Assembly: GCF_001399755.1 (NCBI RefSeq)
Contig: NZ_LJCP01000006.1
Coordinates: 186,001-250,000, forward strand
DNA: 64,000 nt
Reading direction: 5' to 3'
From: Thiohalorhabdus denitrificans
GTDB lineage: Bacteria > Pseudomonadota > Gammaproteobacteria > Thiohalorhabdales > Thiohalorhabdaceae
Shown: positions 1 through 64,000 of the stretch, piece by piece
Position numbering within the stretch: position 1 is the first letter of the stretch
How the letters are laid out: each line of letters starts with the position of its first letter
Notes under the pieces: generated by a model
Database searches by the model: none
What the model was told of the DNA's origin: nothing
Seen by the model: only the letters and a program-made list of their open reading frames with translations
Translations under genes and position numbers: made by a program

Positions 1-388
1 CGCCGGCGAACAGGGCGGCCTCCTCGCCGCCCGCGCCGGCGCGGACCTCCAGGAAGACGTTCTTCTCGTCGTTGGGGTCCTTGGGCAGCAGCAGCCGCTG
101 CAGCTGGTCCTCCAGCTCCGAGAGCTTGGCCTCCGCTTCCTCCAGCTCCGTCCGGGCCATCTCGCCGAGCTCGGGGTCCTCGAGCATTTCCCGGCTCTGG
201 GCGGCCTCGTCCTCCCACCGCTCGTACTCGCCGAAGGCCTTCACGATGGGCTCGAGCTCGGCGTACTCCTTGGAGCGGGCCTGGAACTCCTCGATGTTCT
301 CCATGAGGGCGGCGTCGGAGAGCATGTGGCCCAGCTCGTCGAGCCGGTGCCGGGCGTTCTCCAGCTTGTGGCGGATCGCCTCTTTCAT
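1..388 (-). CDS. prfA: Peptide chain release factor 1 (RF1), N-terminal part, cut by window edge
   Basis: RF1 recognises UAA/UAG stop codons and triggers hydrolysis of the finished peptide in the ribosome. About 129 N-terminal residues are visible: a charged helical domain starting MKEAIRHKLENARHRLDEL, running to RAGAGGEEAALFAG at the window edge. That last block is the conserved segment of RF1 (RAGTGGDEAALFAG in E. coli). The catalytic GGQ loop and anticodon-like PxT motif lie outside the window. The start ATG (388-386) overlaps the hemA stop as ATGA, so the two genes are translationally coupled, the usual hemA-prfA order in gammaproteobacteria. Confidence 0.93.
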   Translation of the reverse strand, partial: MKEAIRHKLENARHRLDELGHMLSDAALMENIEEFQARSKEYAELEPIVKAFGEYERWEDEAAQSREMLEDPELGEMARTELEEAEAKLSELEDQLQRLLLPKDPNDEKNVFLEVRAGAGGEEAALFAG

Positions 389-1656
389 GAATCCTCGTCC
401 AGCCGGAAGAGCTGATGGGTGGCCTCGATCAGATCTTCGCCGTTGCCGTTCTCGCTGCAATGGCGCAGCTGCATGGTGGGCTCGTGCAGCAGCTTGCTCA
501 CCAGGGCCTGGGAGAGCTTGTCCAGGGCGGTCTCCATCTCCTCGGGCACGTGGCCGAGGCGCTTGCGGGTGCGCTCCAGCTCCTGCTCGCGGATGGCCTC
601 GGCCTTGGCGCGCATGGCCTTGATGGTGGGGACGATCTCCTGGTTGCGCAGCCACTGGAGAAACTCCTCCACGTTGGCCTCCACGATCCCTTCGGCGCGT
701 TCGGCCTCCTGGCGGCGCGTCTGGAGGTTCTCCTCCACCACCGCCTGCAGGTCGTCCACCGTGTACAGGTAGACCCCCGACACCTCCTCGGCGTCCTCCG
801 GCAGGTCCCGGGGCACCGCCAGGTCCACCAGGAACATGGCCTGGCGCTTGCGGCGCTTCTGGGCACGCTCCAGCCAGGCCCGCTCCACCACCTGGGTCGG
901 GGCGCCCGTGGAGGAGATCACCACGTCCACCTCCCCGAGCGCCTCGGGCACCGCGTCCAGAGTCAGGGCGCGGCCCTCCAGCTCGGTGGCCAGCTCCTCG
1001 GCGTTCTCCTGGGTCCGGTTGGCCACCAGCTGGGTGGCTACGCCCGCCTCGCGCAGGTGGCGGCCGGCCAGCTGGATGGTCTCCCCGGCGCCGATGAGCA
1101 GCACCCGCGAGCGGGAGAGGTCGCCGAAGATGCGCCGGGCCAGCTCTACGGCGGCGTAGCTCACCGAGACCGCCTGGCCGCCGATGTCCGTCTCGCTGCG
1201 CACCCGCTTGCCCACCTTGAAGGCGTGGTGGAAGGCGCGGTTGAGCAGGGGCCCCAGGCTGCCTACGTTGTAGGCGGACCGGTAGGCCTCCTTGAGCTGG
1301 CCGAGGATCTGGGGCTCGCCCACCACCAGGCTGTCGAGGCTGCCGGAGACCCGGAACAGGTGGGTGACCGCCTCGCGGTCGTGGTAGGCGTAGAGGTGGG
1401 GGCGCAGCTCCTCCGGGGTCAGGCCGTGGAAACTGGCCAGCCAGGTGATAACCGCTTCCTGGTCCGCCACCGTGTCGGCGACCGCGCAGTAGCATTCGGT
1501 GCGGTTGCAGGTGGAAAGGATCGCGCCCTCCCGCACGCCCCGCTGCTGGGTGAGGTCCAACAGGGCGTCGGGGAGGGTTTCCGGACCGAAGGAAACCTGC
1601 TCGCGGATGGCCACGGGGGCCGTCTTATGGTTTACGCCTATGGCGAGGAGGTGCAT
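385..1656 (-). CDS. hemA: Glutamyl-tRNA reductase
   Basis: Reduces glutamyl-tRNA(Glu) to glutamate-1-semialdehyde with NADPH, the first committed step of C5 tetrapyrrole (heme, siroheme) synthesis. The 423-aa length is normal. Near the N terminus is the catalytic-cysteine block ILSTCNRTECY (about residues 47-57). SGSLDSLVVGEPQILGQ (about 105-121) is the substrate-binding signature. The NADP-binding Rossmann stretch VLLIGAGETIQLAGRHL follows at about 185-201, and a helical dimerisation domain closes the protein. It is transcribed leftwards and overlaps prfA by 4 bp. The start ATG begins MHLLAIGVNHKTAPV, the canonical HemA N terminus. Confidence 0.97.
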   Translation of the reverse strand: MHLLAIGVNHKTAPVAIREQVSFGPETLPDALLDLTQQRGVREGAILSTCNRTECYCAVADTVADQEAVITWLASFHGLTPEELRPHLYAYHDREAVTHLFRVSGSLDSLVVGEPQILGQLKEAYRSAYNVGSLGPLLNRAFHHAFKVGKRVRSETDIGGQAVSVSYAAVELARRIFGDLSRSRVLLIGAGETIQLAGRHLREAGVATQLVANRTQENAEELATELEGRALTLDAVPEALGEVDVVISSTGAPTQVVERAWLERAQKRRKRQAMFLVDLAVPRDLPEDAEEVSGVYLYTVDDLQAVVEENLQTRRQEAERAEGIVEANVEEFLQWLRNQEIVPTIKAMRAKAEAIREQELERTRKRLGHVPEEMETALDKLSQALVSKLLHEPTMQLRHCSENGNGEDLIEATHQLFRLDEDS

Positions 1657-1997
1657 GGATTACGCAATTGGACGCTGCGTTCGACACGGGGGAATCGCTT
1701 CTCCCCAAACCTTCCCGGCCGGGGGGCAGCGTTCCGCGGTTGGATTGGGGGCATGGCAACCGGCAAATACTGCGCCATTGCCATTTCGAATGCAACCATT
1801 AGGCCCCACTGGCGGCGGGGCTTTGGACACCCTGTCCCGCCTATGGGACAATCGAAAACCAGGAACGATCCGTGCGGCCCCGCCCTGGCCTCCGCGGAGC
1901 CGCACGGTGTTTTCCGGCTTCGGTGGGCGCGGCCCCGTTCGGTCTTCGGTCCCCCGCCACTATCCCCCTCCCGGATCCCGGAATGGATGATACCCGC
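1657..1997. other. Divergent intergenic region between hemA and the TPR lipoprotein gene
   Basis: No convincing gene lies here; open frames across it have no recognisable product and continue antisense into hemA. It must hold the promoters of both diverging genes. For the rightward gene a weak candidate is TTGGAC (1823-1828), an 18-nt spacer, then GACAAT (1847-1852). The 7-bp inverted repeat GTCCCGC..TATGGGAC overlaps this candidate. The promoter call is low confidence. Confidence 0.35.
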
Positions 1998-3737
1998 GTG
2001 AAAGCCCGTTTCCTCCCCGGGCGGCTCCTCCTCGTCGGTGGCCTGGCGAGCATCCTGGCCGCCTGCCAGACCGCACCCTCCGACCAACCTGCCTCGGATG
2101 CCGGGCCCATGCCGTCCATGGAGGACGGGGCCGCCCCGGAGAAGGCCGGCGCGTCCCCCTTCCAGCGGGGCATGTACGCCTACCTGACTGCCGAGATGGC
2201 CCGCCAGGAAGGGCGCCTGGATATCGCCTCGGAATGGTACGCCCGGGCCGCCCGAGTGACCGGCCGGGGAACGCTCTTCGAGCGGGCGACGGAGGCCGCT
2301 CTGCACGGTCGGCAAGGCGAGAAGGCGGCGGCCTATGCACGGGAATGGCGCGAAGCGGCCCCCGAGCGGCCCGAGCCGCTGCTGGCCCTGGCCCAGGCCC
2401 GGCTGCTGCTGGGCAAGCCCGGGGAGGCGGTGGGCGTCCTGGGTGCCCTGGTGGACCAGTTCCCCCGCGCGGAGGAGGTGTACCTGGGTGCCGGGGAGCG
2501 CCTGGTGCAGTCGGGCGGCGTGGAAACCGCCGTACGCGTCCTGCGCGAGACCGCTGGGAACAATCCGGATAATGCCGCGGCCCAGCTCGCCTATGGCTAC
2601 CTCCTCGCCCGCCTGGAGCAGCGGGAACAGGCGGCCGATGTGCTGGAGCGGGCCCTGGAGCTGCGCCCTCACTGGGAGGCGGCGGCGGTGGAGCTGGCGC
2701 GCACCCGGTCGGTGAACGAGGGCATGGGGATTCTGCGTGACTTCATCGACGAGCACCCCCGTGCGGACCAGGCCCGGCTCCGGTACGGCCAGGGGCTGCT
2801 GGCGCAGGGTGGGGCCGAGGAGGCCGAGCGGGTGTTCCTGGGTCTGGCCGAGGAGGGGATGCGGGACGCCCGCGTGTACATGGGCCTCGGCATGGCCCGC
2901 TCCCAGCAGGGGGACTGGCGGGGGGCGCGGCGCGCCCTGCAGCGTGTTCTGGAGCTGGACCCCGGGAACAACGAGGCCCTCTTCCACCTCGGTCAGGTGA
3001 CCAAGGAGCTGGGAAGCTACGAGGCGGCTGCCGACTACTTCGGCCGGGTGAATGGCGGCCGCTACCTGGAGCAGGCCCGCATGGAGGAGGCGGCCGCCGC
3101 GGTGGAGCTGGGCGACCTCCAGCGGGCCCTACGGCTGGTGCGCCAAGTGCGTGCTTACCGGCCGGACGAGCCGGAATATTTCCGGCTGGAGGCGCGGATC
3201 CTCGCCGAGATCGGCCAGTACCGGGCCGCCGAGGAGGTGGCGTCCAAGGGCCTGCAGCAGGATCCCGACCACAAGGAGCTGCTCTACACGCGCTCCCTGG
3301 TCCGGGAGAAGGTGGGGGACTACGCCGGGATGGAGGCGGATATCCGGAGCGTGATCGAGGACCACCCCCAGGAGGCCCGGGCCTATAACTTCCTCGGTTA
3401 CAGCCTGGCGGATCGCGGGGTGCGCCTCAGTGAGGCCCTGCGTCTGCTCGAGCGCGCCAACGAGCTGGAGCCGAACCAGGGCTACATCCTCGACAGCCTG
3501 GGCTGGGCCTATTTCCGCCTCGGCCGCCTGGAGGCGGCCGAGTCCTACCTGCGGCAAGCCCTGGAGCGGAGCGAGGAGGAGGACCCCGAGATCCTCGTCC
3601 ACCTGGGGGAGGTCCTGGAGGCCCGCGGGCGCCCGGGGGAGGCCCGGGAGATGTGGCTGCGGGCCCTGGAGATGGTGGAGGAGGACTCCGACATGGCCCG
3701 GGAGCTGAGGCGCCGCCTGGATGAGGGGAAGCAGTGA
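1998..3737 (+). CDS. TPR-repeat outer-membrane lipoprotein
   Basis: A predicted lipoprotein of about 579 aa. From the GTG at 1998 the N terminus KARFLPGRLLLVGGLASILAAC is a signal peptide ending in lipobox LAAC. An in-frame ATG at 1983 would add an acidic MDDTR stretch and is less likely. The rest is almost entirely tetratricopeptide repeats, e.g. YMGLGMARSQQGDWRGARR and YILDSLGWAYFRLGRLEAA; the second is the motif common in proteins encoded just upstream of lolB. TPRs form helical protein-binding scaffolds. Its stop overlaps the lolB start (GTGA), so the two are probably one operon acting at the outer membrane. The partner is unknown. Confidence 0.85.
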   Translation: MKARFLPGRLLLVGGLASILAACQTAPSDQPASDAGPMPSMEDGAAPEKAGASPFQRGMYAYLTAEMARQEGRLDIASEWYARAARVTGRGTLFERATEAALHGRQGEKAAAYAREWREAAPERPEPLLALAQARLLLGKPGEAVGVLGALVDQFPRAEEVYLGAGERLVQSGGVETAVRVLRETAGNNPDNAAAQLAYGYLLARLEQREQAADVLERALELRPHWEAAAVELARTRSVNEGMGILRDFIDEHPRADQARLRYGQGLLAQGGAEEAERVFLGLAEEGMRDARVYMGLGMARSQQGDWRGARRALQRVLELDPGNNEALFHLGQVTKELGSYEAAADYFGRVNGGRYLEQARMEEAAAAVELGDLQRALRLVRQVRAYRPDEPEYFRLEARILAEIGQYRAAEEVASKGLQQDPDHKELLYTRSLVREKVGDYAGMEADIRSVIEDHPQEARAYNFLGYSLADRGVRLSEALRLLERANELEPNQGYILDSLGWAYFRLGRLEAAESYLRQALERSEEEDPEILVHLGEVLEARGRPGEAREMWLRALEMVEEDSDMARELRRRLDEGKQ

Positions 3738-4342
3738 GGCTCGGGCTCCTGCTCGCGGCGGGGCTCGCCACGGTACTGGCGGGCTGCGCCGCTCTGGGTC
3801 CGCAGCCCGCGGAGGATCGCGGCCGGGCGGAAGCGGCCTACCGTGAACGGGCAGGGGCGCTCGCCGCGCCCGAGGGCTGGCGGATGCGAGCCCGCGTGCG
3901 CGTGGAGGGTCCGGAAGAATCGGGCCAGGTCCGGCTCCACTGGGCCCACGAGGGCCGGTCCGATCGTCTCCAGGTGCGCAACCCCTTCGGGCAGACGGTC
4001 CTGGAGATCCGCTACGGCCCCCGCGGCCTGCAGGTCCGGGATTCCCGCGGGCGCACCTACCGAGGGGCGACCGCGCGGATGGTGCTCCAGCGGCGGCTGG
4101 GGTGGCGGGTTCCCGTGGAGTCCATGGCACGGTGGGCACTGGGGCTGGCCGACGAGGGGCGCCTGCCGGAGGTGCTCGATGATCGGGGGGCGCCGTTAGA
4201 GCTGCGTTCGGGCCCCTGGCGGGTGACCTACGGGGATTACCGGCAGGTGGAGGGTATCTGGCTGCCCGGCGACATCCGCCTGGACCGGGAGGACGCGGAG
4301 GCACGCCTGCTGGTGGAGCAGTGGGATCTGCAGGGAACGTGA
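3734..4342 (+). CDS. lolB: Outer-membrane lipoprotein receptor LolB
   Basis: LolB takes lipoproteins from periplasmic LolA and inserts them in the outer membrane. The protein is 202 aa, the usual size. It starts at a GTG that overlaps the upstream stop by 4 bp. The N terminus MRLGLLLAAGLATVLAGC is a lipoprotein signal with lipobox LAGC. The body shows WRMRARVRVEGPEESGQVRLHW and RNPFGQTVLEIRY, matching the LolB beta-sheet core, and ends EGIWLPGDIRL before the C terminus. It overlaps the next frame (ispE) at its end, a conserved lolB-ispE arrangement. Confidence 0.92.
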   Translation: MRLGLLLAAGLATVLAGCAALGPQPAEDRGRAEAAYRERAGALAAPEGWRMRARVRVEGPEESGQVRLHWAHEGRSDRLQVRNPFGQTVLEIRYGPRGLQVRDSRGRTYRGATARMVLQRRLGWRVPVESMARWALGLADEGRLPEVLDDRGAPLELRSGPWRVTYGDYRQVEGIWLPGDIRLDREDAEARLLVEQWDLQGT

Positions 4343-4365
4343 GGAACGCGGGAGGGCTTGCGAAG

Positions 4366-5310
4366 GTGAGTGACCGGGTGAGCGAGGGCGCGGCCCCGGC
4401 TGTGGATGTCCCGGCGGGGCTGGAAGGGCCCCATTGGGACGGGGAAGGGGTCCTGGCGGCGCCCGCCCCCGCCAAGCTGAACCTGTTCCTGCACATTACC
4501 GGTCGGCGGGCGGACGGCATGCACACCCTCCAGACCCTGTTCCAGTTCCTGGACTGGGGGGACACGCTGCACCTGACGCCCACCGCGCAGCCGGTGATCG
4601 AGCGGGCGGCCACCATTCCGGGCATTCCCGAGGAGGAGGATCTGACCCTCCGCGCCGCCCGCCTGCTGGCCGAGCACACCGGTCATGACGGCGGGGTCCG
4701 CCTCTGCCTGGAGAAGCGGCTCCCCGTGGGGGGTGGCCTGGGGGGCGGGAGCAGCGACGCCGCCACCGTCCTTCTGGCGCTGAACCGGCTATGGGGCTGC
4801 GGGCTTTCCCGGGCCGAACTGGCCGGGCTGGGGGCGGCGCTGGGCGCCGACATCCCGGTCTTCATCGGCGGCAGCGCGGCCTGGGCCGAAGGAGTCGGGG
4901 AGCGGCTGAGCCCGGTTGGGGAGCTCGCGGAGCCCTGGTACCTGGTGGTGTGGCCCCCCGGTGAGGGGGTTTCCACCCGGCGGGCCTTCGCGGACCCTGC
5001 CTTGACACGGAACCACCCTGAAGTAACAATATTGGACTTTTCGCAGGGCCGGTGCGGCAACGATTTCGGCCCTGTGGTGGAAAGGCTGCATCCGGAATTG
5101 GTCCGGATCCGCGAGTGGCTGGACCGGAACGCCCCGGGGCCCGGACGCCTGACGGGATCCGGGGCGTGCTCGTTTGCGGAATGCAGTGACCGGGCCCAGG
5201 CGGAGGCCTTGCGGGCCCTGGTGCCCACCGAGTGGAGCGCGGCGGTGGCCCGGGGACGCAACCGGCACCCGCTGGCCGACTGGGCTTTCGCCACCGGCCG
5301 GGAAGGCTGA
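4366..5310 (+). CDS. ispE: 4-diphosphocytidyl-2-C-methyl-D-erythritol kinase
   Basis: A GHMP-family kinase that phosphorylates CDP-ME in the MEP pathway to isopentenyl diphosphate. The core starts PAPAKLNLFLHITGRRADGMH, followed by the ATP-binding loop LPVGGGLGGGSSDAATVL (typical GHMP PxxxGLGxSSA) and the C-terminal LTGSGACSFAE. The start is uncertain. GTG 4366 has a GGGAGG about 10 nt upstream; GTG 4339 would overlap the lolB stop, and GTG 4402 would give the length nearest to E. coli IspE. All versions carry an extra N-terminal tail compared with E. coli. It is followed by tRNA-Gln and prs, a standard gammaproteobacterial order. Confidence 0.93.
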   Translation: MSDRVSEGAAPAVDVPAGLEGPHWDGEGVLAAPAPAKLNLFLHITGRRADGMHTLQTLFQFLDWGDTLHLTPTAQPVIERAATIPGIPEEEDLTLRAARLLAEHTGHDGGVRLCLEKRLPVGGGLGGGSSDAATVLLALNRLWGCGLSRAELAGLGAALGADIPVFIGGSAAWAEGVGERLSPVGELAEPWYLVVWPPGEGVSTRRAFADPALTRNHPEVTILDFSQGRCGNDFGPVVERLHPELVRIREWLDRNAPGPGRLTGSGACSFAECSDRAQAEALRALVPTEWSAAVARGRNRHPLADWAFATGREG

Positions 5311-5341
5311 TCCGGGCGGGCGGCCAGCCAGTTTCAGCGCT

Positions 5342-5416
5342 TGGGGCGTCGCCAAGTGGTAAGGCACCGGATTTTGATTCCGGCATTCGCAGGTTCGAAT
5401 CCTGCCGCCCCAGCCA
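5342..5416 (+). tRNA. tRNA-Gln (anticodon TTG)
   Basis: A 75-nt cloverleaf with acceptor stem TGGGGCG/CGCCCCA, anticodon loop ATTTTGATT in the stem CCGGA..TCCGG, T-arm GGTTCGAATCC, and an encoded CCA end at 5414-5416. It closely resembles E. coli tRNA-Gln and sits between ispE and prs, as in many gammaproteobacteria. Confidence 0.97.
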
Positions 5417-5541
5417 AACCCGAAGCGAAGAGTCCTGTTCGCGGGCGGATCCCGGGAGGGGTCCGCCTGCGGTCGTGGGGCCGCCGCGCGTACGCCACCC
5501 CAGTCAACCCATCGCCCGAAACAACGACGGAGTCCCCCTGA

Positions 5542-6489
5542 ATGGCCAATTCCGATCTGGCCCTGTTTACGGGGAACGCCAATCGGGACCTGGCGGAGAA
5601 GGTCGCCCACCACCTCGGGGTGCCCCTCGGCCAGGCCGAGGTCGGCTCGTTCAGCGACGGCGAGGTCCACGTCGAATTCCTGGAGAACGTCCGGGGCCGC
5701 GACGTTTTCGTCATCCAGCCGACCTGCGCGCCCGCCAATACCCAGCTCATGGAGCTGCTGGCCATGCTGGACGCCCTGAAGCGGGCATCGGCGGCGCGCA
5801 TAACCGCGGTGGTGCCCTACTTCGGGTACGCCCGGCAGGATCGGCGGGCCAACGGGCGCACGCCCATCACGGCCAAGCTGGTGGCGGACCTCATCACCAC
5901 CGCCGGAGCGGACCGGGTCCTGACCATGGATCTCCACGCGGACCAGATCCAGGGCTTCTTCGACATGCCGGTGGACAACATCTACGCCTCCCCGGTGCTG
6001 CTCGGCGAGCTGAACCGCATGGCCCTGGAGAACCTGGTGGTGATCTCCCCCGACGTGGGCGGCGTGGTGCGGGCGCGGGCCTTGGCCAAGCGGCTGGATG
6101 CCGAGCTGGCCATCATCGACAAGCGCCGGCCGCGGGCCAACGAGGCCCAGGTGATGCATATCATCGGCTCGGTGGAGGGTCGCCACTGCGTCATCGTCGA
6201 CGACATGGTGGATACGGCCAACACCCTCTGCCGGGCCGCCACGGCCCTCAAGGAGAAGGGCGCCAAGTCGGTAATGGCCGCCGTCACCCATCCCGTGCTC
6301 TCGGGCAAGGCCATGGAGAACATCGAGGGCTCGGGGCTGGACACCATGCTGGTCACCGACACCATCCCGCTGAGCCCGGAGGCGGCGGCGAGCGGTAAGA
6401 TCCGGGTGCTGACCATATCCGAGCTGCTGGCGGAGGCCATCCGCCGGGTGAACCGCGAGGATTCGGTGAGCTCCCTGTTTCCCGAATAA
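5542..6489 (+). CDS. prs: Ribose-phosphate pyrophosphokinase (PRPP synthetase)
   Basis: Makes PRPP from ribose-5-phosphate and ATP for purine, pyrimidine, His and Trp synthesis. The 315-aa length is exact for class I enzymes. The N terminus [21 protein letters not shown] is followed by the FSDGE motif. [10 protein letters not shown] is the ATP-binding flexible loop region, and [16 protein letters not shown] is the PRPP-synthetase signature with the metal-binding His/Asp. The PRPP-binding loop is [14 protein letters not shown] (about residues 215-228). It ends SVSSLFPE, close to E. coli. Confidence 0.98.
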
Positions 6490-6525
6490 GAATCCAGGCG
6501 TCCCAAGAGCGCGAGGCTTGCAACG

Positions 6526-7182
6526 ATGGCGGACTATTCCCTCAACGTAGTGGAACGGAAAGAAAAGGGCACCCCGGCCAGCCGGCGGATGCGCCGCACG
6601 GGCATGATCCCGGCCAACGTCTTCGGGGCCGAAAAGGACCCGCATATGGTGGCCCTCAACGAGAACGAGCTCATGCAGCTCATGGACGACGAGGGCTTCT
6701 TCTCCAGCCTGATCAGCCTGGAGGGCCTCAACGAGCGCCAGGACGTGCTGGTGCGCGAGGTCCAGATGCACCCCTACAAGCCCAAGCCCCTCCACGTGGA
6801 CTTTCAGCGGGTTCAGGCCGACCAGAAGCTGAGCCTTAACGTGCCCCTGCACGTGGTCAATGACGAGCGGGCGCCCGGGGTGCTGGCCGGCGGCACGGTT
6901 TCGCCGCTGATGACCGAGGTGGAGGTCACCTGCCTGCCCGCCAAAATCCCCGACCACATCGAGGTGGACGTGGGGGCCATGGAGATCGGCGACACGCTGC
7001 ACCTCTCCGATCTCCAGGCCCCTCCCGGCGTGGAGATCAGCGCCGATCCGGAAAACGACCAGCCGGTGGTGAACATGGCCGGGACCAAGGCGGAGCCCGA
7101 GGCGGCCGTGGCGGCGGAAGTGGCCGAAGAGGCCGCCGAGGAAGGCGGTGAAGAGGCAGGGGCCGGCGAGGAAGAGGAATAG
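6526..7182 (+). CDS. rplY: 50S ribosomal protein L25, long Ctc/TL5 form
   Basis: Binds 5S rRNA in the large ribosomal subunit. It has 218 aa: an N-terminal L25 domain (NVVERKEKGTPASRRMRRTG), then the C-terminal TL5/Ctc domain (VPLHVVNDERAPGVLAGGTV). This is the general-stress form, longer than the 94-aa E. coli protein. A strongly acidic Ala/Glu tail (about residues 185-218) ends the protein. It lies between prs and pth, the conserved order. Confidence 0.95.
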   Translation: MADYSLNVVERKEKGTPASRRMRRTGMIPANVFGAEKDPHMVALNENELMQLMDDEGFFSSLISLEGLNERQDVLVREVQMHPYKPKPLHVDFQRVQADQKLSLNVPLHVVNDERAPGVLAGGTVSPLMTEVEVTCLPAKIPDHIEVDVGAMEIGDTLHLSDLQAPPGVEISADPENDQPVVNMAGTKAEPEAAVAAEVAEEAAEEGGEEAGAGEEEE

Positions 7183-7190
7183 GCGCGACC

Positions 7191-7775
7191 TTGGTCCGGA
7201 TGGTCGTCGGCCTCGGCAACCCCGGCGCCCGCTACCACCGCACCCGGCACAACATCGGCTTCGACTGGGTGGACCGGGTGGCGGACCGCCTCGGCGTCCG
7301 CTGGACGGCCCAGCGACGCTACCAGGCCGAGGTGGCCGAGTGGCTGGTGGACGGCCAGCCGGTGTGGGCCATGAAGCCGCAGACCTATATGAACCGCAGC
7401 GGCCAAGCGGCGGCTCCCTTCGCCCGGGCCAAGGGCATCGAGCCCGCGGAGATCCTCGTCGTCCACGACGAGCTGGACCTTGACCCCGGGGTGGCCCGCC
7501 TAAAGGCGGGCGGCGGGCACGGCGGCCACAATGGCCTGCGGGACCTCGTCGAGCACCTCGGCTCCAAGGACTTCCTGCGTCTGCGCCTCGGCGTGGGCCA
7601 CCCCGGCGACCGCAGCCAGGTGACTCCCTATGTGCTGGGCCGCCCCTCCCCGGAGGAGCGCAGCCGCATGGAGGCGGCCATGGACCGCGCCCTGGAGGTT
7701 CTGCCGGACCTGGCCGCCGGGAAGTGGCAGCGCGCCGTCAATCACCTCCACGCGCCGGTCTCCTCCGGAGACTGA
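7191..7775 (+). CDS. pth: Peptidyl-tRNA hydrolase
   Basis: Releases tRNA from prematurely dropped peptidyl-tRNAs. The 194-aa protein shows [19 protein letters not shown] (contains the catalytic His of RHNIG), [11 protein letters not shown] and [20 protein letters not shown], the three diagnostic Pth blocks. The start is ambiguous: TTG at 7191 gives [12 protein letters not shown], matching the family N-terminal length, whereas ATG at 7200 gives a shorter version. It follows rplY closely and precedes ychF. Confidence 0.95.
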
Positions 7776-7810
7776 CCCCCGGCCCGAATTCAGGATCAGG
7801 ACGACCCCTC

Positions 7811-8905
7811 ATGGGATTTCAGTGCGGCATCGTCGGCTTGCCCAACGTGGGCAAGTCCACCCTGTTCAACGCCCTGACCCGCGCCGGGATCCAGGCGGAG
7901 AACTACCCCTTCTGCACCATCGAGCCCAACATGGGCGTGGTTCCGGTGCCCGACCGGCGGCTGGACGAGCTGGCCCGCCTGGTGCAGCCCCAGGAGGTCA
8001 CCCCCACCGCCATCCGGTTCGTGGACATCGCGGGACTGGTAGCCGGGGCGGCCGAGGGCGAGGGCCTGGGCAACCAGTTCCTGGCGCACATCCGTGAGGT
8101 CGACGCCTTCGCCCACGTGGTGCGCTGCTTCGCCGACGAGAACGTCGCCCACGTGGCCGGGGGCGTGGACCCGGTCCGCGACATCGAGACCATCGAGAAC
8201 GAGCTGGTCCTGGCCGATCTGGAAACGGTGGAGAAGGCCCACGCCAAGGCGGCCAAGAACGCTAAGAGCGGGGACAAGGAGGCCATGGCCGAGCGGGACC
8301 TCCTGGCCCGTCTCCAGGCGCACCTGGCCGAGGGTGGCCAAGCGCGAACCCTGGAGCTCGGCGAGGAGGACCTGGAGGCGCTCAAGGGCTTCCACCTCCT
8401 CACCCTCAAGCCCATCATGTACGTGGCCAACGTGGATGAAGGCGAGAGCGGGGAGGACAGCCCCGCCGTGCAGGCGGTGCGGGAGTACGCCGCGCGCTCG
8501 GGGAGCGAGGTGGTGGTCGTGAGCGCCGCCACCGAGGCGGAGCTCATGGAGCTCGAGGACGAGGACCGGGATGAGTTCCTCGCCGAGCTGGGCATGGAGG
8601 AGCCGGGCCTGAACCGGGTGATCCGGGCGGGCTACCAGCTCCTGGGCCTGATCACCTTCTTCACCGCCGGCCCCAAGGAGGTCCGTGCCTGGACGGTGCC
8701 CGAAGGCTCCTCCGCCCCGCGGGCCGCCCGCGAGATCCACAGCGACATGGAGCGCGGCTTCATCCGCGCCGAGGTGATCGGCTTCGAGGACTACGTCGCC
8801 TACGGTGGGGAGCAGGGCGCCAAGGAGGCGGGTCGCATGCGCTCCGAGGGCAAGGACTACGTGGTCGCCGACGGCGACGTGATCCTGTTCCGCTTCAACG
8901 TCTAG
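7811..8905 (+). CDS. ychF: Redox-regulated ATPase / ribosome-binding YchF (OLA1 family)
   Basis: A universally conserved Obg-like P-loop NTPase that prefers ATP and binds ribosomes. It is 364 aa, the expected length. [20 protein letters not shown] holds the G1 P-loop, and [20 protein letters not shown] holds the G3 DxAG and switch. A coiled-coil domain follows, and the C-terminal TGS domain reads [15 protein letters not shown] through [16 protein letters not shown]. The start ATG 7811 matches the family N terminus; longer upstream frames are not supported. Confidence 0.97.
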
Positions 8906-8912
8906 CCCCCGG

Positions 8913-8940
8913 TTGACAGCATCGGCCGGATTCCTAAAAT
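8913..8940 (+). promoter_or_regulatory. Sigma70-type promoter for tRNA-Met
   Basis: A perfect -35 TTGACA (8913-8918), a 16-nt spacer and -10 TAAAAT (8935-8940) end 12 nt before the mature 5' end of the tRNA. The -10 is one mismatch from consensus. Confidence 0.85.
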
Positions 8941-8952
8941 AAGTAGCCCTCT

Positions 8953-9028
8953 GGCGGATTAGCTCAGTGGTTAGAGCAACGGAATCATAATCCGTGTGTC
9001 CGGGGTTCAAATCCCTGATCCGCCACCA
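8953..9028 (+). tRNA. tRNA-Met (anticodon CAT, elongator type)
   Basis: A 76-nt cloverleaf with acceptor stem GGCGGAT/ATCCGCC, anticodon stem CGGAA-TCATAAT-CCG with CAT, and T-arm GGGGTTCAAATCCC, with CCA encoded at 9026-9028. The acceptor stem pairs fully from base 1, so this is not initiator tRNA. CAT can also be tRNA-Ile2 (read as lysidine34-AU); the gene cannot be separated from elongator Met with certainty by eye. Confidence 0.9.
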
Positions 9029-9034
9029 TCTTGC

Positions 9035-9063
9035 AAGCCGCCTCGCAACGAGGCGGCTTTTTT
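9035..9063 (+). terminator. Rho-independent terminator after tRNA-Met
   Basis: A perfect stem AGCCGCCTCG / CGAGGCGGCT with a CAA loop, followed by a T run. It begins 8 nt after the tRNA CCA end. Confidence 0.95.
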
Positions 9064-9158
9064 ATGGGTGGGCCAAAAACCCCTCCCATCCAGGTGATGG
9101 TTTAAATTCTCGGCTAGGGGTACCATCACCCCAGGTTCCGGACCAAGGATTCCCCCGC

Positions 9159-11690
9159 ATGTTCCGGATAGCCCGGGCGAAATCGTGGAGTGCTGGCTGG
9201 CTAGGGCGGGTTCTGGACAGATATCGGAACCGCCCCGATTCCGAGCACGAGCAGGCCGTGGTCCGGGTGGGGGTTGCCAGCGCCATAACCGCCTACCTTT
9301 CCATCTATGGCAGCGTGCACCCCGGCGCCTACGCCGGAATGGCGGGGGCCCTGGAGATCCTGGGCCTCTTCCTGGTTTTTGGCGTTGCCCTTCTCGCCTG
9401 GATCGGCGTGCGTCCGGGCCCTTCCCATGGCCGGCGCCTCATCGCCAACATCTCGGATCACGGCACCCTTTCGCTGCTACTGGCCCTGTACGGGGAGGCG
9501 GTGGCGCCCCTGTATATCGTTTACCTGTGGGTGGTGGTAGGCAACGGCCTCCGCTTCGGCCAGGGATACCTTTACCTATCCATGGGCCTGGCCCTGGCCG
9601 GTTTCCTTGGCGTGATCCTGTCCCATCCCTTCTGGCAGGAGAACCCCACCCTCGCCTGGGGTCTATGGACAGGCTTGGTGGTACTGCCCCTCTATTTCTC
9701 CGCCCTGCTTGCCAAGCTGATCCGGGCCCGGGCGGAGGCCGAGGCGGCCAACCGGGCGAAGAGCCAGTTCCTGGCCAACATGAGCCACGAGATCCGGACC
9801 CCCATGAACGGGGTCATCGGCATGATCGATCTCCTGGGGGACACCTCCCTGACCCCCATGCAGCGGCATTTCACCCAGACGGCCCAGCGTTCCGCCCGGG
9901 CCCTCCTGGAGCTCCTGGAGAACGTGCTCGACCTGTCCAAGATTGAGGCCGGGAAGCTCACCCTCCAGGAGGAGGACTTCGACCTGTACGCCACCGTACG
10001 CGGAACGGTGGACATGCTGGCCCATCAGGCCGAGCAGAAAGGCCTCCGGCTGGACCTGCACATCGATCCGCACACCCCTTGCCGGGTGCGGGGGGACGAG
10101 GTACGCCTGCGCCAGATCCTGATCAACCTGATCAACAACGCCATCAAGTTCACCGAGAGGGGCCATGTGGAGGTGCGGATATGCCCCTCCCCGGAGCCGG
10201 AGGGTAGCCTCAGGGTCTGCTTCGAGGTGGTGGATACGGGCATCGGCATCGCCGAGGATGTCCAGGAGCACATCTTCGAGGTGTTCACGCAGGCGGATGG
10301 GTCCATCACCCGGCGTTACGGCGGCACGGGTCTGGGAACGGCCATCTCCAAGCAGCTGGTAAATCTCCTCGGGGGCACCATTCAGGTGGAGAGCCACCCG
10401 GGGATCGGGACCCTCTTTCAGGTCTCCCTCCCCTGGCAGCCCCCGGAGCAGGAGGCGGGGGCAGAGGTCATGGGGCCGGGTGGCGGCGTGCTGCTCCTGA
10501 CCCGCGATCCGGTGCTGCGCGACAGGTTGATGGAATGGTTCGCCCTCTGGGGCCTCCAAGCGGAGGTGGTGGGGAGCCAGGACGAGGTGCTGGCCCGGAC
10601 CGGGCGGCCGGGAGCCCGTTTCCGGGGCGTGGTCATCGACGAGGGGGAGCTCCTGGATCCCTCGGCCTTCCTCGCCTGCTGCCGCGCTCCGGGAAATCCG
10701 TCCGATCCGGGCCTGGTGCTGCTGCGGCGGGATCCAGACAGCCGGCGGCTCCAGGGCCTGGAGGGGCGCTTCGATTCCGTCCTCGACCTGCCTCCCGACA
10801 AGCCGTTACTTTTCAATGCGCTGTATGCCCTTCAGGCCGAGCTGCCGCGGGACGAGCGGGTGGTGGACCTGGCCCGGCGGCGGGCAAAACGGCAAGGCCG
10901 GGAACGGCCCCGCTACATCCTGGTGGCGGAGGATAATCCGACCAACCAGGAGGTGATCGGGCTGATCCTGGAGAAGGGGGGCTACGCGGCCCGAACGGTC
11001 GCCGACGGCGAGGAGGCCTTGCAGGCCCTGGAGGAGGAGGCCTTCGATCTCGCCATTCTGGATATGCATATGCCGGAGCGCAGCGGGCCGGAGGTGGTCA
11101 AGCTGCACCGGTTCATGGATACCGGCGATCGGCCCATGCCCTTCGTGCTCCTCACCGCCAATGTAACGAGCGAGGCGGCGCGGGAGGCAGAGGAAGCGGG
11201 GGTGGCCGCCTTCCTGACCAAGCCGGTGGAGGCCCAGCGACTGCTGGAGACCCTGGAGCAGGCCCTGGACCGGGGGGCGGCTCCGGCGGGGGCCGGCACA
11301 CCATCCGGGGAAGCCGCCGAGACCGAGGAAGGCGCCTTGGTTTCGTCCCGCACCATGAAGGAGTTGGCGGGCATGAGTCGGGACCCCTCCCTGCTTGCCG
11401 ACCTGATTCAGGGCTTTCTGCGGGATTCCGAGGACCTGCTGGAGCGGATGGAGAAGGCGGCGGAGGAGTGTCGGCTGGAGGAGCTGCAGGGATGTGCCCA
11501 TTCCCTGAAGGGGAGCGCGGGCAACCTGGGGGTGGAGGCGGTCGCCAATGTGTGCGAGCGCCTGCAACGGGCTAGCGCCACGGACCTGGCCGCAGGGGGC
11601 ATTGCCCACGAGCTGGAAGGGCTGCGGGACCTGCTGGCGCGGGCCCGCCCTGCCCTTCTGCTGCATGCCAGCGGTCAGCTCCAGCATTGA
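9159..11690 (+). CDS. rpfC: Hybrid sensor histidine kinase of the RpfC (DSF sensor) type
   Basis: A membrane kinase predicted to sense diffusible signal factor. It has 843 aa. The N-terminal block [15 protein letters not shown] matches the juxtamembrane DSEH motif of RpfC. About five hydrophobic segments lie between residues 35 and 185. The HisKA dimer domain carries phospho-acceptor H210 ([12 protein letters not shown]). HATPase_c follows with [11 protein letters not shown] and [16 protein letters not shown] degenerate receiver-like stretch precedes a true receiver ([11 protein letters not shown]635 in [12 protein letters not shown]). The C-terminal Hpt domain has H781 in [13 protein letters not shown]. 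It converges tail to tail with rpfF, as in Xanthomonas. The RpfG HD-GYP partner is not in this window. ATG 9159 is chosen because earlier in-frame starts run back through the tRNA. Confidence 0.88.
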
Positions 11691-11712
11691 CCACCGGCAT
11701 GCCGCTACTTCC

Positions 11713-12594
11713 TCACTCGGCCCGGGAGAGCTTCTGACCCGTCCGCCGATCCTGAGCCCGCACCAAGCGCTCCATGGTCCGGAGCTCGCGTTCCCCCAGC
11801 CCCAAAGCCGAGTCGACCCAGAGTTCGGTGATGTCCCGCAGCTCCTCGAAGGGTACCCGGTTGTGGGAGGAGTGGATGCGCCGCAGGAGCCCGTGCACGG
11901 AACTGTGCTTTTCCGCCTCGGCAATGTACTCGACGAGCTTCTCGCGCCCCTGCCCGGGCTCGGCGAGTACATCCACCACCCCCATCTCGTAAAGCTCCTC
12001 GGCTTCATAAAGCCGGCCCGACAGGATCATGCGCTCGGCCAGGGAGGGCGCAATCCGCCTGGAAAGGTAGCTGTAGGCTCCCATGCCCGGAAACAGGTTG
12101 AACAGCACCTCGGGGAAGCCCATTTGGGTTCCCTTCTCCGCGATTACCACGTTGCAGGAAAGGGCCGCCTCCAAGCCGCCACCCTGGGCCCGCCCTTCCA
12201 CCAGCGCCAGACTGGTAAGGGGTAGGTCCATTCCCACCGAGAACCGGTGCCCGGCCCGAACGCAGGCCAAGGCGTAACCCAGCAGGCCCTCTCGGTCTCC
12301 GGCCCGGATCAGGGAGAGGAAGCGGGACAGATCACCCCCGAAGTTGTAGATTCCGTCCAGATTGGAGGCCAGCACCATGTAGCGGATGTCCGGGGAGCGC
12401 CTCTGCGGCTGCTGCCGCACCCGGTGCGCAACCTCTTTCTGGAAGGCCTCGATATCTGCGAGCAGTTCGGGGGTGAAGGCAGGACGGGGTTGCGGGGCCA
12501 TGTTCAAAGTTGCCACCCCCAGCTCGCGGTCAAGCTCGACCTCCGACTGCTGATACACGTGGCTGGCTTCGGGGAATTGGAACAGATTGCTCAT
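11713..12594 (-). CDS. rpfF: DSF synthase RpfF (crotonase-family acyl-ACP thioesterase/dehydratase)
   Basis: RpfF converts 3-hydroxyacyl-ACP to the cis-2-unsaturated fatty acid signal DSF. It has 293 aa (Xanthomonas RpfF about 289). The crotonase core shows VLASNLDGIYNFGGDLSRF and GRAQGGGLEAALSC with E142. MGFPEVLFNLFPGMGAYSYL contains E162, matching the two catalytic glutamates E141/E161 of the Xanthomonas enzyme. The C-terminal ELWVDSALGLGERELRTMER is also typical. The ATG at 12594 has AAGGAG seven bases upstream. It ends 22 bp from the end of the RpfC-type kinase, which supports a signal/receptor pair. An ordinary enoyl-CoA hydratase is less likely, given these blocks and the neighbour. 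Confidence 0.9.
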   Translation of the reverse strand: MSNLFQFPEASHVYQQSEVELDRELGVATLNMAPQPRPAFTPELLADIEAFQKEVAHRVRQQPQRRSPDIRYMVLASNLDGIYNFGGDLSRFLSLIRAGDREGLLGYALACVRAGHRFSVGMDLPLTSLALVEGRAQGGGLEAALSCNVVIAEKGTQMGFPEVLFNLFPGMGAYSYLSRRIAPSLAERMILSGRLYEAEELYEMGVVDVLAEPGQGREKLVEYIAEAEKHSSVHGLLRRIHSSHNRVPFEELRDITELWVDSALGLGERELRTMERLVRAQDRRTGQKLSRAE

Positions 12595-12976
12595 GGTGCG
12601 CTCCTTCTTGGAGGTTGTGGGGCCGCCCAGCAGACGACCGGGGAGGTAGCCGCCCCGTCGGGAACCGGCGGGGCGGTGGAAACTGGTAGCCTGCCTGGGG
12701 GACCGGGCCGGTGGGGGCCTCGGGAAGGGACGGCGAGAGGATGCACCAAGAGCGTAAGAGAAGAACCAGCGGGCCGCTGGCTGTTGGGCAAGATGGCACG
12801 GAGCCCCCCTTTTTGGCTCGTTTCCTGCGCCTCTCCCAGACTAACCCATTGAACAGCAAAGGGAAGGGGCTATACCGGACGATCGTCCAAGGGTTGGGGA
12901 GTCCGGACCCTTGGCCCCTATCTGCCCAAGCCCTATAATGCGGTTTTGACGGAAACCCACTTCCCGAAGCCCGCCC
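12595..12976. other. Divergent intergenic region rpfF/miaB with miaB promoter
   Basis: No supportable gene in these 382 bp. The rightward promoter TTGGCC (12911-12916), 17 nt, TATAAT (12934-12939) is clear and lies 38 nt before the miaB ATG. The rpfF side has a ribosome-binding site (AAGGAG) but no obvious -10/-35. A GAGCC..GGCTC inverted repeat with a T run sits near 12800; its role is unclear. Confidence 0.6.
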
Positions 12977-14326
12977 ATGCCCCGCAAGCTCCATATCCGC
13001 ACCTTCGGCTGCCAGATGAACGAGCACGATTCCACCCGCATGGTGGACCTGCTCGACTCCGCCCTGGGGGTGGAGTGCACCGAGGATCCCGCCGAGGCCG
13101 ACATCCTGCTGCTCAATACCTGTTCCGTGCGCGAGAAGCCCCAGGAAAAGGTCTTCTCCGAGCTGGGGCGCTGGCGGCCCTTCAAGGAGGCCCGGCCGGG
13201 GACCCTGATCGGGGTGGGGGGCTGCGTGGCCCAGCAGGAGGGGGAGCGCATCCGTCGGCGCGCCCCCTACGTGGACCTCGTCTTCGGGCCGCAGACCATC
13301 CACCGCCTGCCGGAGATGATCGCGGCCGCCGAGCGGGAGCGCTCCGGCGTGGTGGACGTGGATTTCCCGGAGATCGAGAAGTTCGACCACCTGCCGGCAC
13401 CCCGGGTGGAGAAGGCCCGCGCCTTCGTCACCATCATGGAAGGCTGCGACAAGTTTTGTACCTTCTGCGTGGTGCCCTACACGCGGGGGCGGGAGCTCTC
13501 CCGGCCCTTCGACGACGTGCTCGCCGAATGCTACGAGCTGGCCCAGCAGGGGGTGCGCGAGGTCACCCTGCTCGGCCAGAACGTCAACGGCTACCGCGGG
13601 GCCATGGAGGACGGCACCGAGGCGGATCTGGGCCTGCTGCTCTACTATCTGGCGGGCATCGAGGGCCTCGACCGGCTGCGCTTCACCACCTCCCATCCCA
13701 ACGAGTTCGGCGAGGGGCTGATCGAGGCCTTCGCCGAGCTGCCCGAGCTGGTCTCCCACCTGCACCTGCCGGTGCAGACCGGCTCCGACCGGCTCCTGGC
13801 CCGCATGCACCGCAACCACACCCGGGCGGAGTTCCTGGACAAGGTGGAGCGGCTGCGCACGGTGCGCCCCGACATGTCCATCGGCAGCGACTTCATCGTC
13901 GGCTTCCCAGGGGAGACCGACGAGGACTTCCAGGACACCCTGGACCTCGTGGCCGAGGCCGACCTGGACCATTCCTTCTCCTTCAAGTACAGCCCGCGCC
14001 CCGGGACCCTGGCGGCCGAGGTGCCCGACGACGTCCCCGAGGCGGTCAAGCAGGAGCGCCTCACCATCCTCCAGAACCGCCTCGGCCAGCAGACCATGGA
14101 GAAGAGCCGTGCCCTGGTGGGGCGGGAGGTGGAGGTGCTGGTGGAGGGGCCCAGCCGCAAGGACCCCAACGAGGTCATGGGGCGCACCCCCTGCAACCGC
14201 ATCGTGAACTTCCCCGCGCCGGAGGAGACCGTGGGCAGCCTGGTGCGGGTGACCGTCACCGAGGCCCTGCCCAACTCCCTCCGCGGCCGGCTGAGTCGGG
14301 AGGCCGCCGTGGAGCGGGCGGTCTGA
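12977..14326 (+). CDS. miaB: tRNA-2-methylthio-N6-isopentenyladenosine(37) methylthiotransferase MiaB
   Basis: A radical-SAM enzyme that adds a methylthio group to i6A37 of tRNAs. It is 449 aa. The UPF0004 domain holds the first 4Fe-4S cysteines in [20 protein letters not shown] and [10 protein letters not shown]. The radical-SAM triad is in [20 protein letters not shown] (CxxxCxxC), and a C-terminal TRAM domain ends the protein ([20 protein letters not shown]). It is the first gene of a miaB-ybeY-corC-lnt series. The usual ybeZ (PhoH-like) between miaB and ybeY is missing here. Confidence 0.96.
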
Positions 14327-14485
14327 GGTCCGGGTGGTCCCGGCCTCCCGTGGCCAACGGGGAACCCGTCGCGCGTGATCGGATCCCAGAGCCATCCATA
14401 CCGTATTCCATCGCTTGCCGGGGCGGCGCCCCGGCGCCATGCTGATCGCAAATCCCCCCGGTATCGGGGAGGTGAGGTACTGCCT

Positions 14486-14986
14486 GTGAACGATTCCGTC
14501 CCCGCCCCTGATGGCGTCGAGGAGGTCCACCCGGTGGTGGTGCAGCTCCCGCCGGAGGCTTCGGACCTCCCCGACCCCGCCCGGATCCGGGAGTGGGTCC
14601 ACGCCGCCCTGGCCGGGGTCCCCGAGGAGGCCCAGGCCGGGGAGGTGGTGGTGCGCGCTGAGGACGGGGAGGCCATGGCCGAGCTGAACGCCAGCTTCCG
14701 GGGCAAGGCAGGGCCCACCAATGTGCTTTCCTTCCCCGCCGACCTGCCGCCGGGGCCCTGGGAGTCGATGCTCGGGGACCTGGTGATCTGTCCGGAGGTG
14801 GTGGCCCGGGAAGCGGCCGAGCAAGGAAAACCTCTGCAGGCCCATTGGGCCCACATGGTGGTGCACGGCACTCTGCACCTGCTTGGCTACGACCATATGG
14901 CGCCCGATGAGGCGGAGGAGATGGAGGCGCTGGAGCGGGAGATAATGGCGCAGTTAGGATTCCGGGACCCCTATGCGGAGGAGTAG
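14486..14986 (+). CDS. ybeY: Endoribonuclease YbeY (16S rRNA 3' maturation)
   Basis: A zinc-dependent RNase involved in 16S rRNA 3'-end maturation and ribosome quality control. It has 166 aa. The catalytic zinc motif is [11 protein letters not shown] (HxxxHxxxxxH), preceded by [12 protein letters not shown] and [11 protein letters not shown]. The start GTG 14486 has GGGGAGGTGAGG just upstream; an earlier ATG frame adds a non-conserved tail. It overlaps the start region of corC slightly or abuts it. Confidence 0.93.
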
Positions 14987-14990
14987 AGCG

Positions 14991-15851
14991 GTGGCGGAAG
15001 AAGGCCCCAGACGACGAAGTTGGATTGAGCGTTTGACGCGGGGGCTCGGAGCGGCCCCCGAGTCCCGGGAGGACCTCCTGGAGATCCTGCGGGAGGCCGA
15101 GTACCAGGGCCTCCTCGATCCTGAAGACCTGCACATGATCGAGGGGATCTTCAAGATCTCTGGCACCCGGGTGCGGGACGTCATGGTTCCCCGGGGCCAG
15201 ATGGAGGTGGTTCGCACCGACGAGGCGCCGGAGGATTTCATTCCCCGCATCGTCGAGGTGGGCTACAGCCGCCTGCCGGTGGTGGGCGAGGACCGCGACG
15301 ACGTCCGCGGCATCCTGTACGCCAAGGATCTGCTGCGCTACTGGGCCGCCGAGCAGCGTGACCAGTTCGACCTTCTCTCCGTCATCCGCCAGCCGGTGTT
15401 TGTCCCCGAGAGCAAGCACATCGACAGCCTCCTCCACGAGTTCCGCGCCAGCCGCAACCACATGGCCATCGTGGTCAACGAGTTCGGCGGCACCGCCGGG
15501 CTGGTGACCATCGAGGACGTCCTCGAGGAGATCGTCGGCGAGATCGAGGACGAGTTCGACATCGAGGCGGTCATGGTGGAGCAGCGCGGCCGCGGCCGCT
15601 TCCAGGTGGACGCCCAGATCCCGCTGGAGACCTTCGCGGCCCGCTTCGGCGCCCGTCTGGAGGCTGAGGGCGTGGATACCCTGGGCGGCTGGATGGTGCG
15701 GGAGATGGGCCACCTCCCGGAGGTGGGCGAGTCCCTGCGGGTGGACGGCCTGCTCCTGGAGGTGATCCGCGCCGACCGCCGCCGGATCCGCAGCATCCGG
15801 GTGGTGGAGGTGGGCGAGGCGGAGGCCGGAGCCCAGGGCGGAGCGGGCTGA
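14991..15851 (+). CDS. corC: CorC/HlyC-type CBS-domain protein (Mg/Co efflux accessory)
   Basis: A cytosolic CBS-pair protein linked to magnesium/cobalt homeostasis and, by genomic context, to lnt. It has 286 aa. N-terminal helices SREDLLEILREAEYQGLLD lead to the CBS pair, with RDVMVPRGQMEVV and YSRLPVVGEDRDDVRGILY then VVNEFGGTAGLVTIEDVLEE. The C-terminal CorC_HlyC domain is GRGRFQVDAQIPLETF to the end. GTG 14991 is preferred because GGAGGAG lies 8 nt upstream; ATG 14973 would overlap ybeY. No transmembrane segments, as expected for YbeX/CorC. Confidence 0.92.
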   Translation: MAEEGPRRRSWIERLTRGLGAAPESREDLLEILREAEYQGLLDPEDLHMIEGIFKISGTRVRDVMVPRGQMEVVRTDEAPEDFIPRIVEVGYSRLPVVGEDRDDVRGILYAKDLLRYWAAEQRDQFDLLSVIRQPVFVPESKHIDSLLHEFRASRNHMAIVVNEFGGTAGLVTIEDVLEEIVGEIEDEFDIEAVMVEQRGRGRFQVDAQIPLETFAARFGARLEAEGVDTLGGWMVREMGHLPEVGESLRVDGLLLEVIRADRRRIRSIRVVEVGEAEAGAQGGAG

Positions 15852-15859
15852 ACCATCCC

Positions 15860-17422
15860 ATGGAGACCCGCGCCTTGGCGGAAGACCCGCCCGTGACCGG
15901 CCGCGCTCGCACCCTGGCGGTGGACCTCGCCTATCTGGCCGCCGGCATGCTGGCCCCCCTGGCCTTCGCACCATGGGACTGGTACGCCCTGGCCTGGGTG
16001 CTCCTGATCCCCCTCTTCCTCGCCACGGAGATCCCCGCCTCGGGGGTGCGTTTCCGCCGCGGCCTGGCTTTCGGCCTGGGCATGTTCGGCGCCGGCCTGC
16101 ACTGGCTGCTGCCCACCATCCACACCTTCGGCCACATGCCCCTCGCCCTGGCGGTGCCCACCTGGGCCCTGCTGGTGGCCTATTGCGCCCTCTACCCCGC
16201 CCTCTTCGCCCTGGCCGGGGGCTGGCTGGGCGGGGGCTGGCTGGGCGGGCCCCGCCCTTGGCGCATGGCGCTGGGCCTGCCCCTGCTGTGGGTAGCCCTG
16301 GAGGGGCTCCGCGGCCTGGCCTTCACCGGCTTCCCGTGGCTGACCCTGGGGGTGACCCAGACCCAGGGACCCCTGGCCGGCTTGTTCCCGGTGGTGGGCA
16401 GTCTGGGCGCAGGGCTGGCGGTGGCCTGCGTCAACGGCGCCCTGCTGCTCGCCTACCTGGCCCGGGACCGGGGCATCCTCCTGCCCCTGGCCTGGCTCGG
16501 CGGTGCGGCTGCGGTGGTGGGGGCGGGGCTCCTGGCCGCCACCCCCACCTGGACCAGCCCGTCGGGAAGCCCCCTGCGCGCGGCCCTGGTGCAGGGGGCG
16601 GTGCCGCAGGAGATGAAGTGGAGCGCGGAGCGGCGGGCGGCCATCCTGGAGCGCTACCGCCGGCTAACCCTGGCGAATCTGGACGCCGATCTGGTGGTGT
16701 GGCCGGAAACCGCCGTGCCCCTGTTCGCCGACCGGGTGGGGGACTATCTGGACGCCCTGGAGCGGACGGTGGCGGCGCGGGGGGGCACCCTGCTGCTGGG
16801 GGTCCCGGAGCGCGACTGGGAGGACGGCGAGCGGCGCAACTACAACGCCGCCATGGCCCTGGGGGCCGGGGACCAGCAGCCCTATCGCAAGCGGCACCTG
16901 GTGCCCTTCGGCGAGTACGTGCCGCTGCCGTCGCTGCTGTTCTTCGCCGAGCGCTTCGTGCCCGGGGAGGGGGTCTTCGCCGCCGGGGAGAGCGCCGCGC
17001 CGCTGGAGGTGGACGGGCACCGGGCGGGGATGTCCATCTGTTACGAGGACGCCTTCCCCCGGGAGGTAGCCGCCACGGTGCGGGAGGGGGCGGACCTGTT
17101 GGTGAACGTCACCAACGACGCTTGGTTCGGCGGCTCCATCGGCCCGGACCAGCACGCCCAGCTGGCCCGCGTCCGGGCCATGGAGATGGGGCGGCCGCTG
17201 CTGCGGGTGGCCAACACCGGCATCACCTACGCCGCCGACCATCGGGGCCGGGTGCTGGAGCGCATCCCCCGCGACGAGCCCGGCGTGGCCCGGGCGACCG
17301 TCCAGCCGCGCATCGGCGCCACCCCCTACCAGTGGCTGAGCCGGGGCTGGCTGCTGGGCGGGGTGCTCGCCGGTCTGGGGCTGTTCGTCCTCCTGGCGCG
17401 GCGACGCGGGAGGCTGGTGTAG
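15860..17422 (+). CDS. lnt: Apolipoprotein N-acyltransferase
   Basis: An inner-membrane enzyme that adds the third acyl chain to lipoprotein N termini, needed for Lol export (compare lolB upstream). It has 520 aa. The N-terminal half holds several membrane helices. The nitrilase domain carries the catalytic triad in VVWPETAVP (Glu), YRKRHLVPFGEYVP (Lys) and SICYEDAFP (Cys). A C-terminal helix reads GWLLGGVLAGLGLFVLLARR. It starts 8 nt after corC. Its stop codon lies inside the first arm of a REP-like repeat. Confidence 0.96.
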   Translation: METRALAEDPPVTGRARTLAVDLAYLAAGMLAPLAFAPWDWYALAWVLLIPLFLATEIPASGVRFRRGLAFGLGMFGAGLHWLLPTIHTFGHMPLALAVPTWALLVAYCALYPALFALAGGWLGGGWLGGPRPWRMALGLPLLWVALEGLRGLAFTGFPWLTLGVTQTQGPLAGLFPVVGSLGAGLAVACVNGALLLAYLARDRGILLPLAWLGGAAAVVGAGLLAATPTWTSPSGSPLRAALVQGAVPQEMKWSAERRAAILERYRRLTLANLDADLVVWPETAVPLFADRVGDYLDALERTVAARGGTLLLGVPERDWEDGERRNYNAAMALGAGDQQPYRKRHLVPFGEYVPLPSLLFFAERFVPGEGVFAAGESAAPLEVDGHRAGMSICYEDAFPREVAATVREGADLLVNVTNDAWFGGSIGPDQHAQLARVRAMEMGRPLLRVANTGITYAADHRGRVLERIPRDEPGVARATVQPRIGATPYQWLSRGWLLGGVLAGLGLFVLLARRRGRLV

Positions 17423-17549
17423 GAGCGGCCGTCCCGGCCGCGACAACCCGCAACCAAGCTTCAAACCTGAATCTTCGGACCGGAGCGGCAGCCCTCGCTG
17501 CGACCAATGCGCCTCGGAGACAAATCGCGGCCGGGACGGCCGCTCCTAC
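17419..17549. repeat. REP/REPIN-like cluster downstream of lnt
   Basis: Two perfect 25-bp arms in inverted orientation lie at 17419-17443 and 17525-17549. Each contains the self-complementary core GCGGCCGTCCCGGCCGC. A third, diverged copy lies between them around 17482-17505 (GGAGCGGCAG..CGCTGCGA). This is the layout of REP doublets mobilised by REP-associated tyrosine transposases. A related pair occurs at 35437-35504. Confidence 0.85.
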
Positions 17550-17613
17550 CATTCCCTCTCCCGCCCTTGCAGTATTTGGGGCGCGGGCTTACCCGGGCCC
17601 GATCTCCCCGCCC

Positions 17614-19074
17614 TCAATCCAGCCCCAGCTCCTCCCAGAACCCGTCCACCCGCTCCCGGGTGGCGGCGTCCATGCGCACTGGGTGGCCCCACTCGCGCTG
17701 CGTCTCGCCCGGCCACTTGTTGGTGGCGTCGATGCCCATCTTGGAGCCCAGCCCTGACACCGGCGAGGCGAAATCCAGGTAGTCGATGGGGCTGTTGTCT
17801 ACCAGGTGGGCATCGCGCACCGGATCCACGCGGGTGGTCAGGGCCCAGATGACGTCCTGCCAGTCGCGGGTATTGATATCGTCGTCCACCACCACCACGA
17901 ACTTGGTGTACATGAACTGGCGCAGAAAGGACCACACCCCCATCATCACCCGCTTGGCGTGGCCGGGGTACTGCTTCTTCATGGACACCACCGCCATGCG
18001 GTAGGAGCAGCCTTCCATGGGCAGGTAGAAGTCGGTGATCTCCGGGAACTGCTTCTGCAGCAGCGGGATGAACAGCTCGTTCATGGCCAGGCCGAGCACG
18101 GCGGGCTCGTCCGGCGGCCGCCCGGTGTAGGTGGTGTGGTAGATGGGGTCGCGGCGGTGGGTGATGCGCTCCACGGTGAGCACCGGGAAGCGCTCCTGCT
18201 CGTTGTAGTAGCCGGTGTGGTCGCCGAAGGGCCCCTCCACCGCCAGGTCGTCCGGATAGATGTGGCCCTCCAGCACGATCTCCGTGTGCGCCGGGATCTG
18301 CAGGTCCACGCCGATGCCGGTGGCCAGCTCCGTGCGCGCGTCGCGCAGCAGGCCGGCGAACTGGTGCTCGGAGAGGGTATCCGGGATGGGGGTAACGGCG
18401 GCCAGGATGGTGGCCGGATCGGGCCCCAGCGCCACCGCCACCGGAAACGGCTTATCCCCATGGACTTCTCGCCAGCGCTGGTAGTCCAGCGCCCCGCCGC
18501 GGTGCGCCAGCCAGCGCATGATCACGCGGTTGGGGCCGATGACCTGCTGGCGGTAGATGCCCATGTTCTGCCGGTCGCGGTCCGGCCCGCGGGTCAGGGT
18601 GATGCCCCAGGTGATGAGCGGCCCGGCGTCCTCCGGCCAGCAGGTCTGCACCGGCAGGGTGGAAAGGTCCACGTCCTCCCCCTCCACCACCACCTCCTGG
18701 CAGGGCGGGCTCCGGCGCTCCTTGGGGCGCATGTTCAGGGCCTTGCGCAGGATCGGCACGGTGTCCCACAGCTCGCGGAAGCCCCCCGGCGGCTCGGGCT
18801 CCTTGAGGTAGGCCAGCAGCTGCCCCACCTCGCGCAGCTCCGTGGTGGAGGAGCGGCCCATGCCCATGGCCACCCGGTTGGCGGTGCCGAACAGGTTGGC
18901 CAGTGCCGGCATGGAACCGCCGGTGGGCTGCTCGAACAGCAGGGCGGGCCCGCCCCGGCGCAGCACCCGGTCACTGATCTCGGTCATCTCCAGGTGGGAA
19001 TCCACCGGGTGGGCGATGCGCTTGAGCTCGCCCCGCTGCTCTAGATCGGCAATGAAGGCGCGGAGGTCTTTCAT
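17614..19074 (-). CDS. ubiD: UbiD-family 4-hydroxy-3-polyprenylbenzoate decarboxylase
   Basis: A prenylated-FMN-dependent decarboxylase in ubiquinone biosynthesis. It has 486 aa. The N terminus [20 protein letters not shown] is canonical. Internal blocks include [20 protein letters not shown] and [20 protein letters not shown], which carries conserved acidic residues. [20 protein letters not shown] lies near the C terminus. It is on the same strand as ubiA and ubiC but is separated from ubiA by a repeat-bearing gap. The UbiX flavin prenyltransferase it needs is not in this window. Confidence 0.96.
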
Positions 19075-19094
19075 GGAGCCTTTTCCAAAAGATA

Positions 19095-19233
19095 AACCGC
19101 CAAGGACGCCAAGATCGCCAAGAAAAAAGACGAACGGAAAAGGCCGAAAAAAATCGTTGGGACCGGAGAAAGTTTTGGTTAACGAATTTTCGGGTTTTGT
19201 CTTTACTTGGGGCTCTTGGCGTCCTTGGCGGTT
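19095..19233. repeat. Inverted CGCCAAGG-type repeat between ubiA and ubiD
   Basis: A perfect 19-bp inverted repeat, AACCGCCAAGGACGCCAAG at 19095-19113 and its complement at 19215-19233, encloses about 100 bp of AT-rich DNA. The left arm continues with another CGCCAAG unit. A further copy of the arm occurs at 35346-35364. It resembles dispersed non-coding repeats seen in many bacterial genomes and could be a small non-autonomous element. Confidence 0.85.
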
Positions 19234-19263
19234 AGTTATTTCTGTTTTGCGGTGTAAAAGGTA

Positions 19264-20136
19264 TCAGGCGGTGAGGTACTCCAGCACGATGCCGGCGAAC
19301 ACCGCCCCCCCGAGCCACTGGTTGTTCAGGAACGCCCGCAGGCACGGGCCGCGCGCGCGATCCCGGATCAGCCAGTGCTGGTAAAGCCCGAAGCCCACGG
19401 CGCCCAGCAGGCCCAGGGCGTACCAGACGCCGAAGCCCGCCAAATAGCCCACAACCCCCATCAGGGCGAGGGCGATCAACTGGTTCACCCCCACCGCCAC
19501 CCGGTCCCACCGCCCGAACAGGATGGCCGTGGAGCGCACGCCGATGGCCAGATCGTCGGGCCGATCCTCCATGGCGTACATGGTGTCGTAGGCCACCGTC
19601 CAGAAGATGTTGGCCGCCAGCAGGATCCAGGCCACCGCCGGAACCTGCCCCGATACGGCGGCGAAGCTCATGGGGATGCCCCAGCCGAAGGCCACGCCCA
19701 GGTAGGCCTGGGGCATGTGGGTGAAACGCTTGAAGAAGGGATAGGTGGCCGCCAGAACCACCGCCACCAGGGCCAGGTACAGGGTCAGGCGGTTGAGGAG
19801 CAGCACCAGCCCGAAGGCCACTAGGCACAGCGCCACGAACAGAGCGATGGCCTCCCCCGGACGCACCTCACCGCTGGCCAGGGGCCGCTCCGCGGTGCGC
19901 TGCACGTGGGGGTCGAAGTCGCGGTCGGCGTAGTCGTTGATCACGCAGCCCGCCGAGCGCATGAGCAGCGTGCCGACCACGAAGACGACGACGATCCAGG
20001 CCGGCGGGCTGCCCTCCCCCGCGATCCACAGCGCCCACAGGGTGGGCCACAGCAGCAGCAGGGTGCCGATGGGCCGGTGCAGCCGCATCAGGCGGGCGTA
20101 GGCCCCCAGCTTGGTGGTCAGGGCTGCGGCGGGCAT
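19264..20136 (-). CDS. ubiA: 4-hydroxybenzoate polyprenyltransferase
   Basis: An integral-membrane prenyltransferase that joins the polyprenyl tail to 4-hydroxybenzoate in ubiquinone synthesis. It has 290 aa. The N terminus [20 protein letters not shown] is typical. The first aspartate-rich motif is [18 protein letters not shown] (NDxxDxxxD). The second is [20 protein letters not shown] (DxxxxxxDD type). Multiple hydrophobic helices are present. The ATG at 20136 lies inside the end of ubiC (19-bp overlap), so the two are coupled. Confidence 0.96.
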
Positions 20137-20657
20137 AACGCCTCCATGGCCGGAAGGAAGACCTCCCCCACCAGCAGACGCTCGGCGCCCACCCGGTGCA
20201 GGGAGCGGCGCGCCCACAGGGTGGCCCCGTCGGCGTCGGACACCGGCGCGGCCTCCAGGGACAGGCGCTCGGCGTCGCTCCCGGGCTCGAACAATTGGTC
20301 GCCCAGGGGCTGCTCCCCCGGGTCGGGCAGGGCCTGGCCGGGGATCCAGCTGCGGGCGAACACCACCTCTCGGCCGCCGCACAGCAACCAGACCTCGCGC
20401 TGCAGCACGGGGCTGCCCGCGGACAGGCGGAGCAGATCCGCACCGGCCGGTGGAAGGGAGACGGTGACCCGCCGGTGGATGCGCAGTCCGAATTCCTGCG
20501 GGCAGGCCGCCCGCAGGGCCCCCGTCAGCGAACCGCCGCAGGCCAGCCAGGCCGCCAGGCCGGGGTCCGGCGCCCACGGCCCCCCCAGCACCGCGGGATC
20601 CCGCCAGGGTTCCCGGGCGGGGAAGAGGTCGTCTGCGGTGGGAAAGGGATCGTCCAT
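20118..20657 (-). CDS. ubiC: Chorismate pyruvate-lyase
   Basis: Converts chorismate to 4-hydroxybenzoate plus pyruvate, the first step of ubiquinone ring synthesis, feeding UbiA encoded next. It has 179 aa, normal for UbiC. Signature stretches are [20 protein letters not shown] and [20 protein letters not shown], then [20 protein letters not shown] near the C terminus. This family is weakly conserved; the adjacency to ubiA makes the call firm. It lies 58 bp after the 3' end of the interrupted comM. Confidence 0.93.
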
Positions 20658-20715
20658 GATCGAGGGCTCTCGCCGGCGGTCGCAGGCGGGATTCTAGCGC
20701 AGCCGAGGATCGGCG

Positions 20716-21583
20716 TCAGGAGGCGGAATCCCCCGCATCGAGCCGGCGGTACTGCACCGCTTCGGCGATGTGGGCCCGGGCGATGCGGTCGGTGCCGGTT
20801 AGGTCGGCGATGGTGCGGGCCAGCTTGAGGATGCGGTGGTAGGCGCGGGCCGACAGGCCCAGGCGCTTGCTGGCGGTTTCCAGGAAGGCCAGACCGTCCG
20901 CGTCCGGCTGGCAGTGCTCCTCCACCCCCCGGGCGGTGAGCGCCGCCGCCGGAACCCCCAGCAGTTGCAGCTGGCGCTCCCGGGTGGCCTCCACCCGGGC
21001 CCGTACCGCGGCGCTGGGCTCCTCGCCGCCATTCCCCTGCCCGGGTCGCAGCTCCTCCACCGGCAGGGCCGGCACCTCCAGCTGCAGGTCGATGCGGTCC
21101 AGCAGGGGCCCGGACAGCTTGCCCCGGTAGCGCTGGATCTGGGCCGGGGTGCAGGCGCAGGCCTGGCGGGAATCGCCGAGGTGGCCGCACGGGCACGGGT
21201 TCATGGCGGCGAGCAGTTGGAAACGCGCCGGGAAGCGGGTGGTGGCGCGCGCCCGGGCGATGGTCACCTCCCCCGTCTCCAGGGGCTCGCGCAGGGCCTC
21301 CAGGGTGCGACGGTCGAATTCGGGAAGCTCGTCGAGGAACAGCACCCCCCGGTGGGCGCGGGTGATCTCCCCGGGCCGGGGCGGGCTGCCGCCGCCCACC
21401 AGCGCCGGCAGGGAGGCGGAATGGTGCGGATCCTGGAAGGGGGGATGGGGATCCAGGGCGGCCACGCGCTCGCCGCGCACGGACCGGATCCGGGCCACCT
21501 CCACCTGGGCGTCCCGGTCGAGGGGCGGCAGGATGCCGGGCAGGCAGCGGGCCAGCAAGGTCTTACCGGCCCCGGGCGGACCG
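20716..21583 (-). pseudogene. comM: comM (yifB) 3' part: C-terminal AAA+ segment, separated from its 5' part by an element
   Basis: Encodes the C-terminal 289 residues of ComM, the Mg-chelatase-like AAA+ helicase that extends heteroduplex joints during natural transformation. Visible are Walker A GPPGAGKTLLAR, Walker B GVLFLDELPEF, the zinc-like CPCGHLGDSRQACACT, and the sensor/lid region. The frame begins at the serine codon shared with the other half at 32387-33030. Joining the two at the GA core gives 1512 nt, exactly 504 codons including the stop, close to E. coli YifB. A TTG at 21591 could start an isolated C-terminal protein but lacks the N-terminal domain. Confidence 0.93.
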
Positions 21584-21600
21584 GACAGCAAGATAATGTG
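21580..21600. other. attL: left junction of the integrated element in comM
   Basis: comM homology ends at the dinucleotide GA (21584-21585); element sequence starts at 21586 (CAGCAAGATAATG). The same GA occurs at the right junction (32387-32388). A 2-bp shared core is what serine integrases need. The integrase gene starts 62 bp inside. Confidence 0.8.
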
Positions 21601-21647
21601 TCCCTTTTAAGTTACTCTGACAACTTCCCTTGTAACCGGGAGGCCCT

Positions 21648-23387
21648 ATGCCCAAAGCCTACTCCTACGTCCGCTTTTCGCACCCAGACCAAGCACGTGG
21701 CGACTCCCAGCGCCGCCAAGTGGAAGCGGCCCGCCAGTGGGCCGAACGCAACGGCTACGAATTCGATGAAAGCAATACCCTAGCGGACCACGGGGTCAGC
21801 GCCTACCACGGAGACAACCTAACCGAGGGGTCGCTCGGGGCATTCATTCAGGCCGTACAGGACGGCCATATCCCCCCGGGTTCTGTCCTCGTCGTCGAGA
21901 GCCTCGACCGCATCAGTCGGGAGCAGATCCACGCGACCCTAAGCCGGTTCATGGACCTTCTCGCCCGGGGGATCGAGATCGTCACCCTGACTGACAATAA
22001 GCACTACACCACCCAGAGCTTGAACGATCTGGCCGACCTCATGACTTCCCTTGTGGTTATGGCCCGGGCTTACGAGGAGTCGGCAACCAAAGCCCAGCGG
22101 TTGGCAGCCTCTTGGGAAGAAAAGCGCCGAAAAGCCCGTGAGGGGGAGGAAAAGGCGACAGCCCAGTGCCCGGCTTGGCTACGCCTTTCCGAAGACCGGA
22201 AGGCCTTTGAGGTAATAGAGGACCGAGCCGAGGTCGTGCGCCGCATTTTCCAGTTATCCAGTGATGGAGAGGGAAACAAAAGGATCGCGAAAATTCTCAA
22301 CGAGGAAGGGGTCCCTGCCTTCCGATCAAAGAACGGCTGGCAACCCTCCTACATTCAAAAGATCCTCCAGTCTGAGGCCGTGTTTGGCCGCTACCAGCCC
22401 TGCACAAGCCCAGGAGGCAGGGGGAAGCCCCAGCCGGACGGCGATCCCATCGACGGTTACTACCCCGCCGTAGTCGATGAAGCCACTTTCTACGCGGCCA
22501 AAGTTGCACGGGAACGCCGTAAAGTTGCCCGGGCCGGGGGCCGACCCAACAAAGAGGTCACAAACATTCTCCGGGGCCTCGTCGCCTGCGGTCGTTGCGG
22601 GGAATCGATGCATTACCTTTGGAAAGGTGACAGTGAGATAGACCGGGCGATCTATCAGTGTGGCGGGTACTTGCGAGGTTCTGGATGTGACCACTCCTAC
22701 ACATACCCCTACGACCCCGTTATCCAGGAGGTCTCGTTTTCCGAACAAGCCAGCAGGGCCATGTTCGAAGATGAACGAAGAGCCGAGGCGGAGCGGTCGG
22801 AAGCCGAAGCAGACCGGTTATCGGAAGAGATAACCCGCAAGAGTCGGGCCCTTGACCGCCTCCTTGAGATGTTCGGTGACGAGGAACCAACCAGGGAGAT
22901 CCAGGACCGCGTTAAAGTCCTATCCACTGAGTTGGACGATCTTCGGAATCAGCATCAGCGGGCTAAGGAACACGCTAAAGGACTGCGGGCTAACGATCTG
23001 ATTGAGGAGGTGGAGGAGGGGCGAGAGCCGAAATCAGGACCCGCACAAGCTGGCCCGGATAACCGCATGGCGCAGCGCGTGCGCGAAGTGGTCAGGAAAG
23101 TGGTCTTTTTGGAGGGGACTATATCCATCCACTTTCACCATGGCATTCCCTCCGAGTTGGGCGAGATCCGCAAGCCGCTCGGGCCGCACAACAAGATCCT
23201 GACCCAGGCCGAGGAGGAGGAGCTCGCGCAGCTCCGGCGAGAGCAATTTCTGCCTCTCAATGAACTCCAGGACGAGGCCCGGCGCCGGTTCAACAAGGAG
23301 CTTTCGACCAGCGCCATGCACAGGGCCATGAAACGGCACGGGCTCGGTAACCTGTACCGGCTTCGCAGAGGTGAGGGAATAGGATAA
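21648..23387 (+). CDS. Large serine recombinase (integrase/excisionase)
   Basis: Catalyses site-specific integration and excision at the comM attachment site. It has 579 aa. The resolvase domain begins AYSYVRFSHPDQARGDSQRR with catalytic Ser11 and continues with VVESLDRISRE. The recombinase domain holds GNKRIAKILNEEGVPAFR and WQPSYIQKILQSEAVFGRY. The zinc ribbon has CGRCGESM (from about residue 313) and later cysteines in QCGGYLRGSGCDH. A long charged coiled coil (about 375-455) and a C-terminal DNA-binding tail follow. The start ATG 21648 has GGGAGG upstream. It lies next to attL, the standard position. No separate recombination directionality factor is recognised. Confidence 0.96.
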   Translation: MPKAYSYVRFSHPDQARGDSQRRQVEAARQWAERNGYEFDESNTLADHGVSAYHGDNLTEGSLGAFIQAVQDGHIPPGSVLVVESLDRISREQIHATLSRFMDLLARGIEIVTLTDNKHYTTQSLNDLADLMTSLVVMARAYEESATKAQRLAASWEEKRRKAREGEEKATAQCPAWLRLSEDRKAFEVIEDRAEVVRRIFQLSSDGEGNKRIAKILNEEGVPAFRSKNGWQPSYIQKILQSEAVFGRYQPCTSPGGRGKPQPDGDPIDGYYPAVVDEATFYAAKVARERRKVARAGGRPNKEVTNILRGLVACGRCGESMHYLWKGDSEIDRAIYQCGGYLRGSGCDHSYTYPYDPVIQEVSFSEQASRAMFEDERRAEAERSEAEADRLSEEITRKSRALDRLLEMFGDEEPTREIQDRVKVLSTELDDLRNQHQRAKEHAKGLRANDLIEEVEEGREPKSGPAQAGPDNRMAQRVREVVRKVVFLEGTISIHFHHGIPSELGEIRKPLGPHNKILTQAEEEELAQLRREQFLPLNELQDEARRRFNKELSTSAMHRAMKRHGLGNLYRLRRGEGIG

Positions 23388-23448
23388 GCTCGAATTCCTC
23401 TGCACCAGTTTCGGCGGCGACCTTGAATCCCCTTTGTTTCGCCGCCGG

Positions 23449-23473
23449 GCCCCGCCTTCGGGCGGGGCTTTTT
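23449..23473 (+). terminator. Terminator after the recombinase gene
   Basis: Stem GCCCCGCC / GGCGGGGC with loop TTCG and a T5 tail. An upstream inverted repeat CGGCGGCGA (23412-23420) / TCGCCGCCG (23440-23448) abuts it. Confidence 0.92.
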
Positions 23474-23496
23474 AGTTTCTGCCTCAGGAGTAGGTT

Positions 23497-24159
23497 ATGG
23501 CTTTATGGGAAGTCAGGGCCCGGTCCGCTGAACTGCTGTCGGGCCCCTTTTCCGAATACGACAGGCTTATCCAGGAATGCTTCGAGGTTATCGCCGAGTG
23601 CATCGACCTGTGCAGCCACCGCCGGGACCAAGCGTATTTTCTGGCGACGGGTCTGGCTTTGACCAAGGCCCGCCGGTTCGCTTTAGGGTCTTACTCCTTG
23701 ATGTTGGACGGCCTTGGCCAGGAGGGCGGCGCCCTCCTCAGGCCGCTCATCGAGTACTACGAGCTTCTGACCTTTGTCCGCATGTTCCCCCATCGCGCCC
23801 AGGAGGTGATCGACAACCGGCAGCCTTCTGCGGGGAAGGTGGCTCAGGAAATTGAAGGCCGATGGAAGGGCTTGCGGGAGTATCTGAATGATCATGCCTC
23901 CCATGGATCGTTTTCCGATCATTCCACAGGCCACCTGTACCGGGCGGATGGCTCCCTCGCTTCCGGCGAAAACGTTGGCGAGGAGACTCTTGGAACCAAC
24001 ATGTCCGTTTTCTACGCCGTCTCCTGGTTGGTCGCGGCGGAGGGTGTCCATAACCTCTCAGAAGGCGAAGCTGGATTGGTGAACGATCAAGCCTGGAAGC
24101 TCGAAAGCCTTAAAGCGGAGAGCTACCAAGTTTTTGACTTCGAGAAGGGCCGGACTTAA
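23497..24159 (+). CDS. Uncharacterised protein resembling DUF5677 family
   Basis: A soluble, mostly helical protein of 220 aa. The stretch GLGQEGGALLRPLIEYYELL resembles the helix of DUF5677/HEPN-like proteins with a conserved Arg and Glu, but this is a weak match by eye. There is no signal peptide or membrane segment. A good ribosome site (CAGGAGTAGGTT) precedes ATG 23497. It follows the recombinase terminator, so it is a separate transcript. An AACCCAATTTTGGGTT hairpin lies right after its stop. Function unknown; HEPN-like proteins can be RNA-directed toxins, but no catalytic RxxxxH was identified. Confidence 0.6.
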   Translation: MALWEVRARSAELLSGPFSEYDRLIQECFEVIAECIDLCSHRRDQAYFLATGLALTKARRFALGSYSLMLDGLGQEGGALLRPLIEYYELLTFVRMFPHRAQEVIDNRQPSAGKVAQEIEGRWKGLREYLNDHASHGSFSDHSTGHLYRADGSLASGENVGEETLGTNMSVFYAVSWLVAAEGVHNLSEGEAGLVNDQAWKLESLKAESYQVFDFEKGRT

Positions 24160-24478
24160 AACCCAATTTTGGGTTCGTATATGGGTAGCAATTACCCGGT
24201 AGCCCAAGGACTATACCCCCCCCTCCCAAATAGGCGTTTTTCCGGTAATTTGGGGATTGTCGACCCCCGTCCCTCAAAGGAGGTTGCCTTGGGCAATATT
24301 TTGGACGGGGGGCGCCGAGCCGGTTAGTTGCTGGTCTAGAAACCGGGCTGAATGGCCCCCCAGCAAGGCCCGGAGAGGCCACCCAAGGCCGGCACGGGCA
24401 ATGCGGGTAATAGCTGACACCGACCAACAGAAGGGGCCTATGTTGGCTCGTTAACGTCGGTCGCCCCCGTAACCCACG
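24160..24478. other. Non-coding 0.3-kb region inside the element
   Basis: Lies between the 3' ends of two genes facing each other. It starts with the hairpin AACCCAATTTTGGGTT. It holds AAAGGAGGTTGCC before a TTG that opens a 12-codon frame ending TAG, an unusually perfect Shine-Dalgarno for so short a frame. Otherwise G/C-tract rich; no gene is supported. Confidence 0.4.
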
Positions 24479-24505
24479 GCCCCGCCGGATTCGGCGGGGC
24501 TTTTT
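24479..24505 (+). terminator. Terminator facing the minus-strand cassette
   Basis: Stem GCCCCGCCG (24479-24487) / CGGCGGGGC (24492-24500), loop GATT, T5 tail. The orientation stops rightward transcripts; the T run overlaps the stop codon of the minus-strand lipoprotein gene. Confidence 0.9.
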
Positions 24506-24992
24506 ACTCGATGCCGTACTTTTCCTTGAGCCTAGCCCTTAACTTCTTGGCGTCGTAGGTGAACACATCCTCGGGTTTTTCCTGAAAGCAGACGATGATC
24601 TGCTCAGTACCCGGTTTGGTTACCGGGATCGTATTGCCGCCTTGGGTCGTAGTGGTGGCGTTCCCATAAACCGTATTCCCGGTTTGCTGGGCGTTAAAGT
24701 TGGTGGTGCTCGTTTGCGGGGTGGTTATGGTGCCCCGGGTGGTGGTCTTGTCGGAGCGGGCAATTGCGAAGTAGTTGAAGCCCTTTTCCAAGGTCAGCTC
24801 GGCCGACCTCAGCAGAGTAAAGTCCTGAGCTCGTTGGCGGGACGTATAGCCGTTCCCGTTGAAGTGAACTCGGAACATGTTGTCTTTGAGCTGCGTGGTT
24901 GAGTAGCCGCCCGTAAAGCCTTTCTCTTGGTAGGCCGTGGCGCATCCAGCCAGGATAAGCGCTGTTGCGCCAGCTAGTAGAATTCCTCGCAT
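24504..24992 (-). CDS. Small lipoprotein of the CC0125/CC1285 type
   Basis: A predicted lipoprotein of 162 aa. From ATG 24992 the N terminus MRGILLAGATALILAGCATA is a signal peptide with lipobox LAGC, and GGAGGAGCC lies just before the start. The mature part has GFTGGYSTTQLKDNMFRVHF and GYTSRQRAQDFTLLRSAELT, the pattern of CC0125/CC1285-type lipoproteins found widely in proteobacteria. A Thr/Gln/Asn-rich low-complexity middle follows, then a short folded C terminus. It is the last gene of a minus-strand run. The role is unknown; it probably sits in the outer membrane. Confidence 0.75.
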   Translation of the reverse strand: MRGILLAGATALILAGCATAYQEKGFTGGYSTTQLKDNMFRVHFNGNGYTSRQRAQDFTLLRSAELTLEKGFNYFAIARSDKTTTRGTITTPQTSTTNFNAQQTGNTVYGNATTTTQGGNTIPVTKPGTEQIIVCFQEKPEDVFTYDAKKLRARLKEKYGIE

Positions 24993-25014
24993 TGGCTCCT
25001 CCCCAAATTTGCCG

Positions 25015-25320
25015 CTAAATGCCAAGCAAGAACTTAGCGTAGGCGCTGACTACCCCGCCTACGATGAACCCGATAATGGTCCCCGCGATCATCCGCCGGT
25101 TCCGGCGGCGCTCAATTTCCGCTTGAGCATAGGACCGTCGAACCGGGTCGCTTTCCTTGTTGGTGTCCAGACGAGCGTACAGGTCCCCCAAGGGTACGAT
25201 CCGAATCCGGTAAGCGTACTGAGCAAAGCTTCGGGAGCCACCCAGCCAGTTGTCCCCTTTGTGCTTGTCCTTGCCCCAGCGGTGACGACACCAGTCTCTA
25301 GCCCATTCCCAGGCTCCCAT
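25015..25320 (-). CDS. Hypothetical protein with C-terminal membrane anchor
   Basis: A 101-aa protein. The N-terminal half is basic and aromatic (WEWARDWCRHRWGKDKHKGD), and the middle is a charged helix (QAEIERRRNRRM). The C-terminal IAGTIIGFIVGGVVSAYAKF is one transmembrane helix with glycine-zipper spacing. Not recognised as a family. It lies between the coiled-coil membrane protein and the lipoprotein, all on the minus strand with short gaps. Confidence 0.6.
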   Translation of the reverse strand: MGAWEWARDWCRHRWGKDKHKGDNWLGGSRSFAQYAYRIRIVPLGDLYARLDTNKESDPVRRSYAQAEIERRRNRRMIAGTIIGFIVGGVVSAYAKFLLGI

Positions 25321-25334
25321 ATGCCCTCTCAGCT

Positions 25335-25589
25335 TTATCCGTTAGGGTCATCAATATCGGTTCTAGGTAGGTGTTTTTCTTCCCAGGCGCGCTTCCAGTT
25401 GTGAACTTCTTCTCGGACGTCGGCAACTTGGTCGGTGAGGTCGTCGACCTCCGCCTCTTGCCTTTGTGTATCCACTGTTAACTTAGCTAGAAACGTGTTG
25501 GTTGCGGAAAGCTGGATGATCACAATTAAAACGAGTATCCCGACCCCTATCACAACCCAAAAAAGTGGCGAAAATTCCGATAATCCCAT
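25335..25589 (-). CDS. Hypothetical small membrane protein with coiled coil
   Basis: 84 aa. The N-terminal transmembrane helix FWVVIGVGILVLIVIIQLSA is followed by a heptad-rich acidic segment (TQRQEAEVDDLTDQVADVRE) and a polar tail. The layout is that of a single-pass anchor with a soluble coiled coil, as in spanin-like or division-associated proteins, but no homology is evident. It shares strand and close spacing with its neighbours. Confidence 0.6.
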   Translation of the reverse strand: MGLSEFSPLFWVVIGVGILVLIVIIQLSATNTFLAKLTVDTQRQEAEVDDLTDQVADVREEVHNWKRAWEEKHLPRTDIDDPNG

Positions 25590-25620
25590 GACCTATCCCT
25601 AGTCGTTTGCTGATTTTCGG

Positions 25621-26307
25621 TTACGGTAAACCTTCGCAAACCACTCCGTCCCCGTCACCGTCCAAACGGTGGGGGTCGCCGGGCTTATGGCTCTCATAGA
25701 ACTCCTGCGCGGCCCGTTGGGTGTCGAAGTCCGAGCAGTCCCGGTCCCGGCTCCCCGACGAACTCCCCCGACTTGCACCATTCCGCCATTGCCAGGGTGG
25801 GACAGGGTTTGAGGCGGCCCATAGGCCCCGCCCCTCCTCCCGGGCTTCCGCTTCCAAGTCAGGGAGCCTGGAGCCGGGTTCTAGGTAATGGTCATAGGCC
25901 CACGCGTGGCCTTGCTGCACCAGCCATGCGTTAATGTCCCGACCCTGGTGGTACACCCTCCCGATAAGCCGACCGTGACTACCCCTACCGTCCGTCTCGA
26001 TCCGGACTGTCTCACCTAGGACCAGCCGACGGACTGCTTGGCCGGCTTCATCGCCGTGAGGCTGTCCGGATTCCGGGGTGTCGATTCCTCCCAGGCGCAC
26101 TACCCTCTCGCCAAGCTCGATGGTGTCACCATCCCGGACGTGGGTAACTTCAGCCTCAAAATCCGCAGAGGCCGAACCTGTCAATAGGCAGCCGACAATC
26201 AGAAGAAAACCAACGATGTAATTGGGAGCCCGTTGTGGTTGGCTCTCAGTAACCTCCTCAGTCCTTCTCGCAGGTCTCCTTATTCTTTTCCAGGAAAGCG
26301 TGGGCAC
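25621..26307 (-). CDS. Secreted thermonuclease-like protein with C-terminal excalibur domain
   Basis: A probable exported staphylococcal-nuclease-fold enzyme of 228 aa. The hydrophobic signal is [19 protein letters not shown] (about residues 29-48). The SNc domain starts [14 protein letters not shown] and continues [14 protein letters not shown], then [20 protein letters not shown] and HAWAYDHYL; the Arg/Glu catalytic positions appear conserved. The C-terminal [20 protein letters not shown] and [18 protein letters not shown] form an excalibur calcium-binding module (DxDxDGxxCE). The GTG at 26307 lacks a strong ribosome site, so the true start may be internal. Could degrade extracellular or incoming DNA. 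Confidence 0.85.
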
Positions 26308-26320
26308 AGGTGTATCCCGC

Positions 26321-26590
26321 TTATTTTAAAAACAAAGGTAACGACATAAGAATAAGGAAAACGATGAATATCTTGACTCGGGAGGTATCTGCAATATCGT
26401 CTTCAAGTTGTTCTGGGTTACCGATACTAAGGAAAAAGGCAACAAGGGAGGGAAGCAGCAAAGAAAATGCGCCCATCTTTAGCCCCATGTAGAGGTTCTT
26501 TAATGGGACATTTTCTTCGCTGTTTATCCAAAACATGCCCCCTATTAAGCTAATAAAGAGAGCAGCAAGACCGAGATCTTTGTTATTCAT
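26321..26590 (-). CDS. Hypothetical AT-rich small membrane protein
   Basis: 89 aa with about three hydrophobic stretches: [34 protein letters not shown] and [16 protein letters not shown]. The middle is polar and acidic. Base composition is clearly AT-richer than the flanking chromosome, pointing to foreign origin. No family recognised. It sits 13 bp from the nuclease gene and 6 bp from the next upstream gene. Confidence 0.6.
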
Positions 26591-26596
26591 TGGTAT

Positions 26597-26872
26597 CTAG
26601 GCAGGAGGTTCAAGCCCGAGGGCTAGAAACATTAGGGCAATTAGGACCGCGGCCCCCACGAGCAAACGGAAACGGGCCTTATAGTGATCAAAATTTTTCA
26701 ATAAAAACTGCGGGCTGTACACCAAGATACCGCCGAGAGCAAAAGACCCCATTACTGAGCCAAGGCCTTGTCCCAGAGCACTTTCCAGGGGAAGTGCTTT
26801 CAGGACCATATATCCCAAAGAGGTTAGCGCCCATAGGGTTGCTGCCCCGAGCCAAAAGCGGGATTGCTCCAT
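26597..26872 (-). CDS. Hypothetical three-helix membrane protein
   Basis: 91 aa from ATG 26872 (MEQSRFWLGAATLWAL); GGAAGAG lies a few bases upstream, and a longer in-frame start at 26917 is less likely. Three hydrophobic segments are seen: the N-terminal one, SVMGSFALGGILVY, and LLVGAAVLIALMFLALGL. Not recognised. It appears to be the first of the tightly spaced membrane genes in the minus-strand run 24504-26872. Confidence 0.6.
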   Translation of the reverse strand: MEQSRFWLGAATLWALTSLGYMVLKALPLESALGQGLGSVMGSFALGGILVYSPQFLLKNFDHYKARFRLLVGAAVLIALMFLALGLEPPA

Positions 26873-27060
26873 AGTTCTCTTCCTTGCCCTCAAGTTGAAA
26901 TAGGCGTGGACAGTCACAACGATGCCGCAACTAAAGTGGACAAAATACCTTTAGAGGTCAACCTCGGGGGGCGGAAGCAAGAGGCTTTACAAAATAGACT
27001 AATAACCTCTTTTTGCGGTGCGAACCTCCGAGGTTTCTTGGCGGGGTGGGCTTCTCCACC

Positions 27061-27279
27061 CTAAGGCTCGCCCCTAGCTTGTAGTTCCGCCTCAATCTCC
27101 TCCAGTTCCCCTTCGGTCAGTTGGGCACTGATGTTGGCATCAAAGCCTAATTCTTCCAGGTCGGTTGGGGCTCCATCCTCAGCAATCTCTTCCATTCGGA
27201 AGGCGTTCTCCCGTTCCGCCTTAAGTTGGTTGGCCCTCCGATGAAGTTCGGCGGTCGGCTTGTCTGTGTAGCACATCAT
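27061..27279 (-). CDS. Hypothetical small acidic helical protein
   Basis: 72 aa, soluble and strongly acidic, with helical heptad-like stretches ELHRRANQLKAERENAFRME and LTEGELEEIEAELQARG. No cysteine pairs or known motif. It is divergent from the replication initiator gene 167 bp away, a position often used by small regulators of replication, but there is no sequence evidence for that role. Confidence 0.5.
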   Translation of the reverse strand: MMCYTDKPTAELHRRANQLKAERENAFRMEEIAEDGAPTDLEELGFDANISAQLTEGELEEIEAELQARGEP

Positions 27280-27369
27280 TCTTGCCCCCCGAGGCTATGG
27301 CGGCGGTGGAATTCCGCCCTAGGTGTGGATCTCGGTTGCTTAACTCGGAAGTTTCTCGCAGCTCAGACT

Positions 27370-27441
27370 CTGACCTGAACCCAAAAAAAGAGCCCGGCGG
27401 GGTTGGTTTGGCGGCCACCCACCGGGCTTCACCCAGGTCAG
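27370..27441 (+). promoter_or_regulatory. Nested hairpin in the leader of the replication gene
   Basis: The outer helix is CTGACCTG (27370-27377) with CAGGTCAG (27434-27441). The inner helix is AGCCCGG (27391-27397) with CCGGGCT (27422-27428). Only 4 nt separate the structure from the rep ATG, and the only Shine-Dalgarno-like AGG (27435-27437) is inside the outer helix. Folding should therefore mask the ribosome site: a candidate translational or antisense control of rep. Confidence 0.6.
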
Positions 27442-27445
27442 ATCT

Positions 27446-29161
27446 ATGTCCCAGCCTATTCTCCCCACCCCTCCGGGTGAACCCTCTCAGCATTCCTACA
27501 CCACCTGGATCGCTACGGCCAAAAAGGAATGGGCCAAGCAAGAGGCCCGAACCGCAAGGATCAATGGCGCCGGCCGCTACGCTGACCATCCTCACATCGA
27601 CAAACTGGTTGAAGAGGCTGGCCGCCATGCCAGGGTCGACGTCGAGGTCTTTATCGGCCGGCTTCTTGAGCATGCCCATCCGGCTGGTTTGGACTCTAGG
27701 TCTGAGGATCCCGACATCCGCAAAAGGGCCAAGCAGCTAGCCTCCGTATGGTCCTACAAGGACTGGCTCCGTGTCTTTGAGTCGGATGCATGGCCCCTGG
27801 CCGCCGCCCAACTCGACGTGGCCCAAGTGGCACCCCCTCCAGGAACCCCGAAGGCAGCCGCCAAACGTGCAAAGAATGAGATGTGGTGGAGGCGGCGCCT
27901 ACGGGACACACTTAGAACAGGTCGGGGGCGAATCGATACCCTGCTCGGCCTGGTCGAAAAGTACGTTTCCCCCTTCGCCGCCCAAAATCGTCGGGAACAA
28001 GAAACGAGGTCTCGGGAGACTCTTGAGCGGCTGGATGCCGTGAGCAATGAGGGTGACCGCGTGAATGTTGCCCAGGTTGCCGATGCGGGCCGCCGTGGGC
28101 GAGCTGCTCGCCTAAAAGCCCAGGCGTTTGGATATGCTGCCCGTGCTCAGGCGGAAGGTCTTACTGGGTATCTCGTCACCCTCACCTGCCCTTCCCGCAT
28201 GCATCCCGGTTCCCATAAGTGGGACGGCACTATGCCGGACGAAGCCGCCGAATGGCTTAGGGAGCAGTGGCGGTTGTGGTACAACCGCGAAGGCCGCATG
28301 ACCCAGAGCCGGGAACCGTTGCACGCCTATATGCTGTCCGTGGTCGAGCCTCATAAAGACGGAGCCCCACATCTCCATGCGGTCGTTTGGACCGACGAAG
28401 GGGACCGGCTAAGGGAGGGGCTGCGTGAATACTTCCTTTATGCCTCTGACCCCGAAGAACCGGGGGCCGATGAACGTCGTGTCCAAGTAGAGGCGGCCCG
28501 GAGCCAAGGTGGGGCCGTGGTTTACGCGCTTAAGTACGCGACCAAATACGCCACCCCGGAGGCCCTCACCCAGGAGACGGCCCCTAAAACAGAGCCCGAG
28601 TTTCGCCACGAGGACAATACTGTCGCCGTCCGAGCATGGCGGGGACAATGGGGAATACGGGGATTTGACTTCGCGGCCACGCACCAACAGGCTCCGCCCG
28701 TTGGAGTATGGGATGAACTTCGTAGGGTCCCCATGATGGATCCTACTCACCCTCTATTCCCCCAATGGCAAGCAGCCCAGGGAGCGGATTGGGCGGGGTT
28801 CATGGACTCTTGGTCCCAGGCCCCTTCCAGGGTCGTCTACGAAGTTAAGGTCAACGCCTACGGGGAGGAGGTGAGAGGTGCCCCCCGTGGAGTCGACCTC
28901 CGGGTTGGAGGCGCTTACCTCGAAACCCGCCCTTTGACTTGGTCTATTGAGCCAAAACCCCCGGAAGAAGACCCTGCCTGTTACGAAAAACCCGTCTCAC
29001 CGGGCGTTGCAATTGTTGATAGAGGGCCAAGGGGGGCGACCGAACCTACGGGAACAGGGCCCAAAATGGCGGCCTTCCGGGGGACTGACCCCCCGCCACG
29101 AGACCTCGCGGTCTTTGATAGCGTTGCCGAGGACGACGACATTCCCTTCGACTACGAATAA
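27446..29161 (+). CDS. HUH replication initiation endonuclease (phage P2 gpA family)
   Basis: A predicted rolling-circle initiator that nicks one strand at the origin and stays attached through a tyrosine. It has 571 aa. Motif I is GYLVTLTCPSRMHPG (about residues 239-253). The preceding VVEPHKDGAPHLHAVVW holds the HUH metal-binding HxH (about 300-312). The tyrosine motif is VVYALKYATKYATPEA (about 356-372), with tandem Tyr as in P2 gpA. The C-terminal third is divergent and proline-rich. It is not a mobilisation relaxase of MOBF or MOBP type by motif order. This gene shows the element can probably replicate as a circle. Confidence 0.88.
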   Translation: MSQPILPTPPGEPSQHSYTTWIATAKKEWAKQEARTARINGAGRYADHPHIDKLVEEAGRHARVDVEVFIGRLLEHAHPAGLDSRSEDPDIRKRAKQLASVWSYKDWLRVFESDAWPLAAAQLDVAQVAPPPGTPKAAAKRAKNEMWWRRRLRDTLRTGRGRIDTLLGLVEKYVSPFAAQNRREQETRSRETLERLDAVSNEGDRVNVAQVADAGRRGRAARLKAQAFGYAARAQAEGLTGYLVTLTCPSRMHPGSHKWDGTMPDEAAEWLREQWRLWYNREGRMTQSREPLHAYMLSVVEPHKDGAPHLHAVVWTDEGDRLREGLREYFLYASDPEEPGADERRVQVEAARSQGGAVVYALKYATKYATPEALTQETAPKTEPEFRHEDNTVAVRAWRGQWGIRGFDFAATHQQAPPVGVWDELRRVPMMDPTHPLFPQWQAAQGADWAGFMDSWSQAPSRVVYEVKVNAYGEEVRGAPRGVDLRVGGAYLETRPLTWSIEPKPPEEDPACYEKPVSPGVAIVDRGPRGATEPTGTGPKMAAFRGTDPPPRDLAVFDSVAEDDDIPFDYE

Positions 29162-29221
29162 AAGCAAAGGGGAAGGGCGGGATGTGCCTTGTTAGCAATT
29201 TTGGCTTAAAGGTAAGGCATT

Positions 29222-29656
29222 CTATTCGCATCCTGTTTCTTTGGATATGGAAACATTTCTTATTTTCCAGGAATTTGGCCTAACCTCTGTAGCATGGAAT
29301 TTTGTTGTTTTAGGGGCTCCATTTTTATCAAACTGAACAACTCCGCAGACTTCTCTTTTTTTGTCTTCAAAGAAAAAGTGGGGTTCCGTTGCTACATGCA
29401 TATTTTTAAATGCTGCCTTACTGTTTTTTGGGACTTTAAAATTTTCTTTCGCAGCTTTTTTAATTTCTTTAATTGTCCCGCTTTCCCAAGAATCCAGTTT
29501 TACTGGTGATGTAAGCATGTGGTATGCCCCTAAAACAATTAGAACAAGAGAAAATAAAAACCCGATAGATAGCATATCTTCAATTTGTATGCCCGTATAG
29601 CGCCCTAAAGCAGTAACAAAAAGAATAATAAAACCAATCCAAAAAATTACTTCCAT
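29222..29656 (-). CDS. Hypothetical AT-rich membrane protein
   Basis: 144 aa. Two N-terminal transmembrane helices (VIFWIGFIILFVTALG and GFLFSLVLIVLGAYHML) precede a Lys-rich soluble domain (GTIKEIKKAAKENFKVPKNS) with a mixed beta segment. Base composition is the most AT-rich of the window's genes, a sign of recent acquisition. Convergent with rep. No family recognised. Confidence 0.6.
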   Translation of the reverse strand: MEVIFWIGFIILFVTALGRYTGIQIEDMLSIGFLFSLVLIVLGAYHMLTSPVKLDSWESGTIKEIKKAAKENFKVPKNSKAAFKNMHVATEPHFFFEDKKREVCGVVQFDKNGAPKTTKFHATEVRPNSWKIRNVSISKETGCE

Positions 29657-30250
29657 AGAGTTTCCAATTACAAAGATGTTTGGCTTCTAGGGTATGAAGG
29701 ATTGTACCCCTAAAAAAAGAGAAATTAAATTACTATAAACCTATTTGAAACAGCAGGCTGTTGAGGGGGGAGGGGGAGGAGACATTTTAAGGTTCCCCCT
29801 ACTGGCCGGTGACTTCCCGAGCCCCCACTTGGCGGAATCTGGCTGTTTGCGCCTGCTCCGTGCGGGCCGGGCCTCCGGCCCAGTCCTCCTCCGCGGCCGG
29901 CGCCCTAGTGCGGCCACTTGCGGTCCACGATCTTCCGGCGGGGGTAGTACCCGCCGAGGACCGATAACCCCCAGCGCCCGGAGCTCCTCATGGCCGCAGC
30001 TTGCTTTGTTCCCCCCAGGGAGCCCGTTCTCGACCCGGGCATCCCGTCCCTACTCCGGGGTCTCCCCCGGGATCTCGTTACATTCATTCCGGCGGGGCCC
30101 GGAATGAATGTAACGCCAGGAGAAGGAGGGCCCGTTAACCGGTTAGCCGGGATGCCCGTGGGATCTCCGGCCCCCCTACCATGCTGGCTTGCTGGCCTCG
30201 CCGAGGATTCGCTTAACCTGGACGGTCTCCGTCAAGTAAAAGGAGAGCCA
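29657..30250. other. Non-coding region between rep and the RHH-type gene
   Basis: No convincing gene: the open frames are Ser/Arg/Pro-rich shadows. The left 100 bp are AT-rich and probably hold the leftward promoter. The rest is G/C-rich with a GGCGGG..CCCGCC hairpin near 29937-29955, the long palindrome at 30076-30115 (separate entry) and one AACCGGTT box (30137-30144) shared with the right end. At 30251 an ATG with AAAAGGAG upstream opens a 10-codon frame. Confidence 0.5.
30076..30115. repeat. Perfect 17-bp palindrome, candidate nick site/oriT or operator
   Basis: The arms CGTTACATTCATTCCGG (30076-30092) and its exact complement (30099-30115) flank the 6-nt loop CGGGGC. No T tract follows, so it is not a terminator. 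Position and perfection suit a double-strand origin or oriT hairpin for the HUH protein, or a binding site for the downstream RHH-type protein. Confidence 0.75.
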
Positions 30251-30279
30251 ATGCCGAATCGCGGAAAAGGGGGAAAATC

Positions 30280-30720
30280 GTGAGCACTCAGCTTACTTTG
30301 CGAATCTCGGACGACCTTCTGGCCCAGGCCCAGGAGCAGGCCGGAGATAGCCGAGCGGAGGTCCTCCGCAGGTGGGTGGAGATGGGCGCCCGGGCCGAGG
30401 AATCCGTCCGCAACATCCAGGACCAGGTGGATGCCTTGCGGAGGGTGGTCGAGGAGCAGCAGGCCTTGATTGAGCGTCAGGCCGAGCGTCAGGCCCAGGA
30501 GGCCCAGGACGCCAAAGCTCGGGACGATGCCTTGGCCCGAAGGGTTGAGGAACTGATGAAGGGCCTCAAGGCCCAGGACCAGCACGCCCAGATTCTGAAG
30601 CGCGAAGTCTCGGGCCTCTGGCGGGGTCTCGGGGCGCAGCTCCTCAGTCGCCGTAAGCGCGACAACGAAGCGGCCCAGGCTGAGGCCCAGGAGCTCCGGG
30701 AGCTTGCTGGCCTCAAGTGA
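30280..30720 (+). CDS. Putative ribbon-helix-helix/coiled-coil accessory protein
   Basis: 146 aa. The N terminus QLTLRISDDLLAQAQEQAG followed by RAEVLRRWVEMG has the strand-helix-helix pattern of RHH DNA-binding proteins. A long Gln/Glu/Arg coiled coil with RQAERQAQEAQDAKARDD repeats follows, and the end is basic. Such proteins serve as plasmid copy or mobilisation accessory factors. The GTG start overlaps the stop of a 10-codon frame (MPNRGKGGKS), suggesting coupling. The palindrome at 30076-30115 lies upstream and could be its target. The family assignment is an inference. Confidence 0.6.
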   Translation: MSTQLTLRISDDLLAQAQEQAGDSRAEVLRRWVEMGARAEESVRNIQDQVDALRRVVEEQQALIERQAERQAQEAQDAKARDDALARRVEELMKGLKAQDQHAQILKREVSGLWRGLGAQLLSRRKRDNEAAQAEAQELRELAGLK

Positions 30721-30754
30721 ACCACTGCCGCCCCCCTCGGGGGATGAGATCGAC

Positions 30755-30780
30755 GGCCCGGTCCAGCGCCGGGCCTTTCT
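30755..30780 (+). terminator. Terminator after the RHH-type gene
   Basis: Stem GGCCCGG / CCGGGCC with loop TCCAGCG, then TTTCT, 34 bp after the stop codon. Confidence 0.8.
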
Positions 30781-31212
30781 CGTCCCTTGGGGCCGGTAGT
30801 GGTCCACGGCCGCAGCGCCGCTCGGGCCCCGGCTCGGAAGCGCAGCCGAAGGCGAGCATCCCAGCCGGGGAGCGGCGCAGGCAGAACCCAACCGAGGATG
30901 AGCACACAGCCGACGCACCTGTGCCGCTGGCATCGTCGGGCGGTTTCCGACATCCCAAAGGAGGAGGTCAACACACCCGACGCACCCTAGGTGCTGTACA
31001 AACGGGGGCTTCGTTGCGGCGCAGAAGCCCCCAGGAGCCCGTCTTACCGTGTCTTACCATTTGTCTTACCCCGTAAGACCCCTGCCAGCAGTGCCAGCAT
31101 CCCTGCCAGCATTTGCCCCCGCTTGACCGCGCTTTCGGCGCGTCTTACTGCGTCTTATGGCTGCTGGCGGGGTCCGCATCCCACTAGAGATCCCGGACTA
31201 GGTGTGGGGTCA
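30781..31212. repeat. Iteron-like repeat cluster in non-coding DNA (candidate origin)
   Basis: GTCTTAC occurs at 31041, 31051, 31063 and 31142, with GTCTTAT at 31152 and an inverted copy GTAAGAC at 31073. TGCCAGCA occurs at 31083, 31092 and 31104, with an inverted TGCTGGC at 31162. A GGGGGCTTC..GAAGCCCCC hairpin lies at about 31005-31031. There is no supportable gene in this stretch. Two repeat families packed into about 130 bp resemble a replication origin or partition site. Confidence 0.6.
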
Positions 31213-31428
31213 GTCCCTATTCGCCACAGACGAACGGCAAGGCGGAGCGCTTCATCCAGACAGCGCTCAACGAATGGGCCTATGCGGCGGAGTACAGCTC
31301 CTCCGAGCAGCGCCGCCAGCGGCTTCCCGAGTGGCTCAAGGAGTACAACTGGCTACGGCCGCATGGGAGCCTGAATGATCAGCCACCGGTCAGCGTGATC
31401 GGGTAACTGTGGACAACCTCTTGTTACA
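31213..31428 (+). pseudogene. IS481-family transposase C-terminal remnant with right end
   Basis: The frame to the TAA at 31404-31406 reads PYSPQTNGKAERFIQTALNE then KEYNWLRPHGSLNDQPPVS, the classic C terminus of IS481-type DDE transposases. Only about 63 residues remain; the catalytic N-terminal part and left end are gone. After the stop, GTGGACAACCTCTTGTTACA ends in ACA at 31428 like an IS481 inverted repeat. Evidence of past insertion followed by deletion in the element. Confidence 0.85.
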
Positions 31429-31525
31429 GCACAACTAGACCACGTAGTGCCCTGGACGGTAATACACAACACTCCTACTCTAGTAAGGAGCACTCGTAAC
31501 TTACTACAAATAAAAGGACAACTGT

Positions 31526-32293
31526 ATGAATATTAATAATCCAGCTAACTGTATTTTATTAGTACTGGCTATAGTGCTTACTGGCTGTGGCGGAGGTGGA
31601 GATGGAGGTGGTAGCTCCTCCAGTTCTTCCTTCATTCTCGAAGAGGGTATTGAAGTCTCAGATTCCACTCTCCGAACTTACCAAAACGGGGAGACCTGGG
31701 ACTACTTGTTAGAAGGAACCCACGAAGATGGGTCTACAAAGGAAAACCTATCAGGAAGCTACAAAATATCCTATTTTACCAAAACGAAAACCGCTCCAGA
31801 CACCCAGACCGTTGATACGGAAAGCATAAGCGGAAAACTAACCATCAGCGAGGGGTCCACTATAAATTCTAATATCCAAAATTATGTTTATCAGGATAGC
31901 AATGGAGACATGTATTATTATGGAGATCAAGAAGATGGATGGATTAAATCTGGTCCCGTCCTAAATACGCCTGGAACTATTTACACAGGGTACGCAAAGA
32001 GCCACAGCTTCACTTACGAGAACGGAGCCAGACACGAATCAACTGTAAACGTTGTCGGGACCGCCAAAGTGGAAACTCCTGCCGGTAGCTATGAGACCTA
32101 CAAGATTGAGGGTTCCTCCACTATTACAGACACTGATGGATCCTACAAAAAATCCAATTCTACTTCTTGGTTTTCCCCGAAGCTAGGCCAGACAGTGATA
32201 AGAGAAAGGAATGTTTCCTACTACGACGCCTACGATTCCTTCGAAGATTCCTTTACCTGGACTATCAAGCTAACTGGGGGCAGTGCTACCTAA
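31526..32293 (+). CDS. Hypothetical lipoprotein, AT-rich cargo gene
   Basis: 255 aa. Signal CILLVLAIVLTGCGGGGDGG has lipobox LTGC, followed by a Gly/Ser linker typical of surface lipoproteins. The mature part is Ser/Thr/Tyr-rich beta-type sequence (TYQNGETWDYLLEG, KVETPAGSYETYKIEG, WFSPKLGQTVIRE), the last resembling domains in proteins with repeated sheet folds. Clearly AT-richer than the chromosome. It lies between the IS481 remnant and attR, the usual place for cargo. Function unknown. Confidence 0.7.
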   Translation: MNINNPANCILLVLAIVLTGCGGGGDGGGSSSSSSFILEEGIEVSDSTLRTYQNGETWDYLLEGTHEDGSTKENLSGSYKISYFTKTKTAPDTQTVDTESISGKLTISEGSTINSNIQNYVYQDSNGDMYYYGDQEDGWIKSGPVLNTPGTIYTGYAKSHSFTYENGARHESTVNVVGTAKVETPAGSYETYKIEGSSTITDTDGSYKKSNSTSWFSPKLGQTVIRERNVSYYDAYDSFEDSFTWTIKLTGGSAT

Positions 32294-32302
32294 CTGTGGG
32301 GT

Positions 32303-32350
32303 TTAACCGGTTTACGGTATTAACCGGTTAGGGCCGATCTAAACCGGTTA
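32303..32350. repeat. Three AACCGGTT palindromic boxes beside attR
   Basis: AACCGGTT occurs at 32305-32312, 32322-32329 and 32342-32349, usually preceded by TTA/CTA and followed by TA; a fourth box is at 30137-30144. They lie 37-80 bp inside the right end. Candidate sites for a directionality factor, a repressor or recombinase accessory. Confidence 0.65.
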
Positions 32351-32377
32351 GAACTAAGAGTTGTCGCAGGGTTGTAA

Positions 32378-32398
32378 ACAGGCTACGAAATGAGCAGC
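32378..32398. other. attR: right junction of the integrated element in comM
   Basis: The element ends ACAGGCTAC; comM resumes at the core GA (32387-32388) followed by AATGAGCAGCC. On the minus strand comM runs into an in-frame TAG at 32385-32383 within the element, so the 5' half is terminated at once. Confidence 0.8.
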
Positions 32399-33030
32399 CC
32401 GTGCCCGCCGGCGGCGGCCACCTCCAGGGCCCGCTTGGCGGGCGCCTGCCCCCGCACGTCGGCCAGGTCGGGCGGGTGGTGGTCCGGGGGCGCCCCGGGA
32501 GCGGCGGGCGCCAGGTCGGACTCGCCGCGCAGGAAGGCGGTGACGGCGGTGAGGGAGGCGGCGCCGTGGACGGGAACGGTGCCCGCCACGGCCGCCTCGG
32601 CGGCGTTGGCCTCGGGCACCAGGAGCGCCTCCCCGGAACCGGCCAGGGCCAGAGCCGCGGCGAGGGCCCCGTGCACCGGGCGCAAGCGCCCGTCCAGGGT
32701 CAGCTCGCCAAGGAACTCCCGGCCCGCCAGGGCCTCCGCCGGCAGCTGGCCGGAGGCGGCCAGGATCCCCAGGGCGATGGGCAGGTCGAAGCGCCCGCCC
32801 TCCTTGGGCAGGTCCGCGGGGGCCAGGTTGACGGTGACGCGCGCGGTGGGGAAGTCGAAGCCGCTGTTCACCAGCGCGGCGCGCACGCGGTCCTTGGCCT
32901 CCCGCACCGCCGCCTCCGGCAGGCCCACGATGGCCAGCGCCGGCAGGCCGCCGGCCAGGTCCACCTCCACCTCCACGGCGGGGGAATCCACCCCCGCCAG
33001 GGCCCGGCTGCGTACCACCGCGTGGCCCAT
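32387..33030 (-). pseudogene. comM: comM (yifB) 5' part: N-terminal domain half
   Basis: Encodes ComM residues 1-214: the N-terminal ChlI-like domain with SRALAGVDSPAVEVEVDL, GLPEAAVREAKDRVRAAL and NLAPADLPKEGGRFDLPIAL, up to the start of the AAA+ domain (GHGLLIS). It stops after the junction serine at a TAG inside the element. The Walker A GPPGAGKT is in the other half at 20716-21583. Its own start and upstream region are intact, next to ubiK as in many gammaproteobacteria. Excision would restore the gene. Confidence 0.93.
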
Positions 33031-33066
33031 GCGCCCCCTTTCCCGCTGTGCCCCGGAGGGGGCCCG

Positions 33067-33399
33067 TTACTTGCGCGGCTCGTTGGGATCCCAGTCGGTG
33101 GAGGGATCCGCCGGATCCTCGGCCAGCGGCTCCGCGTCGAAGTGGGTCTCGCCGCTCCCCTCGGGGCGCTCGACGCCGAGGCGGGCCTCCAGCTCCTCCA
33201 CCCGCTTCAGGGTGGCGTCCAGGGCCTGCTGCTGGCGGTCGAACTCCTCCCGGGTGATCAGGTCCATGCGCTCCAGGACGGGGCGGATCGCGTCGCGGAC
33301 GGCCTGCTCCATGCGCTCCGGGGGCAGGCCCAGGCGGCCCAGGGCGCCGCCGATCTCGCGGGCGAGATTGTCCAGCAGGCTGGTGGTGGATTGGCTCAT
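33067..33399 (-). CDS. ubiK: Ubiquinone biosynthesis accessory factor UbiK (YqiC/BMFP)
   Basis: A small coiled-coil protein that helps assemble the UbiJ-UbiK ubiquinone metabolon. It has 110 aa from ATG 33399 (MSQSTTSLLDNLAREIGGAL). The family core LITREEFDRQQQALDATLKR and VEELEARLG forms the trimeric coiled coil. An acidic extension follows (GSGETHFDAEPLAEDPADPS), longer than in E. coli. It lies 36 bp upstream of comM on the same strand. The gene order ubiK-comM-(element)-comM'-ubiC-ubiA-ubiD suggests a ubiquinone-linked gene train now split. Confidence 0.93.
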   Translation of the reverse strand: MSQSTTSLLDNLAREIGGALGRLGLPPERMEQAVRDAIRPVLERMDLITREEFDRQQQALDATLKRVEELEARLGVERPEGSGETHFDAEPLAEDPADPSTDWDPNEPRK

Positions 33400-33606
33400 G
33401 GCTCCCTCCCGGGACGATGGGGAAAAACGCGGATTTCGCCCCATCCTAGCAGAGACTTGGGCGTTCCGGACCAGCCCCCGCACCCCGCGAAACGGGCCCG
33501 CCGGAGCGCGGGTTTTCCCATCCGTTTCAGGAACGTCCTATAATCCCCCCGAGCCTCCGGTACGCCGTCCGGAAAACCCCGCCAGCCCAAGGGATCGCCA
33601 GCCGCC

Positions 33607-34929
33607 ATGACCGACCGGTCCACGCCCCCCTTCGTCCGCTCCTTCCGCGACGCTGCGCCCTACGTCCACGCCTTCCGGGGGCGGACCTTCGTGGTGGTGT
33701 TCGGCGGCGAGATGGTGGCCGAGGGCCAGTTCACCGCTCTGGCCCACGATCTGGCCCTGCTCAACAGCCTCGGCGTGCGGCTGGTGCTGGTGCACGGCGC
33801 GCGGCCCCAGATCGAGGACCGCATCGCCGCCCACGGCGCCGCGCCGCGCGTGGAACGGGGCTGGCGGGTCACCGACGCGGCCGCCCTGGGGGCGGTGAAG
33901 GAGGGCGTGGGCCGGTTGCGCCTGGAGGTCGAGGCGGCCCTGTCCATGGGCATGGCCCATACCCCCATGGCCGGGGCGGCTCTGCGGGTGGTGTCCGGCA
34001 ATTTCCTTCGGGCGCGGCCGGTGGGGGTGCGGGACGGGGTGGACTACGAATACACCGGGGAGGTGCGCAGCGTGGACGTGGAGGGCATCCGGCGCTGCCT
34101 GGACGCCGACGAGATGGTCCTGCTGTCCCCGGTGGGCGCCTCCCCCACCGGCGAGCTGTTCAACCTGCGCGCCGAGGAGGTGGCCTCCGCCGCCGCCGGG
34201 GCGCTGCGGGCCGACAAGCTGCTGTTCCTCGTGGACGCACAGGGGCTGGAGGACATCGACGGTCGGCTGCAGGGCCACCTGGCCCCGGAGGAGGTGACGC
34301 GGGTCCTGGAGGCGCGCGCCGACTTGCCGGAGGAGATCGCCTTGCACCTGCACACCGCCGTGGACGCCTGCGCCGCCGGGGTGCGGCGGGTGCACCTGGT
34401 AAGCCGCCACCGCGACGGGGCCCTGCTCCAGGAGCTGTTCACCCGCGACGGCGTGGGCACCCTGGTCACCGCCGAGCGCTACGAGGAGACCCGGCCGGCG
34501 GGCGAGGACGACATCGGCGGCATCCTGGAGCTGATCGAGCCGCTGGAGGCCGAGGGGGTGCTGGTGCGCCGCGGGCGGGAGCGCCTGGAGACGGAGATCG
34601 GCGACTACCTGGTCATGGAGCGCGACGGGGCGGTGGTAGCCACCGCCGCCCTCCATCCCTTCCCCGACCAGGGGGTGGCGGAGCTGGCCTGCCTGGCGGT
34701 GCATTCGGACTACCGCGGCGAGGGCCGGGGCGAGGCCCTGCTGGAGGAGGCGGAGGCGAGCGCCCGGGAGCGGGGCCTGAGCGGGCTGTTCGTGCTCACC
34801 ACCCGGGCCGCCCACTGGTTCCTCGAGCGGGGCTTCACCGAGGTGGGGCTCGACGCCCTGCCGGTGGAGCGCCGCGCCCTGTACAATCTGGACCGCCGCT
34901 CCAAGGTCTTCTGGAAGGACCTCGGCTGA
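33607..34929 (+). CDS. argA: N-acetylglutamate synthase (amino-acid N-acetyltransferase)
   Basis: Acetylates glutamate with acetyl-CoA, the first step of arginine synthesis. It has 440 aa. The N-terminal amino-acid-kinase-like regulatory domain shows FRGRTFVVVFGGEMVAEGQ and RLVLVHGARPQIEDRIAAHG. The C-terminal GNAT domain shows ELACLAVHSDYRGEGRGEAL (acetyl-CoA loop) and FVLTTRAAHWFLERGFTEVG. This fused layout is ArgA, not ArgB (no GNAT) or the ArgJ route. Monocistronic here, divergent from ubiK. Confidence 0.95.
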   Translation: MTDRSTPPFVRSFRDAAPYVHAFRGRTFVVVFGGEMVAEGQFTALAHDLALLNSLGVRLVLVHGARPQIEDRIAAHGAAPRVERGWRVTDAAALGAVKEGVGRLRLEVEAALSMGMAHTPMAGAALRVVSGNFLRARPVGVRDGVDYEYTGEVRSVDVEGIRRCLDADEMVLLSPVGASPTGELFNLRAEEVASAAAGALRADKLLFLVDAQGLEDIDGRLQGHLAPEEVTRVLEARADLPEEIALHLHTAVDACAAGVRRVHLVSRHRDGALLQELFTRDGVGTLVTAERYEETRPAGEDDIGGILELIEPLEAEGVLVRRGRERLETEIGDYLVMERDGAVVATAALHPFPDQGVAELACLAVHSDYRGEGRGEALLEEAEASARERGLSGLFVLTTRAAHWFLERGFTEVGLDALPVERRALYNLDRRSKVFWKDLG

Positions 34930-35013
34930 CCGGACGGGAACCGGGGCCCGCCCCGGTTGCCCTATACCCTGTCAGGTACGCGGCCGTACGCAACGTTGGG
35001 GAAGACCCTGCCC

Positions 35014-35310
35014 ATGGACGATTCGCTGTTTTTCCTGCCCGCCTCCGAGGAGCACGTGGCCCGGGAGAAGGCCAAGGCCCGCGAGCTGCGGCGCAGCCAG
35101 TGGTGGAAGCGCCGTCGCGCCAAGGGGGTGTGCCACTACTGCGGGGAGTCCTTCCCGCCCCGCGAGCTCACCATGGACCACGTGGTGCCCATCATCCGCG
35201 GCGGCGAGACCACCAAGGGCAACGTGGTGCCCGCCTGCCCCGACTGCAACGCCGAGAAGAAGTACCAGCTGCCCCTGGAGTGGCAGGGGGTGCTCGACGG
35301 CGACGACTAA
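35014..35310 (+). CDS. Small HNH endonuclease
   Basis: 98 aa. The HNH nuclease fold with two CxxC knuckles is clear: CHYCGESFPPRELTMDHVVP then RGGETTKGNVVPACPDCNAE. The DHVVPIIRGG stretch carries the first catalytic His, and the Asn/His spacing fits HNH_5-type enzymes. A basic N-terminal helix (RRSQWWKRRRAK) could bind nucleic acid. ATG 35014 is chosen because the longer frame has no conserved tail. Seen as a lone gene in many gammaproteobacterial genomes; role unclear. Confidence 0.9.
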   Translation: MDDSLFFLPASEEHVAREKAKARELRRSQWWKRRRAKGVCHYCGESFPPRELTMDHVVPIIRGGETTKGNVVPACPDCNAEKKYQLPLEWQGVLDGDD

Positions 35311-35336
35311 AGGCGAACGGCAGGAAAACGCCGAAA

Positions 35337-35538
35337 AAAACGCCAAACCGCCAAGGACGCCAAGGCACGCCAAGAAAACCAAAATTGGCTATCTGGACCG
35401 GTCAGGAAGGCAGTTGAAAACCAGAGCTCGGCTACTGTGGGAGCGGCCATCGGCCGCGACCGAGTCGTCCCTTGCGGCAGGTCGCGGCTGGTAGGCGCTC
35501 CCACAAACCGCTTTCCTGAGCCAACCGGATAGCCAATT
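35337..35538. repeat. CGCCAAGG arm plus MITE-like REPIN element
   Basis: AACCGCCAAGGACGCCAAG (35346-35364) repeats the 19095 arm. Next, AATTGGCTATC (35383-35393) and its exact complement (35528-35538) frame about 156 bp with further imperfect pairing (TCAGGA/TCCTGA). Inside lies a REP pair: GTGGGAGCGGCCATCGGCCG (35437 on) and its inverted partner ending CGCTCCCAC (35504). There is no gene. This looks like a small non-autonomous element carrying a REPIN. Confidence 0.75.
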
Positions 35539-35543
35539 AATAG

Positions 35544-35572
35544 AAAAGGCACCCCCTCGGGGGTGCCTTTTT
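35544..35572. terminator. Bidirectional terminator between HNH and cytochrome-porin genes
   Basis: Stem AAAAGGCACCCCC / GGGGGTGCCTTTT with loop TC. A-rich and T-rich flanks on both sides let it act for the convergent HNH and cytochrome-porin genes. Confidence 0.9.
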
Positions 35573-35595
35573 GCTTCCGGCCCGCTGCGCCTGCC

Positions 35596-36915
35596 TCAGA
35601 AGGCGGCGTCCAGGCCCATCAGCAGGTAGTGCTCGCGCTCCCGGTGGGCGAAGTCGTTGGTGTCCTGGAAATCGTAGTTGGCCTCCACCACGCCGCGCAC
35701 ATTGCTGGCGAAGTAGTAGGAGGTGGTGAAGGTCAGGGTGTTGAGGTTGAGGCCGTCGTAGCGGGTGTTGGCGAGGTCGTCGTTGACAGTTACCCCGAAG
35801 TCGGACAGTTGCACCTCGTCGAGATCGTCGGCGTCGCCGTAGTTGTACAGCAGGGAGAAGGCCCACTCGGGGCTCATGATCCAGTCCACCCCGGCGAAGC
35901 CGCCCCACCAGCTGTAGTCCTCGCCCTCCTCCAGGAAGTCGCCCCACTCGTTGTAGAGCCCCTGCAGGTACCAGTAGACGTCGCCGCCGACCTGGCCGGA
36001 GAGGTCGAGGCCGGCGATGCGCTTGTCGGCGGTGTGGCCGGGCAAACTGTCAGGTGCATCGATGTTCCCGGCCTCCTGCTGGAAGCCGTTGGGCTGCTGC
36101 CCGGCGAAGCCGAACACGCCGATCCCCACGCCGGCCACGTCGGTGGCGATGCGCCCGAATACCGACTTCTGGTCGTTGTTGTCGAAGCTGTGGTCGGGCC
36201 GGCTGTAGCCGCTGGCGGTCAGGGTGCGGCTCTCGTCGATGCCGTTGCTGTTGACCACGCCCAGGGCCAGGTCCACGGGGCCGAGACCGCGCTCCAGCAG
36301 CAGGCCGCGCTCGTAGGTGATGCCCGCCATGCGGTAGGGGATGTAGTCCTGGAAGGACAGGCGCACCTCGCGGGGGAACATGAGGTCGGAGACCTGGAAC
36401 TGGCCCAGCATGGCCTCCACCCCGGTGCCGAAGACGTCGTCGTGGCGGAGCCAGGCGTCCTCGATGAGGACGGTGCCGTTCTCGCCCTTCTCGGCGAGGA
36501 TGCCGTAGAAGTAGGTGTTGATGTGGTCGGTGAGGGGCGCGCCGCCGAGCAGCTTGATGAAGTAGGGGCTCTGCAGGTCCACGTTGGCGGCCTCCTCGCC
36601 CTCGGCGGCCCGGTCGGCGGAGCGGAGCTGGCCGAAGCCCTGGATGCGCACCGCCAGGGGGACGGAGTCCGGCAGATGCAGCCGGTCGTCGCCGTAGCTC
36701 TCCCGCTTGTCCTTCCAGTTGGGCAGCCGGTAGCCGTTGGCGGCGAAGTCCTCGCCGAAGCTGTTCAGCTTGGGCACGGCGGCGTGGCAGGTGTTGCAGC
36801 TCATCTCGGTCTGCCGGGCGAAGGCCGGGATGGCCGAGGCCTGCTGGGGCAGCAGGGCCAGCAGGCCGGCCAGGGCCACAAGCCCGGTCCCGATGCGGGC
36901 GGTAATGCGGGTCAT
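35596..36915 (-). CDS. Single-heme c-type cytochrome fused to an outer-membrane porin
   Basis: 439 aa from ATG 36915, with AGGAGGAG upstream. Signal peptide GTGLVALAGLLALLPQQASA is followed by IPAFARQTEMSCNTCHAAVP, a CxxCH heme c site right after cleavage, then NSFGEDFAANGYRLPNW. The remaining 370 residues are alternating aromatic/polar beta strands ending EHYLLMGLDAAF with terminal Phe, the sign of an outer-membrane barrel. This is the architecture of Cyc2-like cytochrome-porins, which pass electrons across the outer membrane. Whether the substrate is Fe(II), a sulfur compound or another donor cannot be told. No multiheme MtrA/MtrC partner nearby. Confidence 0.8.
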   Translation of the reverse strand: MTRITARIGTGLVALAGLLALLPQQASAIPAFARQTEMSCNTCHAAVPKLNSFGEDFAANGYRLPNWKDKRESYGDDRLHLPDSVPLAVRIQGFGQLRSADRAAEGEEAANVDLQSPYFIKLLGGAPLTDHINTYFYGILAEKGENGTVLIEDAWLRHDDVFGTGVEAMLGQFQVSDLMFPREVRLSFQDYIPYRMAGITYERGLLLERGLGPVDLALGVVNSNGIDESRTLTASGYSRPDHSFDNNDQKSVFGRIATDVAGVGIGVFGFAGQQPNGFQQEAGNIDAPDSLPGHTADKRIAGLDLSGQVGGDVYWYLQGLYNEWGDFLEEGEDYSWWGGFAGVDWIMSPEWAFSLLYNYGDADDLDEVQLSDFGVTVNDDLANTRYDGLNLNTLTFTTSYYFASNVRGVVEANYDFQDTNDFAHREREHYLLMGLDAAF

Positions 36916-37071
36916 CGGTGTCGCTCCTCCTGGGGTTGACGCTGGAAGGGGGCGGCGGACATCTGGGGAACGGAGTGGGGACAGTCTAGCAGGGCCCGCT
37001 GAAAGCAAACTTAATCCGGGTCAAAGGACGGACAGGAGGGCCGGGTATCCGGCCCATTCCGGCGGCTGCAG

Positions 37072-37512
37072 CTAGTCGGCGGCGAACAGGCGGGAGACCT
37101 CGAAGACATGCTCCTCGTCGGAGCCCTCGGGCTGGACGTGGACTTCGAGGCGCACCTTCTCGGGCGGGTTGATGCGGAAATCGGACAGGTAGTAGATGGC
37201 CTCCCCTTCGTCCACCTCCCGCATCTCCAGATCGCGGCGCTGAGAGGAGAGGTTGACGGCCACCGCCCAGACCTTGGCCCGGACCGGCTTCTCCTCGCCG
37301 CCGTTGCCCGTTTTGCGGACGGCCACGGTGACCAGGCCCCGGTGGTCGCTGCGGGTGATGCCGTATTCCCGGGCGACCTGCGGCGTGAGGTTGGAGGTGA
37401 GCATGGTGCCGTGGTGGATTACGTAATCGCCGAACAGCTTCTGGGCGCTGACGGAGGCCGGGGCGACGGCCAGGAGGAGGCAGAGGCCCAGGAGCAGGCT
37501 CACGTGGCGCAT
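37072..37512 (-). CDS. DUF4426 periplasmic protein
   Basis: 146 aa. N-terminal signal HVSLLLGLCLLLAVAPASVSA precedes a DUF4426 beta-sandwich-like domain: FGDYVIHHGTMLTSNLTPQV, RGLVTVAVRKTG and YYLSDFRINPPEKVRLEVHV. DUF4426 proteins are typically encoded next to metX-metW in gammaproteobacteria, as here, but no function has been shown. Exported to the periplasm by prediction. The preceding intergenic gap separates it from metW by 91 bp. Confidence 0.88.
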   Translation of the reverse strand: MRHVSLLLGLCLLLAVAPASVSAQKLFGDYVIHHGTMLTSNLTPQVAREYGITRSDHRGLVTVAVRKTGNGGEEKPVRAKVWAVAVNLSSQRRDLEMREVDEGEAIYYLSDFRINPPEKVRLEVHVQPEGSDEEHVFEVSRLFAAD

Positions 37513-37603
37513 AGGACACTCCTTTCACCGGACTTGCCGGTAGCTGCCGGATGTCCTTCCAGTGTAGGCCGGGCCTCTGCGGGATGCCAGGGGAAAGAGG
37601 CGG

Positions 37604-38233
37604 TTACGTGCTCATCCCCGGGCCGCGCTGGATGCGGTACATGGCGGTGGCGCCGAACAGGTTGGGGACTTTCCGGGCAAGCAGCCCCGAGTGCCCGCGC
37701 CGGTCCAGGACGCGCCGCTCCAGGATCTCGATGTCCTCCTTGGTGCAGAGGGACTCGAAATCGCGCAGGGTGTGCAGGTGGATGTTGGGGGTGTTGTACC
37801 AGTTGTAGGGCAGGCTGGGCGTGCGCGGCATGCGTCCCCCGGCGCACAGCTGGTAGCGGGCCAGCCAGTGGCCGATGTTGGGGAAGGAGACGATGGCCTC
37901 CCGGCCCACCCGCAGCATCTCCCGCAGGAGGAAGTGCGGGTAGCGGATGGCCTGCAGGGTCTGGGAGAGGACGACGAAGTCCACCGAGTCCGCCTCGAAG
38001 TCCTCCAGGCCCGTGTCCAGGTCGGTCTGGATCACGGGCACGCCCTTCTCGATGCAGGCGATGATGTTGTTGATGTTGATCTCCACGCCGTAGCCGGAGA
38101 CCCGCTTGTGGTCCCGCAGGCGGGCCAGCAGGGTGCCGTCGCCGCAGCCCAGGTCGAGGATCCGGGCCTCGGGGCTGACCCAGTCCTCGATGACGTCGAA
38201 ATCGACCCGGAAGCGCATGGACGCGTGCTTCAT
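37604..38233 (-). CDS. metW: MetW, methionine-pathway SAM-methyltransferase-fold protein
   Basis: A Rossmann methyltransferase-like partner of MetX in methionine synthesis. It has 209 aa. Motif [18 protein letters not shown] is the SAM-binding loop. [40 protein letters not shown] and [19 protein letters not shown] are MetW hallmarks. The ATG at 38233 overlaps the metX stop as ATGA, so translation is coupled. Start alternatives a few codons on ([11 protein letters not shown]) are possible. Confidence 0.95.
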
Positions 38234-39378
38234 AGCCCCCACTCCCGGGCCAGGTGGTCCATGTAGGCCCGCACCATGTCGTGGTAGGGGCCGATCTTGA
38301 GCAGGAAGGCGTCGTGGCCCTGCGGGGCCTCGATCTCGGCGAAGGTCACGTCCAGATTGTTGGCGTACAGGGCGTGGGTGATCTCCCGCGAGCGCTCCGC
38401 GGAGAACCGCCAGTCGCTGGAGAAGGCGATCACCAAAAAGCGGTTGTCCGAGCGGGCGAAGGCCTGGGAGAGGTCGCCATCGTGGGCCCCGGCGGGGTCG
38501 AAGTAGTCCAGGACCTTGGTGAGGTAGAGGTAGCTGTTGGCGTCGAAGCGGTCCACGAAGCGCCGGCCCTGGTAGCGCAGGTAGCTCTCCACCTCGAAGT
38601 CCACGTCGAAGCCGTAGGACAGCGGCTGACCCTTGCGCAGGTCGCGGCCGAACTTGTCCCGCATGGCGTCCTCGGAGAGGTACGTGATGTGGCCGATCAT
38701 GCGGGCCAGGGCCAGGCCGCGCCGCGGGGTGTCGCGCTCGTAGTAGCGGCCGCCGTGGAACTCGGGGTCCGTCATGATGGCCTGGCGGGCCACCTCGTTG
38801 AAGGCGATGTTCTGCGCGGAGAGCTTGGGGGCGGCGGCGATGGCCAGGCAGGCGTCGAGGCAGTCGGGGTAATCGATGGTCCACTGCAGGGCCTGCATGC
38901 CGCCCAGCGAGCCGCCCACCACCGCCACCCACTTGGCGATCCCCATGCGCTCCATCAGCCGGCGCTGGGAGGCCACCCAGTCCTTGACGGTGACGATGGG
39001 GAAATCGAGGGCGTAGGGCTCGCCGGTGCCGGGGTTGGTGCTCGCCGGGCCCGTGGAGCCCTTGCAGCTTCCCAGGACGTTCACGCACACCACGAAAAAG
39101 CGCCGCGTGTCCAGGGGCTTGCCGGGGCCGATCATGTTGTCCCACCAGCCCGGCTTGCGGTCCTCCATGGACTGGTAGCCGGCGGCGTGCTGGTCCCCGG
39201 ACAGGGCGTGGCAGACGAGCACGGCGTTGGAGTGGTCGGCGTTGAGCGTGCCGTAGGTCTCGTAGGCCAGCTCGAAGCGCTCCAGGCGCTCGCCGCTCTC
39301 CAGCTCCAGCGGCTCGTCGAAACGCTCCACGGCCCCTTCCACCAGGCCGACGGAATCTTCCGGGATGGTTTCCGGCAT
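38230..39378 (-). CDS. metX: Homoserine O-acyltransferase MetX
   Basis: An alpha/beta-hydrolase-fold enzyme that acylates homoserine for methionine synthesis. It has 382 aa. Conserved blocks are [32 protein letters not shown] and [15 protein letters not shown], with nucleophile Ser in [14 protein letters not shown]. The C-terminal catalytic Asp and His lie in [15 protein letters not shown] and [10 protein letters not shown]. The acyl donor (acetyl- or succinyl-CoA) cannot be fixed by eye; gammaproteobacterial MetX proteins paired with MetW often use succinyl-CoA. Coupled to metW. Confidence 0.95.
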
Positions 39379-39508
39379 GGGCTATCGCGTGTCCTTAGAG
39401 CCTACCCGCGCGGGCTAACGCGGTGGGTGGCGCCATTGTACACGTTCCGGTCCCCTTCCGGGCCTCCCGCCGCGCGGGGGGGAACGGGGGCCGGATTCGG
39501 CAAAGGGG

Positions 39509-40168
39509 TTACGGTTCCGGGGCGGGCGCCAGGAACTCCCCGGGCTCCCCGGAGTGGCCGCGCACGCGCACCCGGTCCCCCGCCACCTCCAGGCGGCCCT
39601 CGGCGAACCAGCGCACCGCCTGGGGGAGGAGGCGGTGCTCCACGGCCTGGACGCGCCGGGCGAGGGTCTCGGGGGTGTCCGTGTCGTCCACCCGCACGGC
39701 ACCTTGCGCAATGATGGGGCCGGCGTCCAGGTCGTCGGTGACTAGGTGGACGGTGGTGCCGTGCAGACGGCACCCCGCCTCCAGGGCCTTGCGGTGGGTG
39801 TCCAGGCCGCGGAAGGCGGGCAGCAGAGAGGGGTGGACATTGATCATCCGGCCGCTGAAGGGGGCGGTGAACTCGGGGGTGAGGATGCGCATGAAGCCGG
39901 CGAGCACCAACAGGTCGGGCTCGAAAGCGCCTACGGCATCCCGCAGGGCGACGTCGAAGGCGGCGCGGTCGGCGTATTCCGTGTGGTCCACCACCTGCGC
40001 CGGCACGCCGGCCTCCCGGGCGCGCTCCAGGGCGTAGGCCTGTGGGCGGTTGCTTACCACGCCGACGATCTCGGCGCCCAGCTGGCCCTCCGCCGCCCGG
40101 TCCAGCAGGGCCTGGAGGTTGGTGCCGCCGCCCGAGACGAGGACCACGCACCGGCAGCCGTCAGTCAT
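39509..40168 (-). CDS. purN: Phosphoribosylglycinamide formyltransferase
   Basis: Transfers a formyl group from 10-formyl-THF to GAR, step 3 of purine synthesis. It has 219 aa. The N terminus VVLVSGGGTNLQALLD is the phosphate-binding loop. VLAGFMRILTPEFTAPFSGR leads to the catalytic NVHPSLLPAFRGLDTHRKAL (Asn-His), and HLVTDDLDAGPIIAQGAV carries the catalytic Asp. It overlaps purM by 8 bp on the minus strand; purM-purN is a standard pair. Confidence 0.96.
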   Translation of the reverse strand: MTDGCRCVVLVSGGGTNLQALLDRAAEGQLGAEIVGVVSNRPQAYALERAREAGVPAQVVDHTEYADRAAFDVALRDAVGAFEPDLLVLAGFMRILTPEFTAPFSGRMINVHPSLLPAFRGLDTHRKALEAGCRLHGTTVHLVTDDLDAGPIIAQGAVRVDDTDTPETLARRVQAVEHRLLPQAVRWFAEGRLEVAGDRVRVRGHSGEPGEFLAPAPEP

Positions 40169-41216
40169 GGAGCCGCACCCGCTCCTCGGCGTCCGTGGTC
40201 AGCCGGCCCACGCGGTAGCCCGTCTCGCCGGCGGCATGCAGGGCGTCCAGGGCCGCCTCGGCCTGCGCCTCGGGCACCACCGCCACCATGCCCAGGCCGG
40301 CGTTGAAGGTGGCGAGCATCTCCGCCTCGGAAATTGCCCCCTGCTCCTGGATCCAGTCCAGGATGGGCGGCCGCGGCCAGGCGCCGCGCTCGAGCTCGGC
40401 GCCCAGGCCCTCGGGCAGGCTGCGCGGCAGGTTGCCAGGCAGGCCGCCGCCGGTGATGTGGGCCAGGGCCCGGACGTCCACCGCCTCCAGCAGGGCCCGG
40501 ACGGCGGCGACGTAGATCCGCGTGGGGGTGAGCAGGGCCTCGCCGAGGGTGGTGTCGCCGAAGGGCGCGTCGAGGGCCGTTCCGGTATCCTGGAGGAGGC
40601 GGCGCACCAGGGAGAAGCCGTTGCTGTGCACGCCCGAGGAGGGCAGGCCGATCAGGACGTCCCCGGCGTCCGCGCGGCTGCCGTCAATGAGCCCGTCCCG
40701 CTCCACGACGCCCACGGCGAAGCCGGCAAGATCGTAGTCGGCGCCGGCGTACATGCCCGGCATCTCGGCGGTCTCGCCGCCCAGCAGGGCGCAGCCCGCG
40801 GCCTCGCAGCCGTGCACGATGCCCGCCACCACGGCGCTGGCGCGCTCGGGGTCGAGCTTGCCGGTGGCCAGGTAGTCGAGGAAGAACAGGGGCTCGGCGC
40901 CGCAGACGATGAGGTCGTTGACGCACATGGCCACCAGGTCCACGCCCACGCTGTCGTGGCGGTCCAGCTCGATGGCCAGGCGCAGCTTGGTGCCCACGCC
41001 ATCGGTGCCGGCCACCAGCACGGGGTCCCGGTAGCGGTCGGAGGCGAGGCGGAACAGGCCGCCGAAGCCGCCCAGGCCGCCGAGTACCTCCGGCCGGCTG
41101 GTGCGCTTGACCAAGGGCTTGATGCGGTCGACGAAGGCGTCGCCGGCCGCCACGTCCACGCCCGCTTCTTTGTAGGTGAGGGGTTTGCCGGAGTTCTCGG
41201 CCACTTGCGCGCTCAC
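40161..41216 (-). CDS. purM: Phosphoribosylformylglycinamidine cyclo-ligase
   Basis: An ATP-dependent ring closure making AIR, step 5 of purine synthesis. It has 351 aa. The N terminus LTYKEAGVDVAAGDAFVDRI is canonical. DPVLVAGTDGVGTKLRLAIE and VGVDLVAMCVNDLIVCGAEP are the PurM metal/ATP motifs. CALLGGETAEMPGMYAGADY and HITGGGLPGNLPRSLPEGL follow. Promoter expected in the 119-bp gap shared with the divergent DUF2066 gene. Confidence 0.97.
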   Translation of the reverse strand: MSAQVAENSGKPLTYKEAGVDVAAGDAFVDRIKPLVKRTSRPEVLGGLGGFGGLFRLASDRYRDPVLVAGTDGVGTKLRLAIELDRHDSVGVDLVAMCVNDLIVCGAEPLFFLDYLATGKLDPERASAVVAGIVHGCEAAGCALLGGETAEMPGMYAGADYDLAGFAVGVVERDGLIDGSRADAGDVLIGLPSSGVHSNGFSLVRRLLQDTGTALDAPFGDTTLGEALLTPTRIYVAAVRALLEAVDVRALAHITGGGLPGNLPRSLPEGLGAELERGAWPRPPILDWIQEQGAISEAEMLATFNAGLGMVAVVPEAQAEAALDALHAAGETGYRVGRLTTDAEERVRLHD

Positions 41217-41335
41217 GGGGATTGCAGGGGGGAATCGGTAGATTGGGAATGGTAAAGCAAATGCGGGGGCGCCAAAAGGCCGCCCGGGGCTCGCAACGGT
41301 TGACGCGCGGCGGGGGGTGGCCTAGGTTTCCGCGC

Positions 41336-42469
41336 ATGCACTCCTTCCCCCGTCGCATCATGCTCGGTCTTCTCGCGCTCCTTCTGGGCGCCCTGGCGGG
41401 CCCCGTCCCCGCGGCCCAGGTGGAGAACCTCTACCAGGCGGTGGTGGACAAGGAAGACCTGGATCTGCTGGAGACCGATGGCGGCCAGGGATCGTCCCTG
41501 GCCGGGGACGGCGGGCGCCGGGCCCTGATGCGGGCCGCCCTGGCCCGGGTCCTGATCCGCCTGAGCGGAACCTCCGAGGTGGTCGCCGATTCCCAGGTCC
41601 GCGCGGCGCTCCTGGAGCCCGTGCAGGATTTCGTCAGCCGCTACCAGGTCCTCCGCGGGGACTCCTCCGGCACCCGCCTGCGGGTCCGGTTCAGCGAGCA
41701 GGCCGTGCGCGAGGGGCTCTGGGAGCAGGGCTGGCCGGTGTGGGGCCGCTACCGGCCCGGAGTGGTGGTATGGGTCGCCCGGCGCGGAACCGGCAGCCGG
41801 AACCCCATCTCCCCGGACAGGGAGCCGGCCCTGTTCGACGCCCTGGAGGCAGCGGCGGAGCAATACGGCCTGCCCCTGCTGGTGCCCCTCATGGACGGTA
41901 CGGACCGCGACCGCATCTCCGGGCGCGACCTGCTGTTCGAGGACTGGGAGCGGATCAAGACCGCCTCGGAGCGCTACGACCCCGATGCCATCCTCGTGGT
42001 GCGCGTGGGCGAGGGGGAGCGCAGCGGAACACGCGTGGACTGGGTGCTGCGGCGCGGCGGCGAGGACCGCACCTTCTCCAGCAGCGCCGACGGCCTGGAG
42101 GGCGCCCTCCAGCGCGGCATGGAGCGCCTCCTGGCGGGCATGGCGCGCGACTATGCGGTGGAGCCGGGGCGGGGTGTGCCCATGGAGGCCGCTGTTGAGG
42201 GGGTTCGCACCCTCGAAGAGTTGGCGCAAGTGGAGCGGGGCCTGGGGCGGCTGGCGGCCATCGATGCCGTCATGCCCGCCCGGACCGTGGGCAGCGAGGC
42301 CCGCTTCCGCTTCCGGTTCCGGGCCGACCCGGAGCGGGCGGCGCACATCGTGAGCCTGCTCGACATCTTGGAGCCCGAGGAGCGGGATTCCCGCGCAGCG
42401 GAGCCCGGGGATCGGCAGGACGCGGAGGAGGACGGCAGCGCCCTCCTTCACTTCACCTACCGGCCATGA
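41336..42469 (+). CDS. DUF2066 periplasmic protein
   Basis: 377 aa from ATG 41336 (MHSFPRRIMLGLLALLLGAL), a signal peptide cleaved after PVPAA. The mature part starts VENLYQAVVDKEDLDL and continues with the DUF2066 core ALARVLIRLSGTSEVVADSQ and WPVWGRYRPGVVVWVARRG. No catalytic motif. In gammaproteobacteria DUF2066 genes commonly lie near purM and hda, as here. It overlaps the CDP-alcohol transferase gene by 4 bp. Function unknown. Confidence 0.9.
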   Translation: MHSFPRRIMLGLLALLLGALAGPVPAAQVENLYQAVVDKEDLDLLETDGGQGSSLAGDGGRRALMRAALARVLIRLSGTSEVVADSQVRAALLEPVQDFVSRYQVLRGDSSGTRLRVRFSEQAVREGLWEQGWPVWGRYRPGVVVWVARRGTGSRNPISPDREPALFDALEAAAEQYGLPLLVPLMDGTDRDRISGRDLLFEDWERIKTASERYDPDAILVVRVGEGERSGTRVDWVLRRGGEDRTFSSSADGLEGALQRGMERLLAGMARDYAVEPGRGVPMEAAVEGVRTLEELAQVERGLGRLAAIDAVMPARTVGSEARFRFRFRADPERAAHIVSLLDILEPEERDSRAAEPGDRQDAEEDGSALLHFTYRP

Positions 42470-43014
42470 ACCTCCCCAACGCCCTGTCCCTGCTGCGGCT
42501 CGCCGCGGTTCCCTTTCTGGTCCTGCTGCTCCATGACGGCCGCCACGGCGCGGCCCTGGGGCTGTTCGTGCTGGCCGGCCTCACCGACGCCGCCGACGGC
42601 TTCGTCGCCAAGCGGTTCGGGCAGGAGACCCGCCTGGGCAAGGTGCTGGACCCCATCGCCGACAAGGCCCTGGTGGTGACCGCCTACGTGACCCTGGGCT
42701 GGATGGGTCTGATCCCCTTTTGGCTGGTGCTCGCGGTGGTAACCCGGGACCTGGTGATCCTGGTCGGCGCCCTGGCCTACCACTATCTGACCGGGGCCCT
42801 GGAGATGGCCCCCTCCGTCCTTTCCAAGTTCAACACGGCGCTCCAGCTGGCCCTGGTGGCCCTGGTGCTGCTGGAGGCGGTCCTGGCCCTGGGGCTGGGC
42901 GAATGGCTGGGCTGGCTGGCGGTGGCGGTTCTGGCCACCACGGTGGCCTCGGGGCTGCAGTACGTCCTGGTCTGGGTCCGCAAGGCCTGGGCCCACGAGT
43001 CCGCGGAGGGGTAG
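42466..43014 (+). CDS. CDP-alcohol phosphatidyltransferase family protein
   Basis: An integral-membrane enzyme that transfers a phosphatidyl group from CDP-diacylglycerol to an alcohol (PGP-synthase-like). It has 182 aa with about five membrane helices. The signature is GLTDAADGFVAKRFGQETRL then GKVLDPIADK, matching DGxxAR-x8-Gx3Dx3D with Lys in place of Arg. NLPNALSLLRLAAVPFLVLL starts the protein. The product could be phosphatidylglycerophosphate or another phospholipid. It overlaps the upstream DUF2066 stop as ATGA. Confidence 0.9.
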   Translation: MNLPNALSLLRLAAVPFLVLLLHDGRHGAALGLFVLAGLTDAADGFVAKRFGQETRLGKVLDPIADKALVVTAYVTLGWMGLIPFWLVLAVVTRDLVILVGALAYHYLTGALEMAPSVLSKFNTALQLALVALVLLEAVLALGLGEWLGWLAVAVLATTVASGLQYVLVWVRKAWAHESAEG

Positions 43015-43019
43015 CCGCC

Positions 43020-43718
43020 GTGGCCGGTCAGCTGCCGCTGGTCCTGGATCGTCCCGACGCCCACCGCCTGGAGCTCTTCGAGCCCGGGACGGAGTGCCGC
43101 GAGGCATGGTCCCGGGTTTGGGCCGTGATCGAGGGCCGGGAGCGCTTCGCCTTCCTGTGGGGCGAGGCCGGCAGCGGCAAGACCCACCTGCTGGAGGGTG
43201 CCGCGCGGGAGGCCAGGGGGACCTACCTGGATCTGGCCTCCATGCACGAAGAGGTGACCGCCGCCGGGCTTGACCCGGAGCAGGTGCTGGATCCGGGGCT
43301 GGGGCCGGGTCTGGTGGCCGTGGACGGCCTGGAAGCCGTGGCGGGGGAGGATGCCTGGGAGCGGGCGGTCTTCCACCTCTACAATCAGGTAAACGAGGAA
43401 GGGGGCCGGCTGCTGGCGGCCGCGCGGGGGAATCCCGGCTCCCTCGGTCTGTGCCGCGAGGAGCTGCGGACCCGCTTGAGCTGGGGGGGCAGCTATCCGC
43501 TGGGACGGCTTTCGGACGAGGAGCGGCTGGAGGCTTTGCGCCGGCACGCCGAGGCCCGGGGGCTGGCGCTGAAAACCGAGGTGGGGCGCTTCCTGCTGCG
43601 GCACTACAGCCGCAGCCTGCCGAGCCTGGTGGCGGCCCTGGAGCGGCTGGACGCCGCGGCCCTGGCGGAGCGGCGGCGCCTCACGGTGCCTTTCATCAAG
43701 GCGCGGCTGGGCCTTTGA
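43020..43718 (+). CDS. hda: DnaA regulatory inactivator Hda
   Basis: An AAA+ protein that, with the DNA-loaded sliding clamp, promotes ATP hydrolysis by DnaA after initiation. It has 232 aa. The N-terminal GQLPLVL is a clamp-binding motif (QLxLxL type). The P-loop is FLWGEAGSGKTHLLEGAA, the Walker B-like region is LVAVDGLEAVAGEDAWERA, and sensor 2 is HYSRSLPSLVAALERLD. GTG 43020 is the only start keeping the clamp motif at the N terminus; GAGG lies 10 bp upstream. Same strand and close behind the phospholipid gene. Confidence 0.93.
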   Translation: MAGQLPLVLDRPDAHRLELFEPGTECREAWSRVWAVIEGRERFAFLWGEAGSGKTHLLEGAAREARGTYLDLASMHEEVTAAGLDPEQVLDPGLGPGLVAVDGLEAVAGEDAWERAVFHLYNQVNEEGGRLLAAARGNPGSLGLCREELRTRLSWGGSYPLGRLSDEERLEALRRHAEARGLALKTEVGRFLLRHYSRSLPSLVAALERLDAAALAERRRLTVPFIKARLGL

Positions 43719-43737
43719 GGGCGGCCCACCCCGGGTC

Positions 43738-43860
43738 CTAGCGCTCCTTGCGCATCCAGTAGGCCCAGATGACCACCCAGCCGACCACGATGGCGATCGC
43801 GCCCACCACGGTGATCAGGGACAGGATGCCGATGGGGCTGCTCAGCAGGATCTCGAGCAT
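43738..43860 (-). CDS. 40-aa single-pass membrane protein (DUF3149-like)
   Basis: A small gene with AGGAGAG six bases before ATG 43860. The product starts MLEILLSSPIGILSLITVVG, then a long transmembrane helix through IAIVVGWVVIWAYWM, ending RKER (positive-inside). Length and the SPxGxLSLI opening match DUF3149 proteins, whose role is unknown. Convergent with hda. Confidence 0.72.
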   Translation of the reverse strand: MLEILLSSPIGILSLITVVGAIAIVVGWVVIWAYWMRKER

Positions 43861-44080
43861 GGTCTCTCCTATGCGTGTGGCAGGGTGCTGGAAAACCCTT
43901 GGGGAGGCCTTCCCCGAGCGCCTCGGGCCGTGATCCGGCCTCCCCGGCGGGGTCGCGCAGCCGCCTGCCGGGGCGGCCGGCGGGAGATGAATACCCCTTT
44001 GTTTGACAGGGGAATGTAGCCGCGTGGGACGGGGGTGTCAATGCTGTCCGTCCCGGGCCCCGTTACCGGAGGACCAGTAT

Positions 44081-44695
44081 ATGCAGTGCTTGGCGGAAGC
44101 CCGCGACCGCAGCGTCTGGCACGTGGCCGGGGGCGAGGAGGAGCCGGCGGTTTACCTGATCCGGGACCGCCAGGCGGGGGGCATCCTGGTGAACACCCCG
44201 ACCTTCGACCCGGCCTTGGCCGAACGGCTCCGGGAGGGGGGCGGAGTGCACTTCCTGTTCCTGCCCAGCCGCCACGGCGCCCAAGACCTGGATCGGTGGC
44301 GGGAGGCCCTGGGGGCCGAGGCCCTCGCCGGGCAGGATGAGGTGGAGGGGATCGAGGGGACGGTGGACCGGCCCCTGGACGGGTCCATCCGCCTGTCGCG
44401 GACCGTCGTGTTCTACACCATGTCGGGGCGGACGGCGGGCAGCACCGCCTTGTTCTGCAAGAACAAGCCCGGGTTCCTGTTCCTGGGGCCGATCCTGGAG
44501 CCCGGGGAGGACGGCTGGCCCACCCTGGTGGCCCACGCCGACGATTGGTCCTGGGAGAACCGCGTGATGGGAGGGCTGGGGCTGCAGGACCTGAAGTTCG
44601 AGTACGTCTTTACGGACTGGCTGGATGAGCACACCCGGTTCGGCCCGGGGGCCGCACCGGCGGTGCGGGCGGCCCTGGAGCGATTCTACGCCTGA
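44081..44695 (+). CDS. Hypothetical protein, possibly a metal-lacking metallo-beta-lactamase-like fold
   Basis: 204 aa from ATG 44081 with GGAGG eight bases upstream. The pattern AVYLIRDRQAGGILVNTPTF and VHFLFLPSRHGAQDLDRWRE resembles the first strands of the metallo-beta-lactamase fold. However, the HxHxDH metal motif is absent; only SRHGAQD aligns. It continues SRTVVFYTMSGRTAGSTALF and a C-terminal FTDWLDEHTRF. No signal or membrane segment. Convergent with the LysR gene. Identity unproven. Confidence 0.55.
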   Translation: MQCLAEARDRSVWHVAGGEEEPAVYLIRDRQAGGILVNTPTFDPALAERLREGGGVHFLFLPSRHGAQDLDRWREALGAEALAGQDEVEGIEGTVDRPLDGSIRLSRTVVFYTMSGRTAGSTALFCKNKPGFLFLGPILEPGEDGWPTLVAHADDWSWENRVMGGLGLQDLKFEYVFTDWLDEHTRFGPGAAPAVRAALERFYA

Positions 44696-44743
44696 TCCCG
44701 GTCCGACGGCTGTCCCGGGGGCGGCCGGCCCGAACGGGTCGGG

Positions 44744-45703
44744 TCAGGCGGAGGAGCGCTCCTCCTGCGGCGTACCCGGGGTCAGCGGCTCGTGGTCCGG
44801 AGGGCTGGTGCGCAGGAAGTCGATGAAGGTGTCGGCGGCGGGCAGGCTGCGCGCCTGCGGGGCCCGGACGGCCCAGAAGGTGCGTTTGAGGTTGAGTCCG
44901 CGCACGGGGAGCAGCACCAGGAAGCCGCTGGACTGGGCGTCCCGAACCGTCAGGGAGGACAGCACGGTCAGGTGCTCCCCGCTTTTCAGCATCTGCAGGA
45001 TGGCGTGGTTGGAGCCCACCTCCAGCTCCGGCTCCAGCGGGGCCAGGTTGGCCTCTTCCAGGTAGTGGTCCAGGGTGTCCCGGGTGCCCGAGCCCCGCTC
45101 CCGGAGGATGAAGCGCCCCCGGGTGAATTCCTCCAGGGTCAGGCTGCCCTTGGCGGCCCAGGGGTGGTTCTGGCCGCAGGCCACCACCAGCATGTCCTCG
45201 CCCACCTTCTGGGCCGGCAAGCCGCTCTCCCCGGGGTCGCCCTCCACCAGCGCCACGTCCACGGATCCTCCCGCGGCCTGCCGCAGGCCTTCCCGCCCGT
45301 ATAGGACCCGGGATTCCACGGTCACCTGGGGGTGGGCCACGTCAAAGCGCATCAGCACCTGGGGCAGCCAATGGTCGCCGATGGTGAGGCTGGCGGCCAC
45401 CCGCAGGTGGCCGTTCTCCGCCGCGCGCATGCGCTCGAGCTCCCGAAGCAGGCCGGCGAAGCTGTCGGTGATGGCCACGGCGTGCTCCAGGACCCGCTCC
45501 CCGGCCTCCGTCAGACGGTTTCCGCCGTGCTCCCGGTGCAGCAGCCTGGTGTCCAGCGCCGTCTCCAGGGCCTGCAGGTGCTTGCTGACGTTGGGCTGGT
45601 TCCAGCCGAGCTGCTGGGCCGCTCCGGTGAAGGTCCCGGCCTCGGAAACGGCCCGCAGAGCCATCAGCCCGCGCACCGGGGGAACCCGACGATGCCATTC
45701 CAT
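44744..45703 (-). CDS. LysR-family transcriptional regulator
   Basis: 319 aa. The N-terminal winged HTH is MALRAVSEAGTFTGAAQQLG and NQPNVSKHLQALE, followed by a linker helix and a periplasmic-binding-protein-like effector domain (VDVALVEGDPGESGLPAQKV, RFILRERGSGTRDTLDHYLE). ATG 45703 is preferred over longer in-frame starts. It is divergent from the TSUP-TIGR02186-USP operon, with a LysR-type palindrome at 45993-46007 in between, so it probably controls that operon, perhaps in response to a sulfur compound. Confidence 0.93.
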   Translation of the reverse strand: MEWHRRVPPVRGLMALRAVSEAGTFTGAAQQLGWNQPNVSKHLQALETALDTRLLHREHGGNRLTEAGERVLEHAVAITDSFAGLLRELERMRAAENGHLRVAASLTIGDHWLPQVLMRFDVAHPQVTVESRVLYGREGLRQAAGGSVDVALVEGDPGESGLPAQKVGEDMLVVACGQNHPWAAKGSLTLEEFTRGRFILRERGSGTRDTLDHYLEEANLAPLEPELEVGSNHAILQMLKSGEHLTVLSSLTVRDAQSSGFLVLLPVRGLNLKRTFWAVRAPQARSLPAADTFIDFLRTSPPDHEPLTPGTPQEERSSA

Positions 45704-46112
45704 TAAGGAACCCTTTTTTTGGCGTTGTTCGGGAGGGGGGAGTCCGTGGAATTTGGCGGATGATACAACGAATTGGCATCGAGACAAAGCCGCTGTATGG
45801 GTATCTGCCGTTATTCTGTAACGGACAAGCCCGCCGCAATCGCCCTGGGTCTCTGTGGGCGGTGTGGGTCGGCACGGCACCGCCTGGCGGGGGGTGCCGG
45901 CCCATACCGCTAACGGGCGGGACCGTACCGCGGTTCCCGCTTCCTTCCAGGCGGCGGGATGCCGGAACGGGAGGGCCGTTCCGAGCTTAACCATTCCAAA
46001 ATGGAATCATTATATACAAAGTCTACCTTGGACATCCTCTCCGAAAACCCCGACCATTCGCGGCCTCGTTGGCGTTGCAAAGTTGCTAATCGGAAAATCG
46101 GGGTATTCTTAA
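45704..46112. promoter_or_regulatory. LysR/TSUP divergent regulatory region with ATTCC-N5-GGAAT palindrome
   Basis: No gene in 409 bp. ATTCCAAAATGGAAT (45993-46007) is a perfect T-N11-A-type LysR box. It is followed at once by an AT-rich TATATACAAAG stretch that could be the -10 region of the rightward operon about 100 bp before the TSUP ATG. G/C-rich inverted repeats lie in the middle of the gap. Confidence 0.6.
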
Positions 46113-47027
46113 ATGAATCTCTATCTGCCCGTGGCAGAGATGAGTGTCAACATCTTCCTGCTGCTGGGGCTCGGCGGGGTGGTGGGCATCCTGTCGGGCC
46201 TGTTCGGCGTGGGGGGCGGCTTCCTGCTCACCCCCCTGCTCATGATGATGGGGGTGCCGGCCCCAGTGGCGGCGGCCACGGACGCCAACCAGATCGTGGC
46301 GGCCTCGGTCTCGGGGACCATCGCCCACATGCGCCGGATGAACGTGGACTTCAAGATGGGCACCTACATGGTGGTGGGTGGCCTGGTGGGCAGCAAGCTG
46401 GGCGTCGAGGTCGTGGAGCAGCTAAAGGCCCTGGGCCAGATCGATTTCGTCATCACGGTCCTGTTCGTGGTCATGCTCGGCACCATCGGCAGCTTCATGT
46501 TCCTGGAGGGACTGCGGGCCCTGCGTGGCGGGGCCGCCGAGCAGGCGGCGGCCAAGCCGGCCAAGGAGCCCCGGGTGCGCCTGCCGCTGCGGACCTACTT
46601 CCCCACCTCGGGCCTGGAGACCTCCGTCCTGGTGCCGTTGGGCGTGGGAGCCTTCGTGGGCGTCCTGGCGGCCATCATGGGCGTGGGAGGCGGCTTCATC
46701 ATGGTCCCGGCCATGATCTACCTGATCGGCATGCCCACCCAGGTGGTGGTGGGCACCTCCCTGTTCCAGATCCTGTTCACCACCGCCAACACCACCTTCT
46801 GGCAGTCGGTGCAGAACCAGACCGTGGACATCGTTTTGGCCCTGCTCCTGCTTATCGGCTCCGTGGTGGGCGCCCAGGTGGGCACCCACCTCGGCAGCAA
46901 GCTGCAGGGCGAGCAGCTGCGCATCCTGCTGGCGCTGATCGTGCTGGCCACGGCGGTCAAGCTGCTCATGGACCTGGTGCTGGTGCCGGCGGATCTGTTC
47001 GTGGTGGGCGCCGGAGGAGGGCACTGA
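46113..47027 (+). CDS. TSUP-family (TauE/SafE) membrane exporter
   Basis: 304 aa with about eight membrane helices in two repeats. Both repeats carry the signature: GLFGVGGGFLLTPLLMMMGV near the N terminus and AIMGVGGGFIMVPAMIYLIG in the second half. TSUP proteins export sulfite, sulfoacetate or similar sulfur anions, or thiosulfate in some cases; the substrate cannot be read from sequence. It starts a 3-gene operon whose next start overlaps its stop (TGATG). Confidence 0.93.
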   Translation: MNLYLPVAEMSVNIFLLLGLGGVVGILSGLFGVGGGFLLTPLLMMMGVPAPVAAATDANQIVAASVSGTIAHMRRMNVDFKMGTYMVVGGLVGSKLGVEVVEQLKALGQIDFVITVLFVVMLGTIGSFMFLEGLRALRGGAAEQAAAKPAKEPRVRLPLRTYFPTSGLETSVLVPLGVGAFVGVLAAIMGVGGGFIMVPAMIYLIGMPTQVVVGTSLFQILFTTANTTFWQSVQNQTVDIVLALLLLIGSVVGAQVGTHLGSKLQGEQLRILLALIVLATAVKLLMDLVLVPADLFVVGAGGGH

Positions 47028-47779
47028 TGCGGTTGCTAGGCGCCATTCTGGGATTGACGATGTTCGCCGCCACCGGCGGAGCCGGGGCGGAACTGGTGAC
47101 CGATGTCTCCGACGACCGGGTCTCCGTCACCTATCGGTACGAGGGCGAGGAGCTGCTGCTGTTCGGCAGTCTTCCGGAGGGCTCGGAGGGCGTCCTCATC
47201 GAGGTCCGGGGACCCGAGGAGGCGCAGAACGTCTCGCGCAAGGGCAAGGTGGCCGGGCTGTGGATGAACGTGGAGAGCCAGCGGTTCGAGGGGGTGCCCG
47301 GTTTCTACGCCCTGCTGAGCGACGATTCCCTGGAGAAGGGCATGGACGAGCAGCGGCGCGCGGCGCTGGGCGTGGGCCCCGAGGCCCTGTTCCGGCAGGC
47401 CCGGTGGCAGCGAGACGGCCAGGAGCTGGCCGCCGAGGAGTACTTCCAGGGCCTGCTCGGCCACATGCGGCGGGCGGAGCTCTTCCAGGTGCTGCCGGGC
47501 AGCGTCGAGGTCCGGGAGGGGCGGCTGTTCCGCGCCGCGGTGGACCTGCCCGCCCGGATCCCGGTGGGCGAATACGAGATCGTGACGCGCGCCCTCAAGG
47601 ATGGTGAAGTGACCCACCGGGACGTGCAGCGGCTTTCGGTGGCCAAGGTCGGCATCGAGAGATGGCTGTACGATATGGCCCATGAGCAGCCCGCCACCTA
47701 TGGGGTCATGGCGGTGCTGGTGGCCCTGTTCGCCGGCTGGTTCGTTGGCATGGTGACCCGCGGGGAGGCAGAGCACTGA
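47027..47779 (+). CDS. TIGR02186-family membrane-anchored periplasmic protein
   Basis: 250 aa. N-terminal signal LGAILGLTMFAATGGAGA leads to an extracytoplasmic domain with DDRVSVTYRYEGEELLLFGS, EVRGPEEAQNVSRKGKVAGL and ESQRFEGVPGFYALLS. One C-terminal transmembrane helix (GVMAVLVALFAGWFVGMVTR) ends the protein. TIGR02186 proteins are usually encoded beside TauE/SafE exporters, as here. Role unknown; perhaps an exporter partner. Its start overlaps the TSUP stop, and its stop overlaps the next start. Confidence 0.9.
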   Translation: MRLLGAILGLTMFAATGGAGAELVTDVSDDRVSVTYRYEGEELLLFGSLPEGSEGVLIEVRGPEEAQNVSRKGKVAGLWMNVESQRFEGVPGFYALLSDDSLEKGMDEQRRAALGVGPEALFRQARWQRDGQELAAEEYFQGLLGHMRRAELFQVLPGSVEVREGRLFRAAVDLPARIPVGEYEIVTRALKDGEVTHRDVQRLSVAKVGIERWLYDMAHEQPATYGVMAVLVALFAGWFVGMVTRGEAEH

Positions 47780-48309
47780 TGGCCCAAGACGACAATACCT
47801 CCAGTCCGGTCCCGGCCCGGGACCGCAAGATCCTGGCCTGCGTGGACGGCTCCGAGAACAGCAAGGTGGCGGCGGCCTTCGCCGCCCGTCTGGCGCGCCT
47901 GACCGGCGCCCACCTGAGCCTCCTCCATGTCCTGCACCTTCCCACCTTCAGCCACTGGGCCAACGTCAAGGCCCAGATGAAGCGGGAGATCCGCGAGGAG
48001 GCCGAGGGCATGGTGGCCGAGGTGGCCAAGGGCGTGGAGGAGTCCTGCGGCATCATGCCGGAGTTCTTCATCCTGGAGGGCCTGCCCCGGGAGAAGATCG
48101 TGGAGACGGCCCGGGAGGACCGGGCCATCCGCATGGTGGTGGTGGGGGCCTCCGGTGAGCAGGGCCACCGGCGCGCGGCGGTGACGGGCTCGCTGGCCCG
48201 CCACCTCGGTGACCGGCTGACCTCCGACCTGCCCTGTCCCCTGCTCATCGTCCCGCCGGAGATGGATTCCGACGAGCTGTGCGAGGGGATCGAGGCCATC
48301 GCCCGGTAG
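47779..48309 (+). CDS. Universal stress protein (UspA family)
   Basis: A cytosolic Rossmann-like nucleotide-binding protein of 176 aa. It has RKILACVDGSENSKVAAAFA at the start of the domain and VVVGASGEQGHRRAAVTGSL, the usual GxxGxnnn(G)SS-type loop in altered form (GASGEQGHRR..TGS), followed by LPCPLLIVPPE. Its ATG overlaps the TIGR02186 stop, completing the TSUP operon. The partner link to the exporter is by context only. Confidence 0.9.
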   Translation: MAQDDNTSSPVPARDRKILACVDGSENSKVAAAFAARLARLTGAHLSLLHVLHLPTFSHWANVKAQMKREIREEAEGMVAEVAKGVEESCGIMPEFFILEGLPREKIVETAREDRAIRMVVVGASGEQGHRRAAVTGSLARHLGDRLTSDLPCPLLIVPPEMDSDELCEGIEAIAR

Positions 48310-48498
48310 CGTCCTCCCCTGTCCCCGGGCCGTTAGGGATGGCCCGGGGAACCCGGAGGCCCTTCCGGGATCCAAAGCCTGTGCCATTCGCTGCCAGTTG
48401 ATTTGGCGGGATCCCCCAAGGGTTGCCAAGGCCTTAGGGGGGCGGCATGATTGGGCTTTGGCAAGCCTCGGACAGGGCGTGGATTTGGGAGGAATGCA

Positions 48499-48933
48499 AT
48501 GACCGAAAAGGTCGATCTGGATGAAATCGAGCTGGAGCCGGATTACCGGCCCAGCCCCGACGAGCCCTACATGAATCCCAAGCAGCTGGCCTTTTTCCGG
48601 CGCAAGCTGCTGGACTGGCGCAACCAGATCGTGGAGGACACTACCCACACGCGTCAGAACATGAACGAGTCGGAGAACCAGGCCGACGAGGTGGACCGGG
48701 CGAGCCAGGAGACCGAGCGCTACACCGAGCTGCGCACGGTGGAGCGCGAGCAGCGCCTGCTCAGCAAGATCGACGCCGCCCTGCGGCGCATCGAGAACGG
48801 CGAGTTCGGCTACTGCGAGGTCACCGGCGAGCCGATCGGCGTCCGGCGCTTGGAGGCCCGGCCCGTGGCCACCCTAAGCATCGAGGCCAAGGAGGCCCAG
48901 GAGCGCCAAGAGCGCCAAATGGCCGAGGATTGA
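48499..48933 (+). CDS. dksA: DksA-type RNA polymerase secondary-channel factor, cysteine-poor
   Basis: Binds RNA polymerase and, with ppGpp, resets transcription of rRNA and other genes. It has 144 aa. The coiled coil spans MNPKQLAFFRRKLLDWRNQI through DEVDRASQETERYTELRTVE, with the DRAS tip (E. coli D74/A76 equivalents). The zinc-finger region FGYCEVTGEPIGVRRLEARP then ATLSIEAKEAQER has only one Cys instead of four, as in alphaproteobacterial and DksA2-type proteins, so zinc binding is unlikely. ATG 48499 has GGGAGG upstream. Confidence 0.93.
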   Translation: MTEKVDLDEIELEPDYRPSPDEPYMNPKQLAFFRRKLLDWRNQIVEDTTHTRQNMNESENQADEVDRASQETERYTELRTVEREQRLLSKIDAALRRIENGEFGYCEVTGEPIGVRRLEARPVATLSIEAKEAQERQERQMAED

Positions 48934-48958
48934 TCCCGTCCCTGTACGGGGCTTGAGC

Positions 48959-48987
48959 GGGGGCCTTCCGCGGCGCGGAAGGCCCCC
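48959..48987. terminator. Strong hairpin between dksA and moaB
   Basis: Perfect 13-bp stem GGGGGCCTTCCGC / GCGGAAGGCCCCC with loop GGC, 25 bp after the dksA stop. No T run follows, so it may be an RNA-stabilising hairpin or a Rho-independent terminator of non-canonical type. Confidence 0.7.
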
Positions 48988-49022
48988 AGCTTGTTCGGGA
49001 GCCGAACATGGAGGAGCGTGCA

Positions 49023-49541
49023 GTGAGTGAGCGCCAGTTCCAGCCCCTGGGCTGCGCGGTGGTGACGGTCTCGGACACCCGCGCGCCCGCCACGGACCGG
49101 TCCGGCGATCTGGTGGCGGGACGTCTGGAGGATGCAGGACACCGGCTGGAGGATCGGCGCATCGTCCGCGACGACCGGGCGGAGCTGGAGGATGCGTTCC
49201 GGGAGCTGGTCGCCGGCACCGGGGTGGAGGTGGTGGTCTCCACGGGGGGCACGGGGCTCACCGGCCGGGACGTCACCCCGGAGGCCGCGAGCGCGGTGTT
49301 CACCAAGCCGATCCCCGGCTTCGGCGAGCTGTTCCGCTGGCTGAGCTACGAGGAGATCGGCCCCTCCACCATCCAGTCCCGCGCCCAGGCGGGTCTGGCC
49401 GATACCACCCTGATCTTCAACCTCCCGGGCAGCTCGGGGGCCTGCCGCCTGGCCATGGACGCCATCATCCTCCCCCAGCTGGACCTCCGCACCCGGCCCT
49501 GCAACTTCGCCGAGATGATGCCCCGCTTCGCCGAACGCTGA
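49023..49541 (+). CDS. moaB: Molybdopterin biosynthesis protein B (MoaB/MogA family)
   Basis: A MogA-like fold that adenylates molybdopterin in molybdenum cofactor synthesis. It has 172 aa from GTG 49023, chosen because GGAGGAG sits 6 nt upstream; ATG 49008 would swallow that site. Conserved: VVTVSDTRAPATDRSGDLVA, VVSTGGTGLTGRDVTPEA and FNLPGSSGACRLAMD. Monocistronic here; other moa genes are outside the window. Confidence 0.92.
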   Translation: MSERQFQPLGCAVVTVSDTRAPATDRSGDLVAGRLEDAGHRLEDRRIVRDDRAELEDAFRELVAGTGVEVVVSTGGTGLTGRDVTPEAASAVFTKPIPGFGELFRWLSYEEIGPSTIQSRAQAGLADTTLIFNLPGSSGACRLAMDAIILPQLDLRTRPCNFAEMMPRFAER

Positions 49542-49603
49542 CCCCCCGCTTCCTTCCGCACCCAGCCTCCGTTGTGCCGCCCTCCCGCCGGACGGTTGCC
49601 CCG

Positions 49604-50404
49604 CTACCGGTGGGGGCGCCGGAATACGAGGGCCAGGGCGAAGACCAGCACCTGGAGCAGGACGATCAGCGCCCCCACGGGGGCGTTGAGCGGATAGCTC
49701 AACAGCAGCCCGCCCACGGCGGTGACCAGGCCGATGCCCGCCGCCAGCAGGGAGACCCGGGCGAAGGTGGTGCCCAACAGACGGGCGCAGGCGGCGGGCA
49801 CCACGAAGAAGCTGGCCACCAGCACGATGCCCACCAGCTTCACCGCGGCGACAATGGCCAGGGCGCTCAGGGCGAAAAAGGTGTAGTCCAAAAAGCGCAC
49901 CGGCAGGCCCGAGGCCTGGGCCAGCTCGCGGTCGAAGGTGAGCAGGGTCAGCCCGCCCCAGGCGGGTAGCACGAAGCCCAGCACCACCACCGCCACCGCC
50001 GCCATCCAGGCCAGGTCCACCGACTGGATGGCGAGGATCGAGCCGAACAGATAGGCGGACAGGGAAGCGTCGGCGTTGGACAGGGCCAGGAGGATCACCC
50101 CGCCGGCCATGCCGGCGGCGAAGAACACCCCCACCACGGTGTCCTCGGCCAGGGCCCCGCGCCGACGCAGGAAGGCGATCAGCAGCCCCAGGGCCACCGC
50201 CACCGGCACGGCCACCAGGAACGGGGCCACCCCCAGATACAGCCCGAGGCCGATGCCGGAGAAGGCCCCGTGGCTTATGCCGGAGGCCAGGAAGCTCAGC
50301 CGCCGTTGGACCAGGAACACCCCCAGGAGCCCGCCCAGTACGCCGGTGACCGCCGCCGCGGCCAGGGCCCGCTGCATGAAGGGGAAGGCCAGGATCTCAA
50401 GCAT
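49604..50404 (-). CDS. znuB: Metal ABC transporter permease (ZnuB/MntB type)
   Basis: An inner-membrane permease of 266 aa with about eight hydrophobic helices. GVLGGLLGVFLVQRRLSFLA, GISHGAFSGIGLGLYLG and FDRELAQASGLPVRFLDY are the ABC-3 family motifs for Zn/Mn uptake. ATG 50404 lies inside the end of znuC (8-bp overlap). Third gene of the znuA-znuC-znuB operon transcribed leftwards. Confidence 0.93.
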   Translation of the reverse strand: MLEILAFPFMQRALAAAAVTGVLGGLLGVFLVQRRLSFLASGISHGAFSGIGLGLYLGVAPFLVAVPVAVALGLLIAFLRRRGALAEDTVVGVFFAAGMAGGVILLALSNADASLSAYLFGSILAIQSVDLAWMAAVAVVVLGFVLPAWGGLTLLTFDRELAQASGLPVRFLDYTFFALSALAIVAAVKLVGIVLVASFFVVPAACARLLGTTFARVSLLAAGIGLVTAVGGLLLSYPLNAPVGALIVLLQVLVFALALVFRRPHR

Positions 50405-51131
50405 GGTCCGGCCCCAGCACATGGGCGTGGCCCATGTGGCCGAAGGCCCGCCGCAGGCAGTCCTCGGTCAGGACCTCGGCGGAGGGGCCCACGCCGATGA
50501 CCCGATGGTTGAGGATCAGGGAGGTGTGGGCATGGTGGCGGGCGACCTCCCAATCGTGGGTGATCATGGCGATGGCCACTCCGGGGTGCTCGGCCTGGTA
50601 GGTCTCCAGGTACTGGTAGAGGTCGTACTCCCCGGTGCGGTCCACCCCCGCGGCGGGCTCGTCCAGGAGCAGCAGGTCGGGATCGGCCACCAGGGCCCGG
50701 GCCAGGTAGACCCGCTGCAGCTGCCCGCCGGACAGGGCCGCCAGGGGGCGGTCCTCGTAGTCCCCTGCCCCGACACGCTCCAGCGCCCGGCGCGCCTGCT
50801 CCCGGAGCCGCCGGGCGGGACGCGCGGGCCAGGACCCCGTGATCCCGGAAATCACCACCTCCCTGGGCCGGCCCGGGAAGGAGCGGTCGAAGTTCTTGAT
50901 CTGGGGGACATAGCCCACGCGGCGGGCTCGGTTGCGGATGGTGCCCGCGTAGGACTCCAGGCCGAGGATGCAGCGGAACAGGGTGGTCTTGCCCGAGCCG
51001 TTCGGGCCGAGCACGGCGAGGAACTCGCCGGGGGAGACGCGGAAGGAGACCCGGTCCAGGGCGATCACCTCCCCGTAGCGCACGGAGAGGTCCTCCACCT
51101 CCAGCAGGGGGTCGGTCGAATCAGCCGTCAT
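50397..51131 (-). CDS. znuC: Metal ABC transporter ATP-binding protein (ZnuC type)
   Basis: Powers metal uptake at the inner membrane. It has 244 aa. Walker A is LGPNGSGKTTLFR, the signature is ALSGGQLQRVYLARALV, and Walker B is DLLLLDEPAAGVDRTG, with H-loop AMITHDWEVARHHA. It overlaps znuA by 11 bp and znuB by 8 bp, so the three are coupled. Metal identity (Zn or Mn) is not settled by sequence alone. Confidence 0.94.
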   Translation of the reverse strand: MTADSTDPLLEVEDLSVRYGEVIALDRVSFRVSPGEFLAVLGPNGSGKTTLFRCILGLESYAGTIRNRARRVGYVPQIKNFDRSFPGRPREVVISGITGSWPARPARRLREQARRALERVGAGDYEDRPLAALSGGQLQRVYLARALVADPDLLLLDEPAAGVDRTGEYDLYQYLETYQAEHPGVAIAMITHDWEVARHHAHTSLILNHRVIGVGPSAEVLTEDCLRRAFGHMGHAHVLGPDHA

Positions 51132-51987
51132 AGGCGTCCCGGACCTGGCGAGCGTTGTAGCGGAGCAGGTCCGGATAGGCCTGGATGTCGCCCTCGAAGC
51201 CCAGGGGGTCGAGGACCCCCACCGCGATCCCCGCCTCGTCGGCGAGGGCCTGCACGGGGGCCTTGGGTAGCTGGGGCTCGCGGAAGATGGCCGGGATATC
51301 CTCCTCGCGGATGGTGTCCAGCAGCTCCCGCACCCGCTTGGGTGAGGGCTCGTTGCCCGCGAGGTCCAGGTAGGTGCCCGCCACCTCCATGTCGTAATGG
51401 CGGAAGAAGTATTCGAAGGCCGGGTGGTAGGTCACCACCCGCCGGGTGGGCAGGTCGGCCAAAAGCTCCCGCGCCTCCTCGTCGGCGGCCCGGATGTCCG
51501 CCACGAACTGCTCGGCGTTGGCGGCGAAGGCGGCGGCGCGTTCCGGGCGCAGCTCGCCCAGGCGCTCCGCCAGCGCCTGGGCCACGCGCACCATGACCTC
51601 CGGGTTTAGCCAGATGTGCCCATTGACGGCCCCCCGCTGGTCGCGGACGGGCTCGTAGGGAACCGTCTCCGACACCGTGAGGAGCTGCTCGCTGCGGGCG
51701 GTGCGCCCGAGGTGGTCCTCCACCTGCTGCAGCCCCAGGCCGTTGCGGATTACCAGATCCGCCTCCTGGACGTGGGCGATGTCGGCGATGGAGGGCTCGA
51801 AGTGGTGGGGGTCCTTCCCGCGCTCCACCAGGACGCGGACCTCCCCTTCCCCGCCGGCCACGGAGCGCGCGGCCATGGCGTAGGGGGGAATGGAGGTGAC
51901 GATTTCCAGCGGCGCCGCGGCCGCCAGGGCCGGGACCAGGGCCAGGCAGGCGAGGACACGGGCCAGCAGTCGCGGCGCGGGCGGCAT
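51121..51987 (-). CDS. znuA: Metal ABC transporter substrate-binding protein (ZnuA/MntC type)
   Basis: A periplasmic cluster A-I binding protein of 288 aa. Signal LLARVLACLALVPALAAAA. Metal ligand positions are visible in VERGKDPHHFEPSIADI (His), NGHIWLNPEVMV (His), VTYHPAFEYFFRHY (His) and LDPLGFEGDIQAY (Asp). The His-rich loop typical of zinc-specific ZnuA is absent, so Mn or another metal is possible. First gene of the operon; no zur-type regulator is nearby. Confidence 0.92.
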   Translation of the reverse strand: MPPAPRLLARVLACLALVPALAAAAPLEIVTSIPPYAMAARSVAGGEGEVRVLVERGKDPHHFEPSIADIAHVQEADLVIRNGLGLQQVEDHLGRTARSEQLLTVSETVPYEPVRDQRGAVNGHIWLNPEVMVRVAQALAERLGELRPERAAAFAANAEQFVADIRAADEEARELLADLPTRRVVTYHPAFEYFFRHYDMEVAGTYLDLAGNEPSPKRVRELLDTIREEDIPAIFREPQLPKAPVQALADEAGIAVGVLDPLGFEGDIQAYPDLLRYNARQVRDAYDG

Positions 51988-52050
51988 GGGGGCTCCTCCG
52001 GTACGGGTGCGTAGGGGGCTGAGGGGGGACGTTTTACGCTAGCAGGGCTG

Positions 52051-53205
52051 TCAAGTGTCCCGCGGCGGCGCTCCCTCCGTCCCGGGTCGGGGGCGGGGCA
52101 TGTCCGCGGCCAGCTGGACGCGCCGCTTGTACGCCTCCTCTATGATAGCTAGATCCTGCCGGAAATAGGGAAGCTCCTCCAGGTGCAGGGCCTGGGGCCC
52201 GTCCACCAGGGCCCGCTCGGGCTCGGGATGGAAGTCCGCCAGAACCATGTTGGCCCCGGCGATCAGCCCCTGGCCGGCGGCGTGCTGGACCTCCAGCAGG
52301 CCGTCGGGGGACCGCTCCCGGTTGCCCACGGAGTGGCTGGGGTCCACGCACACCGGCATACGGGTAAGGCGCTTCACCACCGGTACGTGGGCGAAGTCCA
52401 CCAAGTTGCGGTGCGGCGCGCCCATGTGCGATTTCACCCCGCGCAGGCAGAAGACGACGTTGCGGTTGCCGCTGGCGGCGATGTACTCGCAGGCGTTCAG
52501 GGACTCCTCCAGGGTGATGCCGAAGCCCCGCTTGTAGAGCACGGGGAAACGGGTCTGGGAGCCCACCTCCTTGAGCAGCTCGAAGTTCTGGGCGTTGCGG
52601 GTGCCCACCTGCAGCATCACCCCGGTTGGGCTGCCGGCCCGGTCCAGCTCGGTTTGGATCTCCTCGATGTGCCGGGCCTCGGTCACCTCCATGGCCACCA
52701 CCCGGATGCCGTACTTGCCCGCCAGCTCGAAGACGTAGGGCAGGCACTCGGCGCCGTGGCCCTGGAAGTCGTAGGGGCTGGTGCGCGGCTTGTAGGCGCC
52801 CATGCGGGTGGCCTGGAGCCCCTGCTCGTGGAGGGCGGCCATCATGCGCTCGGTGTTGGCGGGATTGTCCACGGCGCACAGGCCGGCGAACAGGTGGAAG
52901 GTGTCCTGGCCGAAGTGGACGCCGTTGTAGTCGAAGCCGGTGGGCTCCACCTGGCCGCGGTGGCGACCCAGGATGCGGTAGCGGTCCGAGACCCGCACCA
53001 CCCGCTCCACGGCGGGCTCCCCGGCGATCTCGTCGGCCTCCAGGGCCGCCGTGTCGCCGATGAGGTAGAGCTCGGTGATGGTCTCCTGGGTGCCGTGCTC
53101 CTGGTGGCGGCGCACCTCGATGCCCGGCTTGGCCTCCAGGTAGCTGATCAGGCTCTGGTATTCGGGGTCACTCTCGCCGACTCCGGACTTGAGGATGATA
53201 ATCAT
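52051..53205 (-). CDS. aroF: 3-deoxy-7-phosphoheptulonate (DAHP) synthase, type I-beta
   Basis: Condenses PEP and erythrose-4-phosphate to DAHP, starting the shikimate pathway. It has 384 aa. The N-terminal ferredoxin-like regulatory domain begins MIIILKSGVGESDPEYQS, then the catalytic barrel: QGLQATRMGAYKPRTSPYDF, LLKEVGSQTRFPVLYKRGFG, VVFCLRGVKSHMGAPHRNL and VCVDPSHSVGNRER. It lies last in a minus-strand train after tonB (19-bp gap). Supply of chorismate links it to UbiC. Allosteric control by an aromatic end product is likely from the N domain. Confidence 0.94.
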   Translation of the reverse strand: MIIILKSGVGESDPEYQSLISYLEAKPGIEVRRHQEHGTQETITELYLIGDTAALEADEIAGEPAVERVVRVSDRYRILGRHRGQVEPTGFDYNGVHFGQDTFHLFAGLCAVDNPANTERMMAALHEQGLQATRMGAYKPRTSPYDFQGHGAECLPYVFELAGKYGIRVVAMEVTEARHIEEIQTELDRAGSPTGVMLQVGTRNAQNFELLKEVGSQTRFPVLYKRGFGITLEESLNACEYIAASGNRNVVFCLRGVKSHMGAPHRNLVDFAHVPVVKRLTRMPVCVDPSHSVGNRERSPDGLLEVQHAAGQGLIAGANMVLADFHPEPERALVDGPQALHLEELPYFRQDLAIIEEAYKRRVQLAADMPRPRPGTEGAPPRDT

Positions 53206-53224
53206 CGGCCGCTTCCCTCTGCCG

Positions 53225-54205
53225 TCACCGGGAGGTCAGGTCGGAATCCCGGGTGAAGTTGAAATGGTGCCGGATGGGCAGGCCGTCCCCGTAGCGGCGC
53301 TGGAGCTCCTCCGGGAAGGCGCTGTAGGGGGCGCCCAGGCGGATGATCTGCTTGGCGGCGGCGTCCAGGATGTCGCTGCCCGAGGGCTCCAGGATGCGCA
53401 CGTGCTCGAGGGTGCCGTCCGGACGGACCATGGCCTCCACCCGCACCTTGCCCGTGAGGTTCCGCCGCCGGGCCTCCTCCGGATAGTTCAGGTTCCCCAC
53501 CCGCTCCACCTTGGCGATCCAGGCCGAGATGTAGGCCGCCGCGCGGTCCTCGCGCGTGGCCTGCCGGGCCAGCTCGGCATTGCGGTCGGCGGCGCTCCGG
53601 CGCTCGCGGCTCTCTCGGTCCCAGCGGGCCATCTGGCGGTTGGACGGATAGGGCTGAACGGCCTGCGGTTCCTGCGCCTCGGACCCGCCGGCGCGGCCCC
53701 CGGGGCTTTCCCCGGACGGGATGCGGTCGGGGGAGCGCTCGCGGGTGAGGACCTCGTCCGCGGAGGCGGCCCCGGGCTTCGCCTGGTCCGTCTCCGCCGG
53801 GGCGTCTGCCTGCTCCTGCTCGGTGTCCGCGGCCTGTTCCGGGGCGGGGTCCGGGTTTGGGCGCTCAGCCTCCTTCGTATCCTCCGGCTCCGGCATGGTG
53901 GGCGCGGGGATCCCGTCGGGGCCCGCCCGGGGGCTGGTGGCCTCGCGGCTCTCCGCGTCGTCGCCGGCGGCCGCCTGGCTGCGGGTGGCCGCCGGCGCCT
54001 CTTCCTCGGGCTCCACCTCTTCCTCGGCGGGGATGGGCCGGTACTCCACCATGTGCTCCACGGGTCCGGGCGAGTCCTTGGGCGCCGGATCCGAGAAGGC
54101 GAGCAGGCCCAGGATGGCGGCATGGGCCAGGGCGGAGCCCAGCAGGGCCACCAGAAGGCGGTGGTCGAGGGTATGCTCAGGAAGAGGCCAGGCCATGCGT
54201 CGCAT
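53225..54205 (-). CDS. TonB-like energy transducer
   Basis: 326 aa. N-terminal membrane anchor LLVALLGSALAHAAILGLLA contains the conserved S-H of TonB proteins. A long Pro/Glu/Ala-rich periplasm-spanning linker (residues about 55-195) follows, then the C-terminal TonB domain: NLNYPEEARRRNLTGKVRVE and VRPDGTLEHVRILEPSG. ExbB/ExbD and TonB-dependent receptors are not in this window. It overlaps the Gx-transporter gene by 29 bp; gshB-tonB adjacency is common in gammaproteobacteria. Confidence 0.9.
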   Translation of the reverse strand: MRRMAWPLPEHTLDHRLLVALLGSALAHAAILGLLAFSDPAPKDSPGPVEHMVEYRPIPAEEEVEPEEEAPAATRSQAAAGDDAESREATSPRAGPDGIPAPTMPEPEDTKEAERPNPDPAPEQAADTEQEQADAPAETDQAKPGAASADEVLTRERSPDRIPSGESPGGRAGGSEAQEPQAVQPYPSNRQMARWDRESRERRSAADRNAELARQATREDRAAAYISAWIAKVERVGNLNYPEEARRRNLTGKVRVEAMVRPDGTLEHVRILEPSGSDILDAAAKQIIRLGAPYSAFPEELQRRYGDGLPIRHHFNFTRDSDLTSR

Positions 54206-54749
54206 CCGTTGGGGGCTCCCATTCCCGCACCAGGGTATAGGCCGCCAGCCCGTTGATGGTTCCGGTTATCGCCGCCCCCAGGCCGAGGATGGGCACCAGG
54301 GCGAGGATGGCGGCGTGCTGAATGAACAGGGCATAGGCCACGCCCAGCTGCCCGGCGATGTGCGCTACGGCGGCCAGCACGCTGAAGCCCACCGGCCCCA
54401 GGCCACGCCCGGGGAGGAGGGTGCCCAGCGCCAGGGCCGCCAGGGCCGCCAGGGCCCCGCCCAGGGACAGCCAGAATCCGGGGGCGAGCAGCGTGCCCAG
54501 GAAGATGGCCCCCACCACCACCCGCAGCAGGGTGATCAGGGCGGCGGTGCGCCAGCCCCACAGGCACAGCGCCGCAACGGTCACCACGTTGGCCAGGCCG
54601 GGCTTGAGTCCGGGCAGGAGGGGAGGCAGCGCCGCCTCCAGCAGATGCAGGCCCACGGCGAAGGCGGCCATCCAGGCCACATGGGTGTCCCGCCGCAGGC
54701 GGGTCAGGGCGGTGGGCTCGGTCCGGACGGCCTCAGTAGTTGACGGCAT
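54177..54749 (-). CDS. Gx transporter-family membrane protein
   Basis: 190 aa with about five to six helices. HLLEAALPPLLPGLKPGLAN is the signature of the Gx transporter family (often annotated heptaprenyl diphosphate synthase component I). LRVVVGAIFLGTLLAPGFWL and VGFSVLAAVAHIAGQLGVAY follow. It is encoded between a NusG_II protein and tonB with overlaps on both sides, next to apbE, a set often associated with flavin-linked redox systems. The transported substrate is unknown. Confidence 0.85.
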   Translation of the reverse strand: MPSTTEAVRTEPTALTRLRRDTHVAWMAAFAVGLHLLEAALPPLLPGLKPGLANVVTVAALCLWGWRTAALITLLRVVVGAIFLGTLLAPGFWLSLGGALAALAALALGTLLPGRGLGPVGFSVLAAVAHIAGQLGVAYALFIQHAAILALVPILGLGAAITGTINGLAAYTLVREWEPPTDATHGLASS

Positions 54750-55131
54750 CCCAGGCCTCCTGCTCCTCCCCCGTGACCCGCACCATGACCTCGTTGGGCA
54801 CGCAGGCGGCCGAGTCGCCGGCCTCGCGCTGCCAGCCGGCGCGGAGGTCGATTTTGCGGGGGGCCGGGGACGGGGGCACGAAGCGGATCCCGCCGTCCCC
54901 GACCTCCAGGTGCGAGGTGCCCAGCGGCCCGTCCACCTCCAGCGTGCGCTCCCGGCTCAGGTCCACCGTTTCCACCACCTCGCCTCCGACGATGATCTCC
55001 GCCCGCGCGCCGGGGCTGCCCCCGCCGAAGGCGGCCACTATCCCGGCCACGGCTCCGGACCACGCCAGGGCCAGCACCGCCCGGTCCCAGGGGGTGGTGG
55101 CGCGGCGCACGAAACGCAGCCCCGCCCTCAT
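54733..55131 (-). CDS. NusG domain II-containing small exported protein
   Basis: 132 aa. One N-terminal membrane helix (AVLALAWSGAVAGIVAAFGG) precedes a NusG_II beta domain: ARAEIIVGGEVVETVDLSRE and LGTSHLEVGDGGIRFV. C-terminal ACVPNEVMVRVTGEE matches the conserved CxPN(R/E) end of this family. Such proteins are encoded beside ApbE and Gx transporter genes. Coupled to ApbE (ATGA) and overlapping Gx by 17 bp. Role unknown. Confidence 0.85.
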   Translation of the reverse strand: MRAGLRFVRRATTPWDRAVLALAWSGAVAGIVAAFGGGSPGARAEIIVGGEVVETVDLSRERTLEVDGPLGTSHLEVGDGGIRFVPPSPAPRKIDLRAGWQREAGDSAACVPNEVMVRVTGEEQEAWDAVNY

Positions 55132-56171
55132 GGTGCGGCCATACCCTCGGCGCGCCAGTCCAGGCGCTCCTCCATGGCCGCGTTGGCGTGGGCCCGGCCC
55201 TCGGCGTCGATCACCAGGCCGGGCTGCCGGGCCCCCAGGCGCTCCAGGCCCCGGGCGCCGGCCACGAACAAGGCCGTGCTCCAGGCGTCCGTCTCCGTGG
55301 CCCGGGGCCCCATCACCGTGGCCTGTCGCGCCCGTCGGGCCGGCCGGCCGGTGGCCGGGTCCAGCAGGTGGTGGTAGCGCCGGCCGTCGTGGGTGAAGGA
55401 TCGCTCGTAGTCCCCGGAGGTGACAATGGCCTCGCCGTCGCGCAGGGCCACCACCGCCAGCACCCGCTCGCGGTCGCGGGGGTCACGAATGCCGATGCGC
55501 CAGGGGCGGTTCCCTCGCGTGCCCAGGGCGCGTAGGTCCCCGCCGGCGTTGATCAGGGCGTTGTCCACGCCGTGCTCCTTCAATTTGGTCGCGGCGCGGT
55601 CCACCGCGTAGCCCTTGGCGATACCGCCCAGGTCCAGGCCCGCCCCCGGGCGGGTGAGCCGGGCCTCCAGGCCGTCGCTCCGCCGCAGCTCCAGCGCCTC
55701 GCCCCCGGCACCGCCGTCCATCAGGTCCTCCACGGCCGCTTCGGCGGGCGGCTCCTCGGGGAACGGCGGCTCCCGGAAGCCCCACAACCCCACCAGCCGG
55801 CCCAGGTGCGGGCTGAAGGTGTTGCCGCTGGCGCGCTGGACCGCCAGGGCCCGCGGGATCAGCCCCGTCAGGGGCCCCTCCAGGGCGGTCCATTCCCCGG
55901 GCGCGGCGCCGTTGAAATCGGCCAGGAGGTTGCCCTCCGCCGTGGGGGTCAGGGCGTTGTGGATCGCCCGCATCTCGCGAAAGGCGGCGCCGGCGGCCTC
56001 GCCGAGCTCCTCCTTGCTTGCCCCGGCGGCGGTGATCTCCACCAGGGTGCCGAGCACGAAGGCCTGCTCCCGATGCACCTCGGGGGCGCGGTCGCAGGCG
56101 GCCAGGGCGGCGACGGCCAAAACGAGCGCAGCGAGGCCGCGGTGCACCGGGCGACCTTTAAACCAATGCAT
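55128..56171 (-). CDS. apbE: FAD:protein FMN transferase (ApbE), lipoprotein
   Basis: Covalently attaches FMN to Thr/Ser of partner flavoproteins such as Rnf/Nqr subunits, in the periplasm. It has 347 aa from ATG 56171. The lipoprotein signal ends in lipobox LAAC. Conserved GLDLGGIAKGYAVDRA, NALINAGGDLRALG and IVTSGDYERSFTHDGRRYHH then LLDPATGRP, plus the C-terminal TETDAWSTALFVAGARG (metal/FAD-binding Asp/Thr). Its start lies 14 bp inside the gshB end. Target flavoprotein not in the window. Confidence 0.95.
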   Translation of the reverse strand: MHWFKGRPVHRGLAALVLAVAALAACDRAPEVHREQAFVLGTLVEITAAGASKEELGEAAGAAFREMRAIHNALTPTAEGNLLADFNGAAPGEWTALEGPLTGLIPRALAVQRASGNTFSPHLGRLVGLWGFREPPFPEEPPAEAAVEDLMDGGAGGEALELRRSDGLEARLTRPGAGLDLGGIAKGYAVDRAATKLKEHGVDNALINAGGDLRALGTRGNRPWRIGIRDPRDRERVLAVVALRDGEAIVTSGDYERSFTHDGRRYHHLLDPATGRPARRARQATVMGPRATETDAWSTALFVAGARGLERLGARQPGLVIDAEGRAHANAAMEERLDWRAEGMAAP

Positions 56172-57129
56172 GGAAGGGCGGCCCCTGGGCGAGGCGCCGT
56201 TCCAGGGCGTCGAACAGATCTCCACAGATATTGATGCCCGCGTAGTAGTCCAGTTCCTGGACTCCGGTGGGGCTGGTGACGTTGATCTCGGTGACGTATC
56301 CGCCGATCACGTCGATGCCCACGAAGGCCAGGCCCCGGGCGCGCAGCTCCGGGCCCAGGGTGGCGCAGATCTCCCGGTCGCGCTCGGTGAGGTCCGCCAG
56401 CTCGGTGGTGGCCCCGGCGGAGATGTTGCCCCGGAAATCGCCGCCGCCGGGCACCCGCAGCAGGCCGTGGGGGATGGGCTCGCCGTCGATCAGGATGATG
56501 CGCTTGTCCCCCTCCGCGGCCTCGGGGAGGTAGCCCTGGGCCATGGCGAAGCGGGTGCCCCGGTGGGTCAGGCTCTCCACCACCGAGTTGAAGTTGGGGT
56601 CACCGAGGCGCACCAGGAAGATGCCCTCCCCGCCCCGTCCCTCCAGGGGCTTGAGGACCATGGTCTCTTGCTCCTGGAGGAAGGCGTAGAACTCCTTGGG
56701 GTCCCGGGCCACCAGGGTGGGGGGCGCCAGGCCCGGGAAATAGGCCGTGAACATCTTCTCGTTGGCGTCGCGCAGGGTTCCGGGGTGGTTGCTCACCAGC
56801 GTCGATCCCAGGGCCCGCTCCAGGAGGTACGTCATGTAGATGTACTCCATGTCGAAGGGGGGGTCCTTGCGCATGAGCACCAAGTCCAGGTCGGTGAGCG
56901 GGCGGCGCTCCTCGTCACCGAGGGTGTAGTGGCTGCCGGGCTCGCGGCGCACCTCCAGCGGGTACATGCGCGCCCAGGGGGTCGCGTCGCGGCCGAAGAG
57001 GTGCCCGGGCTCCATGTAGCGCAGCCCGTAGCCGCGCCGCTGGGCCTCCAGGAGCATGGCGAAGGTGGTGTCCTTGCCGATGTGGATGTCGCCGATGGGG
57101 TCCATGACGACGCCCAGGGTCGCAGGCAT
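56158..57129 (-). CDS. gshB: Glutathione synthetase
   Basis: An ATP-grasp ligase joining gamma-glutamylcysteine and glycine. It has 323 aa from ATG 57129 (MPATLGVVMDPIGDIHIGKD), which matches the E. coli N terminus; ATG 57159 would add ten residues. MLLEAQRRGYGLRYMEPGHL is typical. ATP-grasp motifs are MVLKPLEGRGGEGIFLVR and GDKRIILIDGEPIPHGLLRV, and the C-terminal GIDVIGGYVTEINVTSPTG carries Mg ligands. First of a leftward series gshB-apbE-NusG_II-Gx-tonB-aroF. gshA is elsewhere. Confidence 0.95.
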   Translation of the reverse strand: MPATLGVVMDPIGDIHIGKDTTFAMLLEAQRRGYGLRYMEPGHLFGRDATPWARMYPLEVRREPGSHYTLGDEERRPLTDLDLVLMRKDPPFDMEYIYMTYLLERALGSTLVSNHPGTLRDANEKMFTAYFPGLAPPTLVARDPKEFYAFLQEQETMVLKPLEGRGGEGIFLVRLGDPNFNSVVESLTHRGTRFAMAQGYLPEAAEGDKRIILIDGEPIPHGLLRVPGGGDFRGNISAGATTELADLTERDREICATLGPELRARGLAFVGIDVIGGYVTEINVTSPTGVQELDYYAGINICGDLFDALERRLAQGPPFHALV

Positions 57130-57362
57130 GGGATCGGGCCTTTCGTTGGGTGTGGTCATCAAAGGTCTATTGTGCACCGCTTGGCGGCACCGGCTCATCC
57201 CGGAAGGGGATTTCCGGCGAAGGGTTACCCGCGGAGGTCACGGAATTCGCGGCGGGAGGAGGACAGGTCTTGCGGTCCTTCCTCGGTCCTCGCCACGTAG
57301 GTCCGAAGCAGGAGGGGCCTCCGCGCCCTCAGCGATCTCGGCGGTGATTCCATCGGTCCGGG

Positions 57363-58097
57363 TCACCCCCCGCCGGCGGGGAAGTCCCCCCAGACGGTCT
57401 GGGCCCAGGCCAGGGCCGCCACCGCCGCGGTCTCGGTGCGCAGTGTCCGGGGGCCCAGGGCGGTGCGGACGAAACCGGCATCCACCGCTGCGGTTAGCTC
57501 GTTTTCGTTGAGCCCGCCCTCGGGGCCCACCAGGAGGTGCAGCCGGCCATTCCCGGGAGGTCCGCCGGCGGGCGGGTCGCCCGTTTCGTCCAGGACCAGC
57601 CCATGGTCCACCCCGGAGGCCAGCGCCCTCTCCAGGGCGGTCGGCTCGACGACCTCCGGAATCCGATTGCGCCCGCACTGCTCGCAGGCGGAGGCGGCGA
57701 TACGCTGCCAGCGCTCGCGGTTCTTGGCCGCCTTGGCGCCCTCCAGGCGCCGCACGCTGCGCGCCGTCTGCACCGGGCGGATCTCGGCGGCGCCCAGCTC
57801 GGTGGCCTTCTGCACCACCCAGTCGAACTTCTCCCCCTTGGACAGCCCGGCCCAGAGCACGATGCCGAGGGGGGACTCGCGCTCCACCGCCCGGAGGGCG
57901 CCGAGGCGCACCCGGGGCCGTTTGGCGTCGCCGGCTAGCTCCGCCTGCATCTCGCCCCCGGCGCCGTTGAAGACCGTCACCGCGTCGCCGGGCTCCAGGC
58001 GCAGGACCTTCACCAGGTAGCGGGACGCCTCCTCGGGCAGGGGCAGTTCGCCGCCGTTTGCCTCGGCCTCGGGCAAGTAGACCCGGGGAATGCGCAT
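57363..58097 (-). CDS. rsmE: 16S rRNA m3U1498 methyltransferase RsmE
   Basis: A SPOUT methyltransferase that modifies U1498 of 16S rRNA. It has 244 aa. The N-terminal PUA-like part MRIPRVYLPEAEANGGELPL and YLVKVLRLEPGDAVTVFNGA is followed by LWAGLSKGEKFDWVVQKATE and LGAAEIRPVQTARSV. The C-terminal knot has HLLVGPEGGLNENELTAAVD and RTALGPRTLRTETAAVAALA, which bind SAM. rsmE next to gshB is a common order. The gap upstream of gshB contains a GCCGAG-type repeat-like stretch near 57330. Confidence 0.95.
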   Translation of the reverse strand: MRIPRVYLPEAEANGGELPLPEEASRYLVKVLRLEPGDAVTVFNGAGGEMQAELAGDAKRPRVRLGALRAVERESPLGIVLWAGLSKGEKFDWVVQKATELGAAEIRPVQTARSVRRLEGAKAAKNRERWQRIAASACEQCGRNRIPEVVEPTALERALASGVDHGLVLDETGDPPAGGPPGNGRLHLLVGPEGGLNENELTAAVDAGFVRTALGPRTLRTETAAVAALAWAQTVWGDFPAGGG

Positions 58098-58201
58098 GGG
58101 TTTCCTCTCCGTCCGGCGGGTTTGGGATCGGCATCGTGGCAGGGCATAATATATAGCTTCACGTTGGGCTTATGCATGCGCAGCGCCAAAAGGGAGAGGA
58201 A

Positions 58202-58759
58202 ATGGTCCGGACGGAAACGCCGGTGGTGGATACAAGCTTTCAGGTCCCGGAGTTCGAGCTGCCCGGGGTGGACGGCAAGACCTACCGCCTGGAGGACGTG
58301 CGGGGCCGCAACGGCCTCCTGGTGGTCTTCATGTGCAACCACTGCCCCTACGTGAAGGCGGTGGAGGACCGCATCCTGCGCGACGTGCGCGACCTCAAGG
58401 AGTACGGCATCGGCTCGGTGGCCATCATGTCCAACGACCCCACCGATTACCCCGAGGACTCCTTCGAGAACCTGCGGGCGCGTTGGGAGGAGAAGGCCTA
58501 CCCCATGCCCTACCTCTTCGACGAGACCCAGGAGGTGGCCAAGCGCTTCGGCGCCGTGTGCACCCCCGACTTCTTCGGCTTCAACGCGGACGGCTACCTG
58601 CAGTACCGGGGACGGCTCGACGAGAGCCGCAAGGAGACGGTGCCCGAGGCCAAGCGGGAGCTGTTCGAGGGCATGAAGCTGGTGGCCGAGACCGGCGAGG
58701 GCCCGGAGGGCCAGATCCCCTCCATGGGCTGCTCCATCAAATGGAAGGACGCCGGCTGA
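58202..58759 (+). CDS. Thioredoxin-like (AhpC/TSA-type redoxin) protein
   Basis: 185 aa from ATG 58202 with GGGAGAGG upstream. The fold begins FELPGVDGKTYRLEDVRGRN. The active site is VVFMCNHCPYVKAVEDRILR, a CxxC in the unusual CNHC form followed by cis-Pro, seen in a widespread subfamily of thioredoxin-like proteins. AVCTPDFFGFNADGYLQYRG and a late MGCSIKWK follow. No signal peptide, so cytosolic. Substrate unknown. Confidence 0.88.
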   Translation: MVRTETPVVDTSFQVPEFELPGVDGKTYRLEDVRGRNGLLVVFMCNHCPYVKAVEDRILRDVRDLKEYGIGSVAIMSNDPTDYPEDSFENLRARWEEKAYPMPYLFDETQEVAKRFGAVCTPDFFGFNADGYLQYRGRLDESRKETVPEAKRELFEGMKLVAETGEGPEGQIPSMGCSIKWKDAG

Positions 58760-58787
58760 CGGCCGGGCGCCCGCGCGAGGCAGGGCC

Positions 58788-59621
58788 ATGACCCGTATCC
58801 CGCAGGTGGATTCCGGCATGGTGGAGGCCGTGGCCGCCATGGTCCGCGACGCCGCCGCCGAGCACCTGCTGCCCTGCTTCTCGGGCCGCGGTTTCGCCGC
58901 GACCCACAAGGCATGCGGGGGGCTGGTCACCGATGTGGACCACGCCATGCAGGAGGCCATCGCCCGCTCCCTGGCGGAGGCCTACCCCGAGGTGGGCTTC
59001 CTGGGCGAGGAGATGGAGCCGGCCGAGCATCGCCGCGCCCTGGAGGGGGCCGAGACCGGGCTGTGGTGCCTCGACCCCCTCGACGGCACCAGCAACTTCG
59101 CCGTGGGCATCCCCATCTTCGGCGTCTCCGTCGCCCTCCTGGTGGGCGGCGTGCCGGTGCTGGGCCTGGTCCTGGATCCGGTGCGCGACGAGCTGTTCAC
59201 CGCCGTGCGCGGCGGCGGGGCCTTCCTGAACGGCGAGCCCATCACGGTGCGGGAGGCCCGCCCCCTGCAGCGAAGCGTCGGCTGCATCGATTTCAAGCGC
59301 CTGCCTCGGGGCGTGGCCCGGGAGCTGGCGGCGGCGCAACCCTTCCACAGCCAGCGCAATTTCGGCTCGAGCGTCCTGGAGTGGTGCTGGCTCGCCTGCG
59401 GCCGGGTGGACTTTTACCTGCATGGCGGGCAAAATCTATGGGATTTTTCGGCCGGGTCCCTCATCGCCGCCGAGGCGGGGGCGGACGTGGCCACCATGGA
59501 CGGCGAGCCCCTTTTCGCGGGCGACATCCTGCGTCGCTCGATCCTCGCCGTGGCGGATCGCAGCCTGCGCGCGGATTTGGCTCCCTATCTCTGCCCCGAC
59601 CCGGATCCGGGCCAGAGATAG
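58788..59621 (+). CDS. Inositol monophosphatase/histidinol-phosphatase-type phosphatase
   Basis: A Mg-dependent sugar or alcohol phosphatase of 277 aa. Metal motifs are VGFLGEEMEP (GEE), CLDPLDGTSNFAVGI (DxLDGTxNF) and LWDFSAGSLIAAEAGAD (WDxxAG). It is 28 bp downstream of the redoxin on the same strand. Substrate could be inositol phosphate, histidinol phosphate, PAP or a sugar phosphate; the neighbouring Calvin-type genes hint at the last but this is weak. Confidence 0.9.
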   Translation: MTRIPQVDSGMVEAVAAMVRDAAAEHLLPCFSGRGFAATHKACGGLVTDVDHAMQEAIARSLAEAYPEVGFLGEEMEPAEHRRALEGAETGLWCLDPLDGTSNFAVGIPIFGVSVALLVGGVPVLGLVLDPVRDELFTAVRGGGAFLNGEPITVREARPLQRSVGCIDFKRLPRGVARELAAAQPFHSQRNFGSSVLEWCWLACGRVDFYLHGGQNLWDFSAGSLIAAEAGADVATMDGEPLFAGDILRRSILAVADRSLRADLAPYLCPDPDPGQR

Positions 59622-59779
59622 CGGGCTGGCCGCGTTTCCCGAGCCGGGACGACGCGCAACCGGGCCTGTACGGCGCCCGGCGGCGTGCCGTCCCCCACCG
59701 GCGCGGAAAGCGCAAAGCCCCCGCCACGGATCGAACCGAATACGCATTGAATTTCCCAACGTAAACAGGTGGACAGGCT

Positions 59780-60724
59780 ATGCCCATGGAAAAGCTGACC
59801 ATGCCCCTGGTCCGGACGACCGAGGCGGCCGCCCGCGGCGCCGTGGACTGGATCGGCCGTGGCGAGAAGGAGCAGGGCGACGGCGCGGCCGTCGAGGCCA
59901 TGCGCCAGGCCATGACCTCCGTGCCCATGGCCGGCGAGGTGGTCATCGGCGAGGGCGAGAAGGACGAGGCCCCCATGCTCTACAACGGCGAGCAGGTGGG
60001 CGACGGCGACGGCCCCCGCATCGACATCGCCGTGGACCCGGTGGAGGGCACCAACTTCCTCGCCAAGGGCATGCCCGGCTCCATCGTGGTGCTGGCCGCC
60101 GCGCCTCACGGCCAGATGTTCCGGCCCGGTCCCGGCTTCTACATGGACAAGCTGGTGGTGCCGCCGGCCGCCAAGGGCCAGCTCGACCCCGAGGCGCCGC
60201 TCGCCTCCAAGCTCGGCGACCTGGCCAGCGCCCTGGACAAGAAGGTGGAGGACCTCCGCATCTTCGTCCTCGACAAGCCGCGCCACCAAGACATGATCCG
60301 CGACATCCGCGCCGCCGGGGCCAGCGTGCGGCTGGCCTCCGACGGCGACGTGAGCGGCGGCGTCATGGCCGCCCTCGGCGAGTCCGTGGACGCCCTCATG
60401 GGCATCGGCGGCACCCCCGAGGGCGTGATCACCGCCTGCGCCGCCAAGGCGGTGGGCGGCGACATGTTCGGCGCCATGGCCCCGCAGAAGGAGGACGAGG
60501 AGCAGCAGGTCCGCGAGTTCGGCCTCGAGCCGGGCCAGGTGCTGACCATGGACGACCTCATCAAGGGCGACAACGTGCTGTTCGTGGCCACCGGCCTGAC
60601 CAACAGCGACATCCTGGACGGCGTCCAGGACTACGGCGACATCGTGGCCACCGACAGCATGGTCATTACCGGCGCCCAGGGCACGGTCCAGCGGATCCGT
60701 ACCGAAAAGCCGGTGGAGGGCTGA
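59780..60724 (+). CDS. glpX: Class II fructose-1,6-bisphosphatase
   Basis: Hydrolyses fructose-1,6-bisphosphate (and often sedoheptulose-1,7-bisphosphate in autotrophs). It has 314 aa. Conserved ARGAVDWIGRGEKEQGDGAA, VVIGEGEKDEAPMLYNGEQV (metal site), AVDPVEGTNFLAKGMPGS and SDGDVSGGVMAALGESVDAL. First of glpX-tkt-gap-pgk, the order of a Calvin-cycle cluster. ATG 59780 and 59786 are both possible; the first is preceded by AGGTGGA. Confidence 0.96.
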   Translation: MPMEKLTMPLVRTTEAAARGAVDWIGRGEKEQGDGAAVEAMRQAMTSVPMAGEVVIGEGEKDEAPMLYNGEQVGDGDGPRIDIAVDPVEGTNFLAKGMPGSIVVLAAAPHGQMFRPGPGFYMDKLVVPPAAKGQLDPEAPLASKLGDLASALDKKVEDLRIFVLDKPRHQDMIRDIRAAGASVRLASDGDVSGGVMAALGESVDALMGIGGTPEGVITACAAKAVGGDMFGAMAPQKEDEEQQVREFGLEPGQVLTMDDLIKGDNVLFVATGLTNSDILDGVQDYGDIVATDSMVITGAQGTVQRIRTEKPVEG

Positions 60725-60841
60725 TTCCGGCCGGCCTGGCACCACCCGGCGCGGGCCGCGGCAACGGCCCCGCGCCCGGTTCCGGTCCCGTCCGCCATCC
60801 GCACCCAAATTCCTAGATTCTGGCGTAAGGAGTAATCACGC

Positions 60842-62854
60842 ATGGCTGAAGTTTCCCGCAAGCAGTTGGCCAATGCCATCCGCTTTCTCTCCATGGACGC
60901 GGTGCAGGCGGCGAATTCCGGTCACCCCGGCGCCCCGATGGGCATGGCGGATATCGCCGAGGTGCTCTGGAACGATTACATGAAGCACAACCCGGGCAAC
61001 CCGGATTGGGCGGACCGCGACCGTTTCGTTCTCTCCAACGGCCATGGCTCCATGCTGGTGTACAGCCTCCTCCACCTCACGGGCTACGACCTGCCCCTGG
61101 AGGAGCTCAAGAACTTCCGGCAGTGGGGCTCCAAGACCCCGGGCCACCCCGAGAACGGCGTGACCCCCGGCGTGGAGACCACCACCGGCCCCCTCGGCCA
61201 GGGCTTGGCCAACGCGGTGGGTATGGCCATCGCCGAGAAGGAGCTCGCCAACGAGTTCAACCGCGACGGCCATGACGTTATCGACCACTACACCTACGCG
61301 TTCGCCGGCGACGGCTGCCTCATGGAGGGCGTCAGCCACGAGGCCTGCTCCCTGGCGGGCACCCTGGGCCTGGGCAAGCTGATCGTCTTCTACGACGACA
61401 ACGGCATCTCCATCGACGGCGAGGTGGAGGACTGGTTCACCGACGATACCCTCAAGCGCTTCGAGGGCTATGAGTGGCAGACCATGGCCATCGACGGCCA
61501 CAACCCCGACGCCGTCGCCAAGGCCATCGAGCAGGCCAAGGCCGAGCCCAACAAGCCCACCCTGATCGCCTGCAAGACCACCATCGGCTACGGCTCCCCC
61601 AACCTGGCCGGCAGCGAGGCCACCCACGGCGCGCCCCTGGGCGAGGACGAGGTGGCGGCTACCCGCAAGGCCCTGGGCTGGGAGCACGGCCCCTTCGAGG
61701 TGCCGGAGGACGTCTACGCCGGTTGGGACGCCCGCGAAACCGGCAAGAAGGCCGAGGCCGATTGGCAGGAGCGCTTCGAGGCCTACCGCAAGGACTACCC
61801 CGAGAAGGCCGCGGAGCTTGAGCGCCGCATGAAGCAGGAGGTCCCCGGCGACTTCGAGGCGACCATGGACGCCATCATCAAGGAGTACCGCGAGGGGCAG
61901 AAGTCCGACGCCACCCGCAAGCACTCCGGGGCCATGCTCAACACCATCGCCGCGAAGATCCCCGAGGTGCTGGGGGGCTCCGCCGATCTGGCGCCCTCCA
62001 ACAACACCAAGTGGAAGGACGCGCCCATCATCACGCCCGCCAAGGAGCAGCGGGGCGTGCACGGCCGCTACCTCCACTACGGTGTGCGCGAGTTCGGCAT
62101 GGCCGCCATCATGAACGGCATCAGCCTGCATCGCGGCTACCGGCCCTACGGCGGCACCTTCCTGATCTTCTCCGACTACATGCGCAACGGCATCCGCATG
62201 TCGGCGCTCATGCACCAGCCGGTGACCTACGTGTTCACCCACGATTCCATCGGCCTGGGCGAGGACGGCCCCACCCACCAGCCCGTGGAGCAGGTCTCCA
62301 GCCTGCGGGCCATCCCGGGCGTGCACGTGTTCCGCCCCGCCGACGCCGTGGAGACTGCGGTGGGCTGGAAGCTGGCCCTTGGCAGCGGTGACCACCCCTA
62401 CGCCCTGGTCCTCACCCGGCAGAAGACCGGTGCCCTGGACCACACCGACGAGACCGTGGCCAACATCGCCAAGGGCGGCTACGTTGTCTCCGAGGCCGAG
62501 GGCGGCAGCCCCGAGGGCATCCTGCTGGCCTCCGGCTCCGAGGTGGACCTGGCCCTGAAGGCGCAGGCCGAGCTGGCCAGCCAGGGCAAGAAGGTCCGGG
62601 TGGTGTCCATGCCCTGCATGGAGCTGTTCGAGGCCCAGGACGAGGCGTACAAGCAGTCCGTGCTGCCCGACTCCGTTTCCAAGCGGGTGGCCGTGGAGGC
62701 CGGACAGCCCATGAGCTGGTACCGCTACGTGGGCCGGGACGGCAAGGCCATCGGCATGGAGCGCTTCGGCGAATCCGCCCCGGGCGACACCCTGTTCGAG
62801 AAGTTCGGCTTCGTGCCCGCGACCGTGGTGAGCGCCTACAACGACCTGGGCTGA
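60842..62854 (+). CDS. tkt: Transketolase
   Basis: A TPP-dependent two-carbon transfer enzyme of the pentose phosphate and Calvin cycles. It has 670 aa. The N terminus [20 protein letters not shown] precedes the TPP motif [20 protein letters not shown] (GDG..N type ending in CSLAG). The pyrimidine domain has [20 protein letters not shown], and the C domain VTYVFTH to GWKLAL. AAGGAGTAATC lies before ATG 60842. Sits between glpX and gap. Confidence 0.97.
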
Positions 62855-62914
62855 GCGCGAAGGCCGGAACCGAATTCAACGTATCAACACTTCGACGTCT
62901 GTGGAGGAACGACA

Positions 62915-63928
62915 ATGAGCATCCGCGTCGCCATTAACGGTTATGGCCGCATCGGCCGCAACGTCCTGCGCGCCATCTACGAAGCCGGCCGGAACAACGA
63001 GGTCCAGGTGGTGGCCCTCAACGATCTCGGCGATGCCGAGACCAACGCCTACCTGACCCGCCACGACACCGTGCACGGCAAGTTCCCCGGCACCGTCGAG
63101 GTGGAGGGCGACAACCTGGTGGTGAACGGCGACAAGATCTCCGTGCTCGCCGAGCGCGACCCCACCAAGCTGCCCTGGGGCGACATGGACGTGGACGTCG
63201 TCATGGAGTGCACCGGCCTGTTCACCGACCGCGACAAGGCGGCCATGCACCTCGAGGCCGGCGCCAAGAAGGTGCTCGTGTCCGCCCCCGCCAAGGGCGA
63301 GGACCTCACCGTGGTGTACGGCGTGAACCAGGACATGATCGACCCGGACAAGCACCAGGTGGTCTCCAACGCCTCCTGCACCACCAACTGCCTGGCGCCG
63401 CTGGTCAAGCCGCTGCACGAGAAGATCGGCGTGAAGCACGGCCTGATGACCACCATCCACAGCTACACCAACGACCAGGTGCTGATCGACGTCTACCACA
63501 GCGACCTGCGCCGGGCCCGTTCCGCGACCCAGTCGCAGATCCCCACCAAGACCGGCGCCGCCGCCGCGGTGGGTAAGGTGCTGCCGGACCTGAACGGCAA
63601 GCTGGACGGTTTCGCCGTGCGCGTGCCGACCACCAACGTCTCCTTCGTGGACCTGACCTTCCAGGCCAACCGCAGCACCTCCGTGGACGAGATCAACGAC
63701 ACCCTGAAGGCGGCCTCCGAGAGCCAGCTCAAGGGCATCCTGGGCTACAACGACGAGCCCCTGGTCTCCCACGACTTCAACCATGACCCCCGCTCCTCCA
63801 TCTACGAGGCGCCCCTGACCCGCATGATCGAGGGCGACTTCATCAAGGTGACCTCCTGGTACGACAACGAGTGGGGCTTCTCCAACCGGATGATCGACAC
63901 CGCTCAGGCCCTGATGGGCGGCAAGTAA
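62915..63928 (+). CDS. gap: Type I glyceraldehyde-3-phosphate dehydrogenase
   Basis: Interconverts glyceraldehyde-3-phosphate and 1,3-bisphosphoglycerate. It has 337 aa. NAD(P)-binding [20 protein letters not shown] is followed by the catalytic [19 protein letters not shown] and [20 protein letters not shown]. The residue after the second strand is [16 protein letters not shown] (Asp of NDL), which favours NAD, though autotrophic enzymes vary. AGGAAC lies before ATG 62915. Followed by pgk. Confidence 0.97.
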
Positions 63929-63942
63929 GGGAGCGCGTCCGC

Positions 63943-64000
63943 ATGAGCATCATTCGGATGACGGATCTGGACCTGCGCGGCAAGCGGGTCCTGATCCGGG
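63943..64000 (+). CDS. pgk: Phosphoglycerate kinase, N-terminal fragment at window edge
   Basis: The last 58 bp open MSIIRMTDLDLRGKRVLIR, the canonical Pgk N terminus leading to the RVDFN motif just beyond the window. 14 bp after gap; a second start at 63958 (MTDLDLRG) is possible. It continues the glpX-tkt-gap cluster. Confidence 0.85.
   Translation, partial: MSIIRMTDLDLRGKRVLIR

What the first reader, a model, noticed from the sequence alone, without database searches (positions are those of the whole stretch)
35596..36915. Cytochrome-porin fusion resembling Cyc2-type extracellular electron conduits
A single CxxCH right after the signal peptide fused to a full-length beta barrel ending in Phe is the Cyc2 architecture used to oxidise extracellular donors. 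It is isolated from other respiratory genes and convergent with a repeat-rich region.
Basis: partly seen in the sequence, partly recalled or inferred. Interest (0 to 1): 0.6.

Follow-up and report, generated by a model that had tools for sequence, protein, structure and literature searches.

The report
Cyc2-type outer-membrane cytochrome-porin
The gene encodes a one-haem cytochrome fused to a 16-strand outer-membrane pore, a member of the known Cyc2 family that several bacteria use to draw electrons from dissolved iron; here it sits in a sulphur-oxidising, CO2-fixing gammaproteobacterium, so the real question is what it oxidises there.

Summary
Confirmed. 35596-36915 (minus) is a real 439-aa gene: signal peptide, one CxxCH, then a predicted 16-strand barrel ending in Phe. 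It carries the published Cyc2 signature exactly (AIPAFARQT, CNTCH, PKL). No Pfam or NCBIfam model covers it. AlphaFold predicts 16 strands that superpose on solved 16-stranded porins, including OprP/OprO, the templates reported for Cyc2. It is single-copy and 81% identical, in the same gene order, in the one well-assembled genome of its genus. It belongs to a fully supported clade (~50-56% identity) scattered over many gammaproteobacterial families. In an 82-sequence tree the clade groups with a second Cyc2 type found in some presumed Zetaproteobacteria (inferred Cluster 3), not with the iron-oxidiser Cluster 1 type. Cluster 3 function is considered least certain. All 13 clade genomes sampled in the class carry RuBisCO and 10 carry SoxB, so most are sulphur-oxidising autotrophs. 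The pore's L3 segment (GQFQVSDLMFPRE..R...QD) is as conserved as the haem domain, suggesting a selective gate. Best reading: an outer-membrane oxidase feeding electrons from dissolved Fe(II), or a similar small donor, to periplasmic cytochromes and cbb3/aa3 oxidase. The substrate is unproven. A new member of a known kind.

The parts
35596..36915 (-). cyc2-like gene, 439 aa (stop codon 35596-35598)
   Evidence: ORF and translation; 81% identical full-length homologue in G001; codon-position bias 54/50/132
36924..36931 (-). ribosome-binding site AGGAGGAG, 8 nt before the ATG
   Evidence: read directly from the sequence
36832..36915 (-). signal peptide, residues 1-28, ending ASA
   Evidence: hydrophobic leader and AxA site by inspection; helix 2-20 in both models; SignalP not run
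36736..36831 (-). monohaem cytochrome domain, residues 29-60 (IPAFARQTEMSCNTCHAAVPKLNSFG...)
   Evidence: Cyc2 motif AxPxFAR[QK][TY] plus CxxCH plus PxL (for the definition); invariant core across the clade
36784..36798 (-). haem-binding CxxCH (CNTCH, residues 40-44)
   Evidence: only CxxCH in the protein
35599..36657 (-). 16-stranded beta barrel, residues 87-439, C-terminal Phe
   Evidence: AlphaFold models, mean pLDDT 63 and 71, pTM 0.63 and 0.72; VIA-align Z about 24 to OprP, OprO, Omp32, OmpF
36313..36396 (-). L3 segment, residues 174-201 (QVSDLMFPREVRLSFQDYIPYRMAGITY), predicted constriction loop
   Evidence: 14 of 28 residues invariant in 18 homologues, mean conservation 0.89 against 0.81 for the cytochrome; position from the 16-strand topology
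35544..35571 (-). terminator-like hairpin just after the stop codon

Best explanation
It is a Cyc2-family fused cytochrome-porin of the outer membrane, in a gammaproteobacterial clade that groups with the inferred Cluster 3 type. Shown here: the architecture, the Cyc2 motif, and the clade with its conserved barrel segment L3. Inferred: after Sec export and c-type haem attachment, the barrel sits in the outer membrane with the cytochrome as a plug on its periplasmic side. A dissolved reduced donor, most likely Fe(II), enters the pore past the L3 constriction and is oxidised at the haem. The electron passes to a soluble periplasmic c-type cytochrome encoded elsewhere and on to cbb3 or aa3 oxidase, as a supplementary donor pathway in a sulphur-oxidising autotroph.
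For: Cyc2-defining motif, single CxxCH, PxL and length are all met. A 16-strand barrel is predicted, and structural alignments to OprP/OprO and other 16-strand porins have Z about 24, the fold reported for Cyc2. Eleven cytochrome-domain residues (A, P, F, A, R, C, C, H, P, L, G) are invariant over 14 divergent homologues. In the tree the window clade has 100/100 support and joins the second presumed-Zetaproteobacterial Cyc2 type (97/88), apart from the main type (100/98 split); forcing it with the main type is rejected at p-AU 0.015. The genome has RuBisCO, SoxB, aa3 and cbb3 oxidases, and 20 matches to the cytochrome_CBB3 family. It has no MtrB/PioB homologue, so this is its only candidate of the two conduit types tested. 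All 13 clade genomes in the class sample have RuBisCO and 10 have SoxB. L3 is as conserved as the haem domain, consistent with a specific substrate. 'Ca. Siderophilus nitratireducens', related to sulphur oxidisers and dominant in an Fe(II)- and nitrate-removing enrichment, has a Cluster 3 cyc2 as its only annotated iron oxidase (PMC10993476).
Against: No partner gene travels with it: neighbours are unrelated and differ between genomes. Keffer et al. rate Cluster 3 function as most uncertain. The RuBisCO and SoxB association is not corrected for shared ancestry. The model is of middling confidence in the cytochrome domain, and no distal haem ligand is conserved near the CxxCH. The organism is not shown to grow on iron.
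Confidence: 0.72

Rival explanations
1. A Cyc2-fold protein whose physiological donor is not Fe(II) but another small reduced species (reduced sulphur compound, organic or metal complex), or which takes electrons from mineral sulphides or other solids through a soluble shuttle.
For: 10 of 13 clade genomes in the class sample carry SoxB and all 13 RuBisCO. L3 sequence differs from the other Cyc2 types although it is fixed within the clade. Cyc2 of sulphur-oxidising lucinid symbionts has not been experimentally shown to oxidise iron (PMC12442345).
Against: All three biochemically tested Cyc2 proteins, one per cluster, oxidise Fe(II) (PMC8406198). No direct evidence for another donor. Sulphur oxidation already has a periplasmic route (SoxB present).
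Confidence: 0.2
2. An ordinary anion or solute porin that kept a vestigial or structural haem plug and has no role in energy metabolism.
For: Fold is that of general and phosphate porins; apparently monocistronic and unlinked to respiratory genes.
Against: The cytochrome motif is invariant over the clade and far beyond it. The haem domain is at least as conserved as the barrel. All 13 sampled clade genomes of the class carry RuBisCO.
Confidence: 0.06
3. An outgoing conduit: the protein disposes of electrons or reduces an extracellular acceptor (metal reduction or redox balancing).
For: The direction of electron flow through a single haem cannot be read from sequence.
Against: Measured Cyc2 activity is oxidation of Fe(II), potential 208 mV for the Mariprofundus protein (PMC8406198, abstract). 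The genome has aerobic oxidases.
Confidence: 0.02

Closest known systems
Cyc2 family, Cluster 3 (Leptospirillum Cyt572, second Cyc2 of some Zetaproteobacteria, 'Ca. Siderophilus' cyc2)
   Same: Signal peptide, AxPxFAR[QK][TY]..CxxCH...PxL, fused 16-strand porin; joins the presumed Zetaproteobacterial second type in the tree, with a partly shared barrel stretch (V.DL...R..R.Q...Y.M).
   Different: About 22% identical to that type overall; own clade with an L3 sequence GQFQVSDLMFPRE largely fixed within it; from sulphur-oxidising autotrophs not known to grow on iron. Cluster identity is inferred.
Cyc2 Cluster 1 (Mariprofundus ferrooxydans PV-1 Cyc2)
   Same: Overall architecture and cytochrome motif.
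   Different: The presumed Cluster 1 rows have an extra residue after the haem site (CHFQxFP) and a different barrel; grouping the window clade with them is rejected.
Cyc2 Cluster 2 (Acidithiobacillus ferrooxidans Cyc2, Sulfuriferula)
   Same: Overall architecture.
   Different: No reference sequence was available; no respiratory operon beside the gene here.
OprP/OprO phosphate porins and general 16-strand porins
   Same: Barrel fold, Z about 24 over about 300 residues.
   Different: No haem domain; 8-16% sequence identity; no Pfam porin model matches the protein.
MtrAB / MtoAB / PioAB porin-cytochrome complexes
   Same: A porin combined with c-type haem for electron transfer across the outer membrane.
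   Different: Those use a 26-strand barrel and a separate decahaem cytochrome; none in this genome by the MtrB/PioB model.

Membership tests
Cyc2 | Signal peptide followed by a single CxxCH | tested here: met
   Leader ending ASA, one CNTCH at residues 40-44; by inspection, SignalP not run
Cyc2 | AxPxFAR[QK][TY] motif upstream of CxxCH (reported unique to Cyc2) | tested here: met
   AIPAFARQT; definition
Cyc2 | PxL motif four residues after CxxCH | tested here: met
   CNTCH-AAV-PKL
Cyc2 | Length of at least 365 aa | tested here: met
   439 aa
Cyc2 | Fused 16-strand outer-membrane barrel like OprO/OprP | tested here: met
   16 strands in the model; OprP Z 24.2, OprO Z 24.0, tied with other 16-strand porins; predicted structure, not solved
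Cyc2 | Sequence or profile match to a characterised Cyc2 (FeGenie HMMs, blastp 1e-5) | not tested
   FeGenie models and named Cyc2 sequences are not on hand; homology to presumed Zetaproteobacterial Cyc2 shown by profile
Cyc2 Cluster 3 | Groups with Cluster 3 in the Cyc2 tree | tested here: inconclusive
Cyc2 | Fe(II) oxidase activity in the outer membrane | not testable with these tools
   needs expression and assay
MtrAB/PioAB conduit | Separate multihaem cytochrome and MtrB/PioB barrel | tested here: not met
   single haem in this protein; no MtrB/PioB match in the genome

The most novel reading that the evidence does not exclude
The gammaproteobacterial clade is a functionally distinct Cyc2 branch: sulphur-oxidising autotrophs use it with a clade-specific pore gate (L3, GQFQVSDLMFPRE..R...QD) to take electrons from dissolved Fe(II) or metal-sulphide-derived species, so a large set of 'sulphur oxidisers' would be facultative iron or mineral oxidisers.
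Probability: 0.3. Interest if true: 0.55.

Novelty: new member of a known kind. Interest (0 to 1): 0.34.

Why it matters
Cyc2 is the main candidate marker gene for neutrophilic iron oxidation, yet many homologues lie in organisms not known to oxidise iron, and Cluster 3 is the least understood part. This is a clean single-copy example in a near-complete genome (99.9% by the tool's estimate) with no MtrB/PioB conduit, so a knock-out would be easy to read. The invariant L3 residues (among them D177, M179, R182, E183, R185, D190, Y194) are concrete targets for testing how the pore chooses its donor.

Tried and rejected
Pfam, NCBIfam and PDB sequence searches gave no usable match for the protein or its 18-member alignment; the best were chance-level. 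Plasmid records hold no relative. A conserved partner gene was sought around eight homologues and none was found. The overlapping plus-strand ORF 35563-36939 (458 aa) is rejected: conservation and codon-position bias follow the minus frame. A paper linking the genus I suspect from memory (Thiohalorhabdus; not tested) with Cyc2 was sought and not found. The direct repeats inside the gene are short two-copy matches of a GC-rich coding sequence.

Full report
Observation. The product has a hydrophobic leader ending ASA, then IPAFARQTEMSCNTCHAAVPKLNSFG, a short linker, and about 350 residues that end in ...LLMGLDAAF. It has one CxxCH. Against the 81%-identical homologue of the same genus, differences by codon position are 54, 50 and 132 over 439 codons, so this frame is under protein-level selection and the overlapping plus-strand ORF is not a gene.

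What it is. Pfam, NCBIfam and PDB sequence searches give nothing, so the name has to come from other evidence. Keffer et al. 2021 (PMC8406198) define Cyc2 by length over 365 aa, CxxCH, a PxL motif four residues after the haem site, and an AxPxFAR[QK][TY] motif that they report as unique to Cyc2. All are met to the letter. They also describe a 16-strand barrel most like OprP/OprO. Two AlphaFold models built from homologues (18 and 33 rows; mean pLDDT 63 and 71, pTM 0.63 and 0.72) give a barrel from residue 87 to 438; the deeper one has exactly 16 strands. The fold therefore says '16-strand porin' and does not single out OprP.

Family. One full-length copy is present in the genome. The same genus has an 81% homologue in the same order: argA-like, HNH endonuclease, this gene, DUF4426, metW, metX. 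Homologues with 50-56% identity over full length occur in many gammaproteobacterial families, and one in another class of the phylum. Much more distant proteins share the haem motif with other barrels. In an 82-sequence tree the window clade (15 rows) has 100/100 support.

Which cluster. Genome names are hidden, so clusters were anchored indirectly. One family of the phylum sample outside the window's class (f207, with f227) accounts for most of the matching genomes; its members carry one common Cyc2 type and a subset a second type. McAllister et al. (PMC7029218) describe that pattern for Zetaproteobacteria: Cluster 1 in all OTUs, Cluster 3 in fewer. On this inference the main type is Cluster 1 and the second is Cluster 3. 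The window clade joins the second type (97/88) and is split from the main type (100/98); holding it with the main type and its relatives costs 25.6 log units, p-AU 0.015. MAFFT also lines up part of the barrel, V[SN]DL...R..R.Q...Y.M, between the window clade and the second type. Cluster 3 is therefore likely but not proven, and it is the cluster whose function Keffer et al. call most uncertain.

Context. No partner gene is conserved next to it around eight homologues. The genome has RuBisCO, SoxB, an aa3 oxidase (CtaD) and a cbb3 oxidase (CcoN), 20 matches to the cytochrome_CBB3 family, and no MtrB/PioB homologue. Over 369 genomes of the class, all 13 with the clade have RuBisCO (187 overall; one-sided Fisher 1.2e-4) and 10 of 13 have SoxB over the cut-off (147 overall; 0.007). 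These tests ignore shared ancestry. They fit an electron-donor role in autotrophs that mostly oxidise sulphur. A parallel exists: 'Ca. Siderophilus nitratireducens', close to sulphur oxidisers, carries a Cluster 3 cyc2, RuBisCO and nap, and dominates an Fe(II)- and nitrate-removing enrichment (PMC10993476).

A further detail. Conservation over 18 clade members was averaged by segment of the predicted topology. The third outer loop, L3 (residues 174-201, QVSDLMFPREVRLSFQDYIPYRMAGITY), scores 0.89 with 14 of 28 residues invariant; the cytochrome domain scores 0.81. The short loop L2 (AEKGxNG) is also highly conserved (0.92), while the other outer loops score 0.56 to 0.76. L3 is the loop that folds into the pore in general porins (established porin knowledge). 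A fixed L3 is what one expects of a pore that admits one kind of donor to the haem. That its acidic and Met residues bind metal is a hypothesis only.

Mechanism. Shown: gene, motif, predicted barrel, clade, conservation. Inferred from family knowledge: export, haem attachment, outer-membrane insertion, periplasmic cytochrome plug, oxidation of dissolved Fe(II) inside the pore, transfer to a soluble c-type cytochrome and on to cbb3 or aa3 oxidase. The donor is the least certain step. The main rival is a different donor in the same kind of protein; a porin with a vestigial haem and an outgoing conduit are unlikely.

Verdict. It is a new member of a known kind, of moderate interest because of its host and its conserved pore segment.

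Noticed in passing
35383-35538: Palindromic element (33-nt outer arms 79% complementary, 26-nt inner arms 85%) with about 50 partial matches over the genome, including one 151-nt copy at 76% identity; looks like a REP/MITE-type repeat.
   Followed up: partly
34957-35310 (+): Small HNH endonuclease ORF whose best NCBIfam matches are the HNH parts of Cas9d and IscB, far under cut-off; 93% identical over 101 residues in the same place in the sister genome.
   Followed up: partly
37072-37512 (-): DUF4426 protein next to metW and metX, an arrangement conserved in the sister genome.
   Followed up: partly
31526-32293 (+): Lipoprotein-like ORF (LTGCGGGG start) with sub-threshold DUF3108 similarity.
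   Followed up: no
L020, L039, L040, L100: A further Cyc2-like clade of about 500-520 aa with a different L3 (VG.FDP..L..FPTHRQQ), in two cases in genomes that also carry the window clade.
   Followed up: no
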